Shown here in pieces: positions 1 through 64,000 of a stretch of 64,000 bases of DNA (the first letter of the stretch is position 1; the number at the start of each line of letters is the position of its first letter). Under the pieces are notes generated by a model, which was given only the letters and a program-made list of their open reading frames with translations, did not search any database and was not told the DNA's origin. The position numbers and the translations under genes are program-made. The stretch comes from Bauldia sp. (GTDB lineage Bacteria; Pseudomonadota; Alphaproteobacteria; Rhizobiales; Kaistiaceae). The stretch lies in the NCBI GenBank assembly GCA_037200845.1, contig JBBCGQ010000001.1, positions 2,554,237 through 2,618,236 on the forward strand, read 5' to 3'.

Positions 1-80
1 ATGCGCAGGCGCGTCGCCTCACCCGCGGCCTTGAGCGCGGTGAGCACGGTTTCGACGGTAAGCGACAGCGACGGCGCCAC
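1..80 (-). CDS. ArsR-family transcriptional regulator, N-terminus only (runs off the window)
   Basis: Only the first 26 codons are in the window. The start is GTG at 80, with a good ribosome-binding site (GGAGG about six bases upstream). The visible residues end in LTALKAAGEATRLRI, the usual opening of an ArsR winged helix. In this order such a start often belongs to a two-domain protein, ArsR plus a SAM methyltransferase, that controls methionine-cycle genes, but the second half is outside the window so this is inference. It is transcribed leftward, away from the window. An imperfect palindrome lies just upstream and may be its own operator. Confidence 0.6.
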   Translation of the reverse strand, partial: MAPSLSLTVETVLTALKAAGEATRLR

Positions 81-97
81 GGCGGCCTCCAACGGAT

Positions 98-115
98 ATA
101 AAGATATACTTATAC
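98..115. promoter_or_regulatory. AT-rich imperfect palindrome, possible operator of the ArsR-type gene
   Basis: ATAAAGATATACTTAT (about 98-113) matches its own reverse complement at 12 of 16 bases and is strikingly AT-rich in a GC-rich background. It sits about 20 bases upstream of the GTG start at 80. ArsR regulators of the methionine cycle in this order bind similar ATATAAAGAT-type palindromes, as I recall; binding here is inferred. Confidence 0.4.
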
Positions 116-139
116 GTTGTGCCGCCGTGAAGCAATGGC

Positions 140-862
140 TCAGGACTGGCCGATTTCCAGGACCGGACGGGTGCGATCAGCGATGGCGACGCTGACCGAC
201 CCGCCGCAGAAGCGCCGGATGAGCGCGTCGAGATCGGCGACTGCCGCGTCGAGGTCGCCCTCCCCGTTCGTCTGAATCGTGACGATGGCCTCGGTCGTGG
301 AGGGCGTCACCAGCGAGCGGGCGTCCTGCCGCCAGTTCCATCGCCTGCACAGGACCTTCTCGGCATCGGCGTACACGACCTCGCCCTCCTTCGGCGGATC
401 GGCGACGGGACCGCCCTCGCCGTTCTCGCCGCCGGCCATGTCGAGAAACGTGTCGCCCGGCCGCGAGCGGCGGAAGGCGACATCGCCGACGATATGGGCG
501 AGATCGTCGGCGCCGAGCGGCATCACGTGTGTCAGCGACACGGCATTGTAGGCGTCGACGAAGGCATTGATCGGCGGCAGCGTCCGCCCGGCGAGCACGT
601 TCTTGACCAGCCGCTCGACCGCGCAGCGGTAGCTCGTCTTCTTGACACCGAAGGCGCGATACGCGGCGCGCCACACCGCGATGCCCGGGATCGCGGAAAG
701 ATCGGTGCCGCCCCAGCGCGCCCGGCAGGCCTCCTCACGCGCGGCAATCAGCGCCGCAAGCTCGGGCGGACGCTCGGCAGGAATCGTCAGGCCGCGCGCG
801 ACGACCACGGCAACGCGGAAATCCGGAAAATCGGAGCTGACGCCGGTGACGTCGATGTTCAT
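140..862 (-). CDS. B3/B4 domain-containing protein (tRNA-synthetase editing-domain-like)
   Basis: A 240-residue protein starting MNIDVTGVSSDFPDF. The body resembles stand-alone B3/B4 domains, related to the tRNA-binding/editing module of PheRS beta; recognisable stretches are FGVKKTSYRCAVERLVKN and LPPINAFVDAYNAVS. Stand-alone members are thought to bind or clear mischarged tRNA, but the substrate is unknown. The start codon overlaps the stop of the upstream methyltransferase by four bases (ATGA), so it is the last gene of a three-gene leftward operon. A longer frame reaching back to 1180 exists but would overlap the methyltransferase almost entirely and looks non-coding there. Confidence 0.75.
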   Translation of the reverse strand: MNIDVTGVSSDFPDFRVAVVVARGLTIPAERPPELAALIAAREEACRARWGGTDLSAIPGIAVWRAAYRAFGVKKTSYRCAVERLVKNVLAGRTLPPINAFVDAYNAVSLTHVMPLGADDLAHIVGDVAFRRSRPGDTFLDMAGGENGEGGPVADPPKEGEVVYADAEKVLCRRWNWRQDARSLVTPSTTEAIVTIQTNGEGDLDAAVADLDALIRRFCGGSVSVAIADRTRPVLEIGQS

Positions 863-1629
863 CGGCGCCTCACGGCCACGACGAACAGGCGCGGAAACCG
901 GAACAGCACGCGGCCGTCGGCGCGCGGCGGATAGGCCTCCGCCAGCTTCGCCTGGTACGCCGCGACGAATGCCGGCCGCTCCGCTGCATCGAGCCGCTCG
1001 ATGAACGGTCGCAGGCCCGTGCCCTTCACCCACTCGACGATCGCCGCCGCATCGGCCAGCGCGTGGTGATAGATCGTGCGCCAGATATCGACGTCGGCGA
1101 GCGGCGCCAGGCGATCGTAGTACGCCTCGACCGGCGGGATCGCCTCGCGCGCGATCGGCGACGCGAATTTCGCCGCCCACGGACCGGAAGCCGCCACCTC
1201 GCGCATCAGGCTGTGCGACGGCTCCTGCAGGTTATCCGGCACCTGCAGTGCGATGGCGCCACCCGGATTGAGGTGTGCCATCAGCCGCGCGACGACCTCG
1301 AGATGGTCGGGCACCCACTGCAGCACGGCGTTGGCGAAGATCAGGTCGACCGGCGCCGGCGGCGACCACGTCGCCACGTCGGCTTCGACGAAAGTTGCCG
1401 CCGGCAGGCGCTGGCGGGCGGCGGCGATCATGTCGACGGACGAGTCGACGCCGGTAAGCTTTGCAGCCGAGTAGCGCTCCGCGATCAGCTCCGTCGAGTT
1501 GCCGGGGCCGCAGCCGATGTCGACGGCGGCGGCGACCGAGGCGAGCGGCACCCGCGCCAGCAGCTCGCGCGCCGGGCGCGTGCGCTCGTCCTCGAACTTC
1601 AGCTATTGCGCCGCCGACCACGCCGTCAT
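859..1629 (-). pseudogene. tam: trans-aconitate 2-methyltransferase with in-frame TAG at codon 9
   Basis: The frame matches Tam along its whole length: SAM-binding motif VDIGCGPGNSTELIAERY, then NAVLQWVPDHLE, QVPDNLQEPSHSLMREVA and a C-terminal FPRLFVVA. Tam methylates trans-aconitate, a by-product that inhibits the TCA cycle. The natural start is ATG at 1629, which overlaps the MOSC stop as ATGA and reads MTAWSAAQ. Codon 9 is then TAG (1605-1603) where relatives have tyrosine (the next residues, LKFEDERTRPAR, are conserved). The next in-frame start is GTG at 1551, which gives 230 residues but loses the N-terminal segment. It could be a point-mutated pseudogene, a reinitiated gene or a base-call error. 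Confidence 0.7.
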
Positions 1630-2225
1630 GCGTAAAGCCGCTGCTCGGGGATGCGCACCTGCACGTCGCTGCCGGTCCGCACGATGCCGGCGCGCTCGAC
1701 CGAGGCGACGACGCCGCGGAGCTCCCGCGCGACGTTGGGGAACATCAGCTCGAATTCGGAGCGACCGCCGGTGTGACGCACGATGGAGCGTCCGGCATCG
1801 CGGCACGGCGCGTTCGCGCCCTCGACCACTAGCGAGGCACTGCCCTCGAAAAACAGCCGCGTGCCGGGCGGGAGATGCGAGAGATGCGGCAGGCCTTCCA
1901 GCGCGAGATTGGCGCCGATCCACTCCGCCGGCAGCGACGGCAGTTCCATAAGCCGCGCGACCTCGGCCAGTTCCTCGATCGAGACGATGCTGACCTGCCG
2001 GCCGGAGCGGATCTCGGTGCCGCGCGGATACCACGGCTCGCGCGAGCCGGCCTTGCGGGTGAAGCCGAAGTGACGGTCGCCGGGCACGCCGGCGAGTTCC
2101 AGCTCCAGCGTCTCGACCGCGACCGACGTCATGTCCCTGGCCGAGCCGGCGGCATAGAGGCCGGCGACGCGGGCGTGGATCGTCTTGCGCGGGATTTTCT
2201 GCGGTGGGCCGAAAAGGTCGGTCAT
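1626..2225 (-). CDS. MOSC domain-containing protein
   Basis: A 199-residue protein beginning MTDLFGPPQKIPRKTI. The MOSC (molybdenum cofactor sulfurase C-terminal) fold is indicated by GDRHFGF near the N-terminus and the conserved cysteine segment NAPCRDAGRSIV. MOSC proteins bind molybdenum cofactor or handle sulfur on it; the specific partner is not evident here. It is the first gene of the leftward operon MOSC-tam-B3/B4, with ATGA overlaps at both junctions. An upstream in-frame start exists (to 2261) but the residues before MTDLF look non-coding. Confidence 0.8.
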   Translation of the reverse strand: MTDLFGPPQKIPRKTIHARVAGLYAAGSARDMTSVAVETLELELAGVPGDRHFGFTRKAGSREPWYPRGTEIRSGRQVSIVSIEELAEVARLMELPSLPAEWIGANLALEGLPHLSHLPPGTRLFFEGSASLVVEGANAPCRDAGRSIVRHTGGRSEFELMFPNVARELRGVVASVERAGIVRTGSDVQVRIPEQRLYA

Positions 2226-2334
2226 GCCGCGTTTCCTAGCCCCGCTCCGCCTGGCCGGCAACGGGGAGAGGCGGCCGACTTATCCCCGGCAACGGCGGCG
2301 GCCGGATCATGCGGCAAACGTACGGAGCCGCACG

Positions 2335-2946
2335 ATGATCGACCGCCATTTTTTCTTCGACCGCATCCGCCTCACCCTGTTCGACGGCGCGCTCCGCCAG
2401 TCGCAGGTCGATGGCCTGACCGCGATCCTCGACGCCTGGGAGCGCGACCACGCCGCGAGCGACGACCGCTGGCTGGCGTACATGCTGGCAACCGCCCACC
2501 ACGAGACCGACCGCACGCTGCAGCCGATCCGCGAGGCTGGCGGCGCGGCCTATCTCCGCCGCATGTACGACGTCACCGGCGCGCGGCCGGCGCTGGCGCG
2601 CAAGATGGGCAACACGGAGCCCGGCGACGGCGTGAAATATTGCGGGCGCGGCTTCGTGCAGCTCACCTGGAAGGACAACTACCGCGCCATGACGGGACCG
2701 ACGTGCATCGACCTCGTCGCCTTTCCCGACAGAGCGATGGAACTGCCGGTCGCGACCGAGATCCTTTTCACCGGCATGATCCGCGGCATGTTCACCGGAC
2801 GGAAACTGGCCGACTACTTCAATCCGTCGCGCGCCGACTGGACCGGCGCCCGCCGCATCGTCAACGGCACCGACAAGGCGAACCTCATCGCCGGCTACGG
2901 CAGGAGCTACTACGCCGCGCTCAGCCACACGACGCGAGTCACGTGA
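2335..2946 (+). CDS. GH19-like lysozyme/chitinase-fold protein, endolysin type
   Basis: 203 residues starting MIDRHFFFDRIR. The family signature is a Glu in LATAHHETDRTLQPI and the segment CGRGFVQLTWKDNY, typical of glycoside hydrolase family 19 proteins and phage or prophage muramidases that cut peptidoglycan or chitin. No signal peptide is visible, so export would need a holin or another route. No other phage genes surround it, so it is either a domesticated lysis gene or a chromosomal orphan. Its 3' end overlaps the convergent EVE gene by eight bases. The substrate is inferred from family only. Confidence 0.75.
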   Translation: MIDRHFFFDRIRLTLFDGALRQSQVDGLTAILDAWERDHAASDDRWLAYMLATAHHETDRTLQPIREAGGAAYLRRMYDVTGARPALARKMGNTEPGDGVKYCGRGFVQLTWKDNYRAMTGPTCIDLVAFPDRAMELPVATEILFTGMIRGMFTGRKLADYFNPSRADWTGARRIVNGTDKANLIAGYGRSYYAALSHTTRVT

Positions 2947-3376
2947 TCTTCGCCGCGACGTCCATCGCCTCGGCAATGAGCTGGAAGTCGTCGGCACCGA
3001 CCTCGAAGCTGCCGCGGCGGAAGACGTAGCCCCACGACGCACGTCCCTTGGTGAAACTCAACATGTCGAGCAGTGGGCGGATCGGCGCATCCTTCGCCTT
3101 GAGGAACGCAACGTCGCGGCGGAGCGCGCGAAACCCGCCGCCCATTTCGCCTTCGTACGGCTCGCCCGGCTTGATGCGGCCGATCGCGGTGAATGCCTGC
3201 ACCGGCTCGCCCTCGCCGATCGTCTCGCGTGGCGAGTAGTACGCGAGCCAGTCGCCCGGCGAGAGCCGCCGCACCGGCCCGGCCTTGCCGTGCGAAAGCT
3301 GGCAGAAACCGCCGGCGACGCCCTTCATCACATGGTCGCGGGAGGCAACACCGATCCAGTAGCGCGTTTCGGACAT
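2939..3376 (-). CDS. EVE domain-containing protein
   Basis: 145 residues, starting MSETRYWIGVASRDHV. The YWIGVASRDHVMKGVAGGF opening and the pattern DWLAYYSPRE...FTAIGRI are those of EVE domains, PUA-like folds proposed to recognise modified bases in nucleic acid. In this compact form the protein is a single domain; its ligand is unknown. It is encoded alone, convergent with the GH19-like gene and separated from the SulP gene by about 120 bases. Confidence 0.85.
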   Translation of the reverse strand: MSETRYWIGVASRDHVMKGVAGGFCQLSHGKAGPVRRLSPGDWLAYYSPRETIGEGEPVQAFTAIGRIKPGEPYEGEMGGGFRALRRDVAFLKAKDAPIRPLLDMLSFTKGRASWGYVFRRGSFEVGADDFQLIAEAMDVAAKIT

Positions 3377-3496
3377 GCGGCCAGTCTAGCCCAACGGCTG
3401 CCCGCAAGTGTCAGCAGACAAAGGGCGCTTTCCGCCATGAGACTGTCGCGTCCATGTCATAGTGAGCGCCAGAGGAATCCGGTTGCCGCTCGCCGC

Positions 3497-5695
3497 ATGA
3501 CCATCAGCTCCCCGCCCCCGCCATCGGGCAACCTGACGCACGCCATAGCGGCGGGCGCAACCTGCGGGCTGCTGGCCATCGTCCAGTCGATCGGCCTCGG
3601 CAGCCTGCTGGCGACGGGCGTGCCGTCGTTCTCGCTGACCGCCATCGGCATGGCGCTGTTCTCGAGCGCCGTCGTGGCGGCGATCACGCCGCTTCTCTCC
3701 TCCAGCCCCGGCATCGTCGCGATCACGCAGGGCGTGGCGACGGTCGGTATCCTCGGCATGCTGAGCACCGTCGAGACGGCGACCGCCGGCGCCTCGGCAG
3801 CCACCCTCACCGCGACGCTGGTGGCGACCGTAGCCGTGGCGACGCTGGTGACCGGCGCGACGGCCTTGATCCTAGGCGTCTTCCGCCTCGGCCGCTTCAT
3901 CCGCTTCACGCCGTTTCCGGTGGTCGCGGGATTCCTCGCCGGCTCCGGCCTGCTGATTCTGCGCGGCGGGCTCGACGTCATCGCCGGGCGCCCGATCCTG
4001 GAAGCCGCAAGCCACGTCGACGGACCGCTCGCCGGCAAGTTCGCCGCTGCCGCCGTGTTCATCGCCGCGGTGCTGCTGCTCGGCCGTGTCGTCACCTCGC
4101 GGCTGCTGCTGCCGGCGATGGTCGCCGCCGCGCTGGTGCTGTTCAACGTCGTCGCCTGGGCCACCGGCTTGTCCAGCGCCGCGCTCGCCGCCGGCGGCTG
4201 GCTGCTGACCCTGCCGCAGAACGCCGTGCTGTGGCCGCCGATCGCGCCGGCGGAGTTCGGCCTGATCAACTGGCACGCCATCCTGCCGGCGATGGAGTAT
4301 CTGCCCGCCGCGGCGGTGCTCACCATTGCGGCGCTGCTGATGAACGCCACCTCGATCGAGCTCGACCAGCACCGCGACGTCGATCTCGACAACGAGCTGA
4401 AGGTCGTCGGCCTCGCCAACATCGTCGCCGGCCTCGGCGGCGGCCTGCCCGGGTTTCACTCGCTGTCGCTGACTTTCCTCGGCAGCCGGCTCGGCGGCCG
4501 CGGCGCCGCCGTCAGCCTGACGGTGGCGGCGATGTGCTTCGGCGCGCTGCTTTTCGGCAACGTCGTGCTGCGCGCTATTCCGACGCCGCTGCTCGGCGCC
4601 ATGCTGCTGTGGATCGGCAGCTCGCTGCTCACCGAGTGGCTGTTCCGTTCCTACCGGCGCCTGTCGATCTGGGAATACCTCGTCATCATCCTGATCTTCG
4701 TCGCCATTGCCTTCGTCGGCTTTGCCTGGGGCCTGTTCGTCGGCGTCGTCGCGGCGCTGATGCTGTTCGTCGTCGAATACGGCCGCATCGACATCGTCCG
4801 CCTGTTCGTCACCGGCCGCGACTACCAGTCGAGCATCGACGCGTCGGAGGAACGCCGCCAGACGCTGGCCGCGCACGGCGAGGCCATCCTCATCATGCGG
4901 CTGCAGGGTTTCCTGTTCTTCGGCACCGCCGACCGCCTGCGCCAGCGCGTCGAGCGCCGCGCCATCGACCAGGGCACGCGCACGCATTTCGTCGTCATCG
5001 ATTTCCGCCGCGTCACCGGCCTCGATTCATCGACCGTGCTGAGCTTCGTCCGCCTCAGCCAGACCGCGGTGCGCGAAGATTTCACCATCGTCTTCACCGG
5101 CGTCAGCGAAAGTACGCGCGCCACCATGCTGCGCGGCGGCCTCGACGTCGGCGACGAGGCCCCGATCCGCTTCATCGGCGACCTCGACGCCGGATTAAAG
5201 TGGTGCGAGGACGCGCTGCTCGCCCGCACCGCGCCGGACTACCGGCCGAACGCCGCGCGGCCGCTGGAAAGCCGCCTCGGCGATATCCTGGAAGATCGCG
5301 ACGTGGCGGCCAAGGTCGCCGCCTACTGCGAGCGCATGGACATCTCGCGCGGCGTCACCCTCATCGAGCAGGGCACGCCGTCGGCCGACATCTTCTTTGT
5401 CGAGTGCGGCCACGCCTCGGTCAGCGTCGCCTCCGACGGCCACACGCCGGTGCGCCTGGCGACGGTCGGCCCGGGCGCCATCCTCGGCGAGGTCGCGTTC
5501 TACCTCGGCGAGGAGCGCTCGGCCTCGGTGATCGCCGAGGAAGACATGGTCGTGTGGCGCTTCTCGCGCCAGTCGATCGAGCGGCTGCAGGCCGAGATGC
5601 CGGACGTGGGGCTCCGCTTCCACGAGGGCATCGCGACGATGCTGGCCAAGCGGCTGATGCAGACCAACCATCTGGTCAGGCTGCTGGCCGACTAG
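3497..5695 (+). CDS. SulP family anion transporter with STAS and cyclic-nucleotide-binding domains
   Basis: 732 residues from ATG 3497 (MTISSPPPPSG). Residues about 15-430 form the membrane core of a SulP transporter with about 10-12 hydrophobic segments; VGLANIVAGLGGGLPGFHS fits the family. A STAS domain follows (around FVVIDFRRVTGLDSS), then a C-terminal cNMP-binding domain (around VTLIEQGTPSADIFFVECG and GAILGEVAFYLGEERSAS). The three-domain design suggests anion (sulfate or bicarbonate-like) transport gated by a nucleotide or another ligand; the ion is not determined by sequence. Longer starts to 3290 are possible, but MTISS is where hydrophobic coding begins. Confidence 0.85.
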   Translation: MTISSPPPPSGNLTHAIAAGATCGLLAIVQSIGLGSLLATGVPSFSLTAIGMALFSSAVVAAITPLLSSSPGIVAITQGVATVGILGMLSTVETATAGASAATLTATLVATVAVATLVTGATALILGVFRLGRFIRFTPFPVVAGFLAGSGLLILRGGLDVIAGRPILEAASHVDGPLAGKFAAAAVFIAAVLLLGRVVTSRLLLPAMVAAALVLFNVVAWATGLSSAALAAGGWLLTLPQNAVLWPPIAPAEFGLINWHAILPAMEYLPAAAVLTIAALLMNATSIELDQHRDVDLDNELKVVGLANIVAGLGGGLPGFHSLSLTFLGSRLGGRGAAVSLTVAAMCFGALLFGNVVLRAIPTPLLGAMLLWIGSSLLTEWLFRSYRRLSIWEYLVIILIFVAIAFVGFAWGLFVGVVAALMLFVVEYGRIDIVRLFVTGRDYQSSIDASEERRQTLAAHGEAILIMRLQGFLFFGTADRLRQRVERRAIDQGTRTHFVVIDFRRVTGLDSSTVLSFVRLSQTAVREDFTIVFTGVSESTRATMLRGGLDVGDEAPIRFIGDLDAGLKWCEDALLARTAPDYRPNAARPLESRLGDILEDRDVAAKVAAYCERMDISRGVTLIEQGTPSADIFFVECGHASVSVASDGHTPVRLATVGPGAILGEVAFYLGEERSASVIAEEDMVVWRFSRQSIERLQAEMPDVGLRFHEGIATMLAKRLMQTNHLVRLLAD

Positions 5696-6345
5696 GCCTC
5701 GGCGACCGCGATCCGCCTGCCCTCACGGCGCCTCCGGATCAGCAACTCGGCGACGCCGAGGTTGATCAGCCACGCCGCGCCCATCATCAGCGCCCTGGTC
5801 ATGTCGTCGAGCGGGCCGGACAACAGGATCACCGGCAACTGCGTCAGCGCCTGCGTGCCCGCGCCCTGCCCTATCGCATAGGCACGCCGCATCCATGCCT
5901 GATGCATCTCGACATTCCGCCGCCGGATCGCGACGTAGCCCAGCACCAGGGACGCTGCCATGCCGGCGCCGGCGAGCAGGCGGAAGCTGTGGAGCAGCGC
6001 GTTGTCCGCGGGCACGATCGCGTACGCCAGCGCCATCCAGATTCCGGACCCCGCGGCGACCAGACCGAAGGGCACCAGCGCGCGGCCGGCGATACTATGC
6101 CAGCGCGGATGGTAACGCCGGAGGCCCGGCGAAAACTGGAACGCGCCGACGATGCAGTAGATCGTAACCGATAGGACGTGCAGCACGACCGGAACCGGCT
6201 CGGCGAAGAAGCGGGCGTTGTCGGCCGTGACCGGCGCGCCGCTCGCCAGCATGACGAGGCGCGCCATGCCGGCGACGACCGGAATGAACGCGAGCGCGAT
6301 CAGCCCGGCCGGGATCAGCCAATCGGATTTGGCGTAGCGAACCAT
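5692..6345 (-). CDS. DUF2306 family membrane protein
   Basis: 217 residues with about six hydrophobic helices. The stretch FQFSPGLRRYHPRWHSIAGR and the later MHQAWMRRAYAIGQGAGTQA are characteristic of DUF2306 integral membrane proteins, whose function is unknown. The histidines in HVLSVTIYC, RYHPRWHS and MHQAW could bind haem, but that is only a guess from their positions. The stop overlaps the end of the SulP gene by four bases, tail to tail. Confidence 0.75.
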   Translation of the reverse strand: MVRYAKSDWLIPAGLIALAFIPVVAGMARLVMLASGAPVTADNARFFAEPVPVVLHVLSVTIYCIVGAFQFSPGLRRYHPRWHSIAGRALVPFGLVAAGSGIWMALAYAIVPADNALLHSFRLLAGAGMAASLVLGYVAIRRRNVEMHQAWMRRAYAIGQGAGTQALTQLPVILLSGPLDDMTRALMMGAAWLINLGVAELLIRRRREGRRIAVAEA

Positions 6346-6511
6346 GGGCCCCCGGGGCGCGATGTGTTGCGGGAATTCGTCTGCAAAGCAGCGTCCCGCG
6401 GGCCATTGTGCCGCGTCGTTCGCCGGTCAGATACGCGGTCTAGCACGTCGCCGCGTATCGCTGTTGCGAATTGACGGACAACATCATCTGTCGGCTCAGA
6501 CTGCTGATCGA

Positions 6512-6691
6512 CTAGGCTTCCGCCAATTCCAGCCGCTGCTCAATGCGGCCAACGCGTTGGTCGATCCGGTCGAGACGGCTGGAAAGGCTGGCGTATTGGT
6601 TCGCGAGGATGCCCAGGCGCGACTTTACCTCAACCATGTCTTCGCGCAGGTCATCGACCGCCCGGCGGATATGGCGGAGGTGCTCGAGCAC
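6512..6691 (-). CDS. Small coiled-coil protein, probably damaged at its start
   Basis: An open frame reads DDEVESIVLEHLRHIRRAVD, then EVKSRLGILANQYASLSSRL, and ends ERLELAEA-like before TAG at 6514-6512. The heptad pattern and wording match short alphaproteobacterial coiled-coil proteins of about 70 residues that usually begin MSD... The only in-frame start is GTG at 6691 (VLEHLRHI, 59 residues). A better ATG at 6729 (MSDPAA) is out of frame by one base, so a one-base deletion near 6715 is suspected. No function is known. It is transcribed leftward, between DUF2306 and ettA. Confidence 0.5.
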   Translation of the reverse strand: MLEHLRHIRRAVDDLREDMVEVKSRLGILANQYASLSSRLDRIDQRVGRIEQRLELAEA

Positions 6692-6757
6692 TATGCTCTC
6701 GACTTCGTCATCGCGGCAGGATCGCTCATAGCTGCGGCAACGTCCAGTGCTGGCCGC

Positions 6758-8410
6758 CTACCGCGTCAGCCGCTTATACTTCACCCGGTTGTGGCTGTTG
6801 GCGTCGGCGCCGAGGCGGCGGATCTTGTCGGCTTCGTAGTCGGCGAAGTTGCCCTCGAACCATTCGACGTGGCTGTCGCCCTCGAAGGCGAGGATGTGGG
6901 TCGCCAGCCGGTCGAGGAACATGCGGTCGTGGCTGATGACCACGGCGCAGCCGGCGAAATCCTCCAGCGCGTCTTCCAGCGCGGCGAGCGTCTCGGTGTC
7001 GAGGTCGTTGGTTGGCTCGTCGAGCAGCAGCACGTTGGCGCCGGCTTTCAGGAGCTTGGCGAGGTGGACACGGTTGCGCTGGCCGCCGGAGAGCGAGCCG
7101 ACCTTCTGCTGCTGGTCGCCGCCCTTGAAGTTGAACGCGCCGACGTAGGCGCGCGAGTTGATCTCGCGCTTGCCGAGCTTGATGATGTCGGCGCCCTCAG
7201 AGATTTCCTCCCAGACGTTTTTGTTGGGCGAGAGATCGTCGCGGCTCTGGTCGACGTAGCCGAGATGCACGGTGTCGCCGAGTTCGATCGAGCCGGAGTC
7301 CGGCTTCTCCTGCCCCGTGATCATGCGGAACAGCGTCGTCTTGCCGGCGCCGTTCGGGCCGATGACGCCGACGATGCCGCCGGGCGGCAGCTTGAAGGTG
7401 AGATTCTCGATGAGCAGGGTGTCGCCGTAGCTCTTCGAGACGTTCTCGAGATCGATGACGTTGTCGCCGAGGCGCTCGCCCGGCGGGATGATGATCTGCG
7501 CGGTGCCCGGCGCGCGCTCCTCGTTGCGCTTGAGCAGCTCGTCGTAGGCGCGGATACGCGCCTTGGATTTCGTCTGGCGGGCACGGGGCGAGGCCGCGAT
7601 CCATTCGCGCTCGGCGTTGAGCGCACGCTCGCGCGCCGCCTCCTCACGGCCTTCCTGCGCCATGCGCTTGGCCTTGGCCGAGAGGTACGCCGAGTAGTTG
7701 CCCTCGTACGGGATGCTGCGGCCGCGATCCAATTCGAGGATCCAGCCGGTGACGTTGTCGAGGAAGTAGCGGTCGTGGGTGACGATCAGGATCGCGCCCG
7801 GATATTCGCGGAGGTGCTTCTCCAGCCACTGCACCGTCTCGGCGTCGAGATGGTTGGTCGGCTCATCGAGCAGCAGCAGGTCGGGCTGACGGAGCAGCAA
7901 CTGGCAGAGCGCGACGCGACGCTTCTCGCCGCCCGAGAGATTCTCGATCGGCGAATCGTTCGGCGGGCAGCCGAGCGCATCCATCGCCTGCTCGACCTGG
8001 GAATCGAGGTCCCACAGGTTTTCGCGGTCAATCTTCTCCTGGAGCGTCGTCGCCTCGTCGGCGGTCTCGTCGGAGTAGTTCATCATCAGTTCGTTGTAGC
8101 GGTCGAGGATCGCCTTCTTGGCGGCGACGCCTTCCATCACGTTGCCGACGACATCCTTGGTCGGATCGAGCTGCGGCTCCTGCGGCAGGTAGCCGACGGT
8201 GGCGCCTTCGGCGAGCCACGCCTCGCCGGCGTATTCCTTGTCGGTGCCGGCCATGATCCTGAGCAGCGTCGATTTGCCCGAGCCGTTCGGGCCGAGCACG
8301 CCGATCTTGGCGTCCGGGTAGAACTGGAGATGGACGTTCTCCAGCACCTTCTTGCCGCCGGCATAAGCCTTGGTCAGGCCCTGCATGTGATAGATGAACT
8401 GCCGCGCCAC
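6758..8410 (-). CDS. ettA: Energy-dependent translational throttle protein EttA (ABC-F)
   Basis: 550 residues from GTG 8410, chosen because GGAG precedes it at good spacing and VARQFIYHMQGLTKAY aligns with the family start. Two ABC domains: Walker A GPNGSGKST, signature LSGGEKRR, Walker B LLLLDEPTNHLD; then GPNGAGKTT, LSGGQRNR, VLLLDEPTNDLD. There are no membrane segments. EttA binds the ribosomal E site and gates the first peptide bond according to ATP/ADP ratio. Alone in its transcription unit. Confidence 0.95.
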   Translation of the reverse strand: MARQFIYHMQGLTKAYAGGKKVLENVHLQFYPDAKIGVLGPNGSGKSTLLRIMAGTDKEYAGEAWLAEGATVGYLPQEPQLDPTKDVVGNVMEGVAAKKAILDRYNELMMNYSDETADEATTLQEKIDRENLWDLDSQVEQAMDALGCPPNDSPIENLSGGEKRRVALCQLLLRQPDLLLLDEPTNHLDAETVQWLEKHLREYPGAILIVTHDRYFLDNVTGWILELDRGRSIPYEGNYSAYLSAKAKRMAQEGREEAARERALNAEREWIAASPRARQTKSKARIRAYDELLKRNEERAPGTAQIIIPPGERLGDNVIDLENVSKSYGDTLLIENLTFKLPPGGIVGVIGPNGAGKTTLFRMITGQEKPDSGSIELGDTVHLGYVDQSRDDLSPNKNVWEEISEGADIIKLGKREINSRAYVGAFNFKGGDQQQKVGSLSGGQRNRVHLAKLLKAGANVLLLDEPTNDLDTETLAALEDALEDFAGCAVVISHDRMFLDRLATHILAFEGDSHVEWFEGNFADYEADKIRRLGADANSHNRVKYKRLTR

Positions 8411-8527
8411 TTGGGACTCCGTGGGCACACCCGCGCCATGCGGGAAGCCGCGTTTTTGAGGTGAGGTCGAGAGGTGGCGTTCTTCTAGTCGAAGCGCAAG
8501 GCCGCCGCAATATTTCGCGTCGGCGCG

Positions 8528-9355
8528 CTACGCCGTCGCCGGCTTGCCCGTCTTCTGCGGCGCGCGGGCGTAGCGGGTCAGCCCGATCATCGCAGCGATG
8601 ACGCCGAGGTAGACGACGAGCTGCATGCCGGTCGGCCGGTCGCTGTAGCCGATCAGCGTGTGCAGCACGAGGCCGATGGCGCCGTCCTGCGGCAGGATCG
8701 CGGAGGTGTCCCAGATCTGCGTGTTGAGGGCGGTCAGCACGTTCGCCGCGTTGAGGAAGAACACCGCCTGTGTCGCCAGGCCCGCGGCGAGCAGCGTGAT
8801 CAGCCAGCCGGTCACCGTGAAGATATAGCGCTGCGGTATGGCGAGCAGCCCGAGATAGGAAAGGCCGGTGACGGCGACGCCGCCGAGCACCCCGAGCAGG
8901 CCGCCCTCCAGCATCGCGACGCCCGACGAACCGGCGGCGGCGATGCCGTAGAGGAACAGCACGACCTCGGAACCCTCACGCAGCACGGCGACGCCGCAGA
9001 CGATGGCGAGCGCGGCGAGCGGCCGGTCGCCGTGGGCGACGTCCTGCCCGACCTTGCGGACCTCCGCCGCCATCTGCCGGCCGTGGCTGGCCATCCAGGC
9101 GTTGTGCCAGGCGAGCATGCCGACCGCGAGGATGAGGATCGCAGCGTTGAAGATTTCCTGGCCATAGCCCTGGAAGAGATTCGAAATCTCGCCGGCGAAG
9201 ATCGCGACAAGACCGGCGCCGACCAGACCGCCGAGCACGCCCAGCCCGACCCACAGCCCGCGCCCGTGCACCCCACGCGTCGCGGCAAGCACGATGCCGA
9301 CGATCAGGCCGGCTTCGATCACCTCACGCAAGACAATGACGAACGCGCTGAGCAC
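8528..9355 (-). CDS. FTR1 family iron permease
   Basis: 275 residues, starting at GTG 9355 (VLSAFVIVLREVIEAGLI), five bases after the cupredoxin stop. About seven hydrophobic segments. The second iron-coordinating motif is canonical (LREGSE); the first reads REVIE rather than REGxE, keeping the acidic residues. FTR1 proteins move ferric iron across the inner membrane, usually with a periplasmic partner that oxidises or presents iron. The cupredoxin-like gene directly upstream is that likely partner. Confidence 0.85.
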   Translation of the reverse strand: MLSAFVIVLREVIEAGLIVGIVLAATRGVHGRGLWVGLGVLGGLVGAGLVAIFAGEISNLFQGYGQEIFNAAILILAVGMLAWHNAWMASHGRQMAAEVRKVGQDVAHGDRPLAALAIVCGVAVLREGSEVVLFLYGIAAAGSSGVAMLEGGLLGVLGGVAVTGLSYLGLLAIPQRYIFTVTGWLITLLAAGLATQAVFFLNAANVLTALNTQIWDTSAILPQDGAIGLVLHTLIGYSDRPTGMQLVVYLGVIAAMIGLTRYARAPQKTGKPATA

Positions 9356-9359
9356 CGGC

Positions 9360-9695
9360 CTACTCCGCCGTGACCGCGCCGCGCGCGGTCGCCTGATTGA
9401 AATCGCCGATGAAGAGATAGACGTCGGGCGACAGCGGGCCGAAGCGAACTTTGCCCTTCGAGCTGCCCGGAATGATCTTCTCGACCCTGAGTGTCGCCGA
9501 TTCAAATTCCTCCGGCGTCGGGTCCTGGTTATCGACGGTGAGCTCGACGACCTTGCCGGCGGGCACCTTCAGTTCGACCGGATCGAATTTGTGATCCTTG
9601 ATCACGATCGCCATCTGCACGGGATCTTCGGCAAACGCCGGCGCGGCAAATCCAAGCGTGACCAACACGGCGACGGCGGCAATACGGCTTTTCAT
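9360..9695 (-). CDS. Cupredoxin-domain periplasmic protein paired with FTR1
   Basis: 111 residues beginning MKSRIAAVAVLVTLGF, with a clear signal peptide ending AAPAFA. The mature part, IVIKDHKFDPVELKVPAGKV with LTVDNQDPTPEEFES, is a short cupredoxin-like fold. No complete blue-copper Cys-His-Met set is visible, so it may bind iron or copper through acidic residues and histidine. It is the first gene of the two-gene iron operon. A GTG six codons earlier could also start it. A TAATTA-type palindrome lies about 100 bases upstream. Confidence 0.8.
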   Translation of the reverse strand: MKSRIAAVAVLVTLGFAAPAFAEDPVQMAIVIKDHKFDPVELKVPAGKVVELTVDNQDPTPEEFESATLRVEKIIPGSSKGKVRFGPLSPDVYLFIGDFNQATARGAVTAE

Positions 9696-9796
9696 TTTTA
9701 TTGGCGACACCAACGGGGGCCTCGGCGGATTGGCGTACAGGCCGAAGCCCCTGACCGCAATGCATTTTCGGTCGCAGGCGCGGCGCCAAGCCTTTG

Positions 9797-9811
9797 TAAT
9801 TATTCTAATTA
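9797..9811. promoter_or_regulatory. AT-rich palindrome upstream of the iron-uptake pair
   Basis: TAATTATTCTAATTA is a perfect inverted repeat around TTC, set in GC-rich DNA about 100 bases upstream of the cupredoxin start. The TTCTAA core resembles half of the Irr/Fur-type iron-control elements of this order. Its use as an iron operator is inference from position and base content. Confidence 0.35.
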
Positions 9812-9930
9812 TGCCAACGGTGGCCTAAGCCGTTGGCGACGCACCGATCGCGTGGCCGCCTGCAAACCGGCAGTCACCCGAAAGTGACGTTGGAATGAAT
9901 CTCAAGTCGCCGGGCGACCGCTCCCGCGTC

Positions 9931-11172
9931 TCAGGCCGGCGCGGCGGCGAGGCCGGCGACCAGCGCCTTGAGATCGGTCCCCTCGTCCTCGACCAGCGCC
10001 GGCGCCGGCGAAATCCCGGCGCCGATCATGCGCCGGCCGAGCACGTGATCGGCCGGCCGGTTGACCGAGTCGATCGCCACCAGCCGCTCGCCGGCGTAGT
10101 GGAAAACGGAAAACGTGCCGCCCTCCGGCGCGCCGCGCATGACGCTCCGAGTCGCATCGCCGGAAAGCCCGACCATCTGCAGCTTGACGTCGCCCTGGTC
10201 CGACCAGAACCACGGCACGGCGCGATACGCCTCGCGCCGGCCGAGCAGCGTCGCCGCGACGATCTTCCCCTGATCGACGGCGTTCTGCACCGACTCCAGC
10301 CGGATGCGGCGGTTGAGTTCCCAGTGCGTGAAGGACACGACGTCGCCAACCGCCATGATCTCGGGGACGTTGGTCTCCATGAAATCGCTGACGCCGATGC
10401 CGTTCGCGATTTCCACGCCTGCGGCGGCGCCGAGCTCCGTGTTCGGGATCACGCCGATGCCGATGACCGCGATGTCGGCCGGAATGCGCGCGCCGTCGGC
10501 GGTGGTGACCGCAACGACGCGACCGTCCTCGCCTACGATCCCGCCGACCGGCGTGCCGAGGCGGATGTCGCTGCCCCAGCCGCGGTGCAGCGCCAGGAAA
10601 TGCTGCGAGATTTGCGGCGCGACGACGCGACCCATCAGGCGGTCGGCGGCTTCCAGCACGGTCACCGTCTTGCCGAGCAGCCGCGCCGTCGCCGCGATCT
10701 CGAGGCCGATGAAGCCGCCGCCGACGACCACGACGTTGGCCGCGGCGGTCAGCCGCTCGCGCAGCCGCCGCGCGTCGCCGGCATGGCGGAGCGTCATGAC
10801 GCCGTCGAGCGCGATCCCGGCGATCGGCGGCAGGCGCGGGCGCGAGCCGGTTGCCAGCACGACGCGGTCGAACGGGATCGCGCCGCCGTCGGCCATCCGC
10901 ACGACGCCATGGCGCCGGTCGATCGCGGTCGCCTCGGCGCCGAGGCGCAGATCGACGTTGTTCTTGACGTAGAACGACTCCGGCCGCAGCGGCAGCAGGT
11001 CGTGCTTCGGATCCTTGAGGAACGCCTTCGACAGCGGCGGCCGCTGGTACGGCAGGTCGGGCTCAGCGGTGACGAGCGTCAGCGTGCCGTCGTAGCCGTC
11101 GGCGCGCAGACTCGCGGCGACCTGCGAGCCGCCGTGGCCGCCTCCGACGATGACAATTCCGTTATCGAACAC
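9931..11172 (-). CDS. FAD/NAD(P)-dependent oxidoreductase, ferredoxin-reductase type
   Basis: 413 residues from GTG 11172 (VFDNGIVIVGGGHGGSQVAA). It has the FAD Rossmann motif GGGHGGSQ, ATGSRPR, a second nucleotide-binding motif VVVVGGGFIGLEIAATARL, and the late EIMAVGDV segment, followed by a C-terminal reductase domain (PWFWSDQGDVKLQM). This is the plan of putidaredoxin or rhodocoxin reductases that pass electrons from NAD(P)H to a 2Fe-2S ferredoxin. No P450 or ferredoxin gene is nearby, so the partner is unknown. Alone in its transcription unit. Confidence 0.85.
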   Translation of the reverse strand: MFDNGIVIVGGGHGGSQVAASLRADGYDGTLTLVTAEPDLPYQRPPLSKAFLKDPKHDLLPLRPESFYVKNNVDLRLGAEATAIDRRHGVVRMADGGAIPFDRVVLATGSRPRLPPIAGIALDGVMTLRHAGDARRLRERLTAAANVVVVGGGFIGLEIAATARLLGKTVTVLEAADRLMGRVVAPQISQHFLALHRGWGSDIRLGTPVGGIVGEDGRVVAVTTADGARIPADIAVIGIGVIPNTELGAAAGVEIANGIGVSDFMETNVPEIMAVGDVVSFTHWELNRRIRLESVQNAVDQGKIVAATLLGRREAYRAVPWFWSDQGDVKLQMVGLSGDATRSVMRGAPEGGTFSVFHYAGERLVAIDSVNRPADHVLGRRMIGAGISPAPALVEDEGTDLKALVAGLAAAPA

Positions 11173-11327
11173 GCCGGTTTTTCCCGCCCCGATTTCGCGG
11201 CCTTTTCAACACACGTGCGGCGGAAACTCCAGCCGCTTCGATTTGGAACATATCCCGCTGCGCATCGTTTTCTCTCCGCTGACGGGAGCGTTCCCGATGG
11301 GGCACCATTCCTCTCGAGGAGACCAAA

Positions 11328-12407
11328 ATGCTGCTCAAGCAACTTCTTGCGGCCACGGCCATCGCGACGATCGCGACGGCCACGCAGGCTGCCCAACCGA
11401 CTGTCAACGCAACCGCCGGCGCCAACGCCGCCACCACCGTCCTCCCCGCCACCGGCCAGGTTCTCCTGCCGGCGGCCACCTCAGGCGATCATCTCGCCAC
11501 CAAGCTTATCGGCGCCGCGGTCTATGAAAGCGACGCTGCCGACGCCCAGTCCATCGGCAACATCAACGACATCGTGATCGCCGACAACGGCGCCGTCTCG
11601 GCGGTGGTCGTCGGCGTCGGCGGCTTCCTCGGCATCGGCCAGAAGAACGTCGCGCTCGACTTCACCTCGCTTCACTGGACGACCCGCGACGACGGCCCGG
11701 TGCTGGTGGCGAGCGCCACCAAGGACGACCTGAACAACGCCCCGGCCTTCGACACCGCCGCGCTCGACCAGCCGGTTCCGGCCGACGGCACGGCGCCAGT
11801 CGACCAGACGGCGTCTAACGTTCCGGCGACAGACGCGACCGGCGCGGCGACCACCGATCAGGTGCCCGCCGACGACACGCTCGCCCAGCAGGCGGCGCCT
11901 GATGCCGGCACGGCGGCCCCGGCTGACCAGACGCAGGTAGCGACCCAGACACCGGTCCCCGCGGCCGGCGCCACCACGGACGCCACCGGCACTGACCAGA
12001 CGCAGATGGCGGCGCAGACTCCCGCGCCGGCCGCCAGCGGCACGTCGGCGACCATCCCGAACTCGGCCGACCTGCAGCCGGTCGATGTGGCAACCATCAG
12101 CGCCAAGGACCTGATGAACGCCACCGTCTACTCCGGCACCAACGAGAACGTCGGTGAAGTCAGCGACGTGATCTTGGCTGAGGACGGCAAGATCGACGCG
12201 GTCGTGCTCGACGTCGGCGGCTTCCTCGGTCTCGGTGAGAAGCCGGTGGCCATCGGCTTCGATGGCCTCGACATCCGCAAGGACGCCAACGGCGCGCTCT
12301 TCGTCTACACGAAGTTCAGCAAGGACCAGCTCGAAGCGGCGCCGCAGTACGACAAGGACGCGTACTCCGGCTCGCGCGACACGATGCGGCTGACGTCGCC
12401 GTCGTAA
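11328..12407 (+). CDS. Secreted protein with two PRC-barrel domains
   Basis: 359 residues with signal peptide MLLKQLLAATAIATIATATQ. Two PRC-barrel domains, about residues 55-130 (GNINDIVIADNGAVSAVVVG, FLGIGQKNVALDF) and 255-345 (GEVSDVILAEDGKIDAVVLD, FLGLGEKPVAIGF), flank a low-complexity linker rich in Ala, Asp, Gln and Thr. The similarity of the two barrels points to internal duplication. PRC barrels mediate RNA or protein contacts; in the periplasm the role is unknown. It has a good ribosome-binding site (cgaggaga) and a strong terminator follows. Confidence 0.8.
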   Translation: MLLKQLLAATAIATIATATQAAQPTVNATAGANAATTVLPATGQVLLPAATSGDHLATKLIGAAVYESDAADAQSIGNINDIVIADNGAVSAVVVGVGGFLGIGQKNVALDFTSLHWTTRDDGPVLVASATKDDLNNAPAFDTAALDQPVPADGTAPVDQTASNVPATDATGAATTDQVPADDTLAQQAAPDAGTAAPADQTQVATQTPVPAAGATTDATGTDQTQMAAQTPAPAASGTSATIPNSADLQPVDVATISAKDLMNATVYSGTNENVGEVSDVILAEDGKIDAVVLDVGGFLGLGEKPVAIGFDGLDIRKDANGALFVYTKFSKDQLEAAPQYDKDAYSGSRDTMRLTSPS

Positions 12408-12430
12408 ATTTGGAATGAGGCCAGCGGAGC

Positions 12431-12464
12431 GGCCCGCACTTCGGTGCGGGCCGTTTCGTTTTTT
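12431..12464 (+). terminator. Rho-independent terminator after the PRC-barrel gene
   Basis: GGCCCGCAC-TTCG-GTGCGGGCC is a perfect 9-bp stem with a UUCG tetraloop, followed by GTTTCGTTTTTT. It starts 24 bases after the PRC-barrel stop. It lies against the 3' end of the leftward matrixin gene but the T-run fits only rightward transcription. Confidence 0.9.
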
Positions 12465-13152
12465 AGGGCCGGAACAGATGCCGCGGATCGAGCGGCGCGG
12501 CATTGGCGTTCGCACCGAGGCCGACTTCGGCGGTGCCGATTGCCGGCGCCGCGATTGCCGCGACCGGCGGCGTCGCACCCTTCTCCCCGTATAGCGCCAG
12601 CGCCCCGGCGATATCGCCCGCCTGCGGCCCCGAAAATTTCTCGCGGTAGCGGAAATCCATCAGCACCCCGGTGACGCCCGGATGATCGAGCCCGATGGCG
12701 TGGCCGATCTCATGCTCCAGCGCGTAGCGCAGATCGTAGACGTCGAGGTTACCGTCGAAGCCGACCTTCCATTTCTGCACCGGGTTGAGACAGATGACGG
12801 AACGCGCGATGGGCGCGGTGCCCTCGCCTGACGCTGCCGCGTGGGCGACATTGGTGAAGGCGCGGCCGAACGGATCGGCCTCGGCGCCGATCAGGATGTC
12901 GGCAGTCGCCGGGTCCGACGGCTGGAAGACGATGTTGGCCACCGCCGACCAGACCGCGAAGGCTTGCGTCACTTCCCCCTGGAACCGGGCAGACGAGATT
13001 CCGTTGGCGGCGAGAAGGCCATCGAGGGCGACGACCGAGCGGCAATTGCGGGCATCGGGGAATTCGCCAGGCGCGGCCACCAGGGCGTAGGTCACCGTCG
13101 CGCCCGTGCCCAGCACCGGCGCCCCCCATTTGACCGTATCCCCGTCGAGCAC
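12463..13152 (-). CDS. Matrixin-type (M10) zinc metalloprotease, start uncertain
   Basis: At least 229 residues. The zinc site is complete: HEIGHAIGLDH, with the following LMDFRYREKFSG supplying the Met-turn-like segment. The domain is a secreted matrixin. The first conventional start is GTG 13152, but the same frame continues upstream and encodes a good signal peptide (TKRGAWFALVLLAAGAG followed by ALAG). No ATG, GTG or TTG lies ahead of it before the next stop; CTG at 13245 is the best candidate, giving 260 residues. So either CTG is used or the 5' end has been changed by an indel. Leftward, convergent with the PRC gene. Confidence 0.75.
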   Translation of the reverse strand: MLDGDTVKWGAPVLGTGATVTYALVAAPGEFPDARNCRSVVALDGLLAANGISSARFQGEVTQAFAVWSAVANIVFQPSDPATADILIGAEADPFGRAFTNVAHAAASGEGTAPIARSVICLNPVQKWKVGFDGNLDVYDLRYALEHEIGHAIGLDHPGVTGVLMDFRYREKFSGPQAGDIAGALALYGEKGATPPVAAIAAPAIGTAEVGLGANANAAPLDPRHLFRP

Positions 13153-13366
13153 CAGCAGCCGATGATCGGCGACGCTCCCCGCGAGCGCTTGCCCCGCACC
13201 GGCCGCCAGCAGGACGAGGGCGAACCACGCACCCCGCTTCGTCAGGCAGCTATTCCCCGCTTCAGTAACGTGAGGCTAACACAGCTTCGATTCGACGAAA
13301 GTTACAAATGCCGGCCGCGCCGGGGCTGGTTGAAGGCGGCGCGAAGCGGTGTATACCGCCTCTGGC

Positions 13367-13442
13367 GGGCCTGTAGCTCAATGGTTAGAGCCGGTCGCTC
13401 ATAACGATCTGGTTGCAGGTTCGAGTCCTGCCGGGCCCACCA
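13367..13442 (+). tRNA. tRNA with anticodon CAU, possibly tRNA-Ile2 rather than Met
   Basis: A 76-nt cloverleaf with encoded CCA. The acceptor is GGGCCTG/CGGGCCC, the D-arm TAGCTCAATGGTTAGAGC, the anticodon stem-loop GGTCG-CTCATAA-CGATC and the T-arm GCAGG-TTCGAGT-CCTGC. The anticodon is CAT. It carries C4-G69 and C5-G68, the acceptor pairs known to favour recognition by the lysidine synthetase TilS, and a D-loop like E. coli tRNA-Ile2. So it may read AUA after modification; elongator Met cannot be excluded. It is not the initiator, because its first acceptor pair is intact. Confidence 0.9.
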
Positions 13443-13513
13443 CGCTGTCGCGCCGCAATGATACCGCAATGGATTGGCACCCGTCCGCGCCCCGGATCCA
13501 AGGAGTACCGCCC

Positions 13514-14218
13514 ATGAAGACGTTCGCAGCCAGCCTAGCCGCCCTCGCCTTCCTCGCCGCGCCGGCCTTTGCCGACGCGCCGCCCGTGCCACAGCTCCAG
13601 GCCAACGGCGCCGGCATCGTTAACGTCACCCCGGACATCGCCATCGTGACGCTGGGGGTGACCACCCGCGGCGATACGGCGAGCGCGGCGCTGACCAAGA
13701 ACAGCACCGATCTGGCGGCGGCGATCGCCGTGATCAAGGCGGCGAGCATCGCCGACAAGGACATCGGCACGTCGGGCTTCTCGATCTACCCCGTCTACGC
13801 CCAGAACAGCGACGGCAGCCAGACGCAGCCGCCGAAGATCGCCGGCTACGAAGTCTCGAACGAGGTGCGCGTCACCATCCGCGACATCGCAAAGTCGGGC
13901 GCGATCCTCGACCAGGTGGTGACGGCGGGCGCCAACCGCGTCTCCGGCATCAACTTCGACGTCGCCGACCGCACGACGCCCTCGGACGCGGCGCTGAAGG
14001 ACGCGATCGCCGATGCCAGGCGGAAGGCCGAGCTGATGGCGGCGGCCGCCGGCGTCAAGCTGGTGCGCATCCTCAACGTCTCGACCTCCGAGGGTGGCGG
14101 CCCGATGCCGATGTACGCGCGCATGGACCTGAAGGCATCGGCGCCGGTGCCGGTGATGCCGGGCGAGCAGCAGGTGACGGTGAACGCGTCGGTGACTTTT
14201 GAAATTGCGCCGCAGTAG
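13514..14218 (+). CDS. SIMPL (DUF541) domain periplasmic protein
   Basis: 234 residues, start ATG 13514 with AAGGAG upstream. Signal peptide MKTFAASLAALAFLAAPAFA. The mature protein carries the SIMPL fold: VTPDIAIVTLGVTTRGDTAS, later SGINFDVADRT and ARRKAELMAAAAGVKL. Members are periplasmic or outer-membrane-associated and linked to oxidative-stress protection; the molecular role is not settled. It is followed 11 bases later by a small membrane-protein gene and is probably cotranscribed with it. Confidence 0.85.
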   Translation: MKTFAASLAALAFLAAPAFADAPPVPQLQANGAGIVNVTPDIAIVTLGVTTRGDTASAALTKNSTDLAAAIAVIKAASIADKDIGTSGFSIYPVYAQNSDGSQTQPPKIAGYEVSNEVRVTIRDIAKSGAILDQVVTAGANRVSGINFDVADRTTPSDAALKDAIADARRKAELMAAAAGVKLVRILNVSTSEGGGPMPMYARMDLKASAPVPVMPGEQQVTVNASVTFEIAPQ

Positions 14219-14229
14219 CGGCGCGTTCG

Positions 14230-14640
14230 ATGGCGAAGCCCGCCCAAAAAAAGAAGACGAAAGAGCCACCGAAGTTCAGCTTCTTCGGTTACGAGCACCG
14301 CGGCGAGCCGCTCGCCAGCCGCTCGGTGTTCGTCCGCCGGCTGGCCGTAAACGGCCTCGTGGCGATCGTGCTGATACTGGGCTCGCTGTTCGTCGGCATG
14401 GCCGGCTACCACTTCATCGCGCGGCTCGAGTGGATCGACGCCTTCCAGAACGCGGCGATGATTCTTTCCGGCATGGGCCCGGTCGACGAACTCCACGACA
14501 ACGGCGCCAAGCTCTTCGCCGGCCTGTACGCGATCTACTCGGGTCTGGCGCTGATCGCGACCGCCGGCGTTACGATCGCGCCGATCCTGCATCGGTTTTT
14601 GCATCGGTTTCATCTGGAGGATGAGGCGGACGAGGAGTAG
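14230..14640 (+). CDS. Small conserved membrane protein with two membrane segments
   Basis: 136 residues. A basic N-terminus (AKPAQKKKTKEPPKFSFFGY) is followed by one membrane helix (AVNGLVAIVLILGSLFVGMA), a short re-entrant-looking segment (AFQNAAMILSGMGPV), and a second helix (LFAGLYAIYSGLALIATAGV), ending acidic. The two-helix plan with a loop dipping into the membrane is reminiscent of a two-TM channel half, but no selectivity filter is seen. Function unknown. Likely cotranscribed with the SIMPL gene. Confidence 0.65.
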   Translation: MAKPAQKKKTKEPPKFSFFGYEHRGEPLASRSVFVRRLAVNGLVAIVLILGSLFVGMAGYHFIARLEWIDAFQNAAMILSGMGPVDELHDNGAKLFAGLYAIYSGLALIATAGVTIAPILHRFLHRFHLEDEADEE

Positions 14641-14654
14641 CGGACCCGCCCCTT

Positions 14655-14850
14655 ATCCCTGCCTTCTCAGTGTCCGATCTCCCCGACGGGGAGAGGGCTT
14701 CGGCTCTTGTGAGCGAAGCGAACTGGAGACGAAGGGTGAGGGCAACATCTGGCGCGCATGACTCCTGTCGTTTCTCCCCTCACCCCATGAGCCTAACTCG
14801 CTTCGCTCGTAAGGCTCATGGCCCTCTCCCCTCCGGGTAGAGGGGACATC
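14655..14850. repeat. Intergenic palindromic repeat, CCCTCTCCCC / GGGGAGAGGG type
   Basis: Two arms, around 14685-14740 (CCCGACGGGGAGAGGGCTTC ... GGTGAGGG) and around 14777-14845 (CTCACCCCATGAGCC ... CCCTCTCCCC), form a large inverted repeat with smaller hairpins. A related element lies at 35310-35475. Such elements are common between genes in this order and carry no coding signal. Confidence 0.7.
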
Positions 14851-15440
14851 TGAGTATGCGTCCGCGTTCTCGCGACGCCTTTGCATCCGAGTCATCGTCT
14901 CCTTCCACTTTTTCGATCCCTGTCGCGCTTCGGCGCTCCACGGTCTCTTGTCTCAGTCCCTCATCCGCCTTCGCGCTTTGCGCTACGGCGTGAGAAGGGG
15001 TGGCGGGCGCTCGGTTGAGTGCCAAACCAGCTAGCTTCTGGGGCGCTCGAACCAAGCGCCCGCCGTGCTGCTTTTCGGGTTAGCCCCGCACCCGGACTCG
15101 TGGCCAGGCCGGAGGGGATGTCGCCTCCCCGGTCCTCGCTTCGGTGCCTTCACGTGCGGTGCCGCCACGGAAGATCTCCGTCGCGGCCACCGCGGCACCG
15201 GACCACGCACCCTTGATCGCGCCATGACGCGTCGACGGCCGGCTACCTCACCGGCTGACGGGTTACTTCCTTCTGCGGCCCCTGCCGGAACCGCCAGGCA
15301 ACACATCCCCACTCCGCAAACTGGTCGCCACCGGTTGGCGCCCCTTCGTCGAGCGAGGACGGAGCATCATCATGGGAGTTGGGTACTGTGGGATAAGTTT
15401 TTAGTTATGCCCGCTCAGAAGTTGAGCGGCGCCCTCTCCT
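14851..15440. other. Gene-free GC-rich structured element of unknown nature
   Basis: I see no convincing gene in these 590 bases. The strongest structure is at 15002-15064: GGCGGGCGCTCGGTTGAG pairs with CTCGAACCAAGCGCCCGCC, an 18-bp imperfect stem. Downstream are further complementary runs (GGAGGGG/CCTCCCC near 15115; GCGGTGCC/GGCACCG near 15160-15200). The conserved sequence hallmarks of RNase P RNA, tmRNA and SRP RNA were looked for and not found. It could be a dispersed repeat, a remnant mobile element or an RNA. Confidence 0.45.
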
Positions 15441-15500
15441 CCTCCTACCTCCCCCTTGCGGGGAGGTCGAAATCGCAGAGCGATTTCGGGTGGGGGTGAC
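15441..15500. repeat. Short palindromic repeat
   Basis: CCTCCCCCTTGCGGGGAGGT is followed by AAATCGCAGAGCGATTT and GGGTGGGGGTG, two nested hairpins. The module resembles the elements at 26786-26845 and 33512-33662. No coding content. Confidence 0.65.
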
Positions 15501-15551
15501 GCAAGAAAGTCGGCGCCGCGGCCAGCGGCGACGTCCGCTTCCGTCGGCGGC

Positions 15552-15803
15552 TCAGCGCAGGATCGGATCAACGATGTCGGGATTCTCGAAGATGCAGGTG
15601 GCGAGCGTGCCGTTGCAATGGCGGCTGGAGCGGCAGAGCGCGCGGCGGCACGCCATCCACAGGCACAGCCGATCCGCCTCGACGCGGCGCTCATAGACCA
15701 GATCGCGCTCGGGCCGCGGCGGCAGCGTCAGCGGCGGGCGTTCGAGTTGGGGCTCGAAGGGGATTTCGCGGGGGTTCTGGAAAGCTGACTTGGGGCTGGT
15801 CAT
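15552..15803 (-). CDS. Small conserved-looking hypothetical protein, cysteine-containing
   Basis: 83 residues from ATG 15803 (MTSPKSAFQNPREIPFEPQL). The N-terminal half is proline-rich and acidic; the C-terminal half, RLCLWMACRRALCRSSRHC, holds three cysteines in a basic context and ends ENPDIVDPILR. Codon use looks like the chromosomal genes rather than the adjacent restriction gene. The Cys pattern suggests metal or nucleic-acid binding but nothing more can be said. It lies between the repeat region and the restriction-modification gene, transcribed away from the latter. Confidence 0.55.
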   Translation of the reverse strand: MTSPKSAFQNPREIPFEPQLERPPLTLPPRPERDLVYERRVEADRLCLWMACRRALCRSSRHCNGTLATCIFENPDIVDPILR

Positions 15804-15858
15804 CCTGCCATCGTCATCCAAGTCTCGGAGACGGGGATAACTTCCCAGTCCTTCAACC

Positions 15859-15879
15859 TTGACGGTCATTGACCGTCAA
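15859..15879. promoter_or_regulatory. Perfect 21-bp palindrome upstream of the restriction-modification gene
   Basis: TTGACGGTCATTGACCGTCAA reads the same on both strands apart from the central base. It ends 13 bases before the ATG at 15893, in the position of an operator or transcript leader. A binding protein for it is not obvious in the window. It could control expression of the toxic endonuclease. Confidence 0.6.
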
Positions 15880-15892
15880 GCGACAAGCAGCA

Positions 15893-18800
15893 ATGGCGAA
15901 CAAATTCGACTCATATCTTCGAAAACTCCGCGAAATTCCGCTTGATGAGCAGACCGAACACACCGGTCGCGCGGCGCTGGAAGCATTGCTGAACGAATTT
16001 GCCAGAGAGACGGGGTCGAGGGGCCTCACCATCCAACATGAGCCCAAGCGCATAGCTGACAAGGGTGCACCAGACTTCAAGATCAAAAAAGGCGGCCTGA
16101 TCCTTGGTTACGTCGAAAACAAAGCCATCGGAGAGAATCTCGATAAGGTTCTGAAATCCGATCAGATCAAACGCTACAAGACTCTCTCGCAAAATATCAT
16201 CGTCACTGACTACCTGCATTTCGCCTGGATTAGCAAAGATGGCATCCAGCGCGAGTCGCTGTGCCATTCGACCGATCTGGAAAATCCGAAATACCGGCTA
16301 CGTGAAGATCGCGTTGCCGCAGTCTCGAAGCTACTGCAGGGCTTCTTTTCGACGGCTCCCGAAGGCATCGGCCGTTCGCAGCAACTCGCGTTGGCTCTCG
16401 CCGTGCGCAGCAAATTGCTCCGCGACTACCTCGGCGAAGAACTGGTGAGGCAGGAGCGTGAGCATAAGGAAGGGCGACTTTTTGGCCTCTTTCAAATCTT
16501 CCGCGACCAGGTCTTCCACGAACTAACGCTTGAGGAATTTGCTGACGCATTTGCGCAGATGCTTGCCTACGGCCTCTTTCTTGCGCGGCTCAATTCCGGT
16601 TTGGAACAGGTGACACTCCACAATGCACGGGAGTACGTACCGGGGTCATTCAGACTCATTCGTGAACTCGTCGACTTCTTGATCGAACTCGAAAAATACG
16701 AGTACCGCGATGTGCGTTGGGTGGTCGAAGAGGTGCTGTCCATCGTGAATTCGTTGGATCTTGCGGCCATTCATGAAGACCTATCGTTCCGCCGGCGGAA
16801 GGCGATTAGCCGCAATGTGCGCGCCACGGATGAGGAAGAACACAGGCTCTTCGAGCGCGACCCCTTCATCTATTTCTACGAGGACTACCTGAAAGCTTAC
16901 GACCCTGCGATGCGCAAGAGTCGTGGGGTGTACTACACGCCCCCGCCCATAGTGAACTTCATTGTTCGTGCAGTGGACGACATTCTGAAGGACAGCTTCA
17001 GCATCCACGACGGCCTAGCCGACCACAAGCGGGTGACCGTGCTCGACTTCGCCTGTGGCACCGGAACATTTCTCTTGGAGGTGTTTCAGCGAATCTTCGA
17101 CAATATTGGTGGCCCAGAGACTGGACGCGCCGAGCCGATCGTGCGCGAGCATATTCTAAAGAACCTGTTCGGATTCGAATACCTGATCGCGCCCTATACA
17201 ATCGCGCATCTCAAGCTGTCGCAGTACCTGAGGGATCAAGGGCATCCACTAGATGGCGACGAACGACTCCAAGTCTTTTTGACAAATACGTTGGAGCCAG
17301 TTGAGCCCCAGATGAACCTCTTGCTCCCCGCGATCAGCGCTGAAGCCGAGGCGGCCCAGCGAGTAAAAGAACAGCCCGTCCTAGTCATCACGGGCAACCC
17401 GCCATACTCGGCCATTTCGCGCAACAAGGGGCCTCACGCGTCCGCCTCCATCGGAGCTTACAAGTGGGTTGACGGGAAGCCGCTAGGAGAGAAAAAGCAC
17501 TGGCTGAATGATGACTACGTGAAATTCATCCGCTTCGCTCAGCAAAAAATGGACGCCGTTGAGGAAGGCGTCGTTGGCATCATCACCAATCATTCCTGGC
17601 TGGACAATCCCACCTTCCGAGGCATGCGCCAGTCGCTGATGTCGACATTCGACCAAATCTATGTGCTCAACCTCCACGGCAATGCTGAAAAAAAGGAGCG
17701 TCCTCCCGGCGGGGGCGAGGATCAAAACGTATTTGACATCAAGCAGGGCGTTGCGATTGGCGTGTTTGTAAAAAAGGCGGGCCTACCACGAGGCGTGTTC
17801 CACGCCGACGCGTGGGGGTCGCGTCAAAGCAAGTACGAAACCGCTGCAAAGGAGACACTGAAAACACAGATTTGGAATGAATTGCAGCCGACTAGCCCCT
17901 ATTATTTCTTCATTCCTCAGACTACTTCCGGGCGGGCGGAGTACAACGAGTTCCGCTCTATCGCCGACATCATCTCCCTGAGCGTCACAGGGATTGTTAC
18001 CGCCCGCGATGGATTGGTGGTCGCGTTTTCCGAACGCGAGCTTCGGACGCGGATCAACAAATTCATCGATCCGACAGTGCCGGACGAGGAAATCCGCACC
18101 AGCTATGCAGTCGGGGACAACTACCAATGGAAGCTAGCGACCGCTCGAAAGGCACTGGAAGGCGAGCCGTTTAATCCGAATCTCGTTGAGGACTATAATT
18201 TTAGGCCATTTGATCGTCGCAAACTCTACAACGACGGCCGGTTGGTTTTCCGACCGCGGCGAGCGGTGATGCGGAATTTCAAGTGGCCAAATATCGGATT
18301 GATTACGACCAGAATCACCAAAGACGAAGGTGCGGTATTCTGTACGCTGGACCCAATCGCTCATAAGAGCGCGTCGGCATACGACATCTCTTACGTGTTT
18401 CCTCTGTATGTTCATCCAGCCGACCAGTCGCAGCAGGAGAGAGGACGAAGAGCTGCCGAAAACCTCTCCCCAGATTTCCGTTCGTTCCTTGATGCACGTT
18501 ATGACCATCACTACAGTCCGGAGGAGGTCTTCGGCTACGTTTATGCCGTGTTGCACGCGCCGACCTATCGGTCGCGCTATGCCGAATTCCTCCGCATCGA
18601 CTTTCCACGTGTGCCCTTTCCCGATTCCGCAGAGGACTTCGAAAACCTCTCTGTCCTCGGCTGGGGCTTGGTGCAGGCACACCTCCTCCTCGAACTGCCG
18701 CAGCGGGGGTTGGCTGCGTACCACGGCAAAGGCAACCATACGGTCGAAGGCGTACGCTATTCACTCCAAGAGCAGGCCATCTGGATTAACACCACTCAAC

Positions 18801-19009
18801 GCTTCGAGCCCGTGACGCCGGCCGTTTGGGAATTCCAAATCGGCGGCTACCAGGTGCTCGACAACTATCTGAAATCACGCAAAGCGCGCTCGCTATCACT
18901 TGACGAAATCACCCACGTTTCAGCAATCGCAGACAGCCTTGCGTTCACGATCGAGCAGATGGCTGAAATCGACAAAGCTTACCGAGCGACATTTCCCGAC
19001 CGGGGATAA
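15893..19009 (+). CDS. Single-chain restriction-modification enzyme, type ISP/IIL-like
   Basis: 1038 residues from ATG 15893. Order: N-terminal nuclease with a PD-(D/E)XK-like DFKIKKGGLILGYVENK (about 60-80); helical connector; N6-adenine methyltransferase with motif I DFACGTGTF (about 385) and catalytic motif IV NPPY (about 505); then a long C-terminal region resembling the target-recognition part of type ISP enzymes. No helicase block (Walker A/DEAD box) is seen between nuclease and methyltransferase, so it differs from LlaGI-type ISP enzymes and is nearer type IIL/IIG. One chain would both cut and methylate. Base composition is lower in GC than neighbours, suggesting transfer. Confidence 0.85.
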   Translation: MANKFDSYLRKLREIPLDEQTEHTGRAALEALLNEFARETGSRGLTIQHEPKRIADKGAPDFKIKKGGLILGYVENKAIGENLDKVLKSDQIKRYKTLSQNIIVTDYLHFAWISKDGIQRESLCHSTDLENPKYRLREDRVAAVSKLLQGFFSTAPEGIGRSQQLALALAVRSKLLRDYLGEELVRQEREHKEGRLFGLFQIFRDQVFHELTLEEFADAFAQMLAYGLFLARLNSGLEQVTLHNAREYVPGSFRLIRELVDFLIELEKYEYRDVRWVVEEVLSIVNSLDLAAIHEDLSFRRRKAISRNVRATDEEEHRLFERDPFIYFYEDYLKAYDPAMRKSRGVYYTPPPIVNFIVRAVDDILKDSFSIHDGLADHKRVTVLDFACGTGTFLLEVFQRIFDNIGGPETGRAEPIVREHILKNLFGFEYLIAPYTIAHLKLSQYLRDQGHPLDGDERLQVFLTNTLEPVEPQMNLLLPAISAEAEAAQRVKEQPVLVITGNPPYSAISRNKGPHASASIGAYKWVDGKPLGEKKHWLNDDYVKFIRFAQQKMDAVEEGVVGIITNHSWLDNPTFRGMRQSLMSTFDQIYVLNLHGNAEKKERPPGGGEDQNVFDIKQGVAIGVFVKKAGLPRGVFHADAWGSRQSKYETAAKETLKTQIWNELQPTSPYYFFIPQTTSGRAEYNEFRSIADIISLSVTGIVTARDGLVVAFSERELRTRINKFIDPTVPDEEIRTSYAVGDNYQWKLATARKALEGEPFNPNLVEDYNFRPFDRRKLYNDGRLVFRPRRAVMRNFKWPNIGLITTRITKDEGAVFCTLDPIAHKSASAYDISYVFPLYVHPADQSQQERGRRAAENLSPDFRSFLDARYDHHYSPEEVFGYVYAVLHAPTYRSRYAEFLRIDFPRVPFPDSAEDFENLSVLGWGLVQAHLLLELPQRGLAAYHGKGNHTVEGVRYSLQEQAIWINTTQRFEPVTPAVWEFQIGGYQVLDNYLKSRKARSLSLDEITHVSAIADSLAFTIEQMAEIDKAYRATFPDRG

Positions 19010-19087
19010 GCGGCCTTCGGCCCTCGCGCCCGCTAGTCAATTCGAGCATGATTCACTGTGATTCGCTTCCAGATTTGCGGTGGACGT

Positions 19088-19372
19088 GTGGCTCGCCCTG
19101 ACGAACCGGATTTTTTCGAAACCGAAACGCAACAGGAACTGTTTGGGCCTGATGCGACACCTGTTTACCAGCCTGACCCAGACAAGGTACGCGCGAGACT
19201 ACACAAGATTATTGGCGAAGCCCGCACGGCCAAAACATTGCCGTGGGAACCGACGCGGCTCTCACTTTACCGCGCCATTGTTCCCCAAATGACACTTTGG
19301 CTCCCGGATGACGAAGGCGCGCAACTTCGCTTTGAGTTCGAAACGGAGATTGCGCGGCTGAAGGCGGCGTAG
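19088..19372 (+). CDS. Small conserved-looking hypothetical protein
   Basis: About 94 residues from GTG 19088 (VARPDEPDFFETETQQELFG), preceded by GCGGTGG. A start at GTG 19058 would add ten residues. The body contains LHKIIGEARTAKTLPWEP and LYRAIVPQMTLWLPDDEGAQ, wording I associate with short proteins found in many relatives, but no function is known. It follows the restriction gene by 79 bases; it may be chromosomal rather than part of that element, as its composition is mixed. Confidence 0.6.
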   Translation: MARPDEPDFFETETQQELFGPDATPVYQPDPDKVRARLHKIIGEARTAKTLPWEPTRLSLYRAIVPQMTLWLPDDEGAQLRFEFETEIARLKAA

Positions 19373-19385
19373 CCCTGAGATGGGA

Positions 19386-19408
19386 ATGGCCGGGACAAGC
19401 CCGGCCAT
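19386..19408. terminator. Hairpin between convergent genes
   Basis: ATGGCCGGG-ACAAG-CCCGGCCAT is a perfect 9-bp stem with a five-base loop, between the rightward small gene and leftward rpoD. No T-run follows on either strand, so it may stop transcription weakly or only protect 3' ends. Confidence 0.5.
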
Positions 19409-19419
19409 AACGACATCGA

Positions 19420-21483
<2,064 letters not shown>

Positions 21484-21667
21484 CTAATCTAATCTCCGAC
21501 AGCCGAGCGGCGGGCGCATCGCCCGCCAGCCCGAAAATGAAAACGCCTTACAAATCCGCAAGATACCGGCTGCCCTCGTCCCGACCGGCACTCCCCGAAC
21601 CTAATGTCCCCGTCTTAAGCCACGCTTAACCCTGCCGGGCAAGGCGGGCCGTATGCGACTTCCAGCA

Positions 21668-23620
21668 TCAGAACGCCCGCGCGGCGCGCCCGGATGGGGC
21701 GCCGAAACCCTCGATCAAAGCCTCGGTGCCCTCGCTTTTGGCAAGCTGCTGCTGGATGTCAACCAGACGGGCGAGATTGGCCTCGCTGGGATCAAGGCCC
21801 AGCGCGCCCTCGGCGTCCTTGAGTTCCTTATGTAACGCCCCCGCCCGGCGGTGCAAGGTCAACGCCTGCAGCCAGCCTTCATTGGCATCGGCGTCGGCGG
21901 CCTCGGGCGTCGCCGGCCAGTATCCCGCCTTTTCGACCTGATCTTCCAGCCGCTCCAGCACGGCGCCGAAGCCGGCCGCGGCAAGGGCGTCACGGATCGA
22001 GGCGCCCTCGCCGTCGCCATGCGAGACGATCTCGAGGATGGAACCGCGCAGGCGATCGAGGTCGGTCGACGAAAACTCGATGTGGGCGAATTCGTCGAGG
22101 TGGCTCTGAAGCAGCGCCGGGTGGTTGATGACGGTCATCGCCAGCACGACCTCGCGGAGCGGATGCTGGGCGCGGCCCGACATGATCTGGCTGCGGCGCA
22201 GACGATCGGAAACGGGAATGGCAGTGGAGCGAGTAGGGAGTAGCGAATAGCGAGTAGCGGAAGAAGAGCGACTAGCGAATGGCGAATAGCGCGTAGCGAA
22301 ATTCCGGCCCCTACCTTGGTCCCTATTCGCTACTCGCCACTCGCTATTCGCTCGCGGGAAGAAGGCAGCAACGCGCTCGGCGAAGGCCTGGATGTAATGA
22401 CGGCGCACGCTCTCGTCGCCGATGGCGCGCGCGATCTCGCGGAGCTTGGCTTCCAGCGCCGCGCGCCGCTCGGGCGTGTCGAAGACGCCCGCTTCGGTCT
22501 CGCGCACCCAGATCATATCGACCAGCGGACGCGCCGCCGCGATGACCGCGGCCATCGCATCGCGGCCGCCGGAGCGGACGAGATCGTCGGGGTCCTGCCC
22601 CGCCGGTAGGAGCGCAAAGCGCAACGACTTGCCGGGCGCGAGCAGCGGCAGGGCGAGATCCGCGGCGCGGAAGGCAGCACGCACGCCGGCCTTGTCGCCG
22701 TCGAAGCAGAGGATCGGCTCGTCGGCCATGCGCCACAGAATCTGCAACTGGCGCTCGGTGAGCGCGGTGCCGAGCGGCGCGACGGTGTTCAGGAAGCCGG
22801 CGCCGACCATCTGCACGACGTCGACATAGCCTTCCACCGCGATCACCGTACCGGTGTCGTGGGTGGCCTTGCGCGCCTCCGCGCCGTTGTAGAGCAGCGA
22901 GCCCTTGTGGAAGAGCTCGGTCTCCGGCGAGTTCAGGTACTTCGCCGGCACGTCGGCAGCGAGCGCGCGGCCGCCGAAGGCGACGATGCGGCCCTTGAAA
23001 TCGGCGATGGGAAAAATGACGCGATCGCGGAAGCGATCGAACGAGACCGGAATGTCGTCGCCGGTGACGAGCAGGCCGGCGGCGATCATCTGCGCCTGCG
23101 TCACGTTCTTCGACGCGAGATGCTCCTTCAGCGCCGCACGGTCCGGCGGCGCGTAGCCGACGCGGAAGCGGCGCTGGAGTTCGGGGCCGAGATCGCGGTT
23201 CTGCAGATAGCCGCGCGCGGCGGCGCCGGCGCGGGACTGCAACGCCGCCTCGAAGAATTTCGTCGCCAGCTCCATCACCTCGTGGAGCGTCGCGCGTTCC
23301 TTCTCGCGCTCCTCGGCGAACTGGTCGCGCGCTGGCATGGCGACGCCAGCCTCAGCGGCCAGCCGCTCGACGGCCTCCGGGAACGACAGCCCCTCCGTTT
23401 CCATCAGGAAGGTGAAGATGTCGCCGTTCTTCTGCGCCGAGAAATCGAACCACTTGCCCTTGCTGTCGTTGACGAAGAACGACGGCGTCTTCTCCGCATT
23501 GAACGGCGACAGCCCGGCGAACTCCCTGCCCTGCTTCTTGAGCTTCACCCGCCGCCCGACGACCGCCGACGCGGGCAGCCGCGCGCGGATTTCATCGAGC
23601 AGGGAATCGGGAAAGCGCAT
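21668..23620 (-). CDS. dnaG: DNA primase DnaG, with an intragenic repeat insertion
   Basis: 650 residues. The N-terminal domain has the primase signature GLSPFNAEKTPSFFVNDSKG, but the zinc-ligand cysteines are replaced (SPFN for CPFH; WFDFSAQKNGD for the usual CxxC segment). The TOPRIM catalytic core follows (VIAVEGYVDVVQM, DGDKAGVRAAFRAADL). Residues about 423-463, between core and helicase-binding C-terminus, are a low-complexity block made by a palindromic repeat (22231-22352) that keeps the frame. DnaG makes RNA primers at the fork. The C-terminal domain (HPALLQSHLDEFAHIEFSS) binds DnaB. Confidence 0.95.
   Translation of the reverse strand: MRFPDSLLDEIRARLPASAVVGRRVKLKKQGREFAGLSPFNAEKTPSFFVNDSKGKWFDFSAQKNGDIFTFLMETEGLSFPEAVERLAAEAGVAMPARDQFAEEREKERATLHEVMELATKFFEAALQSRAGAAARGYLQNRDLGPELQRRFRVGYAPPDRAALKEHLASKNVTQAQMIAAGLLVTGDDIPVSFDRFRDRVIFPIADFKGRIVAFGGRALAADVPAKYLNSPETELFHKGSLLYNGAEARKATHDTGTVIAVEGYVDVVQMVGAGFLNTVAPLGTALTERQLQILWRMADEPILCFDGDKAGVRAAFRAADLALPLLAPGKSLRFALLPAGQDPDDLVRSGGRDAMAAVIAAARPLVDMIWVRETEAGVFDTPERRAALEAKLREIARAIGDESVRRHYIQAFAERVAAFFPRANSEWRVANRDQGRGRNFATRYSPFASRSSSATRYSLLPTRSTAIPVSDRLRRSQIMSGRAQHPLREVVLAMTVINHPALLQSHLDEFAHIEFSSTDLDRLRGSILEIVSHGDGEGASIRDALAAAGFGAVLERLEDQVEKAGYWPATPEAADADANEGWLQALTLHRRAGALHKELKDAEGALGLDPSEANLARLVDIQQQLAKSEGTEALIEGFGAPSGRAARAF
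22231..22352. repeat. Palindromic repeat element inside dnaG
   Basis: Left arm GAGTAGCGAATAGCGAGTAG and right arm CTATTCGCTACTCGCCACTC / GCTATTCGCTC are inverted copies of a GCGAATAGCGAGTAGC theme, separated by further GAATGGCGAATAGCGCG copies. The whole is about 120 bases, stays in frame, and codes for an Arg/Ser/Ala-rich linker. It resembles rickettsial-type in-gene palindromic elements in behaviour, though not in sequence. Confidence 0.8.
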
Positions 23621-23847
23621 GCGAGCGGCGACCGAATCAGCGGGGAGCGGGAGTGATTCGCGGGATTATACGGGGTCGTGGTGTGGCGGGCGGATGGCGG
23701 CGGGTTTAGGCGCGGTTTTCCGGGTTATGCACAGGACAGTCGGCACGGCACACAGCTCGCACCTCAACTACATTGGCGAGAGTGATTCTTGCGGCGCCAG
23801 ATCGACACTGGTGCTCGCGCGCCGAAACCCGAGCAACTGACCTCACG

Positions 23848-26283
23848 ATGACAAAAACGCGAAATAACCACTACGTGCCGCAGTGGTATCAAGAAGGCTT
23901 CTTCGAGCCTGACCGCAACACGCTTGCATATCTTGACTTGCAGCCTGCCCAGAAGAGGCTCGATGACGGCCGAACGATTGTAGGGAGAGCGTTGTTTGAC
24001 GCACCGACATCACGCGCATTTTTCCAGATCGATCTCTATTCAACTTTTTTCGGCAACTCCATCAACGACGAAATCGAACGCCGATTGTTCGGTGAAGTAG
24101 ATGCACGAGGATCGCGAGCCGTAAGGGCCTTTGCGGGACCGGCAGACATCAATGAATGGCATCGAAATTATCAGACGCTGTTCGAATACATTGACGTCCA
24201 AAAAATTCGCACGCCTAAGGGATTAGATTGGCTCAAGGCGCAATACCCCGATCTTACCCAAAACGAACTTATGTTCGAGATGCAGGGCATCCGGTCGATG
24301 CTCTGTACGATCTGGAGCGAAGGAGTCCACGAGATCGTCTCAGCTGAGGACGCGGGTCTAAAGTTCATAATCAGCGACCACCCAGTCACGATCTACAACT
24401 ATGCGGCCTCCCCTGCCGCAGACGAGTGCCGGTATCCAAATGATCCCGGAATTGCGCTAAGGGCCACACAAACGATCTTTCCGCTCAACCGGAATTTTTG
24501 TTTGATAATTACAAACCTTGAATACGCGAAGGATACGTCAACTCCGCCCCTCGAAAAACGGACCTTCGCACGCAACTATCGCAATTCCATGGTTCGAACC
24601 GACGGGTTCATCCACACGCGCAAACTGTCCGACGACCATGTGGCGCAGATCAACTACATCGTGAAGCTGCGCGCCCGTCGATATGTAGCGGCCGGCCGTC
24701 AAGAATGGCTCTATCCCGAAAGACAATTCGAAGGACAGTGGTCCGATCTAAGGACGACGCTACAGCCGCCAGAAAACGGGCTTTGGCACTTCGGCGGCGA
24801 GATAATTGCAAAGTTCGACAGTGGGCACGTTCACTATCAGGACGAATTCGGAAGAACCGAGCAGCCGCGCGACTTTCTAGTTAAGCAGCCGCCCAGCGGT
24901 CCGCTTCGCAGTCGCGACTTATGTGGCTGTGGCTCGGGGCGATCTTTTGGTGCTTGCTGCAGCTCGAAGCCCGTCACACTGCGACCATCGTGGGACGAAC
25001 GCAGCATCCGCGAGCGAAACATCATGCTGCTGAACGGCATCGACAACGTCTTGCGACTGTCGGAAGGGCGAGATTGGATCAGCGTGCGGCGCGATCTAAC
25101 AGACGAGCAAATAAGCAAAGTCTACGGAATTTTCGAAGCCCTTTGGCCCCTTGAGACCGACTTGCTGAAGTTATTGCCGAAGCCGGATGGAAGCGCTCGC
25201 GCCGTGTATACCGGGCCAATTCATCCGGCAACGATAGTCGAGTTCGCGCTTGCGGCGCCCCTCTATTTCGGCGAGCTAATCGTCGAACACCCGTTTGTTC
25301 ACGCCGGCATCATGAAGAAGGAATTCAGCCCCGTTCACAGTCCCAAGAAGTACCGCCAGGAGTTTCTAAAAACAGTCCTTTGTTTTTTGACTATCATGCC
25401 CCTGGTTGAACATGGCCTGGTAAATTTAATCCCCGACCCATGCAACTTCGACAGCCATCTCCGTGACGAGATGCTGAGGATGGCCACAGCTCGTTCCGCT
25501 GGCATTGAACTCAGTCCAAAGGATGAGCCTCGAATTGAAGAACTAATGAGACAAGACTTTCAACGTGGTCTTTGGTCGATGCCAAGGGACGCGCTTCGGC
25601 GTGAATTTTTGAAATCCTCTCCGGGACTAGATGGGACTGCGCTGACGAATGCCCTTTCCTACGTCGACCAAATCAAACAAGAAGACCCACTCGCGGTGTT
25701 GCAGGAGGGGTCTCTAGCTGGCGGAAAGGAGGGCGGGCAACTCAACATGATCAAACTCGCTCCGAATTTCGAAATGGTGCTTTATATCGCACAAGCGACC
25801 GGCTCTTCGATCGTCACCGATAGCCCCATGCGCTGGCGCGAGATAAAAGCCGCTATTGCTCGCCGATTGAGCGTAGCAGGTGCGGCGCGACTCGCGAGCT
25901 TGGAGAACAGCATCCGATCAGCAACGTTCGCTTTTCCGCAGGTCGCAACTGACATTGCCACGCTTGATGTTCAAGGCACGATGAAGGCATACGCGCCACT
26001 CATGCGCGACGCGTTCAAATACTTGTCGAACTACGAAGAGCGCGGACGGAAACCAAACGTCGAGGCGAGCCTAAATGGATATTTCGTAAGGGCACACGCA
26101 TCAGCACAGGCAACGATTTCTAGAATCGGCATGCCGATAAAACACGGCAAGGTCTTGTGTGCATTTCCGGCGAAAGGCCTTCAAGATAATAACGTCAATC
26201 GCCTGCTCCTAATGTCTAGTTCGGAAAAGCATTTGCTCAGCGTTCCGATGGCTTTCTTCATCCAAGAGCACAAGGCCGCCTAG
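23848..26283 (+). CDS. Large DUF4238 protein with central SEC-C metal-binding motif and unknown C-terminal domain
   Basis: 811 residues from ATG 23848. The N-terminus, RNNHYVPQWYQEGFFEPDRN, is the DUF4238 signature (about 1-300), with an acidic/His segment LKFIISDHPVTIYNY. A SEC-C zinc motif, CGCGSGRSFGACC, lies at about 380-395. About 400 further residues match nothing I know, though KLAPNFEMVLYIAQATGSSI with TDSPMRW resembles the N-terminal ISDHP region, hinting at a second DUF4238-like fold. No signal peptide or membrane helix. GC is lower than neighbours. DUF4238 proteins are often in accessory loci; a defence role is only a hypothesis. Confidence 0.75.
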   Translation: MTKTRNNHYVPQWYQEGFFEPDRNTLAYLDLQPAQKRLDDGRTIVGRALFDAPTSRAFFQIDLYSTFFGNSINDEIERRLFGEVDARGSRAVRAFAGPADINEWHRNYQTLFEYIDVQKIRTPKGLDWLKAQYPDLTQNELMFEMQGIRSMLCTIWSEGVHEIVSAEDAGLKFIISDHPVTIYNYAASPAADECRYPNDPGIALRATQTIFPLNRNFCLIITNLEYAKDTSTPPLEKRTFARNYRNSMVRTDGFIHTRKLSDDHVAQINYIVKLRARRYVAAGRQEWLYPERQFEGQWSDLRTTLQPPENGLWHFGGEIIAKFDSGHVHYQDEFGRTEQPRDFLVKQPPSGPLRSRDLCGCGSGRSFGACCSSKPVTLRPSWDERSIRERNIMLLNGIDNVLRLSEGRDWISVRRDLTDEQISKVYGIFEALWPLETDLLKLLPKPDGSARAVYTGPIHPATIVEFALAAPLYFGELIVEHPFVHAGIMKKEFSPVHSPKKYRQEFLKTVLCFLTIMPLVEHGLVNLIPDPCNFDSHLRDEMLRMATARSAGIELSPKDEPRIEELMRQDFQRGLWSMPRDALRREFLKSSPGLDGTALTNALSYVDQIKQEDPLAVLQEGSLAGGKEGGQLNMIKLAPNFEMVLYIAQATGSSIVTDSPMRWREIKAAIARRLSVAGAARLASLENSIRSATFAFPQVATDIATLDVQGTMKAYAPLMRDAFKYLSNYEERGRKPNVEASLNGYFVRAHASAQATISRIGMPIKHGKVLCAFPAKGLQDNNVNRLLLMSSSEKHLLSVPMAFFIQEHKAA

Positions 26284-26756
26284 TCACGCTGGTATGATTT
26301 CCGGGAGCGCAGTTGTCGCCAAGCTAAGCCCCGTCGTTCGATGGCCCACTCCGCCTCCCACTTCTCCTTCCCCCTCGGCATAAATCCTCCCGGGCTGATC
26401 TCGCCCGCGACCTCGTCGCCGCGCGACGGCCACTGCCGCAGCTTCGGCAACGGGCCGCCCATGTATCCCGGCGGCAGCATGTCGAGTTTGTCCCAGAGGA
26501 AGCCGTTGTCGTCGTAGTCGGTGCCGGCCGTGCCCGCGGCGATCGCCCGGTAGTCGTGCGGGACGCCGTAGTCGAGGACGTAGGCGATGCGCAGGCCCGC
26601 GCCCATCGCGCTGCCCTCCGTCTCCTTCCACGGCGCGGCCTGCAGCCAGTGGATGAACGGCTGCTCGAACCGGATGCAGAAGGAGCGGGCTGAGTAGCTG
26701 CGCCAGTCGTCGCCGCCGGGCTTCGGCGCGACGCCGGCGAGCGGCGGCATCCGCAT
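26280..26756 (-). CDS. Hypothetical protein
   Basis: About 158 residues from ATG 26756 (MRMPPLAGVAPKPGGDDWRS). The coding frame was chosen because it gives a normal amino-acid mix: FCIRFEQPFIHWLQAAPWKE, LDYGVPHDYRAIAAGTAGTD and GFLWDKLDMLPPGYMGGPLP. Two other frames on this strand are open but Arg/Ala-rich and look like shadows. No domain recognised. The last bases overlap the stop of the DUF4238 gene, tail to tail. A palindromic repeat sits just upstream of the start. Confidence 0.6.
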   Translation of the reverse strand: MRMPPLAGVAPKPGGDDWRSYSARSFCIRFEQPFIHWLQAAPWKETEGSAMGAGLRIAYVLDYGVPHDYRAIAAGTAGTDYDDNGFLWDKLDMLPPGYMGGPLPKLRQWPSRGDEVAGEISPGGFMPRGKEKWEAEWAIERRGLAWRQLRSRKSYQRD

Positions 26757-26785
26757 CTCGGGCAGCGAGGATGAGAGACACCCCT

Positions 26786-26845
26786 CCCCGAAACCGCTTT
26801 GCGGTTTCGGCCCTCCCGCAAGGGGAGGGCTCAAGCGGAGTTTGT
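26786..26845. repeat. Palindromic repeat (CACCCCTCCCC... AGTTTGTG type)
   Basis: CACCCCTCCCCGAAACCGC - TTTGCGGTTTCGG - CCCTCCCGCAAGGGGAGGGC, followed by TCAAGCGGAGTTTGTG. Almost the same module, including the TCAAGCGGAGTTTGTG tail, recurs at 33512-33585. Confidence 0.8.
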
Positions 26846-27009
26846 GACGCGCGGCGGGTCCAACCGGCATCGTCATCACCCAGCTTGACCGAGTGATCCA
26901 TGTCGGGCGGCGGTTGGTGACGCGATGGCGTGCCAGCGCGATCAGGTTCTTCTCCTGCGCGGCGTTCGTCTTCGGGTGTAGCAGTCGTCGCTCATGGTCG
27001 GCGGATGTG
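26846..27009. other. Stretch with no supported gene
   Basis: Open frames here are short, run into the flanking repeats and have no start with a ribosome-binding site. I see no function in it. Confidence 0.5.
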
Positions 27010-27230
27010 GCTGGAAGTGACCCCCTCCCGCCCTCCCCTTTCAGGGGAGTTCGCGGGCAGAGCGCGATCGACGCTGCACTTCCCTCCCCCTTGCGGGGAG
27101 GGTGGACGGCGTAGCCGGCCGGGTGGGGGAGTGCCTCCCATTGGCTTGTTCGACTTCATGCAACGCGTTCCCCCACCCGCCTCGCATTCGCTCGGCACCC
27201 TCCCCGCAAGGGGGAGGGAGGACAAATAAC
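27010..27230. repeat. Composite inverted repeat (CTTCCCTCCCCCTTGCGGGG ... CCCCGCAAGGGGGAGGG)
   Basis: A 5' module (CTCCCGCCCTCCCC, 27025-27040) precedes two arms at 27078-27140 and 27168-27225 that are inverted versions of each other: CCCTCCCCCTTGCGGGGAGG then GGGTGGGGGA, and CCCCCACCCGCCTCGCATTC then CTCCCCGCAAGGGGGAGGGA. The same pair is at 36797-36962 in the opposite internal order. Confidence 0.8.
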
Positions 27231-27270
27231 TTCCGCCCGCGGCCATTGGCGATACCGGCGGTGTTGAATC

Positions 27271-27717
27271 TCATCCGGCTTTCTTCGCCGGCTTCTTCGC
27301 GACTGCCTGCTCCGGCTTCGCCGTGTTGAGCTTCACCGCCGCTTTGATCAGCGCCTTGAACGCCTTCTCGTCGATCTTGTCGCCCTCGCGGAAATCGATG
27401 GCGCGGCGCGTGGCGCCTTCGAGGCTGGAGTTGAAGAGGCGCGACGGATCGGGCAGCGACGCGCCCCTGGCAAAGGTCGTCTTCACCGCCGCCTTGTAGG
27501 TCTCCCCGGTGCAGATCAGCCCGTCGTGCGACCACACCGGGATGCCCCACTTCCACTCCTCGACCGCGTCCGGATCGGCTTGCCGGATGAGCGCGCGGAT
27601 GCGGGCGAGCGTCTCGCCGCGCCAGCCGGGCAGCTCGGCGATCGCGATGTCGATGAGTTTTGACGCGGCGGCGCCTGCGGCGACGGCTTTCTTCTCGGCG
27701 GGGGATGCTTTTTTCAT
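27271..27717 (-). CDS. DUF1801 domain-containing protein
   Basis: 148 residues from ATG 27717 (MKKASPAEKKAVAAGAAASK). The fold is marked by LPGWRGETLARIRALIRQAD, EEWKWGIPVWSHDGLICTG and FKTTFARGASLPDPSRLFNS-like text, typical of small DUF1801/YdhG-like proteins. The C-terminus is Lys/Ala-rich (AVAKKPAKKAG). Function unknown; some relatives link to iron or stress. Another DUF1801 gene lies 520 bases upstream in the same direction, separated by two gene fragments, so this is a small local family. Confidence 0.75.
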   Translation of the reverse strand: MKKASPAEKKAVAAGAAASKLIDIAIAELPGWRGETLARIRALIRQADPDAVEEWKWGIPVWSHDGLICTGETYKAAVKTTFARGASLPDPSRLFNSSLEGATRRAIDFREGDKIDEKAFKALIKAAVKLNTAKPEQAVAKKPAKKAG

Positions 27718-27769
27718 CGCTGCGGTCCGCGGCCCTCTTGGCTGACGTCGCCGCGACGATAACGCAAAA

Positions 27770-27940
27770 TCAGCCGCGCTTCTTCGTCCTTGGCTTCGCG
27801 CCGTAGCGCAAGCCGTCGACGAGCAGTGCGACCATGCGCTGGGCGGCGGCGGCGCCTTCGCCATGCGACTGCGTCGACAGGCTTGCCACCGCGCCCAGCA
27901 GTTCGCCTGGCTCCACGCCGGCGCGGATCTCGCCCGCCTC
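27770..27940 (-). pseudogene. TetR/AcrR regulator, C-terminal fragment
   Basis: The reading frame ending at 27770 encodes EIRAGVEPGELLGAVASLST, then EGAAAAQRMVALLVDGLRYG and ends AKPRTKKRG. This is the end of the ligand-binding domain of a TetR-family regulator. The rest, including the DNA-binding domain, is missing: upstream of about 27940 the DNA belongs to an aldo/keto reductase on the other strand. It has no start and is a remnant of a deletion or rearrangement. Confidence 0.65.
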
Positions 27941-28213
27941 CGCACCGAGGAGCCGCCCTACTCGATGCTCGACCGCGGCATCGAGCGCGACATGCTGCCG
28001 ACCTGCCAGCGCTATGGCATGGGCGTGACCTCGGCCATTCTCGGTCCGCGCACGATGGCCCAGCTCGACGAGCTCCTCGCCGGCGCCGAGGTGCGGCTTG
28101 CGGACGATGTGCTGGACCGGATCGACCAGATCGTGCCGCCCGGCGCCGATGTCGGCATCAATGAAGCCGACTACCAGCCGCCGGCGCTGACGCAGGCGAA
28201 CCTGCGCCGCGCG
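27935..28213 (+). pseudogene. Aldo/keto reductase remnant with internal deletion
   Basis: The frame reads LRTEEPPYSMLDRGIERDML, then PTCQRYGMGV, and jumps directly to TSAILGPRTMAQLDELLAGA and DRIDQIVPPGADVGINEADY. In intact aldo/keto reductases about 80-100 residues lie between these blocks. The N-terminal barrel half is missing too. So both ends of a reductase gene have been lost and the middle collapsed. A TetR regulator commonly sits beside such reductases, so the two fragments probably mark one deleted locus. Confidence 0.7.
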
Positions 28214-28240
28214 TGGTCGCGGAACGCGCCGCGGCGTGAA

Positions 28241-28717
28241 CTACGCCAGCCAGCCGGGCAGCTTGCTCGCCTGCTTCACCCACGCGGCGAACTGCTTCTC
28301 GTCGAAGCCGTCGTCCTCGTGGATGTCGAGGTAGCGCGTGTTCTCGCCTTTGGACTCGCCGGGCGGCAGCGGCTTCAGCGAGGCGCCCTTGAAGAAGACG
28401 ACCTTCACGTACTTGGTGAAGCAGTGGAAGCTGAGGAACCAGCCTTGGCCCGCGAGACCGTAGAAGGGCGAGTTCCATTTCACCGCCTTCTGCACGCCCG
28501 GCACGGTGCGCGTGACGAGCGCATCGATGCCGGCGGCGACGTCGCGCTTCCAGCCCGGCGTCGCGGCGATGTAGGCCGCGACCGGCGCGTCGCCATCGGC
28601 CTTGGCAATCTGCGGATTGCCGCCGGATAGCAGTTTTGGCTTCACAGCCTTGCCGGACGGCGGTTTCGCCGGCGCCTTGCGCGGCCTGATAGTCTTGGTC
28701 GTTGCGGGTTTGCGCAT
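28241..28717 (-). CDS. DUF1801 domain-containing protein
   Basis: 158 residues from ATG 28717. A basic N-terminal tail (MRKPATTKTIRPRKAPAKPP) precedes the domain: TPGWKRDVAAGIDALVTRTV, KAVKWNSPFYGLAGQGWFLS and YVKVVFFKGASLKPLPPGES. The final EKQFAAWVKQASKLPGW is also typical. It is a paralogue-type neighbour of the DUF1801 protein at 27271. Role unknown. It lies 11 bases downstream of the FAD oxidase gene and is probably in its operon. Confidence 0.8.
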   Translation of the reverse strand: MRKPATTKTIRPRKAPAKPPSGKAVKPKLLSGGNPQIAKADGDAPVAAYIAATPGWKRDVAAGIDALVTRTVPGVQKAVKWNSPFYGLAGQGWFLSFHCFTKYVKVVFFKGASLKPLPPGESKGENTRYLDIHEDDGFDEKQFAAWVKQASKLPGWLA

Positions 28718-28728
28718 GGTGTCTCGCG

Positions 28729-29979
28729 CTACTTGCCGAGGATATATTTATCGACGAACGCGTTGCGGAATTTGCCGCCCGGATCGAGCTTGGCGGCGAG
28801 CCCGCGGAAATCGTCCATCCGCGCATAGCCGGCGCGCACTTTCTCCGGCGACAGCGAGAACAGTTTGCCCCAATGCGGCAGGGGATCGAGCGGCGCGAGT
28901 TGCGCTTCCATCTCGTGGAGCGCGCGGCGGACTCCGTATTCCTGCCGGAAAGTGAAGTGGAAGGCGACGACGTCGCGCTGGTAGGCGGGGCTGAGCCAGA
29001 GGTCGTCGGCAGCGATGGTGCGGATCTCCGACACCATGAGGTACGGCCCGAGCGCCCTGCCCCAGCGGCGAAGGATCGCGATGGCGTCCGCGGCCCGCTC
29101 GCGCGCCACGAAATATTCCGCCTGCAGCTCGGCGCCGCTCGACGGCGTGAAGTCCATGCGGAAGTGCGGCAGGCGGTCGTGCCAGGCGCCGGGCACGCCG
29201 AGCTGCTCGGTCGCGGCCGTCGCGTCGTGGCCGGGCAGCGGATGCATCTTCGCCGTCGCACGCGTGGCGCCGAAGAAATCGGCGCGCGGCATGAAGGCAT
29301 CGGCGCGGCTCTTGATCCACACCTGGTTGATCGCGTCGCTCCGCCAGTCGGTGAACAGGCTGACGCTGTACCCGGCCGCGACGATCGCATCGAAATTCGC
29401 GGTGAGTTCGGCAAGCGGCAGGTCGAGCCACAGGTCCTGGCGGACCGTGAAGCTCGGCTCGACGGCGAGCGTCAGCTTCGTCATGACGCCGAGCGCGCCG
29501 AGATTGACGACGGCGCCGGCGAAGGTGTCGCCGTCCTTGTCGCGCGACAGCGTGCTGAGTTCGCCCTCGGCGCCGATGAATTCGATGGCGCGGACGGCGG
29601 TGGCGAGATTGCCGAGCGTTACGCCCGAGCCGTGCGTCGCCGTGGCGATGGCGCCGGCGATCGAGATGTGCGGCAGCGAGGCGAGATTGTGGAGGGCGTA
29701 GCCGGCGGCGTGGAGCGCGGGCGCAAGGTCGCCGTAGCGCGTGCCGCCTTCGACGGTGACGGTGCGCTGCGCCGCGTCGATCGACAGCGCGCCGCGCCGC
29801 TTCTCCAGCGACAGGTGCGTCGCGTCGGTGTCGGCGATGTCGTTGAAGCAGTGGCGGGAGCCGACGACGCGGAGTTTCGTCGCGGCGCGCACGGCGGCCT
29901 GCGCCTCGGCGACGGTTGCCGGCGCGACCAGCGCGGTCGCGTGATAGGCCAGGTTTCCCGCCCAGTTGGTGCCGGCCAT
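28729..29979 (-). CDS. FAD-linked alditol/aldonolactone oxidase family protein
   Basis: 416 residues. VVGSRHCFNDIADTD holds the histidine that usually carries covalent FAD, LPHISIAGAIATATHGSG is the PP-loop region, and the C-terminal domain contains PHWGKLF, the HWxK catalytic motif of xylitol/alditol and lactone oxidases. The enzyme should oxidise a sugar alcohol or lactone with oxygen as acceptor; the substrate is not predictable. Two ATGs (29982, 29979) are possible; GGAGG upstream favours the second. The first overlaps the exonuclease stop as ATGA, so the genes are coupled. Confidence 0.85.
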   Translation of the reverse strand: MAGTNWAGNLAYHATALVAPATVAEAQAAVRAATKLRVVGSRHCFNDIADTDATHLSLEKRRGALSIDAAQRTVTVEGGTRYGDLAPALHAAGYALHNLASLPHISIAGAIATATHGSGVTLGNLATAVRAIEFIGAEGELSTLSRDKDGDTFAGAVVNLGALGVMTKLTLAVEPSFTVRQDLWLDLPLAELTANFDAIVAAGYSVSLFTDWRSDAINQVWIKSRADAFMPRADFFGATRATAKMHPLPGHDATAATEQLGVPGAWHDRLPHFRMDFTPSSGAELQAEYFVARERAADAIAILRRWGRALGPYLMVSEIRTIAADDLWLSPAYQRDVVAFHFTFRQEYGVRRALHEMEAQLAPLDPLPHWGKLFSLSPEKVRAGYARMDDFRGLAAKLDPGGKFRNAFVDKYILGK

Positions 29980-30842
29980 CATTCCTCCGCCAGTTTTTCG
30001 AGACGCCCGGCGAGCGCGTTGAGGCCCCATTGTTCTACCAGCGCCGCCGCCTTCGCCCACGTCGGCTTCATGTCGCCGAGGCGCGGCAGCGGCGCCTTCG
30101 CGTCCATGGTCGCGATCTTGCGGTAAAGGCGGAGCGTGTCGGCCTGCGCCGACAGGCGACCGGCGGCGAAGGCATCTTCGAGCGTCGCGAAGTGCGTCAG
30201 CAGGTTGGCGGCGCCGATCGCGCCGACGCCCTTGGCGCCGGGAATGCCGTCGGAGGGATCGCCGCGGAGCGCGATGAAGTCGGGCACCTGCCGCGGTTCC
30301 ACGCCGTAACGCTCGCGCACCTCCGCCGGCGTGACGCGCGCCCACTGCCCGCCGCCCATGGGATAGAGGATCGTGACGGCGTCGGAGGCGAGCTGGAAGG
30401 AGTCGCGATCGCCGCTCGCCACCAGCGCCGTGCCGCCGCGCTTCTCCTCGCGCCTGGCCGCGGCGGCGAGGAAATCGTCGGCCTCGTAGCCGGCGCCGCG
30501 CGCATTGGCGAAGCCGCAGGCCGCGACCAACTCGGGCATCAGCGCGAGCTGCTCGAGCAGCGCGTCGTCGAAGTCGCGGCCGGCCTGGTAGGACTCCAGC
30601 GCCTCGTGGCGATAGGTCGCCTCCTCCAGCGTGTCCCAGCCGACGACGACGGCGCGTGGGCTTTCCTGCTCGTAGAGGCGGATGAGCGTGTTGGCGAAGC
30701 CGACGATGGCGCCCGCCGGCCGCTTGTTGGCACGGCGGATGGTCTTCGGCAGCCCGTGATAGGCGCGGTGCGTGAACGAGTCGCCGTCGACCACCAGCAG
30801 CGGCCGCGTCGATGCCTTGCGCGGGCGTGGCGTGGCGGTCAC
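29979..30842 (-). CDS. Stand-alone 5'-3' exonuclease (FEN-like, Pol I N-terminal domain type)
   Basis: 287 residues from GTG 30842. Metal-binding acidic residues are visible in LLVVDGDSFTHRAYHGL, VVVGWDT, GYEADDFLAAAA and VASGDRDSFQL; the helix-hairpin segment is GDPSDGIPGAKGVGAIGAAN. There is no polymerase or proofreading domain. Such proteins remove primers or process flaps. It is upstream of, and translationally coupled to, the FAD oxidase, an unusual pairing. A phased array of DnaA-box-like motifs lies 85-160 bases upstream of its start, suggesting replication-linked control. Confidence 0.85.
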   Translation of the reverse strand: MTATPRPRKASTRPLLVVDGDSFTHRAYHGLPKTIRRANKRPAGAIVGFANTLIRLYEQESPRAVVVGWDTLEEATYRHEALESYQAGRDFDDALLEQLALMPELVAACGFANARGAGYEADDFLAAAARREEKRGGTALVASGDRDSFQLASDAVTILYPMGGGQWARVTPAEVRERYGVEPRQVPDFIALRGDPSDGIPGAKGVGAIGAANLLTHFATLEDAFAAGRLSAQADTLRLYRKIATMDAKAPLPRLGDMKPTWAKAAALVEQWGLNALAGRLEKLAEE

Positions 30843-30926
30843 GGGAAACAGCGGCGGCGCGGCGGCATGACCGGGATGATGCCCTGGCGGCGGAAAGGGC
30901 GCGAGAGGCGCTGCCGGATGTCTCTC

Positions 30927-31000
30927 TCCACAGGCTGTCCCCAGGCTATCCCCAACTTATCCACAGGTTATGCACAGGTTTGAGCACAGCCTTATCCCCA
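30927..31000. repeat. Phased array of DnaA-box-like 11-mers
   Basis: Six units in tandem, 11 or 12 bases each: CAGGCTGTCCC, CAGGCTATCCC, CAACTTATCCA, CAGGTTATGCA, CAGGTTTGAGCA, CAGCCTTATCCC. Two carry exact DnaA boxes on the + strand, TTATCCACA (30957-30965) and TTATGCACA (30968-30976); TTATCCCCA (30992-31000) has one mismatch. The one-turn spacing puts all sites on one face of the helix. It lies in the 162-base gap upstream of the exonuclease gene. Confidence 0.75.
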
Positions 31001-31004
31001 CGCG

Positions 31005-31829
31005 TTAAGCCTTGGTGGCGATGGCATATTGGCGGTCGGCCCGTGCGCTGAGCGGCCTGACCTTATAGCCGCGCGTCGCGCCGATCTCGGCGACGGCCTT
31101 GACGATGCCCGGGTAGCGGTCCGGCGTCACGTCGTCGAAGACGATCATGTCGCCGCTCTGCTGGCGCGCCGCCACGTGCTCGAATTCAGCGATCACCGAG
31201 GGGTAGTCGTGCTGCCCGTCCAGGAAGGCAAAGTGGACACGCTCAGGCATGACGCGGTGGAGCGTCACGCGCGTATCGCCCCAGACGAACACGACGTGCG
31301 CGGCGATGAGATCGTGCCACGGCGCCAGCAGTTCGCGGCGGGTGCGCGGGCCGTCGTTGTCGTCGATGACGTTCCAGTGGATGGCGCGGTCGTGCGGCAG
31401 CGTGTCGAAGGTCAGGATCGTGCCGCCGGTGCCGGAGTCGGTGAGCGCCCTCGCCATGCACAGCGCCGAGAACCCGCGCGCGGTGCCGGTCTCCAGCACC
31501 GTCAACTGCCCTACGCCGCCGGCACGGCGGATGTAGTCGCGCAAGAGCGCGTAGAGCACGCGGCCGTGGGGCCAGGCGAGCGCCGATTTCTTCACGACCA
31601 CCTGCGTGTGGAGCGCAAGGCCGTCGAGAAAACCGCGGTCGATGGCGAAGCCGCTCTCGGCTTCTATCGCGTCGATCTCGGGATAGGCCGCCTGCCGGGC
31701 CTTCTCATAAAGCGCCAGATACGTGGCGCGATCGGCCTGCGGGGCATTGCCGAACGGGCTGTCGGCCGCGGTTTGCCGCTCCATCCGGTCGGCGATCGTC
31801 AGGAGTCCCCGGGCAATCGAACGCAGCAT
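31005..31829 (-). CDS. Class I SAM-dependent methyltransferase (Methyltransf_24-like)
   Basis: 274 residues from ATG 31829 (MLRSIARGLLTIADRMERQT). The SAM site is in LTVLETGTARGFSALCMARA, and the later VHFAFLDGQHDYPSVIAEFE and GDMIVFDDVTPDRYPGIVKA match the class that acts on sugars or polyketide-like substrates. ETGTARG in place of a glycine-rich loop is usual for this subgroup. Substrate unknown. It is leftward, just downstream of the damaged gene at 31908, and 5 bases from the DnaA-box array. Confidence 0.75.
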   Translation of the reverse strand: MLRSIARGLLTIADRMERQTAADSPFGNAPQADRATYLALYEKARQAAYPEIDAIEAESGFAIDRGFLDGLALHTQVVVKKSALAWPHGRVLYALLRDYIRRAGGVGQLTVLETGTARGFSALCMARALTDSGTGGTILTFDTLPHDRAIHWNVIDDNDGPRTRRELLAPWHDLIAAHVVFVWGDTRVTLHRVMPERVHFAFLDGQHDYPSVIAEFEHVAARQQSGDMIVFDDVTPDRYPGIVKAVAEIGATRGYKVRPLSARADRQYAIATKA

Positions 31830-31907
31830 GGTCAGGCCATCGTTGGCAGAAATCGACGGACAAGCCATGCACAGCGCCGCCCCGGAAGGCAACAGCCGGC
31901 ACGGAGG

Positions 31908-32750
31908 CTACTGCCCCGGCGCACCTTCCGGATCGGGGATGTCGGCCGGCGGCACGGGTATGCCGCTGGCGTCGCGCGTGTTGGGGTAGAGGAACCAGCC
32001 GCGGCGGGCCGGCGGTGGCGGGGCCAGGAGTTCCAGCGGCGCCGGGCCCGTGATCGTCTGCGGACCGGCGTCGGCGGTTGTCCGTCGGCGGCGCCAGCGG
32101 CGCGGGTGCCGCAGGCGCGGGCTCGGCTGCCTTGTGCTCGGCGAGGATGCGGTCGATGTCCGACATCATCGCACCGACGTCGTCGCCCTGCGCGGCGGGC
32201 GCACCGGACGCGGCGGTAGCCGCGGGGAAGCGAGGCGACGGTCGGCGTCGTCGGGCGCAGGCGCGGCAGCGGCGGATTGGCCGGCGCCGCGCTCGGGCGC
32301 CGGCATCGGCTCGAGCGTGGCGGTGTTCGTGGCTGGCGCCGCTGCCTCCGTTGACGGCTCAATGGCCGCCGGAGGCGAGACGGTATCCGTCGCAAACGAT
32401 CCGCTGCCGGTGTTGCCGTCGGGCGCGATGACGCGCACGCCCGGACCGGCGGTGTCCTCGATGGCGGGCGGCGGCGGCTCCAGCGCGATCGGCGCCGGCG
32501 GCTCGCTCACCGATTCCGTCACGGCCGGCGCGTTGCCGGTGATGACCTTGCCGAAGGTGGCGGCGAGAACGCCGATGCCGATCAGCACCGCGGCAACGCC
32601 GACGATGGCGACGCCCGGACGACGGCGGCGCCGGGCCTTGGGGTCGGGCGGCAACGGATCGATCGGCCGCGCCTCGAAACGGGCGCCGTGCGCGGCGGCT
32701 TCCTCCGACGAGGGCGCCGCGATCTCGGCGGAGCGCACCTTGCGCTCCAT
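31908..32750 (-). pseudogene. Membrane-anchored hypothetical protein broken by two compensating frame changes
   Basis: From ATG 32750 (MERKVRSAEIAAPSSEEAAA) the protein has a basic stretch (DPKARRRRRPGVA), one membrane helix (AIVGVAAVLIGIGVLAATFG) and a long Pro/Ala-rich extracytoplasmic region. Near 32235 the conserved text moves to another frame (RFPAATAASGAPAAQG, then MMSDIDRILAEHKAA). Near 32080 it returns to the first (TITGPAPLELLAPPPP, GWFLYPNTRDASGIPVPPAD), ending at TAG 31910-31908. The original frame stops at 32166. Whether these indels are real or assembly errors cannot be told here. No domain is recognised. Confidence 0.6.
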
Positions 32751-33041
32751 GGGCAATATCGTCAGGCGCGGCTCGACGCGCCCGTCATTGTCCGCCGGCT
32801 TGTCGCCATCCGGCGGAAATGAGCGAATAGCTCACCACGGCCTCCACCTCCATCGATCTTTCCGGCACTCGCCGCACCGCCCGCCCCGCGCATTCTACCC
32901 GCTCCCTCGATCCCTAAGTCCGAGGGCTCGGTTAGAGCGCGCCAATGCGGAAGTGTGATGGCTGAACTTCGCCGGTTCTAAGGCACGCGGCGCCCGTGTT
33001 AGGGTATCTTTCGATCACGGTTCGTGACGGGAGGAAAACCG

Positions 33042-33472
33042 ATGCTGACGCGCCTCGCCTCGTTCGGCCTTGCCCTTGTCGCCGCAACCGGCCTCGCCAC
33101 CGCGGCGCCGGTTGCCTTTGCGCCGGACGCCAGCGGCGCCATCACCTTCGTCATGCCGTCCGGCAACGTCGCCTGGCATCTACACGCCGGCCGGCGGCTC
33201 GTCGGTCTACACGCCGGCCGACGGCGGGCCGGAGCTGTCGTGCGACCGCCGCCGAGCCGACGTACCTCCGCTTCACCCTTGCCGCGAGCGGCCCGACCAG
33301 CGTCATCGGCGACGTCGGCGACCCCGGCTGCTGCGGCGGGTCGAATTCGTTCGCGTATGGGCAGACGTGGAACATGCCGCCGTTCTCGTGCACCTCGGCG
33401 ACCAGCGGACTGGTGTGCAAGCGCGGCGGGAATGGGTTCACGATTTCGAAGAATAAGATCGAGGCGCATTAG
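33042..33472 (+). pseudogene. Secreted cysteine-containing protein broken by two +1 frame changes
   Basis: Good ribosome-binding site (GGGAGGAAAACC) before ATG 33042. Signal peptide MLTRLASFGLALVAATGLAT. The conserved protein reads ITFVMPSGNVA, then (frame 2) IYTPAGGSSVYTPADGGPEL SCD, then (frame 3) AEPTYLRFTLAASGPTSVIG and FAYGQTWNMPPFSCTSATSG, ending at 33472. Extra bases are suspected near 33176 (GCCTGGCATC for GCCTGCATC) and near 33250 (GACCGCCGCC). The restored protein, about 140 residues, would be a small exported protein with several cysteines; function unknown. Confidence 0.65.
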
Positions 33473-33511
33473 TTTCGCGGTGATCGCCTGGCGATGCCGG
33501 TGGGGAGGAGA

Positions 33512-33662
33512 GACACCCCTCCCCAAAACCGCGAAGCGGTTTTGGCCCTCCCGCAAGGGGAGGGCTCAAGCGGAGTTTGTGGAGGCTCGGTGTTCCCACA
33601 CGACGAACCATCCCCTTGCGGGAGGGTCAAAACGCCGTAGGCGTTTTGGGGAGGGGTGTGCC
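33512..33662. repeat. Palindromic repeat pair, inverted
   Basis: CACCCCTCCCCAAAACCGCG - AAGCGGTTTTGG - CCCTCCCGCAAGGGGAGGGC with tail TCAAGCGGAGTTTGTG, then about 40 bases later CCTTGCGGGAGGGTCAAAAC - GCCGTAGGCGTTTTGGGG - AGGGGTGTG. The two modules form a larger inverted repeat. Related to 26786-26845. Confidence 0.8.
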
Positions 33663-33678
33663 TCCTCCCCAGGTAGCG

Positions 33679-34131
33679 TCAGCCCAGCATCCCCTTCACC
33701 ACTCCACTCGCCTTGGCGAAATCCATCTTGCCGGAATGCTTCGCCTTCAGCGCCGCCATCACCTTGCCCATGTCCTTGGCGCTCGTCGCGCCGGCTTCCT
33801 TGATCGCCTCGGCGATCGCGGCGCGGACTTCGTCCTCGCTCATCTGCTGCGGCAGGAAGGACTGGATGACCGCGATCTCGGCGCGCTCGTTCGCCGCGAG
33901 CTCCGGCCGCGCGCCCTTGTCGTAGAGCTCGGCCGACTCCTGGCGCTGCTTCACCAGCTTCTGCAGCAGCGGCAGCAGCGCCTCGTCGGATAGGTCGCCC
34001 TTGCCGCCGGTGCGCGCCTCGATCTCGGCGTTCTTGATGGCCGAGGACACCATGCGCAGCGTCGACAGGCGCGCCTTGTCGCCCGATTTCATCGCGGTCT
34101 TGGTTTCATCGGCGATGCGTTCGCGGATCAT
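33679..34131 (-). CDS. GatB/YqeY domain-containing protein
   Basis: 150 residues from ATG 34131 (MIRERIADETKTAMKSGDKA). The whole length matches YqeY: RLSTLRMVSSAIKNAEIEAR, YDKGARPELAANERAEIAVI, FLPQQMSEDEVRAAIAEAI and the Lys-rich MGKVMAALKAKHSGKMDFAK end. The domain is the tRNA-binding tail of the GatB amidotransferase subunit, here free-standing, with unclear function. In many relatives it sits close to carA, as here, so the placement is ordinary. Confidence 0.9.
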   Translation of the reverse strand: MIRERIADETKTAMKSGDKARLSTLRMVSSAIKNAEIEARTGGKGDLSDEALLPLLQKLVKQRQESAELYDKGARPELAANERAEIAVIQSFLPQQMSEDEVRAAIAEAIKEAGATSAKDMGKVMAALKAKHSGKMDFAKASGVVKGMLG

Positions 34132-34281
34132 GGGCCCATCCTTGTGAATCGCGGGGAACATTAACGCAGTGGTGCGGAACGTGTCATAGACGGGAAACGG
34201 CCGCCTTTGCCAATATCGGCGATGGCACGGCTTGTGCCTGCTTGCGGCCGGCCAAGCATCCAAAACGAGGGGACCAGCACC

Positions 34282-35112
34282 ATGGCAATAGTGAAGGAAG
34301 ACAGCTTCGCCGGCACCGGCGGCAAGATCGCCTACCGCTCCTGGCTTCCGGAGGGCGCGCCGAAGGCCGTCCTGGTGTTCTGCCACGGCTTCAATGCCCA
34401 CAGCGGATACTTTGCCTGGCCCGGCGCAAAGCAAGCGGCGCGCGGCTACGCCGTCTACGCCGCAGATCTCCGCGGTCGCGGCAAGTCCGACGGCACGCCG
34501 CGCTTCTATGTCGACGACATCAGCCAGTACACCAGCGACCTCGGCGCGATGATCAAGCTCGCCAAGTCGCGCCATCCCGGGCTGAAGGTCTTCCTGATGG
34601 GCCACAGCGCCGGCGGCGTCACCGCCGTCTACTACACGCTCGACAACCAGAACGAACTCGCCGGCCTGATCAGCGAAAGCTTCGCCTACAAGGTGCCGGC
34701 GCCGGACTTCATCATCAACGTGTTTGTCTGGCTCTCGTCGTTCTTCCCGAAGTTTCCGATCCTGGCGCTGAAGAACAGCGACTTCTCGCGCGACAAGCAG
34801 CACGTCGCCGAGATGGATGCCGACCCGCTGATCAAGGGCGAGAAGCAGCCGCTGAAGACGATCGCCGCGTTGAAGCTTGCCGGCGACCGTCTGCACCGCG
34901 AGTTCTCGAAGATCACGATCCCCGTGCTGATCCTGCACGGCACGGCGGACCACGCTACGCTCCCCGTGGGCAGCCAGGAGTTTTTCGACAAGGCCGGCTC
35001 GAAGGACAAGCAGATCAAGATCTACAAGGATCACTTCCACGACCTGCTTGCCGACGTCGGCAAGGAAGAGACGCTGGCGGATATCGAGGCGTGGTTGGAT
35101 AAGCGGGTGTAG
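34282..35112 (+). CDS. Alpha/beta hydrolase, monoacylglycerol-lipase type
   Basis: 276 residues. Catalytic triad: Ser in GHSAGGVTAV, Asp in LHGTADHAT, His in YKDHFHDLLAD. The HGFNAHSGYFAWPG oxyanion region and the YAADLRGRGKSDGTPRFYVD strand-loop are those of serine-aminopeptidase-type S33 hydrolases, including monoacylglycerol lipases. Probably cytoplasmic, as no signal peptide is seen. Substrate likely a lipid or ester. Ribosome-binding site GAGGGGACCAGCACC precedes ATG 34282. Confidence 0.85.
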   Translation: MAIVKEDSFAGTGGKIAYRSWLPEGAPKAVLVFCHGFNAHSGYFAWPGAKQAARGYAVYAADLRGRGKSDGTPRFYVDDISQYTSDLGAMIKLAKSRHPGLKVFLMGHSAGGVTAVYYTLDNQNELAGLISESFAYKVPAPDFIINVFVWLSSFFPKFPILALKNSDFSRDKQHVAEMDADPLIKGEKQPLKTIAALKLAGDRLHREFSKITIPVLILHGTADHATLPVGSQEFFDKAGSKDKQIKIYKDHFHDLLADVGKEETLADIEAWLDKRV

Positions 35113-35542
35113 GGCGGCGCCACCCCTCTCCGCTTTCCCCGCGAAAGCGGGGATCCAGGTCGTCAGGCGAGAGCGCAACTGCCTATCGTGCCGCGCTCGC
35201 CACCTGGGCCCCGCCTTCGCGGGGGAAGCGGAGCAGGAGGAAGACGCCGGTCGATACTCGCGGCGTGGTTGGAGAAGCGGTGTGGCGGAATTTCGACCGG
35301 CCGCGTCCCCTCACCCTTCGCCTCTAGTTCGCTTCGCTCTCAAGAGGCGAAGCCCTCTCCCACAGGTGGGAGAGGGGACCTGCCTCACTATTGGTTTGTC
35401 CCCTCTCCCACCTGTGGGAGAGGGCTCTTTCTCTTGGCGAGCGCAGCGAGCCTAGAGAAAGAGGGTGAGGGGGCGACGCCGCTGCGGCCGCCGCCCGCAC
35501 GCCTTTGACGCACCCGCCTCGCCTCGCTATCTAGGCGCCATC
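35113..35542. repeat. Intergenic palindromic repeat region upstream of carA
   Basis: About 430 bases with no gene. Around 35316-35475 it holds CCCTCTCCCACAGGTGGGAGAGGG twice, each a hairpin, flanked by inverted copies of a CGCTTCGCTCTCAAGAGGCGAAG-like module and its partner ending GAGGGTGAGGGGG. Around 35130-35235 is CTTTCCCCGCGAAAGCGGGG and CCCCGCCTTCGCGGGGG. The carA promoter must lie near 35480-35540 but no clear -35/-10 is seen. Confidence 0.7.
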
Positions 35543-36721
35543 ATGGCCGACTCCCCTGCCCCCTGGCACGACCCCGCCCCGACGGCGCTCCTGGCGCTCG
35601 CCGACGGCACCGTCGTCGAGGGCCACGGCATCGGCGCCGAGGGCCAGTGCGTCGGCGAGGTATGCTTCAACACGGCGATGACCGGGTATCAGGAGATCCT
35701 GACCGACCCGTCGTACGCCGGGCAGATCGTCACCTTCACCTTCCCCCACATCGGCAACGTCGGCGTCAACGACGAGGACATCGAGACGGTCAACATGGCG
35801 TCCGCCTCGGGCGTGCGCGGCTGCGTCATCAAGACCGACATCTCGGAGCCGTCGAACTATCGCGCCACGCGCCACTTCGATGCCTGGCTGAAGGCGCGCG
35901 GCATCATCGGCATCGCCGGCGTCGATACCCGCGCGCTGACCGCGCTGATCCGCACCGGCGGCGCGCCGAACGCGGTGATCATCCACGACCGCGGCGGCAA
36001 GTTCGACCGCAACGCCGTCCTCAAGGACGCGCGCGCCTGGCCGGGCCTTGTCGGCATGGACCTCGCGAAGGACGTCACCACCGGGCAGACCTACACCTGG
36101 GACGAGACGTCGTGGCAGTGGGGCAAGGGCTACGGCCGCCTCGCCCAGCCGAAGCATCACGTTGTCGCCGTCGATTATGGCATCAAGCGCAACATCCTGC
36201 GGCTGCTCGCCGACCACGGCTGCCGCGTCACCGTCGTCAAGGCAACCGCCACCGCCGACGAGATTCTGGCGCACAAGCCCGACGGCGTGTTCCTCTCCAA
36301 CGGTCCCGGCGACCCGGCGGCGACCGGCGAATACGCCGTGCCTGCGATCAAGGGCGTGATCGACTCCGGCGTGCCGACCTTCGGCATCTGCCTCGGCCAC
36401 CAGATGCTCGGCCTCGCTCTCGGCGGCAAGACGCTGAAGATGCACCAGGGCCACCACGGCGCCAACCATCCGGTGAAGGACCTGACCACTGGCAAGGTCG
36501 AGATCACGTCGATGAACCACGGCTTCGCGGTCGACCGCGACTCGCTGCCCGACAGCGTCGAGGAGACGCACGTCTCGCTCTTCGACGGATCGAACTGCGG
36601 CCTGAAGCTGAAGGACCGGCCGGTATTCAGCGTGCAGTATCATCCGGAGGCATCGCCGGGGCCGCGGGACTCGCGGTATCTGTTCGAGCGGTTTGTCGGG
36701 TTGATGGACGGGAAGCGCTAG
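35543..36721 (+). CDS. carA: Carbamoyl-phosphate synthase small subunit (glutaminase)
   Basis: 392 residues. N-terminal domain: ADGTVVEGHGIGAEGQCVGE, FNTAMTGYQEILTDPSYAGQ. C-terminal class I glutamine amidotransferase: TFGICLGHQMLGLALGG with the nucleophilic Cys, and FSVQYHPEASPGP with His and Glu. It frees ammonia from glutamine and channels it to CarB to make carbamoyl phosphate for arginine and pyrimidines. carA and carB are 10.9 kb apart here, not an operon, as in many of this order. Start ATG 35543. Confidence 0.97.
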   Translation: MADSPAPWHDPAPTALLALADGTVVEGHGIGAEGQCVGEVCFNTAMTGYQEILTDPSYAGQIVTFTFPHIGNVGVNDEDIETVNMASASGVRGCVIKTDISEPSNYRATRHFDAWLKARGIIGIAGVDTRALTALIRTGGAPNAVIIHDRGGKFDRNAVLKDARAWPGLVGMDLAKDVTTGQTYTWDETSWQWGKGYGRLAQPKHHVVAVDYGIKRNILRLLADHGCRVTVVKATATADEILAHKPDGVFLSNGPGDPAATGEYAVPAIKGVIDSGVPTFGICLGHQMLGLALGGKTLKMHQGHHGANHPVKDLTTGKVEITSMNHGFAVDRDSLPDSVEETHVSLFDGSNCGLKLKDRPVFSVQYHPEASPGPRDSRYLFERFVGLMDGKR

Positions 36722-37019
36722 GCGGCGCGCAGGCGCCACTCCGCCGGTCCACATTTCAGCAGCGACCGGTCAGCACTGTTTGCGCCGAACTGAGAGGCCG
36801 TCCCCCACCCGCCTCGCATTCGCTCGGCACCCTCCCCGCAGGGGGGAGGGAGGACATCCAATTCGCTCTGCACGTATTCTACAAGCGGTGGACGCGCTGC
36901 GGACTTCCCTCCCCCCTGCGGGGAGGGTGGCCGGCGGAGCCGGACGGGTGGGGGAACGCGTTCGTAACTAGCCCTCGCTCTCAACTTCGCATCAACATCT
37001 CACCAGCATCATCGGCTCC
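36722..37019. repeat. Composite inverted repeat downstream of carA
   Basis: Two arms at 36797-36855 (CCCCCACCCGCCTCGCATTC ... CTCCCCGCAGGGGGGAGGGA) and about 36903-36962 (CTTCCCTCCCCCCTGCGGGG ... GGGTGGGGGA) are inverted to each other and near-identical to those at 27078-27225. No gene in this interval. Confidence 0.8.
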
Positions 37020-37271
37020 ATGTTCTTCGTCTATCTCCTCGGCTGTTCCGACCATGACGGCGTCCGCACCTACGTCGGCTGGACGACCGATCCCGATCGC
37101 CGGCTTGGCGAGCACAACGCCGGCACCGGCGCGCGGTCGACGCGTGGGCGCGTGTGGGTGCTGCTGCATGTCGAGCAACTCGCCTCGAAGCGCGAAGCGA
37201 TGAGCCGGGAGTGGCATCTGAAGCGTGACCGGCGGCGGCGCCGGCAGATCGCGGGAGCGATGCTGGCCTAG
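37020..37271 (+). CDS. GIY-YIG nuclease superfamily protein
   Basis: 83 residues. The GIY-YIG motif is recognisable as VYLLGCSDHDGVRTYVGWTT followed by DPDRRLGEHNAGTGARSTRG and a catalytic-type Glu in SREWHLKRDRRRRRQI. These small proteins (UvrC-N-terminal-like) are present in many bacteria; their substrates are unknown, though some cut DNA. The start ATG 37020 is inferred from the family's MFFVYLL opening. It sits between carA and the kinase gene, alone. Confidence 0.8.
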   Translation: MFFVYLLGCSDHDGVRTYVGWTTDPDRRLGEHNAGTGARSTRGRVWVLLHVEQLASKREAMSREWHLKRDRRRRRQIAGAMLA

Positions 37272-37277
37272 CGGCCG

Positions 37278-38294
37278 CTAGGCCGCGTGGGCGACGGTTA
37301 CCGTCATGCCCTGCGCGCTGCTGGCGATGTCGAGCTGCGCGTCGAGTTGCTGGACCAGCGCCTGGACGATGCTTGTGCCGAGGCCGTTTGCCGCCGGCTT
37401 GCCCTCGCCGGTCGGGCGACCGACGCCGTCGTCGGAGACGGTGAGCCGCCACGCCGGGCCGGTGGCGCGGTAGGCGACGCGGATCGTGCCCGCGCGGTTG
37501 AGCGGGAAGGCGTGCTTGACCGCGTTGATGAGGAGCTCGGTCACGATCAGGCCGATGCTCACCGCCTGGCCGGAGACGGCGGCGCCCTCGCCCGCTTCGA
37601 CCACGACGGCGATGGAGCGGTCGGCGCCGATCATCGACTTGCCGAGGCTGTCGCAGAGCTTGCGGAGATACGGGCCGATCTCGATGTGGTCGCCGAAGCC
37701 GGTGCCGCGCAACTGCTCCTGCACGGTGGCGACCGACATGACGCGCTGGTGCGCGTCCTCGAGGTGGCGGCGGGTTTCCTCCGACTGCACGGTGCGCGCC
37801 TTCATCAGCAGGATCGAGGCGATGATCTGCAGGCTGTTGGCGATGCGATGGCGCATCTCCTCAAGCAGCATCTCCTTCTGGCGCAGCAGTTCGTCCTTCT
37901 CGCGTTCGATGCTGCGCCGGCCGGTGACATCCTCGATCGCCAGCAGCAGCGCAGTATCGGCGTTGTCCTCGTCGAAGACGACGCGCGCGTTGAGCAGCAG
38001 CGTGCGCCGGCCGATGGTCGCGAAGTCGTGCTCGATCTCGTAAGCTTCCACCGTCTGGTGCAGCGGGATCACTTCCTCCAGCAGCTTGCGCAGCGCCGGG
38101 ATCTCCCACTGCCCGTCGGCGAGCTCGTAGAACAGGCGGCCCTGCGTCGCCGACGGCGACACGCCGAACGCCCTGTAGAACGAGCGGCTGGCGGCGAGCA
38201 CGCGCAGATCGCGGTCGAGCATGACCAGCGGCTCGTGCACCGTATCGACGATGGCGTCCGCCAGCGAGCGGGGCGTTCCGGCCCTGCGGGTCAT
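37278..38294 (-). CDS. PAS-domain sensor histidine kinase, HisKA_2 type
   Basis: 338 residues from ATG 38294 (MTRRAGTPRSLADAIVD). An N-terminal PAS domain (HEPLVMLDRDLRVLAASRSF) leads into the phospho-acceptor helix MRHRIANSLQIIASILLMKA and a C-terminal ATPase with N-box ELLINAVKHAF, DDGVGRP and NGLGTSIVQALV. No membrane helix is present, so it is a cytoplasmic sensor, of the class that often controls general stress or light responses in alphaproteobacteria. No response-regulator gene is adjacent. A start at 38309 is also possible. Confidence 0.85.
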   Translation of the reverse strand: MTRRAGTPRSLADAIVDTVHEPLVMLDRDLRVLAASRSFYRAFGVSPSATQGRLFYELADGQWEIPALRKLLEEVIPLHQTVEAYEIEHDFATIGRRTLLLNARVVFDEDNADTALLLAIEDVTGRRSIEREKDELLRQKEMLLEEMRHRIANSLQIIASILLMKARTVQSEETRRHLEDAHQRVMSVATVQEQLRGTGFGDHIEIGPYLRKLCDSLGKSMIGADRSIAVVVEAGEGAAVSGQAVSIGLIVTELLINAVKHAFPLNRAGTIRVAYRATGPAWRLTVSDDGVGRPTGEGKPAANGLGTSIVQALVQQLDAQLDIASSAQGMTVTVAHAA

Positions 38295-38475
38295 TGCTGC
38301 TTCCGGCATGGCGCAGGCAGCGCACGAATGGGCCGCAATAGCGAGTCAATTCGACGTGGTTGCAGAGTGGGACACCGCCCGCGGCGTTCGCCGCCGTTCG
38401 AATAACCGGCAACGCTGGCGTGTTGACGGCGCGGCTAGGGGGCTCGAGCGCGTGCTCGCGCCAGGAGATATCGAC

Positions 38476-38934
38476 ATGTTGAAATCGTTCACCACCGCGG
38501 CCGCCATTCTTGCGGCCGTCACATTCATGACCGGAACGGCCGACGCCGCCGGCTACGGCACACCGCCCGCACCGATGCATTCGATCATGAAGCCGCCGGT
38601 GCACGTCAAGCCGGTCCTCGCGCTCGCGCCGGCGCATCTTGCCCGCACCGGCAAGGGTCTCGTCTGGGTCGATGCGCGCGGCTTCGCGCTCTACACCTTC
38701 GGCAAGGACCCGAAGGGCCAGTCGACCTGCTACGGCGCCTGCGCCGTCGCCTGGCCGCCGTTCCGCGCGGCGATGAACGCCAAGAGCTTCGGCAAGTGGA
38801 GCGTCGTCCACCGCATGGGCATGTTCGGCAACCAGTGGGCCTACAACGGCAAGCCGCTGTATTTCTGGTTCAAGGACACGCGCCCCGGCCAGGTGACCGG
38901 CGACGGCGTCAACGGCTTCCACGCCGCGCATTAG
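38476..38934 (+). CDS. Exported COG4315-type repeat protein (Lipoprotein_15)
   Basis: 152 residues with signal peptide MLKSFTTAAAILAAVTFM; AGGAGATATCGAC precedes ATG 38476. The mature part holds two copies of the short repeat: GFALYTFGKDPKGQSTCYGA with ACAVAWPP, and WAYNGKPLYFWFKDTRPGQV ending GVNGFHAAH. This is the secreted repeat family of unknown function, where the paired Cys and aromatic residues are typical. There is no lipobox cysteine after the signal peptide, so it is probably periplasmic rather than lipidated. Confidence 0.85.
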   Translation: MLKSFTTAAAILAAVTFMTGTADAAGYGTPPAPMHSIMKPPVHVKPVLALAPAHLARTGKGLVWVDARGFALYTFGKDPKGQSTCYGACAVAWPPFRAAMNAKSFGKWSVVHRMGMFGNQWAYNGKPLYFWFKDTRPGQVTGDGVNGFHAAH

Positions 38935-39128
38935 AACTGCCCGGCACGAAAATCGAAAAGGGCGACGGCGCTGTCGCCCTTTTCCACTTTTTCCCGCCCG
39001 AACGGTGCGATATCGCACCGAATTTTCGCTAACCACGGAACATTCCGCCGCGTACGCTCTTTTCAGGTCCGCAGAACAAGCGAACCGGCCGGGAGCGCTT
39101 CGCTGTCCCGCGCCCAACACGAGCTGAC

Positions 39129-39836
39129 GTGGCGCGCACGAAAACTCAATTCCGTAACCGCATCCTGCAGAAGCTGGTCGAGACCGACCCGGCGCTGGTG
39201 CGCGATGGGCTGTCACCGGTCGAGCTGCCCTTTCGCAAGTCGCTGCAGGCTGTCGGCGGGCCGATCAGCGAAATCTATTTCGTCGAGCACGGCATCATCT
39301 CGGTGGTCGCAGCCAACGGCCGCCAGCGCAAGCCCGTCGAGGTCGGCCTGATCGGCCACGAAGGCTGCACCGGCGTCGAGCTGATCCTGCACGACGACCG
39401 CTCGCAGCACGACGTCTACGTCCAGGTCGCCGGCGAGGGCTACCGCCTGCCGGCCAAGCTGCTGATGACGGCGATCGGGGAAAGCGCATCCTTCCGGCGC
39501 ATGCTGCTGCGCTTCGCCGCGACCTTCCTCATCCAGGTGACGGAGACGGCGCTCGCCAACGGCAGCGCCACCATCGACGCGCGGCTGGCGCGCTGGCTGT
39601 TGATGGCCAACGATCGCATGGAGGCGGACGCCCTGCCCTTCACGCACGAATTCCTGGCGCTGATGCTGGGCGTGCGCCGCGCCGGCGTGACGCTGGCGAT
39701 CCAGGAACTCGCCCGCGACGGCCTGATCGACAGCCGCCGCGGCAAGGTTTCGATCATCGACCGCAAGGGACTGGTCGACCGCGCCGCCGGCACCTACGGC
39801 CGTGCCCATGCCGAGCTGCAGCGCCTGCTCGGCTGA
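39129..39836 (+). CDS. Crp/Fnr-family transcriptional regulator
   Basis: 235 residues from GTG 39129. The N-terminal cNMP-type barrel (SEIYFVEHGIISVVAANGRQ, EVGLIGHEGCTGVELILHDD) is followed by the dimer helix and a winged helix (FLALMLGVRRAGVTLAIQEL, GLIDSRRGKVSIIDRKGL). No N-terminal cysteine cluster, so not an oxygen-sensing Fnr. Ligand and targets unknown. It lies upstream of, and convergent with, the DUF1003 gene. Confidence 0.85.
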   Translation: MARTKTQFRNRILQKLVETDPALVRDGLSPVELPFRKSLQAVGGPISEIYFVEHGIISVVAANGRQRKPVEVGLIGHEGCTGVELILHDDRSQHDVYVQVAGEGYRLPAKLLMTAIGESASFRRMLLRFAATFLIQVTETALANGSATIDARLARWLLMANDRMEADALPFTHEFLALMLGVRRAGVTLAIQELARDGLIDSRRGKVSIIDRKGLVDRAAGTYGRAHAELQRLLG

Positions 39837-39840
39837 CGGG

Positions 39841-40368
39841 TCAGATCTTCCTCACCTCCGCCCGCACGCTCTCGATCAGCGTCGCCAATTCCTGCGCGCG
39901 GATCTGGTCGAGCTTCTCGTGCAGCGCCGCGATCTCGATCTCGGCCTTGAGGTTGACCTCGTAGTCGTGCGTCGCGGCGATGCGATCGCGCGCCGCGGCG
40001 CGGTTCTGCGACATCAGGATCAGCGGCGCCTGCACCGCCGCCAGCATCGACAGGGTCAGGTTGAGGAAGATGAAGGGATAGGGATCGAAGGCGTGCGTGG
40101 CGAGGAGCACGGTGTTGAGTGCCGACCACAGCGCGATGAAGACGCCGAAGCCGATGATGAACTTCCACGAGCCGCCGACCGACGCGACGCGATCCGCGAG
40201 GCGCTCGCCGAAAGTCGAGCTGTTCTCGAGGTCGATGTTGATGTTGCGCGAGACGGCGAGGCGGCGGACGCAGCGCTCGATCACCGCCCGCTCGTGCGGC
40301 TTGAGGTCGCCCTCGTCCATGGCCAATAGCTGTTCGGCCAGCGCGCCGATGGCTTCGTGATGTTGCAT
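39841..40368 (-). CDS. DUF1003 membrane protein
   Basis: 175 residues. The DUF1003 core is present: ERLADRVASVGGSWKFIIGF, two helices (FGVFIALWSALNTVLLATHA, FIFLNLTLSMLAAVQAPLIL) and the conserved MSQNRAAARDRIAATHDYEV, ending in a helical tail. Function unknown, found widely in bacteria. Convergent with the Crp-type gene, four bases apart. Confidence 0.9.
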   Translation of the reverse strand: MQHHEAIGALAEQLLAMDEGDLKPHERAVIERCVRRLAVSRNINIDLENSSTFGERLADRVASVGGSWKFIIGFGVFIALWSALNTVLLATHAFDPYPFIFLNLTLSMLAAVQAPLILMSQNRAAARDRIAATHDYEVNLKAEIEIAALHEKLDQIRAQELATLIESVRAEVRKI

Positions 40369-40419
40369 GGATATCTCCCCGCGGAAAACGCGACTCGGAA
40401 ACTACGTCAGCGAAAGAGT

Positions 40420-41325
40420 TTACACCGCGTTCGGCGTGAACGTGTCGCAGGCGTCGAGCGTACCGCCGTTATAGCCGCGCTTGAACCAGCGGCTGCGCTG
40501 CTCCGAGGTGCCGTGGTTGAAGCTTTCCGGCACAACGTAGCCCTGGCTGCGTTCCTGGATGGCGTCGTCGCCAACCTGGGCCGCCGCGTTCAGCGCCTCG
40601 TCGATGTCGCCGACGTCGAGGAAGCCGCGCTTCTCCTCGTCGTGCGCCCAGATGCCGGCGTAGCAGTCGGCCTGCAGCTCGATGCGGATGGACAGCTTGT
40701 TGGACTCCGCCTCGCTCACCTGCTGACGCTGCGCATCGATCTTGGGCAGCGTGCCGATCAGGTTCTGCACGTGGTGGCCGATCTCGTGCGCGATGACGTA
40801 GGCCTCGGCGAAATCGCCGGGCGCCTGGAAGCGCTCCTGCAGTTCGCGATAGAAGGCGAGGTCGATGTAAACCTTGCGGTCGTTCGGGCAGTAGAACGGA
40901 CCCTGCGCCGTCTCGGCGTAGCCGCACGCCGACTGCGTGCCGCCGTCGAAGATGACCAGCGTCGGGTCCTCGTACGTCCTGCCGGCCGCGGCGAAGATGT
41001 CGTGCCATGTGGTCTCGGTGTCGGCGAGCACGGTCGCCACGAACTGGCCGTCGTCGTCGCTGGGCGTGCCGACCTTGCCCGTGGTCTGGCTGCCGGTACC
41101 GCTGCCCGACGAGATCGGCGCGCCGCCCTCCATCTGGCTGAGCAGGTCGAGCGGGTTGATGCCGGCGACCCAGCCGACGATCAGGATGACCGCGATGGCG
41201 CCGATGCCGAGGCCGCCGCCCCCACCCATGCTCATGCGCGGGCCGCCGAGCCCGCCGCCCATGCCGCCGCCGGTCCCGCGGCGATCCTCGATGTTGGTCG
41301 ACTCGCGACGTCCGCGCCATTCCAT
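40420..41325 (-). CDS. Neutral zinc metallopeptidase, YpfJ family
   Basis: 301 residues. A Gly/Arg-rich N-terminus (EDRRGTGGGMGGGLGGPRMS) is followed by a single membrane helix (LGIGAIAVILIVGWVAG) and an external domain with zinc motif AYVIAHEIGHHVQNLIGTL; ELQADCYAGIWAH supplies the third ligand region. Cys in QSACGYAE and FYCPND are conserved. The family is thought to process proteins at the envelope; the natural substrate is unknown. Single-gene unit. Confidence 0.9.
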   Translation of the reverse strand: MEWRGRRESTNIEDRRGTGGGMGGGLGGPRMSMGGGGGLGIGAIAVILIVGWVAGINPLDLLSQMEGGAPISSGSGTGSQTTGKVGTPSDDDGQFVATVLADTETTWHDIFAAAGRTYEDPTLVIFDGGTQSACGYAETAQGPFYCPNDRKVYIDLAFYRELQERFQAPGDFAEAYVIAHEIGHHVQNLIGTLPKIDAQRQQVSEAESNKLSIRIELQADCYAGIWAHDEEKRGFLDVGDIDEALNAAAQVGDDAIQERSQGYVVPESFNHGTSEQRSRWFKRGYNGGTLDACDTFTPNAV

Positions 41326-41561
41326 GGAAGTTTCTCCGCCAGCGGATGAACGGCCGAACCTAAGGGAAGTTCCCCGCCGCGAACAGTGACCGGCATCGCA
41401 GAGGGAAAAGTTGCGCGCCGATGAAACCTTGTGCCGGCTTCCCGCGTACCTGTGCCCGAGGGCACCCGCGCCGTCGTGGCGCGGCGGCCAGGGCGCAAGC
41501 CGCCGGCAGGCCCGCGAAGATGTGGGGGCGCCCTCTCAACACCGCGGGCGTCCTCGCAGGT

Positions 41562-41595
41562 CCCGCCCTCTCCCCCCGGTGAGGGCGGGATTTTC
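41562..41595 (+). terminator. Possible rho-independent terminator
   Basis: CCCGCCCTC - TCCCCCCGGT - GAGGGCGGG is a perfect 9-bp stem followed by ATTTTC. It lies on the + strand, 160 bases before the phosphate-cotransporter gene, with no gene ending just before it, so it may end an unannotated RNA or act as an attenuator. Confidence 0.5.
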
Positions 41596-41608
41596 TTGGC
41601 TCCATCAG

Positions 41609-41646
41609 GCGCACGATGTGCGCTTCACAAGACGCACCACGTGCGT
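41609..41646. promoter_or_regulatory. Two similar 15-bp palindromes, possible double operator
   Basis: GCGCAC-GAT-GTGCGC (41609-41623) and ACGCAC-CAC-GTGCGT (41632-41646) differ at few positions and their centres are 23 bases apart, about two helix turns. They lie 110-150 bases upstream of the Na/Pi cotransporter start. A DNA-binding protein is inferred. Confidence 0.4.
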
Positions 41647-41756
41647 TATATGAGTCGTTGGGAGGCGGATAGAAATCAGACCAAGGACGAGAGACTTGCC
41701 CAGCCTTCCCTGCCCCTCGCGGCGCCCTCGCCTTTCAAGCATGGCGGCCGGCTGAC

Positions 41757-43442
41757 ATGGGCACCCTCGTCCTCCTCGACCTCATGGGCGGCGTCGCGCT
41801 GCTGCTCTGGGGGCTGCACATGGTGCAGTCCGGCATACTGCGCGCCTTCGGCTCCGATCTGCGCTACTTCCTGGCGAAGGCGCTCGGCAACCGCTTCTCG
41901 GCGTTCGCCGCCGGCCTCGGGCTGACCGCCCTCCTCCAGTCGTCGACCGCAACCGGCCTGATGACCGCGTCGTTCGCGGCGCAGGGCATGGTGGCGCTGG
42001 TGCCGGCGCTGGCGATCATGCTCGGTGCCAATGTCGGCACGACACTGATCGTCCAGCTTCTCGCCTTCAACGTCGCGGCGATCGCGCCGGTGCTGTTCGT
42101 CATCGGCCTCGTCGCCTTCCGCGCCGGCGAAGGCACGCGCGTGCGCGACATCGGCCGCATCGCCATCGGCTTCGGCCTCGTGCTGCTGGCGCTGCACATC
42201 ATCATCGACCGGCTGGCGCCGGCCGAGAGCGCGCCGAGCGTCCGCGTGCTGCTCGACGCGATCACCGGCGACCCGATCATGGCGATACTGGTCGCCGCGA
42301 TCTTCACCTGGGCGGCGCATTCGAGCGTCGCCGCGGTGCTGCTGATCATGTCGCTGGCGTTTTCGCATTTCGTGACGCCCGACGCGGCGCTGGCGATGGT
42401 GCTTGGCGCCAACCTCGGCTCGGCGATCAATCCGATACTGGAAGGCGCCAGGCGCGACGACCCGGCGAGCTACCGCCTGCCGGTCGGCAACCTGCTCAAC
42501 CGCCTCGTCGGCATTGTCCTGGTGCTGCCGTTCCTCGGCCCGATTACGCACGCGTTCACCGCCTTCGCGCCCGACGCGGCACGCATGACGGCGTTCTTCC
42601 ACATCGCCTTCAACCTGGCGCTCACCGTGCTGTTCATCGGCCTGCTCGATCCGTTCGCCGCGCTGCTGGTGCGCCTCTTCCCGGCACGGCAGAAGGCCGC
42701 CGACCCTTCGGCGCCGCGCTACCTCGACGAAAGCGCGCTCGACACGCCGTCGCTGGCGCTTGCCGACGCGGCGCGCGAGACGCTGCACATGGGCGACGTC
42801 GTCGAAACGATGCTGCAGAAGATCATGACCGCGATCCTCACCGGCAACCGCGCACTGGTCGCCGAGGTGAGCCGCATGGACGACACCGTCGACAAGCTCG
42901 ACGAGGCGATCAAGCTCTACGTCACCAAGCTGACGCGCGGTTCGCTCGACGAGCGCGAGGCGCGGCGCGCCACCGAGATCATCTCCTTCTCGATCAACCT
43001 CGAGCACGCCGGCGACATCATCGACAAGAACCTGTCGGAGCTCGCGGCGAAGAAGATCAAGCGCAAGCTGCAGTTCTCGGCCGAGGGCGCGGCGGAACTC
43101 GCCGCCTTCCATCGCCGCATCCTGGAGAGTCTCAGGATCGCGCTCGGCGTCTTCATGTCGGGCGATCCGGTCGAGGCGCGCAAGCTGATCGCGGAGAAGA
43201 CGGAACTGCGCAACGCCGAGCTCGCCGCCGCCGAGCATCACATCGAGCGGCTGCGCGAAGGCCGGCGCGAGTCGATGGAGACGACGTCGCTGCACCTCGA
43301 CATCCTGCGCGACCTGAAGCGCATCCATTCGCACATCGCCTCGGTCGCCTACCCCGCGCTGAATGCCGCCGGCGTCGGCGGCGCCGCGGAAGCGAAGCCG
43401 GCGTCGTTCGTGGCACTCGGCACCAAGCCGGCACGGCAATGA
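41757..43442 (+). CDS. Na+/phosphate cotransporter family protein with PhoU-like C-terminus
   Basis: 561 residues. The membrane half has two inverted motifs typical of the family: LLQSSTATGLMTASFAAQGM with MLGANVGTTLIV, and WAAHSSVAAVLLIMSLAF with LGANLGSAINPILEG. After about residue 320 comes a soluble PhoU-like helical bundle (VVETMLQKIMTAILTGN, EIISFSINLEHAGDIIDKNL). It imports phosphate, or an anion, with sodium. An XRE-type gene overlaps its stop by four bases. Confidence 0.9.
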   Translation: MGTLVLLDLMGGVALLLWGLHMVQSGILRAFGSDLRYFLAKALGNRFSAFAAGLGLTALLQSSTATGLMTASFAAQGMVALVPALAIMLGANVGTTLIVQLLAFNVAAIAPVLFVIGLVAFRAGEGTRVRDIGRIAIGFGLVLLALHIIIDRLAPAESAPSVRVLLDAITGDPIMAILVAAIFTWAAHSSVAAVLLIMSLAFSHFVTPDAALAMVLGANLGSAINPILEGARRDDPASYRLPVGNLLNRLVGIVLVLPFLGPITHAFTAFAPDAARMTAFFHIAFNLALTVLFIGLLDPFAALLVRLFPARQKAADPSAPRYLDESALDTPSLALADAARETLHMGDVVETMLQKIMTAILTGNRALVAEVSRMDDTVDKLDEAIKLYVTKLTRGSLDEREARRATEIISFSINLEHAGDIIDKNLSELAAKKIKRKLQFSAEGAAELAAFHRRILESLRIALGVFMSGDPVEARKLIAEKTELRNAELAAAEHHIERLREGRRESMETTSLHLDILRDLKRIHSHIASVAYPALNAAGVGGAAEAKPASFVALGTKPARQ

Positions 43443-43660
43443 CCCCGGCGGCGTTCAAGGCGTGGCGGAAGGCGATGGGCCTGAAGCAGAAAGAAGCGGC
43501 GGACAAGCTGGGGCTGAAGAAGCGCGTCATCCAGTACTACGAGCACGGCGCCCGCGACGGGAAGAAGATCGAGATTCCGAAGGCGGTGGAACTCGCCTGC
43601 TATGCGCTCTCGATCGGCGTCGAGGAATACGACGGCAAGCCGAAGAGCCGCCGGCGTTAG
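43439..43660 (+). CDS. Small XRE-type helix-turn-helix protein
   Basis: 73 residues, start ATG overlapping the cotransporter stop (ATGA). MTPAAFKAWRKAMGLKQKEA then ADKLGLKKRVIQYYEHGARD is a complete HTH_3 domain; the tail is basic. Translational coupling to a transport gene suggests it acts on that operon or is simply cotranscribed. No ligand domain. It ends four bases into the convergent ArsR gene. Confidence 0.75.
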   Translation: MTPAAFKAWRKAMGLKQKEAADKLGLKKRVIQYYEHGARDGKKIEIPKAVELACYALSIGVEEYDGKPKSRRR

Positions 43661-44040
43661 GACGCGGCGGCGAGGCTCGCCGCTTCGGCCTGCGCGGCGC
43701 GCACCAGCGCGGCGCGCTCCGGCTCCGACAGGGCGGCCGTGATCAGCGTGTCGAGCACGCCGGGGAAGCGCGCCTCAAGATCGGCGCGGCGGAGCGAGAT
43801 GTAGCGCGAGGTGCCGGCAATGCGCGTCTGCGTGACGCCCGCCTCGCGCAGCTTGGCGAGATGATAGGTGAGGTTCGTCTTGGAGCCGAAGGCCTGGAAA
43901 TCGCCGCAACGCGTCTCGAACGGCTCGCCGTCGCCAAGCGCCAGGAAGGCGACCACCGCCAGCCGCGTCGGATCGCTCAAGGCTTCCAGCACGCGGGCCA
44001 GCTCGATTTCGTTGGTGTTCGGATGAGGCAGGGTTCGCAT
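43657..44040 (-). CDS. ArsR/HxlR-type winged-helix regulator
   Basis: 127 residues from ATG 44040 (MRTLPHPNTNEIELARVLEA). ALSDPTRLAVVAFLALGDGE is the ArsR-type helix, and QAFGSKTNLTYHLAKLREAG the recognition helix; GTSRYISLRRADLEARFPGV is the wing. No Cys metal box (CVCDL) is seen, so the signal is unknown. It is divergent from the MFS gene with 132 bases between, so it probably represses that transporter and itself. Confidence 0.85.
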   Translation of the reverse strand: MRTLPHPNTNEIELARVLEALSDPTRLAVVAFLALGDGEPFETRCGDFQAFGSKTNLTYHLAKLREAGVTQTRIAGTSRYISLRRADLEARFPGVLDTLITAALSEPERAALVRAAQAEAASLAAAS

Positions 44041-44129
44041 GGGTTGCAAATAGCTGTAATCGCAGGTAATTTCAATAGTACGAATATTTTTGAACTTCGC
44101 CGTTGAATGCGGTGCAGCATAGGCCTATT

Positions 44130-44147
44130 GTTCAAGGATCGTTGAAC
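44130..44147. promoter_or_regulatory. Inverted repeat in the ArsR-MFS divergent gap
   Basis: GTTCAA-GGATCG-TTGAAC is a perfect 6+6 inverted repeat, with another TTGAAC at 44153-44158 (right-hand half) and GAACTT near 44090. Located between the two divergent starts, it is the best candidate ArsR operator. Inference from position. Confidence 0.5.
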
Positions 44148-44172
44148 TAAGCCTTGAACCCCGGGGTTTCCC

Positions 44173-45351
44173 ATGCTCGCCCGTCTCCTCTGGCTCTCCG
44201 TCGGCACCTTCGTCATCGGCGCGGAAGGCTTCATCGTCGCCGGCGTCCTGCCGCAGATCACCACCGACCTTGGCACGACGCTCGCCGCCGGCGGCCAGCT
44301 CGTCACCGCCTACGCCCTCACCTACGCCATCGGCTCGCCGGTGCTCGCCACCGCCTTCGGTCGCGCACCGCGCAAGCCCATGCTGGTCGGCGCGCTGGTT
44401 GCCTTCGCCATTGCCAACGCGCTCGCCGCCTTCTCGTCGAGCTTCGCCCTGCTGATGGCGGCGCGCGTGCTCCTCGGCCTGTCCGCCGGCCTGTTCATCC
44501 CGACCGCCAACGCCGTTGCCGTGCAGATGGTGCCGCCCGAGATGCGCGGCCGCGCCATCGCCACCGTCATCGGCGGCATGACCGTCGCCGTCGCGCTCGG
44601 CGCCCCGATCGGCACGCTGATCGCGACGCAGACGTCGTGGCGCGTGCCCTTCGCCGTGGTCGCCGTCGTCAGCCTCGTCGCCTCGCTGGGCCTCGCCGTC
44701 TTCATGCCCGGCAAGCTGCCGGTCGGCGCCGTCTCGCTCCGCCAACGCCTGGCGCTCGCCTCCGAGCCGCTGGTGCTGAAGACGCTTCTGGTCACCCTCT
44801 TCTGGGCGATGGCGACCTTCACGGTGTTCACCTTCGTCGCCCCGCTGCTCGCCCACGTCGGCGTCACCGGCTGGCAGGTGAGCGGCGCCTTCTTCCTGTT
44901 CGGCGCGGCCTCCGCCGCCGGCAACGCCTACGGCGGCGTCATCGTCGACCGCATCGGCTCGGCGCGCACACTGGCCGTCGCGCTGGGCACGCTTGCCGCC
45001 TCGCTCGCCGCCATCGCCGTCACCGCGACCTTCGCCTCCGGCACCGCCGCGACGGTGGTCGTGCTGGCGCTGATGGTCGTGTGGGGCGCCGCCGGCTGGG
45101 CCTTCTACCCGGCGCAATCCTCGCGCCTGATCGAAGTCGCGCCGGCTGCCCCAGTGGTCGTGCTGTCGCTCAACTCGTCGGCGCTGTTCTTCGGCCAGGC
45201 CGGCGGCGCGGCGCTGGGCTCCTTCGTCCAGACCGCGATCCCGCTGACCGACCTCGGCCTCGTTGGCGCGACGTCGGCGCTGATCGCGCTGGCGGTGCTG
45301 TTCTGGTCGCGGCGCAGCGTGCCGCGGCTGGCGGTGGCGCCGGCGGAGTAA
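44173..45351 (+). CDS. MFS drug/metabolite exporter, DHA1 type
   Basis: 392 residues with about twelve hydrophobic helices; FVIGAEGFIVAGVLPQITTD, ARVLLGLSAGLFIPTANAVA and VIGGMTVAVALGAPIGTLIA are typical of the DHA1 YdhP/AraJ-like group. It should export a small molecule by proton exchange. Substrate unknown. Divergent from the ArsR gene, which likely controls it. Confidence 0.85.
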   Translation: MLARLLWLSVGTFVIGAEGFIVAGVLPQITTDLGTTLAAGGQLVTAYALTYAIGSPVLATAFGRAPRKPMLVGALVAFAIANALAAFSSSFALLMAARVLLGLSAGLFIPTANAVAVQMVPPEMRGRAIATVIGGMTVAVALGAPIGTLIATQTSWRVPFAVVAVVSLVASLGLAVFMPGKLPVGAVSLRQRLALASEPLVLKTLLVTLFWAMATFTVFTFVAPLLAHVGVTGWQVSGAFFLFGAASAAGNAYGGVIVDRIGSARTLAVALGTLAASLAAIAVTATFASGTAATVVVLALMVVWGAAGWAFYPAQSSRLIEVAPAAPVVVLSLNSSALFFGQAGGAALGSFVQTAIPLTDLGLVGATSALIALAVLFWSRRSVPRLAVAPAE

Positions 45352-45374
45352 CCGTCGGGGCCAGTCGCTGAGCG

Positions 45375-46142
45375 CTAAGGCGCCGCGTGAACCGCAAAAT
45401 TCACGAACTGCTTCTCCGCAAGCGCGAGCCGATTGGCAATGCCGGCGTAGCGCTCGCTCTTCTCCGCCACCACTCCAAACGCGGATGCTGAAGGAATTCC
45501 GCCGACGGCGACTTTCTCCATCACGACGGGCGAGACCGACGGCTTCCAATAAAGCTTCTCGTCCGACTGTGTGAGCAGCACGCCATAAAGGAAATTCTCG
45601 GGGAAGCGCATGCGATGGAGTGTGATCAACCGCACCGCGCCTTTGGCTATGGTGACCATGTGGATCAACCCAATCATCGGGCTGATGTGGATGAGCCCGG
45701 CTTGACTGTGATCGATCGTCGCCCCGGAGGCGTCGGACGACTTGTTGTCGTGATGGAAGGCAAGGGCATTAACGACGTCGGACCAGAAAATCTTCACCGC
45801 TGAACAGACGCACGTCATGTGCGGGTCGAACTTGCGGCGATAGAGATAATAATCCCCGAGATATTCCTGGACCGACGCATAGTTATAGGCGCCGTACTCG
45901 TCGTCCGCGACGCGCGCGTCACTCTTCTGCTCGAAGAACGATTCGAAATCGACACCCAGGTATTCGCAAGTGTCGATGATCGTTTGCGGGTGGACGCTCT
46001 GGCCGTTAATCATCTTGCGGATTGTCTTGGGATCGTAGCCCGTGTCGTGGGCGATCATGAGCTGAGTGATGCCCTTCATCATGATCGCGCGGTTGATGGC
46101 CGCTGTGATCTGCGAAGCAACCTCGGTCGGAATGGTGCTCAC
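45375..46142 (-). CDS. HTH regulator with an unknown C-terminal sensor-like domain
   Basis: 255 residues from GTG 46142 with GGGGGAGCGCC upstream. The N-terminus, TQLMIAHDTGYDPKTIRKMI, is a Cro/C1-type HTH, followed by HPQTIIDTCEYLGVDFESFF. The rest (VQEYLGDYYLYRRKFDPHMT, GLIHISPMIGLIHMVTIAKG, RFPENFLYGVLLTQSDEKLY) is alpha/beta and may sense a ligand, but I do not recognise it. It resembles regulators with cupin- or PAS-like tails only loosely. Divergent from the secreted zincin gene at 46419. Confidence 0.65.
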   Translation of the reverse strand: MSTIPTEVASQITAAINRAIMMKGITQLMIAHDTGYDPKTIRKMINGQSVHPQTIIDTCEYLGVDFESFFEQKSDARVADDEYGAYNYASVQEYLGDYYLYRRKFDPHMTCVCSAVKIFWSDVVNALAFHHDNKSSDASGATIDHSQAGLIHISPMIGLIHMVTIAKGAVRLITLHRMRFPENFLYGVLLTQSDEKLYWKPSVSPVVMEKVAVGGIPSASAFGVVAEKSERYAGIANRLALAEKQFVNFAVHAAP

Positions 46143-46418
46143 GGCGCTCCCCCAGAAACTTCCCGATCAGTTCCCCATTTCTCCCTTCTATTCCCCACAA
46201 CCTACCGGTGCAACATGGTTAACGGATTCTTAACGCCGGATGGGGACGCGCACGCCGATGGCGTTCCGTCAGTTGGTTCGATTGCACTTTCCGGGTTTGG
46301 CAAAAGCAGTCGTCGCTGATCAAGCAGCGGCCCGACGAGACCAGCTCAAGTCGGTACCTCAACGTCCCAAGCGCCCACCAGCGCCGACGGACAGGCCAAA
46401 CGCTGAAAAGGAACTGCC

Positions 46419-47381
46419 ATGAAAACCTCAAGCAAGCTTCTTCTCGCCGTGACCTTCTCCGCCGTCGTCACTGCGTCCGCTCCCGGGCACGCAGGCGTCA
46501 TTTGCGATCAGGTCTTCAACGTCTTTGGTAAGCTCGCCCACAAGACGTGCCACAACGTCTCGGATGTGGTGACTCCGCCCCTGCAGAAGATACCGACAAC
46601 GCTGAAGACGATCGGCAAGACTGCAGCGGCGCCGCTCAACGAGGTAGGCAAAGTCCTGCTCGAAGGAAAGAGCACGCAAGATGCGCTCGACGATCTCGTT
46701 GACCAGGCGAAGGAAGGGCTCCGCGCCGCCGCTTCCATCCCAACGCTCACCGCTGGGATCGAGAACGCTGCGATTGGCACGGTTGGTGACGTGCTCGGCA
46801 CCGGCGCAGCGTCGGTCGTTGTGGTCATGCACATGCCCACGCAGGTGGCGAACCAGCTTCCCGGCGTTTTGGTAGACAAGGCGATCGGGGCCAGCGAGGG
46901 CGAAGCAATCGGCGCCGAGGACATCGTGGCCGTGCCTCTCGACGCGATGCTCCGCCAGGCGAAAACGTACTATGAGCCTCTGGCCAAGCCGCTCCCGCCC
47001 CAAGTTCGCGTGCTTCTTGAGATTGGTGGTCATTTCAGCCGCGAGCAGCTCGACCGAGTCCGCTACATTGTTGATGACAACGCGGGCAACATAGCCGGCC
47101 TGATCAATCTCCTGCAGGACAAGCTCGGCGAAGCCACGACCACCAATCACGCCGTGACTATCGACAACATCATCGTTTTCAAAAACACGCCCGGCGCCAA
47201 GGGGGATCTCTTCTTCTGGGCCCATGAAGTTCAGCATACGGTGCAATATTCCAACATGGGCATCGACGAGTTCGCCAGTGCCTACGTGAAAAACTACAAG
47301 AACCTTGAAGACGATGCCGACCGCGTCGCCAACCTCGTCCTCACCAGTGCCCAGGATTTCATTGCGGCGCTCGGGTCTTAG
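46419..47381 (+). CDS. Secreted DUF4157-like putative zinc protein
   Basis: 320 residues with signal peptide MKTSSKLLLAVTFSAVVTAS. After a low-complexity helical middle (TLTAGIENAAIGTVGDVLGT) the C-terminal domain contains DNIIVF, FWAHEVQHTVQYSNMGIDEF and LEDDADRVANLV. HEVQH fits the HExxH zincin motif and E in LEDDADR could be the third ligand, as in DUF4157 proteins associated with contractile injection or toxin systems. No other such genes are near. Divergent from the HTH gene at 45375, which may control it. Confidence 0.7.
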   Translation: MKTSSKLLLAVTFSAVVTASAPGHAGVICDQVFNVFGKLAHKTCHNVSDVVTPPLQKIPTTLKTIGKTAAAPLNEVGKVLLEGKSTQDALDDLVDQAKEGLRAAASIPTLTAGIENAAIGTVGDVLGTGAASVVVVMHMPTQVANQLPGVLVDKAIGASEGEAIGAEDIVAVPLDAMLRQAKTYYEPLAKPLPPQVRVLLEIGGHFSREQLDRVRYIVDDNAGNIAGLINLLQDKLGEATTTNHAVTIDNIIVFKNTPGAKGDLFFWAHEVQHTVQYSNMGIDEFASAYVKNYKNLEDDADRVANLVLTSAQDFIAALGS

Positions 47382-47410
47382 GTAGCTCCGCACCGGTCGA
47401 AAAGGTTCGG

Positions 47411-47436
47411 CAGCCCCGGGGGATTCCTCGGGGCTG
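47411..47436 (+). terminator. Hairpin after the zincin gene
   Basis: CAGCCCCGGGG-GATT-CCTCGGGGCTG is an 11-bp stem with one G-T pair, 30 bases after the stop, followed by TCGTTGTTG. The T-run is weak, so termination is likely but not certain. Confidence 0.55.
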
Positions 47437-47613
47437 TCGTTGTTGCACAGCGTAGCCGAGCGAGGTCTGGTGCGGGTCGATCCCGAACCTCGGCTCTCGT
47501 CGCCGTCCCGGGGGTTCCGCCCCCCGCCCCTTTCCCCTATAAGCCCGGCCTAGCCTGAAACTCTGGATTCGCCCCGGCCGGACCGCCGCGCCGGGGCTTT
47601 GTTCGCGAGCCCT

Positions 47614-50868
<3,255 letters not shown>

Positions 50869-50946
50869 CCGGCAATCTCGTTGAGAAAGGACGAATAAAA
50901 CACTACGCTGCTCGCTGCGGTAGTATTTAGTGCACGCAGGTGGCGT

Positions 50947-51631
50947 ATGCGTTTCTTCTGGCGAAGCAAGGTAAGACCTGGCGCGGCGTCCGCGGCAGCC
51001 CTCCGTGAAACCTTTATTGGCCTACAGCGCGAGACGCAGCCGGATCTGTTTGTTGAGGTCGGCGCCTATGACGCAGCAACATCCGTCCAAATGCGCCGAT
51101 CGCTGCCGCGATCGCGCATCGTCGCCTTCGAGGCGAACCCCTTCAACTACAAGCGCTTTGCCAAGGCGCGTGGGTTGAAAAAGGGCGACGTCGAATTCGT
51201 GCTCTCTGCGGTGGCCGACAATTCGGAGCAGCGAACCTTCACAGTTCTTGGCGACGGCAAACGCGCCAACAAGCGCAGTTCGCTACTCGGCAGATCCGGG
51301 ACCGGGCACTCGTATGTCCATGTCGACGTCCCGTGTACTTCCCTGGACGAATTCTTTCGCGGCTCATCGCATCGCCACGCAGCGTTATGGATCGACGTGG
51401 AAGGGGCTGCTCGTGAGGTTCTGACCGGGGCCCAGCGGTTCCTCCCGACAGTGCAATCCCTGTTGATCGAGGTCGAGGAAGAATCCGTTTGGCAGGGGCA
51501 ATGGCTGAAGCGAGACGTCGAGACCTTGTCTTCGCGCGGCGGGCTTCCAGCCAACCGATCGGGACTTTGAATTTCCCTCTCAGCACAACGTGCTGTTTAG
51601 GCGGAAGCGCCCCGACATGGCGAATAGTTGA
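50947..51631 (+). pseudogene. FkbM-family methyltransferase with a C-terminal frameshift
   Basis: Start ATG 50947 (MRFFWRSKVRPGAASAAALR). FVEVGAYDAATSVQMRRSLP and IVAFEANPFNYKRFAKARGL form the SAM-binding site; AALWIDVEGAAREVLTGAQR and SLLIEVEEESVWQGQW are FkbM hallmarks. After VETL the frame ends at 51570, but the +1 frame continues with LRAAGFQPTDRDFEFPSQHN and VLFRRKRPDMANS to TGA at 51629-51631, matching family C-termini. One extra T near 51526 would explain it. FkbM enzymes O-methylate sugars in surface glycans, which fits the neighbourhood. Confidence 0.7.
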
Positions 51632-51777
51632 CGCTGGCCGGGATCGAGTCGCGAACTGGCGCTGAACGTCGTCGCTCTGTCGCTCTAATGAACGTCCAGC
51701 TCCGCGCGATGTGGGCCCGCTGCAAGCCTGCCTCGCACCGCCAGGTTTCGTGCGTGCAAGCCCGGCAAAGTGACCGC

Positions 51778-52416
51778 TCAGCGACCGCGCAGCCATCGGC
51801 GGATGGCGCGAACGGGCCGGCTTTCACGACCCATAAATTGCTCGAGCGGCGACCGCAGTGCCGCCGGAACCCGCACGATGACGTCGTCCGACACCATGAC
51901 GAACGCGTCGGCGAAACGCGCGCGCAGGCGATCCACGACGGCACCGATGGTCGGCCACTGGTCGGCCTTGTGCGGTGGCGGCGGCGGATTGAGAAAGAGG
52001 CGCGCGTCGTCGATCAGAATCGCGTGCTGAAACTGTCCGGCATCAACGGCGTCGATCTCCTGGAGCAGCGGACACTCCATAGCTTCGCCCGCCGTGCCCT
52101 CGCCCGACCAGTGTGCGTCGAGCCAGATCACCGCCGGACCGCGCACGGTAGTAACTACCGGCACCAGCTCATCCTGGCTTTGGCCGAACCGGAGTTCGAT
52201 GTTGCGCGACGAAGCAAGCATGCCGCGCGCCCGCTCGTAGAGGCGCCGGTCAGCTTCGATGGAAACCGCATGCTGAAAATTGCGGCCAGCCCAGGTGACG
52301 GTCCCTCCGAGGTTGGTTCCGGTCTCGACAAAATCTGCCGCTGGTAGGGCGTCGCGCAGCCACAGGGCCAGCCTGTGCGGCACTCCGGAATGAACAATAC
52401 CCATGCAGTCCCCCAT
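51778..52416 (-). CDS. SAM-dependent methyltransferase-like protein
   Basis: 212 residues from ATG 52416 (or [10 protein letters not shown] at 52404). The SAM site is [40 protein letters not shown] and [18 protein letters not shown] follow. ETGTNLGGT in place of a GxGxG loop resembles a set of glycan-locus methyltransferases. Target unknown. Located between the FkbM gene and greA, leftward. Confidence 0.65.
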
Positions 52417-52726
52417 GCCGGCGGGCGCGTCGCATAACCCAGCGCGCGCCGCCATCGTAGCCCTTGAGCGGCATTCCGCCCAACCACATAACTATATGAA
52501 ATATAAAAGCTTTTTTCTTGAAAGTAACAAGACGCTTGAAGGTAGCGGCGACATGACGGATGCTTGCAGCCGGCCGGGACGACACTTATCTCGCGCCTCG
52601 CCGGGCGCTTCGAGACACCGGCACAGTCGTAATCGCGTTCCCATGGTGGGGCTCCAGTCCGGAGGGCCCCGCCCGTTTTGGTATTGTGGTCGCTCGGAAG
52701 GCCGGACGGAAAAAGGTTGTAGTGCC
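52417..52726. other. Leader region upstream of greA
   Basis: 310 bases with no gene. It begins with a strikingly AT-rich tract (CATAACTATATGAAATATAA, AAGCTTTTTTCTTGAAAG) at 52486-52525 and later has a GC hairpin, GGGGCTCC-AGTCC-GGAGGGCCCC (about 52649-52671), followed by GCCCGTTTTGGT. The AT tract could hold the promoter of the leftward methyltransferase, and the hairpin could attenuate greA; both are inferences. Confidence 0.45.
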
Positions 52727-53200
52727 ATGGAAAAGATCCCGATGACCGCAGGAGGTCATGCAGCGCTGGAGACGGAGCTGAAGCGCCGGACGAGCGAAGA
52801 GCGTCCGCGCATCATCGAGCTCATCGCGGAAGCGCGTGGCCATGGCGACCTGTCGGAAAACGCCGAGTATCACGCCGCCAAGGAAGCCCACGGCCACAAC
52901 GAAGGCCGCATCCTCGAGATCGAGGATCAGCTTTCGCGCGCCGAAATCATCGACGTGTCCAAGCTCAGCGGCAAGACCGTGAAGTTCGGCGCGACGGTGA
53001 CGCTCGTCGACGAGGACACCGATGAGAAGAAGAAGTACCAGATCGTCGGCGACGTCGAAGCCGACGTGAAGCTCGGCAAGATCTCGATCTCCTCGCCGAT
53101 CGCGCGCGCCCTCATCGGCAAGTCCAAGGGCGACAGCGTCGAGGTGACCACCCCGGGCGGCGCGCGGGCGTATGAGATTTTGGACGTCAGATTCGGCTAG
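52727..53200 (+). CDS. greA: Transcription elongation factor GreA
   Basis: 157 residues from ATG 52727. N-terminal coiled coil with the family signature [20 protein letters not shown], then the FKBP-like C-domain ([40 protein letters not shown]). GreA inserts into the secondary channel of RNA polymerase and stimulates cleavage of backtracked RNA. Its place before a glycan locus and lrp is conserved in this order. Confidence 0.97.
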
Positions 53201-53964
53201 TCCGCCGCGAAGTGGCGGCGGAAGAAGTCAGGCATCAACGCCTTCCGCCGTGCACTTTTGAAGTGAAGGATCGCCTTGCGCCGATAAGGCAGCATCATGG
53301 CCCAGCGGTGCGCCGGCGGCGAATAGTTGTATTCGCCGACCGGCAGCGCTCGCACGATGAAGCCGTTGTGCGTGACCGAGGCGGGCAACCTGAGGCGAGC
53401 GTCGATTGATACCATCGCGTTCAGCGCCATCTGGTCCGCCCACCAGTTCGCCTCATGCAGGAAACGACCACCTACCAGCTCGGCCAGCTCGCGCATGAAC
53501 CGGCGGGAGACTTCCGGCCGTCGATTATGGATCAGCCGAACGCCCGAGTTGATCGGCATCGTCCGCTTCCGCCGGACGGTCACCGCCACGTCGAAATCGT
53601 CGGCGAACAACGAGGCGATAGACCGATTGATCAGGATATCGGTGTCAGCGAGCACGATCGGCCGATCCAACGGATGCTCGCTGACGTAGCGTGACTCGGC
53701 AGTGAGGCGCGCCAGCATCAGCGGAATATCCCGCAGGTCGTAGCGAACGATTTGCAAGGATGACGTCAGCGCGCCGAGATCAGTTGTCTCATCGGTCAGC
53801 ACGACAACCTCGGCCGCCCCTTCGCGCTCCAGCGCAGATCGGTAGATCAGTTCGATCAGCGCCACCTCGCGCGCAACGTCCGATGCAACCGTTTCCCGAC
53901 GGCGCTTCGCGTTGCCCATGAAGAACACGACGATGCGATACGGCGCTTGACCAGGTGTAGCCAC
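53197..53964 (-). CDS. Glycosyltransferase-like protein, GT-A type
   Basis: 255 residues from GTG 53964. [20 protein letters not shown] opens the Rossmann-like half; the metal-binding DxD is in [20 protein letters not shown], and [20 protein letters not shown] and [19 protein letters not shown] follow. This pattern, with a conserved NSG segment, is that of a retaining GT-A transferase. No exact family was recognised. It ends overlapping greA and begins the glycan island. Confidence 0.65.
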
Positions 53965-54048
53965 GTATGGACTCTCCCACGGGCTTCTTTAGAGGTACAA
54001 CTCAGCGTTCGGCTTCGTATCCGGGCCCCGATCAGCGGGAATATTCCA

Positions 54049-54762
54049 GTGAGTCCAACAATCAGCCTAGCGGGTCCGCCGACCACTGCGAAGTACATCG
54101 CGTTGCAGCGGACTCACCTCCAGCCCAAGGCAGCGAGGCTCGCAAGGCGGCTGTTTGGCAAGCGCCTCTTCGACCGGAGCCTATTGCCGTATTTCCTTTC
54201 GGCGGACCAGATTCTGGCCTCCTACAGTGACGAGATACGCGCAGAGTATCAGGAACTCGCAACCTGGCTTCCGCCGAAAGCGGCCAACATTCTCGACATC
54301 GGTTGCGGCCTCGCAGGGATCGACGTGTTTCTGTTCGCGCATTACAGCGTGAATTCACCCCACATCTACCTGATGGATAAGACGCGTACCGACGAGGCCA
54401 TTCACTATGGGCACGAGAAGGTCGCCTCGTTCTACAACGATCTGGCGCTCGCCCAGCAGTTGCTGACGCGCAACGGAGTGCCTGCTGCAAATATTCACCC
54501 GGTTGAAGCCGAGCAAGGTGCGATCGCGCGCTTGCCTGCTCGATTCGACCTTATCCTCTCGCTCCTCTCCTGGGGCTTTCACTACGACTTGGTGACATAT
54601 CTCGATGAAGCACTGAGGGCGCTCGCCCCCGGCGGCGCAATCATCATCGACGTGCGCAAGGACTCGCCGAGCTTCACCGAACTCAGCGACCGCTTCGGCA
54701 CCCGCTACGACATCATCGCCGATTTCTCAAAGCATCGGCGCATCAGGATTGCGCCGTCGTAG
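54049..54762 (+). CDS. SAM-dependent methyltransferase
   Basis: 237 residues from GTG 54049 (VSPTISLAGPPTTAKYIALQ). SAM-binding motif NILDIGCGLAGIDVFLFAHY, acidic loop YLMDKTRTDEAIHYGHEKVA, and the DLILSLLSWGFHYDLVTYLD / ALAPGGAIIIDVRKDSP region. The fold is class I; wording resembles methyltransferases of nodulation or polysaccharide loci. Probably modifies the glycan made by its neighbours. The start was chosen for GCGGGA upstream. Confidence 0.7.
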   Translation: MSPTISLAGPPTTAKYIALQRTHLQPKAARLARRLFGKRLFDRSLLPYFLSADQILASYSDEIRAEYQELATWLPPKAANILDIGCGLAGIDVFLFAHYSVNSPHIYLMDKTRTDEAIHYGHEKVASFYNDLALAQQLLTRNGVPAANIHPVEAEQGAIARLPARFDLILSLLSWGFHYDLVTYLDEALRALAPGGAIIIDVRKDSPSFTELSDRFGTRYDIIADFSKHRRIRIAPS

Positions 54763-54784
54763 CTTTCACTCGAGTCCACGATCC

Positions 54785-55552
54785 ATGCGCATACTCGTCA
54801 TCAATCTCGATCGCTCGCCAGATCGGCTGGCGCATATGTCCACGTCGCTACACGCCCTCGGACTAGAGTTTGAACGTCTGTCGGGCATCGACGGCAAATT
54901 GCTCGATCCTCAAGAGCGAGAGGACTTCGAAAGCACGCACCGCCGCGACGTTCCATGGTTGCCGGGCGAAGTGGGAATCTTCCTGAGCCACGTCAAAGCC
55001 TGGCGGCAGATCGCTGCGTCCAGCGATGCCTGGTCATTGATACTTGAGGACGACGTGCGGTTTTCGCCCGCGTTGCCATCGTTCATCCAGGATTTCGCGA
55101 GGGCAGATTTTCCGACCGACGCACTGATCAAGATCGAGACGATGGGTAACCGGGTGGCCCTGTCGCGCCGGCCCGTTGGGTCCGTCGGACCGATTGCTGT
55201 CCACCGCTTGAGATCGCCGCACATGGGCGCCGCCGGCTACCTTATCGCCCGGGAGATGGCGGAGACGCTGGCGAAAGGGCACAGCCGCATCAAGGACACC
55301 GTCGATGCGATTTGGATCCCGTCGACCATGAAGGTGTTCGGCGCGCGCCTGCTACAGACCCTGCCGGCGCTGGTTGTTCAGGACCACGCGGACGCTACGG
55401 CCGCTCAAATAGGTCTGCCCAGCGTAGTCGATGCCGACCGCCAAAGAGGGCACCGCGAAACATTTCGGCAGCGACTGAAGCGTTCACTACGCAAGCCGCT
55501 TTCGCGTAGGCTGGTGTTCGGCAGGCGCGTGCGCATCGCATTCGCCCGTTAG
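54785..55552 (+). CDS. Glycosyltransferase family 25 (LPS-type)
   Basis: 255 residues from ATG 54785. GT25 features: RILVINLDRSPDRLAHMSTS, GEVGIFLSHVKAWRQIAASS, and the catalytic acidic pair in SLILEDDVRFSPALPSF; later SPHMGAAGYLIAREMA. GT25 enzymes add galactose or glucose to LPS core or similar. Likely a core or O-antigen transferase. 22 bases after the preceding methyltransferase gene and probably in its operon. Confidence 0.85.
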   Translation: MRILVINLDRSPDRLAHMSTSLHALGLEFERLSGIDGKLLDPQEREDFESTHRRDVPWLPGEVGIFLSHVKAWRQIAASSDAWSLILEDDVRFSPALPSFIQDFARADFPTDALIKIETMGNRVALSRRPVGSVGPIAVHRLRSPHMGAAGYLIAREMAETLAKGHSRIKDTVDAIWIPSTMKVFGARLLQTLPALVVQDHADATAAQIGLPSVVDADRQRGHRETFRQRLKRSLRKPLSRRLVFGRRVRIAFAR

Positions 55553-55562
55553 CCTGATCTCG

Positions 55563-56351
55563 TCACACTTCAGGCAGCAGCCGCGACCAATTCAGCCGCC
55601 GCTCCATCCGGTCCATGTTGGCGCTGTAAGCGGACATCGGCTTCTTGCGGTCCGCGTCTACCCAGATCGAAGCCCCCTCCACCACGCGCTTCCGCAGCCC
55701 GCGCACTTTTCGCCACATCCGCCCCGTGTCGCGCATCAGTTGCGGCGTGAACGGCCCGCCATAGAAGCGGGTCCTGTAGGCTGACAGTGCAGCCGCCCCG
55801 ACAGGATTGTGGCCCTGATAGAACTGCTTTTCCGGATCGAGAGCCGGATCCATGTGGTCAACCGCGATTTCCGCAAACGTGCGCCGGATGAAACCGGGGC
55901 TGGTCGCGATGACATGAGGCGTCAACCGCCAGCGGCGGCGCCGGCTCGCATTGGAAAGTTGCACCTGCCCCACGCGCAGGTCGTTGAGCTGAGTCGCTAG
56001 ATGGTCAGGATTGATGCGCCACGCCAGAAGCCAGTCGTCTTCGAGGTGCAGAAACCATTCCGTGGCGACCTCGGACCAGGTCCATCGGACGGCAGCGCCG
56101 AAACCAGGCACCTCAGGCCGGCGGATATCTACAACCTCAAAGTACTGGCGGCATATTCGCTCGACCTCGCGATCGTCCTCCTCGCTCCCCCACGCCGGAT
56201 CGATGTTGATGATCAGGCGCGGCGCCCGGAGCCGGCGAAGCAGGTTGAGATGGAAGGATCGCAGGGTCAGTTCGACAAGCTGCGGACGGCGCGTCGCCAC
56301 CATTGTGACGTCCAAAGAACCGGGCCCGGTCCGGGCGTCGCCGCTAGTCAC
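55563..56351 (-). CDS. Glycosyltransferase family 2-like protein
   Basis: 262 residues from GTG 56351, which overlaps the upstream gene's stop by eight bases (GTGACTAG). SLDVTMVATRRPQLVELTLR is a GT-A first strand; the acidic site is WFLHLEDDWLLAWRINPDHL. LIINIDPAWGSEEDDREVER and YQGHNPVGAAALSAYRTRF resemble GT2-like proteins of surface-glycan loci. Acceptor unknown. Second of three leftward genes. Confidence 0.7.
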   Translation of the reverse strand: MTSGDARTGPGSLDVTMVATRRPQLVELTLRSFHLNLLRRLRAPRLIINIDPAWGSEEDDREVERICRQYFEVVDIRRPEVPGFGAAVRWTWSEVATEWFLHLEDDWLLAWRINPDHLATQLNDLRVGQVQLSNASRRRRWRLTPHVIATSPGFIRRTFAEIAVDHMDPALDPEKQFYQGHNPVGAAALSAYRTRFYGGPFTPQLMRDTGRMWRKVRGLRKRVVEGASIWVDADRKKPMSAYSANMDRMERRLNWSRLLPEV

Positions 56352-57111
56352 GCGCCCAGTACTCCCGAAGCCACGGCGCCGGTAGCGTCGAGCGCCACCA
56401 TGCGCCTCGGTAGCCTTCAAGCGCCTCCTCCATCTTCGGCTTCCCGTGAAAGCACATGACGCGTGTCCCTGGTGGGAGCTTCGGCTCATGGAAGTAGTTG
56501 AACGGCGGCCAAGGAATCGCGTTGCGCTTGAAACTCGCGATCCATTGCGGCGGAAAGAACGCGAAGTCGCCATGCGCCTGCGTCGTCATCGACGTGTATT
56601 TCTGCTCCGAGTATTTGGCGCGCGCCGCGGCCGCGAACGGATGCGCGGCAAACTCTTCGTAGATATAGCCGTGACGGATGGGATCGTAGCGGAAGACCGA
56701 CCCATGGCCGCCCGGCTGGCCGCGCCGTGCCTCGCGCCATTCTTCCCGCATGCACATCTTGCCGGGCGAAAAATCAAACAGGTCGTCCAGCGAGCCGGTG
56801 ATGGCGACATCGATATCGAGGCCGAGGATCGGACCCTGCATGTCAGCGAGACCCGGCTTGAACAGGCTGATCTTGCGCCACGCGCCCTTGCGTTTCGGCT
56901 CGGTCATCAAGCGCGCCATCTCGGCTTCGAACGGCTCTACCGGCAGCGGATGAACCTCGACCTCGGGCGAGATGCCCTCCGACCTTTCGGTGAAGCATAG
57001 AAAGCGGAACGGCCGCCGGAGGAAACGCGCAACGCCGGCATGGAGGCGGTTGACGTAGTACGGCGGGTACTTGTCACCCCACTTGATGCAGACAACGTTG
57101 GCGACAGCCAC
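56344..57111 (-). CDS. Glycosyltransferase, GT-A type with DxD
   Basis: 255 residues from GTG 57111 (VAVANVVCIKWGDKYPPYYV). WGDKYPPYYVNRLHAGVARF and FLCFTERSEGISPEVEVHPL are typical of small glycan-locus transferases; GPILGLDIDVAITGSLDDLF carries the DxD. Its C-terminus, MCFHGKPKMEEALEGY, is family-like. Start and stop overlap both neighbours, giving a tightly coupled leftward trio. Confidence 0.75.
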   Translation of the reverse strand: MAVANVVCIKWGDKYPPYYVNRLHAGVARFLRRPFRFLCFTERSEGISPEVEVHPLPVEPFEAEMARLMTEPKRKGAWRKISLFKPGLADMQGPILGLDIDVAITGSLDDLFDFSPGKMCMREEWREARRGQPGGHGSVFRYDPIRHGYIYEEFAAHPFAAAARAKYSEQKYTSMTTQAHGDFAFFPPQWIASFKRNAIPWPPFNYFHEPKLPPGTRVMCFHGKPKMEEALEGYRGAWWRSTLPAPWLREYWARD

Positions 57112-57728
57112 TAGGCCCGCTCCTGCGCAGCCACGCCCGCCTTGCGATAGAAGGCGGAATCCGGAGCGACGAGCGTAAACTCGCTGCCGCCGGTATCGGT
57201 ACCAAGCAGCAGACCGCCCGGACGCACGAGCCGGCCCACGTTGTCACGCGCATTTTCCCGTAGCCGATCCCGCACACGGCCGACAACGGCGAAGGCAACG
57301 ACCAGATCGAACTTGCCGCGGTATGGCGCCAGCCGCACGGATCGCTCCTCGCCGAGATCGGCAACCACGGTGTCCACCTTGTGACCGCGCACGCCTTGAG
57401 CAGCTACCCGCACCACGCGGGGATTGATGTCGATGAGGGTCAGCCGGAACGGGATGTTGCGAAGCGCTGCCACCAACTCCATGGTCTCGTAGTTTTCGTA
57501 GAAGGCGTCGGGCATTGGCACGCGCCGCACCCCAGCCTCTATGCGCCGGAAGAAGTCCCACCCAGGCATGTCGATCGCCGAAAGGCGGCCCAAGTACTTG
57601 ACCGCCAGCCCCGGCCCGACATTAGCAACCTCCAGCGGCCGCCCGGACGAAGGCGCCTCGACGAAGCGCTGCAACGTGTTGAATATGTTGGCACGGCGCC
57701 GCGGACTGGTCGTTGTTTTGAGGTCCAT
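57111..57728 (-). CDS. SAM-dependent methyltransferase
   Basis: 205 residues from ATG 57728 (MDLKTTTSPRRRANIFNTLQ). It is a class I fold: LEVANVGPGLAVKYLGRLSA (motif I), LTLIDINPRVVRVAAQGVRG (acidic loop), FDLVVAFAVVGRV (motif after), PGGLLLGTDTGG (post IV). VGPGLAV in place of GxGxG is unusual but occurs. Likely modifies a glycan or lipid. First gene of the leftward trio. Confidence 0.65.
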   Translation of the reverse strand: MDLKTTTSPRRRANIFNTLQRFVEAPSSGRPLEVANVGPGLAVKYLGRLSAIDMPGWDFFRRIEAGVRRVPMPDAFYENYETMELVAALRNIPFRLTLIDINPRVVRVAAQGVRGHKVDTVVADLGEERSVRLAPYRGKFDLVVAFAVVGRVRDRLRENARDNVGRLVRPGGLLLGTDTGGSEFTLVAPDSAFYRKAGVAAQERA

Positions 57729-57900
57729 GATGGTCTCAAATCGCACTTCTCACAGGCCAAAGCCAATACAATATCCATGACGGGACGTCAGGCCGGCGAC
57801 GGCACACGGCGCGTGGGTGGCCTGTCGCCTCCTCAAGCCCTATTAGAGACGCGGGACTGAGCAGATGCGGGTGCAAGCCGGGCAAAACGGGAGCTGATAC

Positions 57901-58752
57901 GTGATTGTCGTGCATGTCCTGGGCGGTCTCGGCAACCAGCTCTTCCAGTATGCGGCCGCGCGCGCGTTGGCCCTTCGCCGCGGTACGACGGTCGGTATCG
58001 ATACCCGCTACTTTCGCAAGGCCCGCCCGCGCGAACTTGAGCTGGCAAATTACGAACTCCCCACCGCCCCGATCGACCGACGGTCGCTGCCGCCCAGAAA
58101 ACGCCACCGGATGCGGCGCGCGCTTTGGATCGCACTGCGGTCCAAGCCGGTGGTCTTCCGCGAGGAAAGCTTGCGATTTGACAGTCGGGTGCTTTCGCTG
58201 CCCGCCGACACGTATCTGGAAGGGTACTTCCAGAGCGAGCGCTATTTCGAAGACGCCGCGTCCGCGATCCGGGCGGACCTGACGTTGCAGCGCCCCCTGC
58301 AACCGGCAAACGTCGAATGGCGGGCGCGCATTCGCAAGGGCCTTGCCGTGTCGCTGCACATTCGTCGTGGCGACTATGTTTCGAACCCGGAAACCAACCG
58401 CGTGTTTGGCGCGCTCGACCTGAACTACTATCTCGCCGCCGCGGACGCCATGCACGAGCGGCTACGTGAACCGTTGAGATTTTTTGTCTTCTCGGACGAG
58501 CCGGAGTGGGCAAAGGCAAACCTGAAGCTCCCCTACCCGACCGAGTTCGTTGACAGTGATGGCCCCGCCGTCGAGCATCTCGCGCTGATGTCCGAATGCC
58601 GGCACCACATCACGGCCAACAGCAGCTTCTCGTGGTGGGGCGCATGGCTTAACCCCGCCGCCGACAAGCACGTCATCGCGCCCAAGCAGTGGTTTCTCAG
58701 CCCGACGCTGGATGCTTCAACGCTTGTACCGGATCGCTGGCAGCGCCTCTAG
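57901..58752 (+). CDS. GT11 alpha-1,2-fucosyltransferase-like glycosyltransferase
   Basis: 283 residues from GTG 57901 with GGGAG upstream. GT11 motifs are all visible: HVLGGLGNQLFQYAAARALA at the N-terminus, VSLHIRRGDYVSNPETNRVF (HxRRGDY, GDP-fucose site) and ECRHHITANSSFSWWGAWLN near the end. GT11 enzymes transfer fucose from GDP-fucose in alpha-1,2 linkage. No GDP-fucose synthesis genes lie in the window, so the donor must be made elsewhere. It overlaps the FkbM stop at its 3' end, tail to tail. Confidence 0.9.
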   Translation: MIVVHVLGGLGNQLFQYAAARALALRRGTTVGIDTRYFRKARPRELELANYELPTAPIDRRSLPPRKRHRMRRALWIALRSKPVVFREESLRFDSRVLSLPADTYLEGYFQSERYFEDAASAIRADLTLQRPLQPANVEWRARIRKGLAVSLHIRRGDYVSNPETNRVFGALDLNYYLAAADAMHERLREPLRFFVFSDEPEWAKANLKLPYPTEFVDSDGPAVEHLALMSECRHHITANSSFSWWGAWLNPAADKHVIAPKQWFLSPTLDASTLVPDRWQRL

Positions 58753-59477
58753 CGAGGCGGGAGAAACAGCACGTCGCCATGCCGCGGTGGCCGCGACATC
58801 GGCACAAATCCCCGCTTCTTCAGGAATTTTCGCACATCGCCAAATTGGGCTCCACCCTGATAGAAGCGGCCGCGCGACACCTCCGAGATGACCGCGCGCG
58901 CGCTTTTAAGAACCTGCTCAGCCCCCTTAAGCGCCAGCAGTTCGGCGCCCTGCACATCCACGATCAAAGTGTCGATGGCACCGAGCAGGCCATACTCCTG
59001 CGCTATACTATCCAATGTGCGCGTTCGCGCTTTCTCCCGCGTGCCGGTCTCGGTGACACCACGGAAACTCGACCGGTGCCGCGAACCTAGCGGGAAGAGC
59101 GAGCTCGACATGCCGTCGTTGCTAGTCTGGCGGAGTTCTGCCTCTTCCCCTTCGCGGTCGCTGACGAGCGCGCACACGGCACGCTGCCTGCACGTGGCAT
59201 TCGCGGCCTCGGCGCCCAGAATCTCCGATAACCGCGCATAGACAGCGGGCGATCCCTCGATCCAAAGGACGTCGCGGTACCCCATATCCTCGTATCTCTG
59301 GCGCTCCTGGGCGAGATGCGCGCCAACGTGAACGAGAGTTCGGAACGGTTTCTCATCTGCAGTCAGCTCAGCGAGAAGCCTCAGCGGGTCGGACTCGCGC
59401 GTGAGACGCCAGAGAGAGGGAGGCCAGAGCAACGACACAAGCGATACCCGCGATGATGTTTCGGGCAACGTATACAC
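58749..59477 (-). CDS. FkbM-family methyltransferase
   Basis: 242 residues from GTG 59477 (VYTLPETSSRVSLVSLLWPP). RTLVHVGAHLAQERQRYEDM and VLWIEGSPAVYARLSEILGA bind SAM; IDTLIVDVQGAELLALKGAE and ARAVISEVSRGRFYQGGAQF are FkbM features. A second, intact FkbM beside the frameshifted one at 50947. It should O-methylate a sugar in the surface glycan. Longer starts to 59558 overlap lrp and look non-coding. Confidence 0.85.
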   Translation of the reverse strand: MYTLPETSSRVSLVSLLWPPSLWRLTRESDPLRLLAELTADEKPFRTLVHVGAHLAQERQRYEDMGYRDVLWIEGSPAVYARLSEILGAEAANATCRQRAVCALVSDREGEEAELRQTSNDGMSSSLFPLGSRHRSSFRGVTETGTREKARTRTLDSIAQEYGLLGAIDTLIVDVQGAELLALKGAEQVLKSARAVISEVSRGRFYQGGAQFGDVRKFLKKRGFVPMSRPPRHGDVLFLPPR

Positions 59478-59487
59478 GAACCCTGTA

Positions 59488-59955
59488 TCACGCCACCGGC
59501 ACCGCCGGCTCGTCCTTGATGCGCCGCAATACCAGAGCGGTGCGGACGCTGTCGACATTGGGCGTCTTGGTCAGTTCCTCGATCACGAAGTTCTGGAAGG
59601 AAGGCAGGTCCGGCGCGACGCACTTCAGCACGAAATCGATCTCGCCCGAGGCGAGGTGGCATTCGCGCACGATCTGCCAGGAGCGGATCTTGTCCTCGAA
59701 GGCGACAAGATCGGCCTCCGCCTGGCTGGCGAGGCCGATGAACACGAACGCGGTGAGGTCGAACCCGAGGCTTTTTTCATCGAGCAGCGCCCGGTAGCCG
59801 CGCACGATCCCGGCCTCCTCGAGCGCCCGGACGCGACGCAGGCACGGCGGCGCCGATATGCCGACGCGGCGCGCCAGTTCGACGTTGGTCATGCGGCCGT
59901 CGGCCTGCAGCTCGCGCAGGATCTTCCAGTCGATGGTGTCCAGCCGGGCTTTCAA
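59488..59955 (-). CDS. lrp: Lrp/AsnC-family transcriptional regulator
   Basis: 155 residues from TTG 59955 (LKARLDTIDWKILRELQADG), a rarer start fixed by the family's usual KLDxIDxKIL opening. N-terminal HTH (NVELARRVGISAPPCLRRVR), C-terminal RAM domain (ECHLASGEIDFVLKCVAPDL, VDSVRTALVLRRI). Lrp-type proteins read amino-acid status. Its position between the glycan genes and trxB matches the order seen in Sinorhizobium meliloti. Confidence 0.9.
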   Translation of the reverse strand: MKARLDTIDWKILRELQADGRMTNVELARRVGISAPPCLRRVRALEEAGIVRGYRALLDEKSLGFDLTAFVFIGLASQAEADLVAFEDKIRSWQIVRECHLASGEIDFVLKCVAPDLPSFQNFVIEELTKTPNVDSVRTALVLRRIKDEPAVPVA

Positions 59956-60143
59956 TGCAGGGCCTCTCTGCCTATCTATGCGCTGTCGGCTTACCGGGCG
60001 CGGGGCGAGCCGTTCAGCTTTCCTGCGCCATATGGAAAGAAAAGTTCGCGGGAACGCAATAGTTGACCGCGGCCCCGCCTTGCAACCCTCCCCGGCACGC
60101 CTACAATTTCGGCGAATTCGGGCGAATCTGACGGACGTTCTCC

Positions 60144-61100
60144 ATGCACGCCAAGGCCATCATCGTCGGCTCCGGACCCGCCGGGTATACGGCGGCGATC
60201 TATGCGGCCCGCGCAATGCTGGAGCCTATTCTGATCGCCGGCGTCACCGTCGGCGGGCAGCTTACGACCACCACCGACGTCGAGAATTATCCGGGCTTCG
60301 CCGACATCATCCAGGGCCCCTGGTTGGTCGAGCAGATGAAGGCCCAGGCCGAGCATGTCGGCACGCGCTTCGTCAACGACCACATCCTGTCGGTCGACCT
60401 GTCGCGCCGCCCGTTCGTGCTGAACGGCGACAGCGGCACCAAGTACACGGCCGACACCCTCATCATCGCGACCGGCGCCGAGGCCAAGTGGCTGAATCTG
60501 CCCTCGGAGCAGCAGTTCCGCGGCTACGGCGTTTCGGCCTGCGCCACCTGCGACGGCTTCTTCTATCGCAACCGCGAGGTCGTCGTGGTCGGCGGCGGCA
60601 ACACCGCCGTCGAGGAGGCGCTGTTCCTTACGAACTTCGCCTCGAAGGTGACGCTCGTGCATCGCCGCGATCACCTGCGCGCCGAGAAGATCCTGCAGCA
60701 CCGCCTGTTCGCCCACCCGAAGATCAGCGTCGTCTGGGACTCGGAGTTGCAGGATGTGCTGGGCAACGGCACCGTGCCGCCCGCCGTCACCGGCGCGCGC
60801 ATCCGCAACGTCCGCACCGGCGCGACCACCGACCTCAAGGTCGACGGCGTTTTCGTCGCCATCGGCCATGCGCCGGCGACCGCGTTCCTCGAAGGGCAAC
60901 TGAAGCTTCGCCCGTCCGGGTACCTGTGGACCGCGCCCGACTCGACCGCGACCTCGATCCCCGGCGTGTTTGCCGCGGGCGACGTGACCGACGAGACCTT
61001 CCGCCAGGCGGTCACCGCCGCCGGGCTCGGCTGCATGGCGGCGCTGGAGGCGGAGCGCTGGCTGGCCGAGCGCGAGATCACGGCGGAAGCAGCGGAATAG
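60144..61100 (+). CDS. trxB: Thioredoxin reductase
   Basis: 318 residues from ATG 60144. FAD site AIIVGSGPAGYTAAIYAARA, redox pair SACATCDGFFY (CATC), NADPH site VVVVGGGNTAVEEALFLTNF and the final FAD segment VFAAGDVTDETFRQAVTAA. Reduces thioredoxin with NADPH. Full length. The LysR-type regulator lies 79 bases downstream on the same strand, an arrangement known for trxB-lsrB. Confidence 0.97.
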   Translation: MHAKAIIVGSGPAGYTAAIYAARAMLEPILIAGVTVGGQLTTTTDVENYPGFADIIQGPWLVEQMKAQAEHVGTRFVNDHILSVDLSRRPFVLNGDSGTKYTADTLIIATGAEAKWLNLPSEQQFRGYGVSACATCDGFFYRNREVVVVGGGNTAVEEALFLTNFASKVTLVHRRDHLRAEKILQHRLFAHPKISVVWDSELQDVLGNGTVPPAVTGARIRNVRTGATTDLKVDGVFVAIGHAPATAFLEGQLKLRPSGYLWTAPDSTATSIPGVFAAGDVTDETFRQAVTAAGLGCMAALEAERWLAEREITAEAAE

Positions 61101-61179
61101 CGGCACCCTCCTTGCTTTCAGGCGGGGATAGTCGATGACGGGGAACGGGGACGGCTGGCCGCGAGGAGGCGGCAACCGG

Positions 61180-62070
61180 ATGGACTGGGACAAACTCCGC
61201 ATCTTTCAGGCGGCGGCGCAGGCGGGATCGTTCACCCACGCCGGCGAGGCGCTGAACATGAGCCAGTCGGCGGTGAGCCGGCAGGTGAGCGCGCTCGAGC
61301 AGGATCTCGGCGTCCCCCTCTTCCACCGCCACGCCCGCGGCCTCATCCTCACCGAGCAGGGCGAGGAACTTTTCCGCGCCGCAAGCGACGTCCTGGTCAA
61401 GCTGCAGTCGGTGCGTTCGCGCCTGACCGAGTCGGAGGAGAAGCCGAGCGGCACGCTGCGCATCACCACCACCGTCGGCCTCGGCTCGACGTGGCTGACG
61501 CAGCGCGTCCACGAATTCGTCGACCTCTATCCGACGATCAGCCTGCATCTCATCCTCGACGACGACGAGCTCGACCTGTCGATGCGCCAGGCCGACGTCG
61601 CCATACGCCTGCGCCAGCCGACACAGCCGGATCTCATCCAGCGCCGGCTGTTCACGGTGCACATGCATGTCTGGGCGGCGCCGTCGTACCTCAAGCGGTT
61701 CGGCCGGCCGGAGAAGGTCGCCGACCTCGACTCGCACCGCATCGTCACCTTCGGCGTGCCGGTGCCGGCGTACTTGCGCGATCTCAACTGGCTGGAGCTT
61801 GCCGGGCGCGGCTCCGACAACCCGCGCGACTCGGCGCTGAAGATCAACAACATCTTCGCCATCAAGAACGCGGTGATGAACGGCACCGGCCTCGCCGTGC
61901 TGCCGAGCTACATGGTCGAACCGGACTCCGGCCTGGTGAAGCTGTTGCCCGAGGAGCAGGTGCCGAGCTTCGCGACATACTTCGTCTACCCGGCCGAACT
62001 GAAGAACTCGGCGCGTGTGCATGTCTTCCGCGATTTTCTTCTGAGCAAGGCGCAGAACTGGTCGTATTGA
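61180..62070 (+). CDS. lsrB: LysR-family regulator, LsrB/VtlR type
   Basis: 296 residues from ATG 61180 with GAGGAGGCGGC upstream. HTH: MDWDKLRIFQAAAQAGSFTH, NMSQSAVSRQVSALEQDLGV, HRHARGLILTEQGEEL; then the effector domain (KPSGTLRITTTVGLGSTWLT, QADVAIRLRQPTQPDLIQRR). In S. meliloti lsrB and in Brucella vtlR occupy this place beside trxB. They control redox, LPS and, via AbcR sRNAs, nutrient uptake. An AbcR-like sRNA starts about 90 bases after its stop, as expected. Symbol given from context. Confidence 0.8.
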   Translation: MDWDKLRIFQAAAQAGSFTHAGEALNMSQSAVSRQVSALEQDLGVPLFHRHARGLILTEQGEELFRAASDVLVKLQSVRSRLTESEEKPSGTLRITTTVGLGSTWLTQRVHEFVDLYPTISLHLILDDDELDLSMRQADVAIRLRQPTQPDLIQRRLFTVHMHVWAAPSYLKRFGRPEKVADLDSHRIVTFGVPVPAYLRDLNWLELAGRGSDNPRDSALKINNIFAIKNAVMNGTGLAVLPSYMVEPDSGLVKLLPEEQVPSFATYFVYPAELKNSARVHVFRDFLLSKAQNWSY

Positions 62071-62164
62071 GGTTGTGGTTTGTTTGTCACAACCTGCAAC
62101 GATCTTTGGCAATTCATGCAGTGCCTATTTGCGCGGCAATGAACATTGCTCAAGATGATCGGGC

Positions 62165-62304
62165 TGATGCGGCGATTCGTTCGTTACTTCCTCCCTCCGA
62201 ACGAATGTCCCCATTGAGCTTGTTCCCCTCTGGAAGGCGTATGCCGCTGGCCATGCCGCGGCAAAACCTTGCCGGGTCTCCTAAGACGGGGCCCGGCTTT
62301 TTCT
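62165..62304 (+). ncRNA. AbcR (alpha-r15)-like small regulatory RNA, ends approximate
   Basis: Structure reads as an sRNA: a 5' hairpin ATTCGTTCG - TTACTTCCTCCCTC - CGAACGAAT (62175-62206) holds an unpaired CTTCCTCCC anti-Shine-Dalgarno loop; a second C-rich stretch, TTCCCCTC, follows; then GCCGGGTC-...-GGCCCGGC with CTTTTTCTT (62271-62304) is an intrinsic terminator. Loop wording, length of about 120-140 nt and place after an LsrB/VtlR gene match the AbcR family, which Hfq-dependently silences ABC-transporter mRNAs. The 5' end is estimated. Confidence 0.65.
62271..62304 (+). terminator. Intrinsic terminator of the AbcR-like RNA
   Basis: GCCGGGTC (62271-62278) pairs with GGCCCGGC (62290-62297), 8 bp with a T-G pair, loop TCCTAAGACGG, then TTTTTCTT. 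Confidence 0.8.
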
Positions 62305-62329
62305 TCGCCTTCTTCCGGAACGCATCCCG

Positions 62330-62800
62330 CTACTTGTGAATCGGGTCGACCCAGCGGACGTCTTCCGGCTTCTCGACCGGCTCGATGTCGAGGTTGACGA
62401 CCACCGCCTCGTTGTCCGAGCGCACGACGACGCACTCCAGCGGCTCGTCGGTCGAGGCATTGATCTCCTGATGCGGGACGAACGGCGGAATGAAGATGAA
62501 GTCGCCCGGCCCGGCCTCGACGACATATTCGAGATGGTCGCCCCAGCGCATGCGCGCCCGGCCGCGCATGACGTAGATCACGCTCTCTAGCGCGCCATGA
62601 TGATGCGCGCCGGTCTTGGCGTTGGCCTCGATGCGCACCGTGCCCGCCCAGATCTTCTGCGCGCCGACGCGGGCGTAGTTGATCGCGACGGCGCGCTGCA
62701 TCCCGGGCGTCTGCGCCGTGTTCGGGTCAAGCCGGTCGCCGGGGATGACGCGGACGCCGTTGGTCTTCCAGTCGATTTCGTGCGGGTGGTGGTGCGACAT
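62330..62800 (-). CDS. Cupin-domain protein
   Basis: 156 residues from ATG 62800 (MSHHHPHEIDWKTNGVRVIP). The cupin metal motif is TGAHHHGALESVIYVMRGRA (HxH...E) and the second motif GDFIFIPPFVPHQEINAST (H). The N-terminal HHHPH run is native, not a tag, as the protein is otherwise conserved-looking. Small cupins may be dioxygenases or isomerases; this one could not be placed. Leftward, between the two copies of the sRNA sequence. Confidence 0.8.
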   Translation of the reverse strand: MSHHHPHEIDWKTNGVRVIPGDRLDPNTAQTPGMQRAVAINYARVGAQKIWAGTVRIEANAKTGAHHHGALESVIYVMRGRARMRWGDHLEYVVEAGPGDFIFIPPFVPHQEINASTDEPLECVVVRSDNEAVVVNLDIEPVEKPEDVRWVDPIHK

Positions 62801-62884
62801 CGGATGACCGCGGGGTTGGAAGGATCAGTTTCGCCCCGCGGCCGGGAATTGCAACACCGACCGCGGTCCGCGGCGCGGCTGGCG

Positions 62885-62934
62885 TCCGGAAGGACGTATG
62901 GCGCCGGCCGGATGCGACAAAACCTTGCCGGGTC
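62885..62934 (+). repeat. Degenerate second copy of part of the AbcR-like RNA
   Basis: TCCGGAAGGACGTATGGCGC ... CGACAAAACCTTGCCGGGTC (50 nt) matches 62229-62278, TCTGGAAGGCGTATGCCGCT ... GGCAAAACCTTGCCGGGTC (also 50 nt), at most positions. It is followed by a T-rich run (TTTGGTTTTTCTC) but the right arm of the terminator is not conserved. Located 70 bases before hicA. Confidence 0.7.
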
Positions 62935-63004
62935 CTTGCGACGGAGATTTGGTTTTTCTCGCCTCGACTTGAGTTTCGCACAAAAATGTGCGACACAGAA
63001 GGTC

Positions 63005-63211
63005 GTGAAGAGGGAACAGCTTTTCTCGGCATTGCGCCGCTGGTGCCGGAAGAATCACCGTTCGTTCTTGGTCGATACGGTCGCCGGCAAGGGTTCACAC
63101 GTGAAGGTCTACGTCGGCGACGCTTCGACGGTAGTCAAGTCGGGCGATCTGTCGCCAATCTACGTCGGCCTCATTCTCAAACAGCTCGGCCTTCCAAAGG
63201 ATGCCGTATAG
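63005..63211 (+). CDS. hicA: HicA-type toxin
   Basis: 68 residues from GTG 63005 (VKREQLFSALRRWCRKNHRS). The dsRNA-binding-like HicA fold is shown by FLVDTVAGKGSHVKVYVGD, with the catalytic histidine in GSHVKV, and PIYVGLILKQLGLPKDAV at the end. HicA is an mRNA interferase that halts translation until HicB blocks it. hicB starts three bases after its stop. The GTG is the only in-frame start near the family opening; the RBS (AGAAGG) is close to it. Confidence 0.75.
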   Translation: MKREQLFSALRRWCRKNHRSFLVDTVAGKGSHVKVYVGDASTVVKSGDLSPIYVGLILKQLGLPKDAV

Positions 63212-63213
63212 CC

Positions 63214-63648
63214 ATGCGCTACATTTTTCCTGCAAGGCTCGAGTCGCATCGCGGCACGGTGATCGTTTCCTTCCGCGACCTGCCAGAGGCCATCACCGAA
63301 GGACGTGACCGGACGGCCGCATTGCATGAGGCTATCGACTGTCTCGACACCGCGCTGCTTTTTCGCATCAAGGAGGGCGCACCCATGCCTTCGCCCTCGC
63401 GACTGCGCGCGGGAGAAGTCGCAGTGGCTGCCTCGCCAAGCATCGCCGCCAAGGCCGCGTTCGTGCGCGCCTTTGCCGAGTCAGGCTTAACTCGGGTTGC
63501 TTTGGCGGCCGCTCTAGGCGTACGCGAAACCGAGGTTCGGCGAATGCTCGATCCGGATCACGGGACCAAGCTCGATCGCTTGAACGAGGGCATGCGTGCC
63601 CTCGGCCGCCAGTTCGTCATCGTCGACCAACCCGCCGACGCGGCGTAG
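63214..63648 (+). CDS. hicB: HicB-type antitoxin
   Basis: 144 residues from ATG 63214 (MRYIFPARLESHRGTVIVSF). The N-terminal RNase-H-like HicB core contains SFRDLPEAITEGRDRTAALH and CLDTALLFRIKEGAPMPSPS; the C-terminus, GLTRVALAAALGVRETEVRR, is an HTH for autoregulation. Forms a pair with hicA and probably represses its own promoter. Toxin-first order is usual for hicAB. Confidence 0.85.
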   Translation: MRYIFPARLESHRGTVIVSFRDLPEAITEGRDRTAALHEAIDCLDTALLFRIKEGAPMPSPSRLRAGEVAVAASPSIAAKAAFVRAFAESGLTRVALAAALGVRETEVRRMLDPDHGTKLDRLNEGMRALGRQFVIVDQPADAA

Positions 63649-63651
63649 CCC

Positions 63652-64000
63652 CTAGCCCCCAATCGCCGCAACGATCTCCGCCGTCGGCCGCGTACGGCCG
63701 AGGCGCGGGAAGATTTTCTCCACCGCGAATTTGTGGTTGTCGGCCGAAGCCGCGGAAATCGCGTCCTCGGCGAAGACGACCGCGTAGCCGTGCTGCCACG
63801 CCTCGCGGCCGGTGCCTTCCACACCGAAGTTGGTGGCGATGCCGGTGAGGATGATCGTGTCGATGCCGCGGCGGCGGAGCTGCAGGTCGAGCTCAGTGCC
63901 GTGGAAGGCGCCCCACTGCCGCTTGGTGATGACGACATCGGCGGCGAGCGCCGCGATCTCCGGCACGAGGTCGGACCAGTTGGCCGGCATGCCGCCGGGC
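63652..64000 (-). CDS. Isochorismatase-fold hydrolase, C-terminal part (runs off the window)
   Basis: About 116 residues are visible. VVITKRQWGAFHGTELDLQL and GIDTIILTGIATNFGVEGTG, then REAWQHGYAVVFAEDAISAA, are of the isochorismatase-like hydrolase fold. In most such enzymes the ATN segment is followed by the catalytic Cys (CVE); here it is FGVE, so this member lacks the thiol, as some do. Lys in ITKRQWGAF is kept. Substrate unknown. The start is beyond 64000. It begins four bases after the hicB stop on the opposite strand. Confidence 0.75.
   Translation of the reverse strand, partial: PGGMPANWSDLVPEIAALAADVVITKRQWGAFHGTELDLQLRRRGIDTIILTGIATNFGVEGTGREAWQHGYAVVFAEDAISAASADNHKFAVEKIFPRLGRTRPTAEIVAAIGG

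Follow-up and report, generated by a model that had tools for sequence, protein, structure and literature searches.

An AbcR-family small RNA behind lsrB/vtlR in Bauldia sp. and its relatives within the family and order

In the window (the whole stretch of 64,000 nucleotides of Bauldia sp. DNA that was analysed), the genes for thioredoxin-disulfide reductase (trxB) and a LysR-type regulator are followed on the same strand by a small RNA (sRNA) gene and then, in the opposite orientation, by a cupin gene (Table 1). The regulator is 73-77% identical to the orthologues encoded beside 20 homologous RNAs, and its designation as LsrB/VtlR rests on gene order and similarity; among the NCBIfam models, none exceeds its cut-off for this protein. 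The position of the sRNA behind trxB and lsrB/vtlR is that of the AbcR (alpha-r15) RNAs, and the sequence-only reading had correctly placed it downstream of an LsrB/VtlR-type regulator. Two further features of the neighbourhood were observed. At the lsrB stop codon, a perfect 8-bp inverted repeat, AGGTTGTG/CACAACCT (window positions 62070-62095), is followed by no T run and is a possible operator. Farther downstream (63005-63648), two small adjacent genes encode proteins of 68 aa and 144 aa, the former HicA-like by eye (no Pfam match at E 0.001) and the latter with a weak match to an Xre-like-HTH model (20.7 bits vs a cut-off of 25.8); they are possibly a toxin-antitoxin pair.

Table 1. Genes, RNA elements and related features of the trxB-lsrB-sRNA locus, in window coordinates
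Feature	Coordinates	Strand	Basis and remarks
trxB, thioredoxin-disulfide reductase	60144..61100	+	TIGR01292, 397.9 bits (cut-off 343.45)
LysR-type regulator, LsrB/VtlR orthologue, 311 aa	61135..62070	+	PF00126 (HTH_1) and PF03466 (LysR_substrate)
Promoter region behind the lsrB stop	62071..62163	+	no exact GCAT-N3-TG-N3-T box
AbcR-family small RNA gene	62164..62304	+	R1 and R2 matches, fold, same-family homologues; 5′ end inferred at ~62163-62165
SL1, 5′ hairpin with 14-nt apical loop	62175..62206	+	fold
Seed 1, aSD1 (M1), UCCUCCC, in the SL1 loop	62189..62195	+	sequence; same motif as S. meliloti aSD1
Seed 2, aSD2 (M2), GUUCCCCUCUGG, between the hairpins	62222..62233	+	sequence, invariant core, signature
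SL2, second hairpin	62242..62263	+	fold
A-rich unpaired stretch 5′ of the terminator	62264..62270	+	fold of 62165-62304; possible Hfq site by analogy with PMC3712013
Intrinsic terminator and U tail	62271..62304	+	terminator scan, fold
Cupin gene	62330-62800	opposite to sRNA	domain match, gene order
Decayed partial copy of the sRNA 3′ half	62836..62959	+	R1 18.8 bits; both seeds lost, terminator stem broken

The fold of the RNA bears out the architecture proposed from the letters, namely a 5′ hairpin exposing a motif in a 14-nt loop, a second C-rich stretch and an intrinsic terminator at the 3′ end. The stem of SL1 comprises 9 bp (62175-62183 / 62198-62206) and closes the 14-nt loop UUACUUCCUCCCUC, in which UCCUCCC is presented; the C-rich stretch is GUUCCCCUC at 62222-62230; and the terminator stem (62271-62297) consists of 10 pairs, 8 of them G-C, followed by TTTTTCT. 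The minimum free energy of positions 62165-62304 is -55.3 kcal/mol (z -3.17; 1 of 200 shuffles equally stable), and moving the 5′ end to 62163 yields z -3.43, with none of 200 shuffles as stable. A Rho-independent terminator preceded by an A/U-rich stretch is a property of AbcR (alpha-r15) RNAs; however, the terminator scan returned two terminator-like sites, against a mean of 2.1 in shuffles, so that the terminator by itself is not evidence, and it is the conservation that counts as such.

A DNA search of 61 genomes (this one and 60 relatives) gave matches in 23, comprising the genome itself, 21 members of the same family (Kaistiaceae) and one genome of another family, the match in the latter covering 22 nt and being taken for chance. 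All 21 same-family loci carry a clear homologue of the sRNA, and in 20 of these an LsrB orthologue lies upstream within the fetched locus. The homologues are 133-142 nt long and differ by amounts not divisible by three, for which reason a coding function was set aside. In one relative (G002, locus L013; C3:460039-475658), a distance of 14.6 kb separates lsrB from the sRNA, both lying on one contig and in the same orientation, and an exact LsrB box is kept at the sRNA, which suggests that the sRNA is a transcription unit of its own. A covariance model built from the 21 same-family relatives, with the window excluded (R1), matches 23 of 28 family genomes, the present one included. Four of the five genomes without a match (G006, G007, G010, G013) keep lsrB, behind which visual inspection suggests a diverged form of the RNA, with a terminator; in the fifth (G012), lsrB was not matched at E 1e-60. 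In relatives that carry lsrB and are not matched by R1 (L173-L176), inspection by eye showed two CCUCCC motifs in L176 and no aSD2 signature in L173-L175, and from these sequences the sRNA may be changing or decaying there.

Base pairing is maintained across the homologues. In 60 distinct rows, two-sided changes are found in 22 of 22 pairs, the SL1 stem covaries, and 94.5% of cells are paired, vs 26-40% in slid controls; these rows come from R1 matches in 62 sources, chosen mostly for having hits, and their alignment, being fitted to the model, leans towards it. A MAFFT alignment of the 21 family loci shows two-sided change in 5 of 22 pairs. The sRNA element is conserved, and very probably a real one.

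The relationship to known RNAs was addressed with the Rfam model RF02345 (ar15; gathering score 40 bits) and with purpose-built models. In the window, RF02345 stays below its cut-off and gives no match even at E up to 10, and in the genome as a whole there is none at E 0.001. When it was run on 11 relatives, two yielded scores at the right place and on the right strand (L021, 24.7 bits, E 0.4; L003, 24.1 bits, E 0.59), neither of them significant, and the other nine had no match at E 1; at the same place in L021, the anti-hemB model RF02837 scores 27.0 bits, above ar15 (23.9 in L013; cut-off 49.5). Across the order, 59 of 297 genomes have an RF02345 match with E of at most 0.01; the score exceeds the cut-off in 17 of these and falls short of it in 42. 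R1, by contrast, scores 86 bits on the window (E 4.6e-20, the E-values of both purpose-built models being rough). It also recovers, at the ar15 places, all 30 ar15 loci that were returned for 30 of the 59 RF02345-matched genomes, including both copies of four tandem pairs (216-223 nt apart); an LsrB homologue is present in 22 of these 30 loci. In the reverse direction, a model (R2) was built from 24 rows of 22 ar15 loci (8 being left out), none from the window's family. R2, whose rows were bounded by the ends of R1 matches and which has 7 base pairs and so is mainly a sequence model, gives its only match in the window at the sRNA (52.3 bits, roughly E 1.9e-11, over the full model) and matches 21 of 21 family relatives with at least 40 bits each. 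Homology to ar15/AbcR loci in sequence and structure is thus recovered both ways, and the covariance-model check proposed in the sequence-only reading divides accordingly: the Rfam model does not find the RNA, whereas R1 and R2 do, and RF02345 itself falls below its cut-off in most of the genomes that it matches.

Among 80 LsrB loci, 29 match R1 at E 0.001 or better, 27 of them downstream of lsrB on the same strand (four of the 27, L025-L028, are records of genomes in the R1 training set), and loci with LsrB below ~62% identity mostly have no R1 match. At the level of the order, R1 has matches at E 0.001 in 140 of 397 genomes, spread over 54 of 142 genera, in a survey that differs from that with RF02345 in genome draw and threshold. 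The genome itself has one R1 match at E 0.01, that is, a single copy. The second-best R1 match in the window (38463-38584, minus strand, 22.4 bits, E 0.00044) was rejected: it is antisense to the 5′ end of a long plus-strand open frame, and the terminator pairs are not formed. As a side observation, one genome with a tandem ar15 pair (L105, G049) carries a third ar15 copy on contig C1160 (112.2 bits).

The two seed motifs of AbcR that experiments have defined are both present. In S. meliloti AbcR1/2, aSD1 (CUCCUCCC) is described in the 5′ loop and aSD2 (UUCCCCUC), within an 'ultraconserved' stretch, between SL1 and SL2 (PMC8844928), and the corresponding seeds of B. abortus are given as M1 CUCCCA and M2 GUUCCC (PMC5461406). 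The apical loop of SL1 in the window carries UUCCUCCC, which departs from the 6-nt Brucella M1 in its final base (CUCCCU), and the place of aSD2/M2 between the first and second hairpins is taken by GUUCCCCUCUGG, which contains the M2 hexamer. Mean unpaired probability is 1.00 for aSD1 and 0.75 for the first nine bases of aSD2. In the folds of the window and its 21 relatives, aSD1 is apical in 20 of 22, and in most of them aSD2 pairs partly with the GGAA that follows (mean unpaired probability 0.36-0.75) and is therefore less exposed than aSD1. The aSD2 core is invariant across the 24 rows from other families; in the R1-match rows, the aSD2 signature occurs in 56 of 62 and an aSD1-like motif in 62 of 62, apical in 57.

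The closest parallels are the AbcR1/AbcR2 systems of S. meliloti and A. tumefaciens (alpha-r15, RF02345), in which lsrB/vtlR likewise adjoins abcR; in A. tumefaciens, trxB precedes vtlR as it does here (PMC7486931). The shared features reported for these RNAs extend to the hairpins, UCCUCCC in the 5′ loop, aSD2 between SL1 and SL2, the terminator and the A/U-rich stretch (PMC8844928, PMC3712013). The differences are that S. meliloti and A. tumefaciens have a tandem pair, whereas the window has one copy, which is below the Rfam cut-off and has no recognisable LsrB box. The AbcR1 and AbcR2 of B. abortus also hold M1 in the first hairpin and have an identical M2 (PMC5461406); there, abcR2 is described as being under VtlR, and the two copies reside on two chromosomes, compared to the single copy here (PMC7486931). 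The designation AbcR-like in the sequence-only reading was right and, if anything, too cautious, given the R1/R2 link, both seed motifs and the trxB-lsrB-sRNA order.

Whether LsrB governs this RNA has to be judged from its promoter and from its relatives. The reported binding site of LsrB/VtlR is GCAT-N3-TG-N3-T, which in the S. meliloti abcR1 promoter lies at -61 to -49 (PMC7486931, PMC8844928). Of 22 family promoters, 12 have an exact box at -63 to -65 relative to the inferred start, and 3 more have one at this place on the other strand; such a box arises in 0.6% of 2000 shuffles of the 110 nt upstream of the sRNA in the window. These 110 nt themselves contain no exact box, the best candidate having 2 mismatches, and the exact box is also absent from six relatives, which belong to three other genera (L002, L014, L015, L016, L021, L022). 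Over its full length the window has two copies of the pattern, both elsewhere, which is fewer than in shuffles (mean 5.4), and a consensus scan found no sigma-70-like promoter. The box is a mark of the AbcR1 branch and is not to be expected of every AbcR, since S. meliloti abcR2 is described as driven by RpoH1 independently of LsrB (PMC8844928). For Brucella, the sequence-only reading held that VtlR activates abcR2 from the neighbouring gene: activation of abcR2 by VtlR agrees with PMC7486931, where, however, abcR2 is called 'tandemly encoded' on chromosome I and the wording on adjacency is ambiguous, and action from the neighbouring gene is stated in PMC8844928 for AbcR1. Given that the box is present in 12 of 22 family promoters and missing from that of the window, activation by LsrB is inferred here, and judging from the place of the gene and from the relatives, control of the sRNA by LsrB in this lineage is likely.

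The absence of the exact box from the window and the six relatives could also mean that this AbcR homologue has been freed from LsrB, with the box lost and another factor driving transcription, as RpoH1 drives AbcR2 in S. meliloti (PMC8844928). Such rewiring would be compatible with AbcR identity but is rather unlikely, as LsrB is kept beside the RNA. Sites of LysR-type regulators are degenerate, and seven promoters are too few to define the LsrB site in these genomes. Much less probable is that the stretch, which comes immediately after lsrB in the same orientation and shows no consensus promoter in the window, is only the lsrB 3′ UTR with its terminator and no separate RNA: the conserved 5′ hairpin with its covarying stem, the box upstream in more than half of the family promoters and the distance of both RNA and box from lsrB in G002 argue against it, and S. 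meliloti AbcR1/2 are reported to be independent transcription units (PMC3712013). That an unrelated sRNA has arrived at anti-Shine-Dalgarno loops by convergence, like NfeR1 or other CUCC-loop RNAs, is hardly credible: these bacteria are indeed described as having further sRNAs with CCUCCC loops (PMC3927594), and the RNA is not called AbcR by Rfam, but the full-length covariance-model matches in both directions, the invariant aSD2 stretch and the shared gene order all speak for common descent.

The element, its conservation, its ar15/AbcR homology and its two anti-Shine-Dalgarno seeds are thus established by computation, and we put at about 0.93 the probability that the RNA is an AbcR with the general mode of action of the family, that is, an Hfq-dependent RNA blocking ribosome binding on ABC-transporter mRNAs. 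It would be a single-copy, trans-acting AbcR (alpha-r15) sRNA ~141 nt long that has a promoter of its own behind lsrB/vtlR and is activated by LsrB according to redox or nutrient state. Hfq, which is encoded in the same genome (110.1 bits), would bind the A-rich stretch and the U tail, and the UCCUCCC loop and the GUUCCCCUC linker would pair with mRNAs for ABC-transporter substrate-binding proteins at their ribosome-binding sites and would thereby block translation.

Of 28 loci in this genome that match substrate-binding proteins, 27 were used to evaluate predicted pairing with such mRNAs (L183, under the cut-off, was dropped); they correspond to 26 genes, or 25 after duplicate removal, and several of the called starts look wrong (L187, L189, L195). 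Compared to 92 other genes, the start regions of the 25 pair better with the seeds (p 0.0004 for aSD1 and 0.016 for aSD2). The same genes have stronger Shine-Dalgarno sequences (p 0.0002), which is mostly why they pair better, and once this is corrected for, p becomes 0.047 for aSD1 and 0.41 for aSD2. Shuffled seeds are equally good in 3/300 and 5/300 cases before the correction and in 13/300 and 13/300 after it. Full-length duplex energies are dominated by G+C-rich hairpins and were used only to read Shine-Dalgarno regions. Two genes stand out as predicted target leads. In L182 (Peripla_BP_4), GGGAGGAAGUAAC directly before the ATG is a 13-nt perfect complement to the loop; its 87% identical orthologue has kept only GGGAGGAA, with other flanks, and not the 13-nt pairing. 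The LivK-like gene L178 (385.8 bits, model cut-off 477) offers 8 nt for aSD2.

A DNA search of the genome also revealed a decayed partial second copy of the sRNA, which matches at 82% identity over 50 nt (E 1.4e-5). It lies between the cupin gene and the small two-gene unit, and a 21-nt direct repeat sets its distance from the first copy at 656 nt. With tblastn, the cupin gene and the small gene that follows were not found in the loci of other genomes, which reach only ~1.5 kb past the RNA. From its sequence, the decayed copy may be what is left of a tandem pair, or else the scar of an insertion. A more far-reaching and doubtful proposal would combine these observations: LsrB-AbcR would be an old module spread across the order Hyphomicrobiales, usually with one copy beside lsrB outside Rhizobiaceae, and here the known LsrB site would be gone and the 3′ half of the sRNA duplicated around the cupin gene, as if the 3′ end were an insertion site or the seedless copy an Hfq decoy.

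Both nutrient uptake and interaction with the host are reported to be under the control of AbcR RNAs in rhizobia, Agrobacterium and Brucella (PMC7486931, PMC5461406, PMC8844928). In the open-licence literature we found no description of AbcR in the window's family, and one may exist elsewhere. The sRNA described here is not of a new kind; it adds a member and a wider distribution to the known AbcR family. The survey suggests that the Rfam model misses many AbcR members, and annotation pipelines could name the RNA if the ar15 model were improved. With the box-less promoters comes the question of what LsrB reads there, and the finding puts this module, as a single copy, in the family of the window, which probably includes Kaistia genomes.
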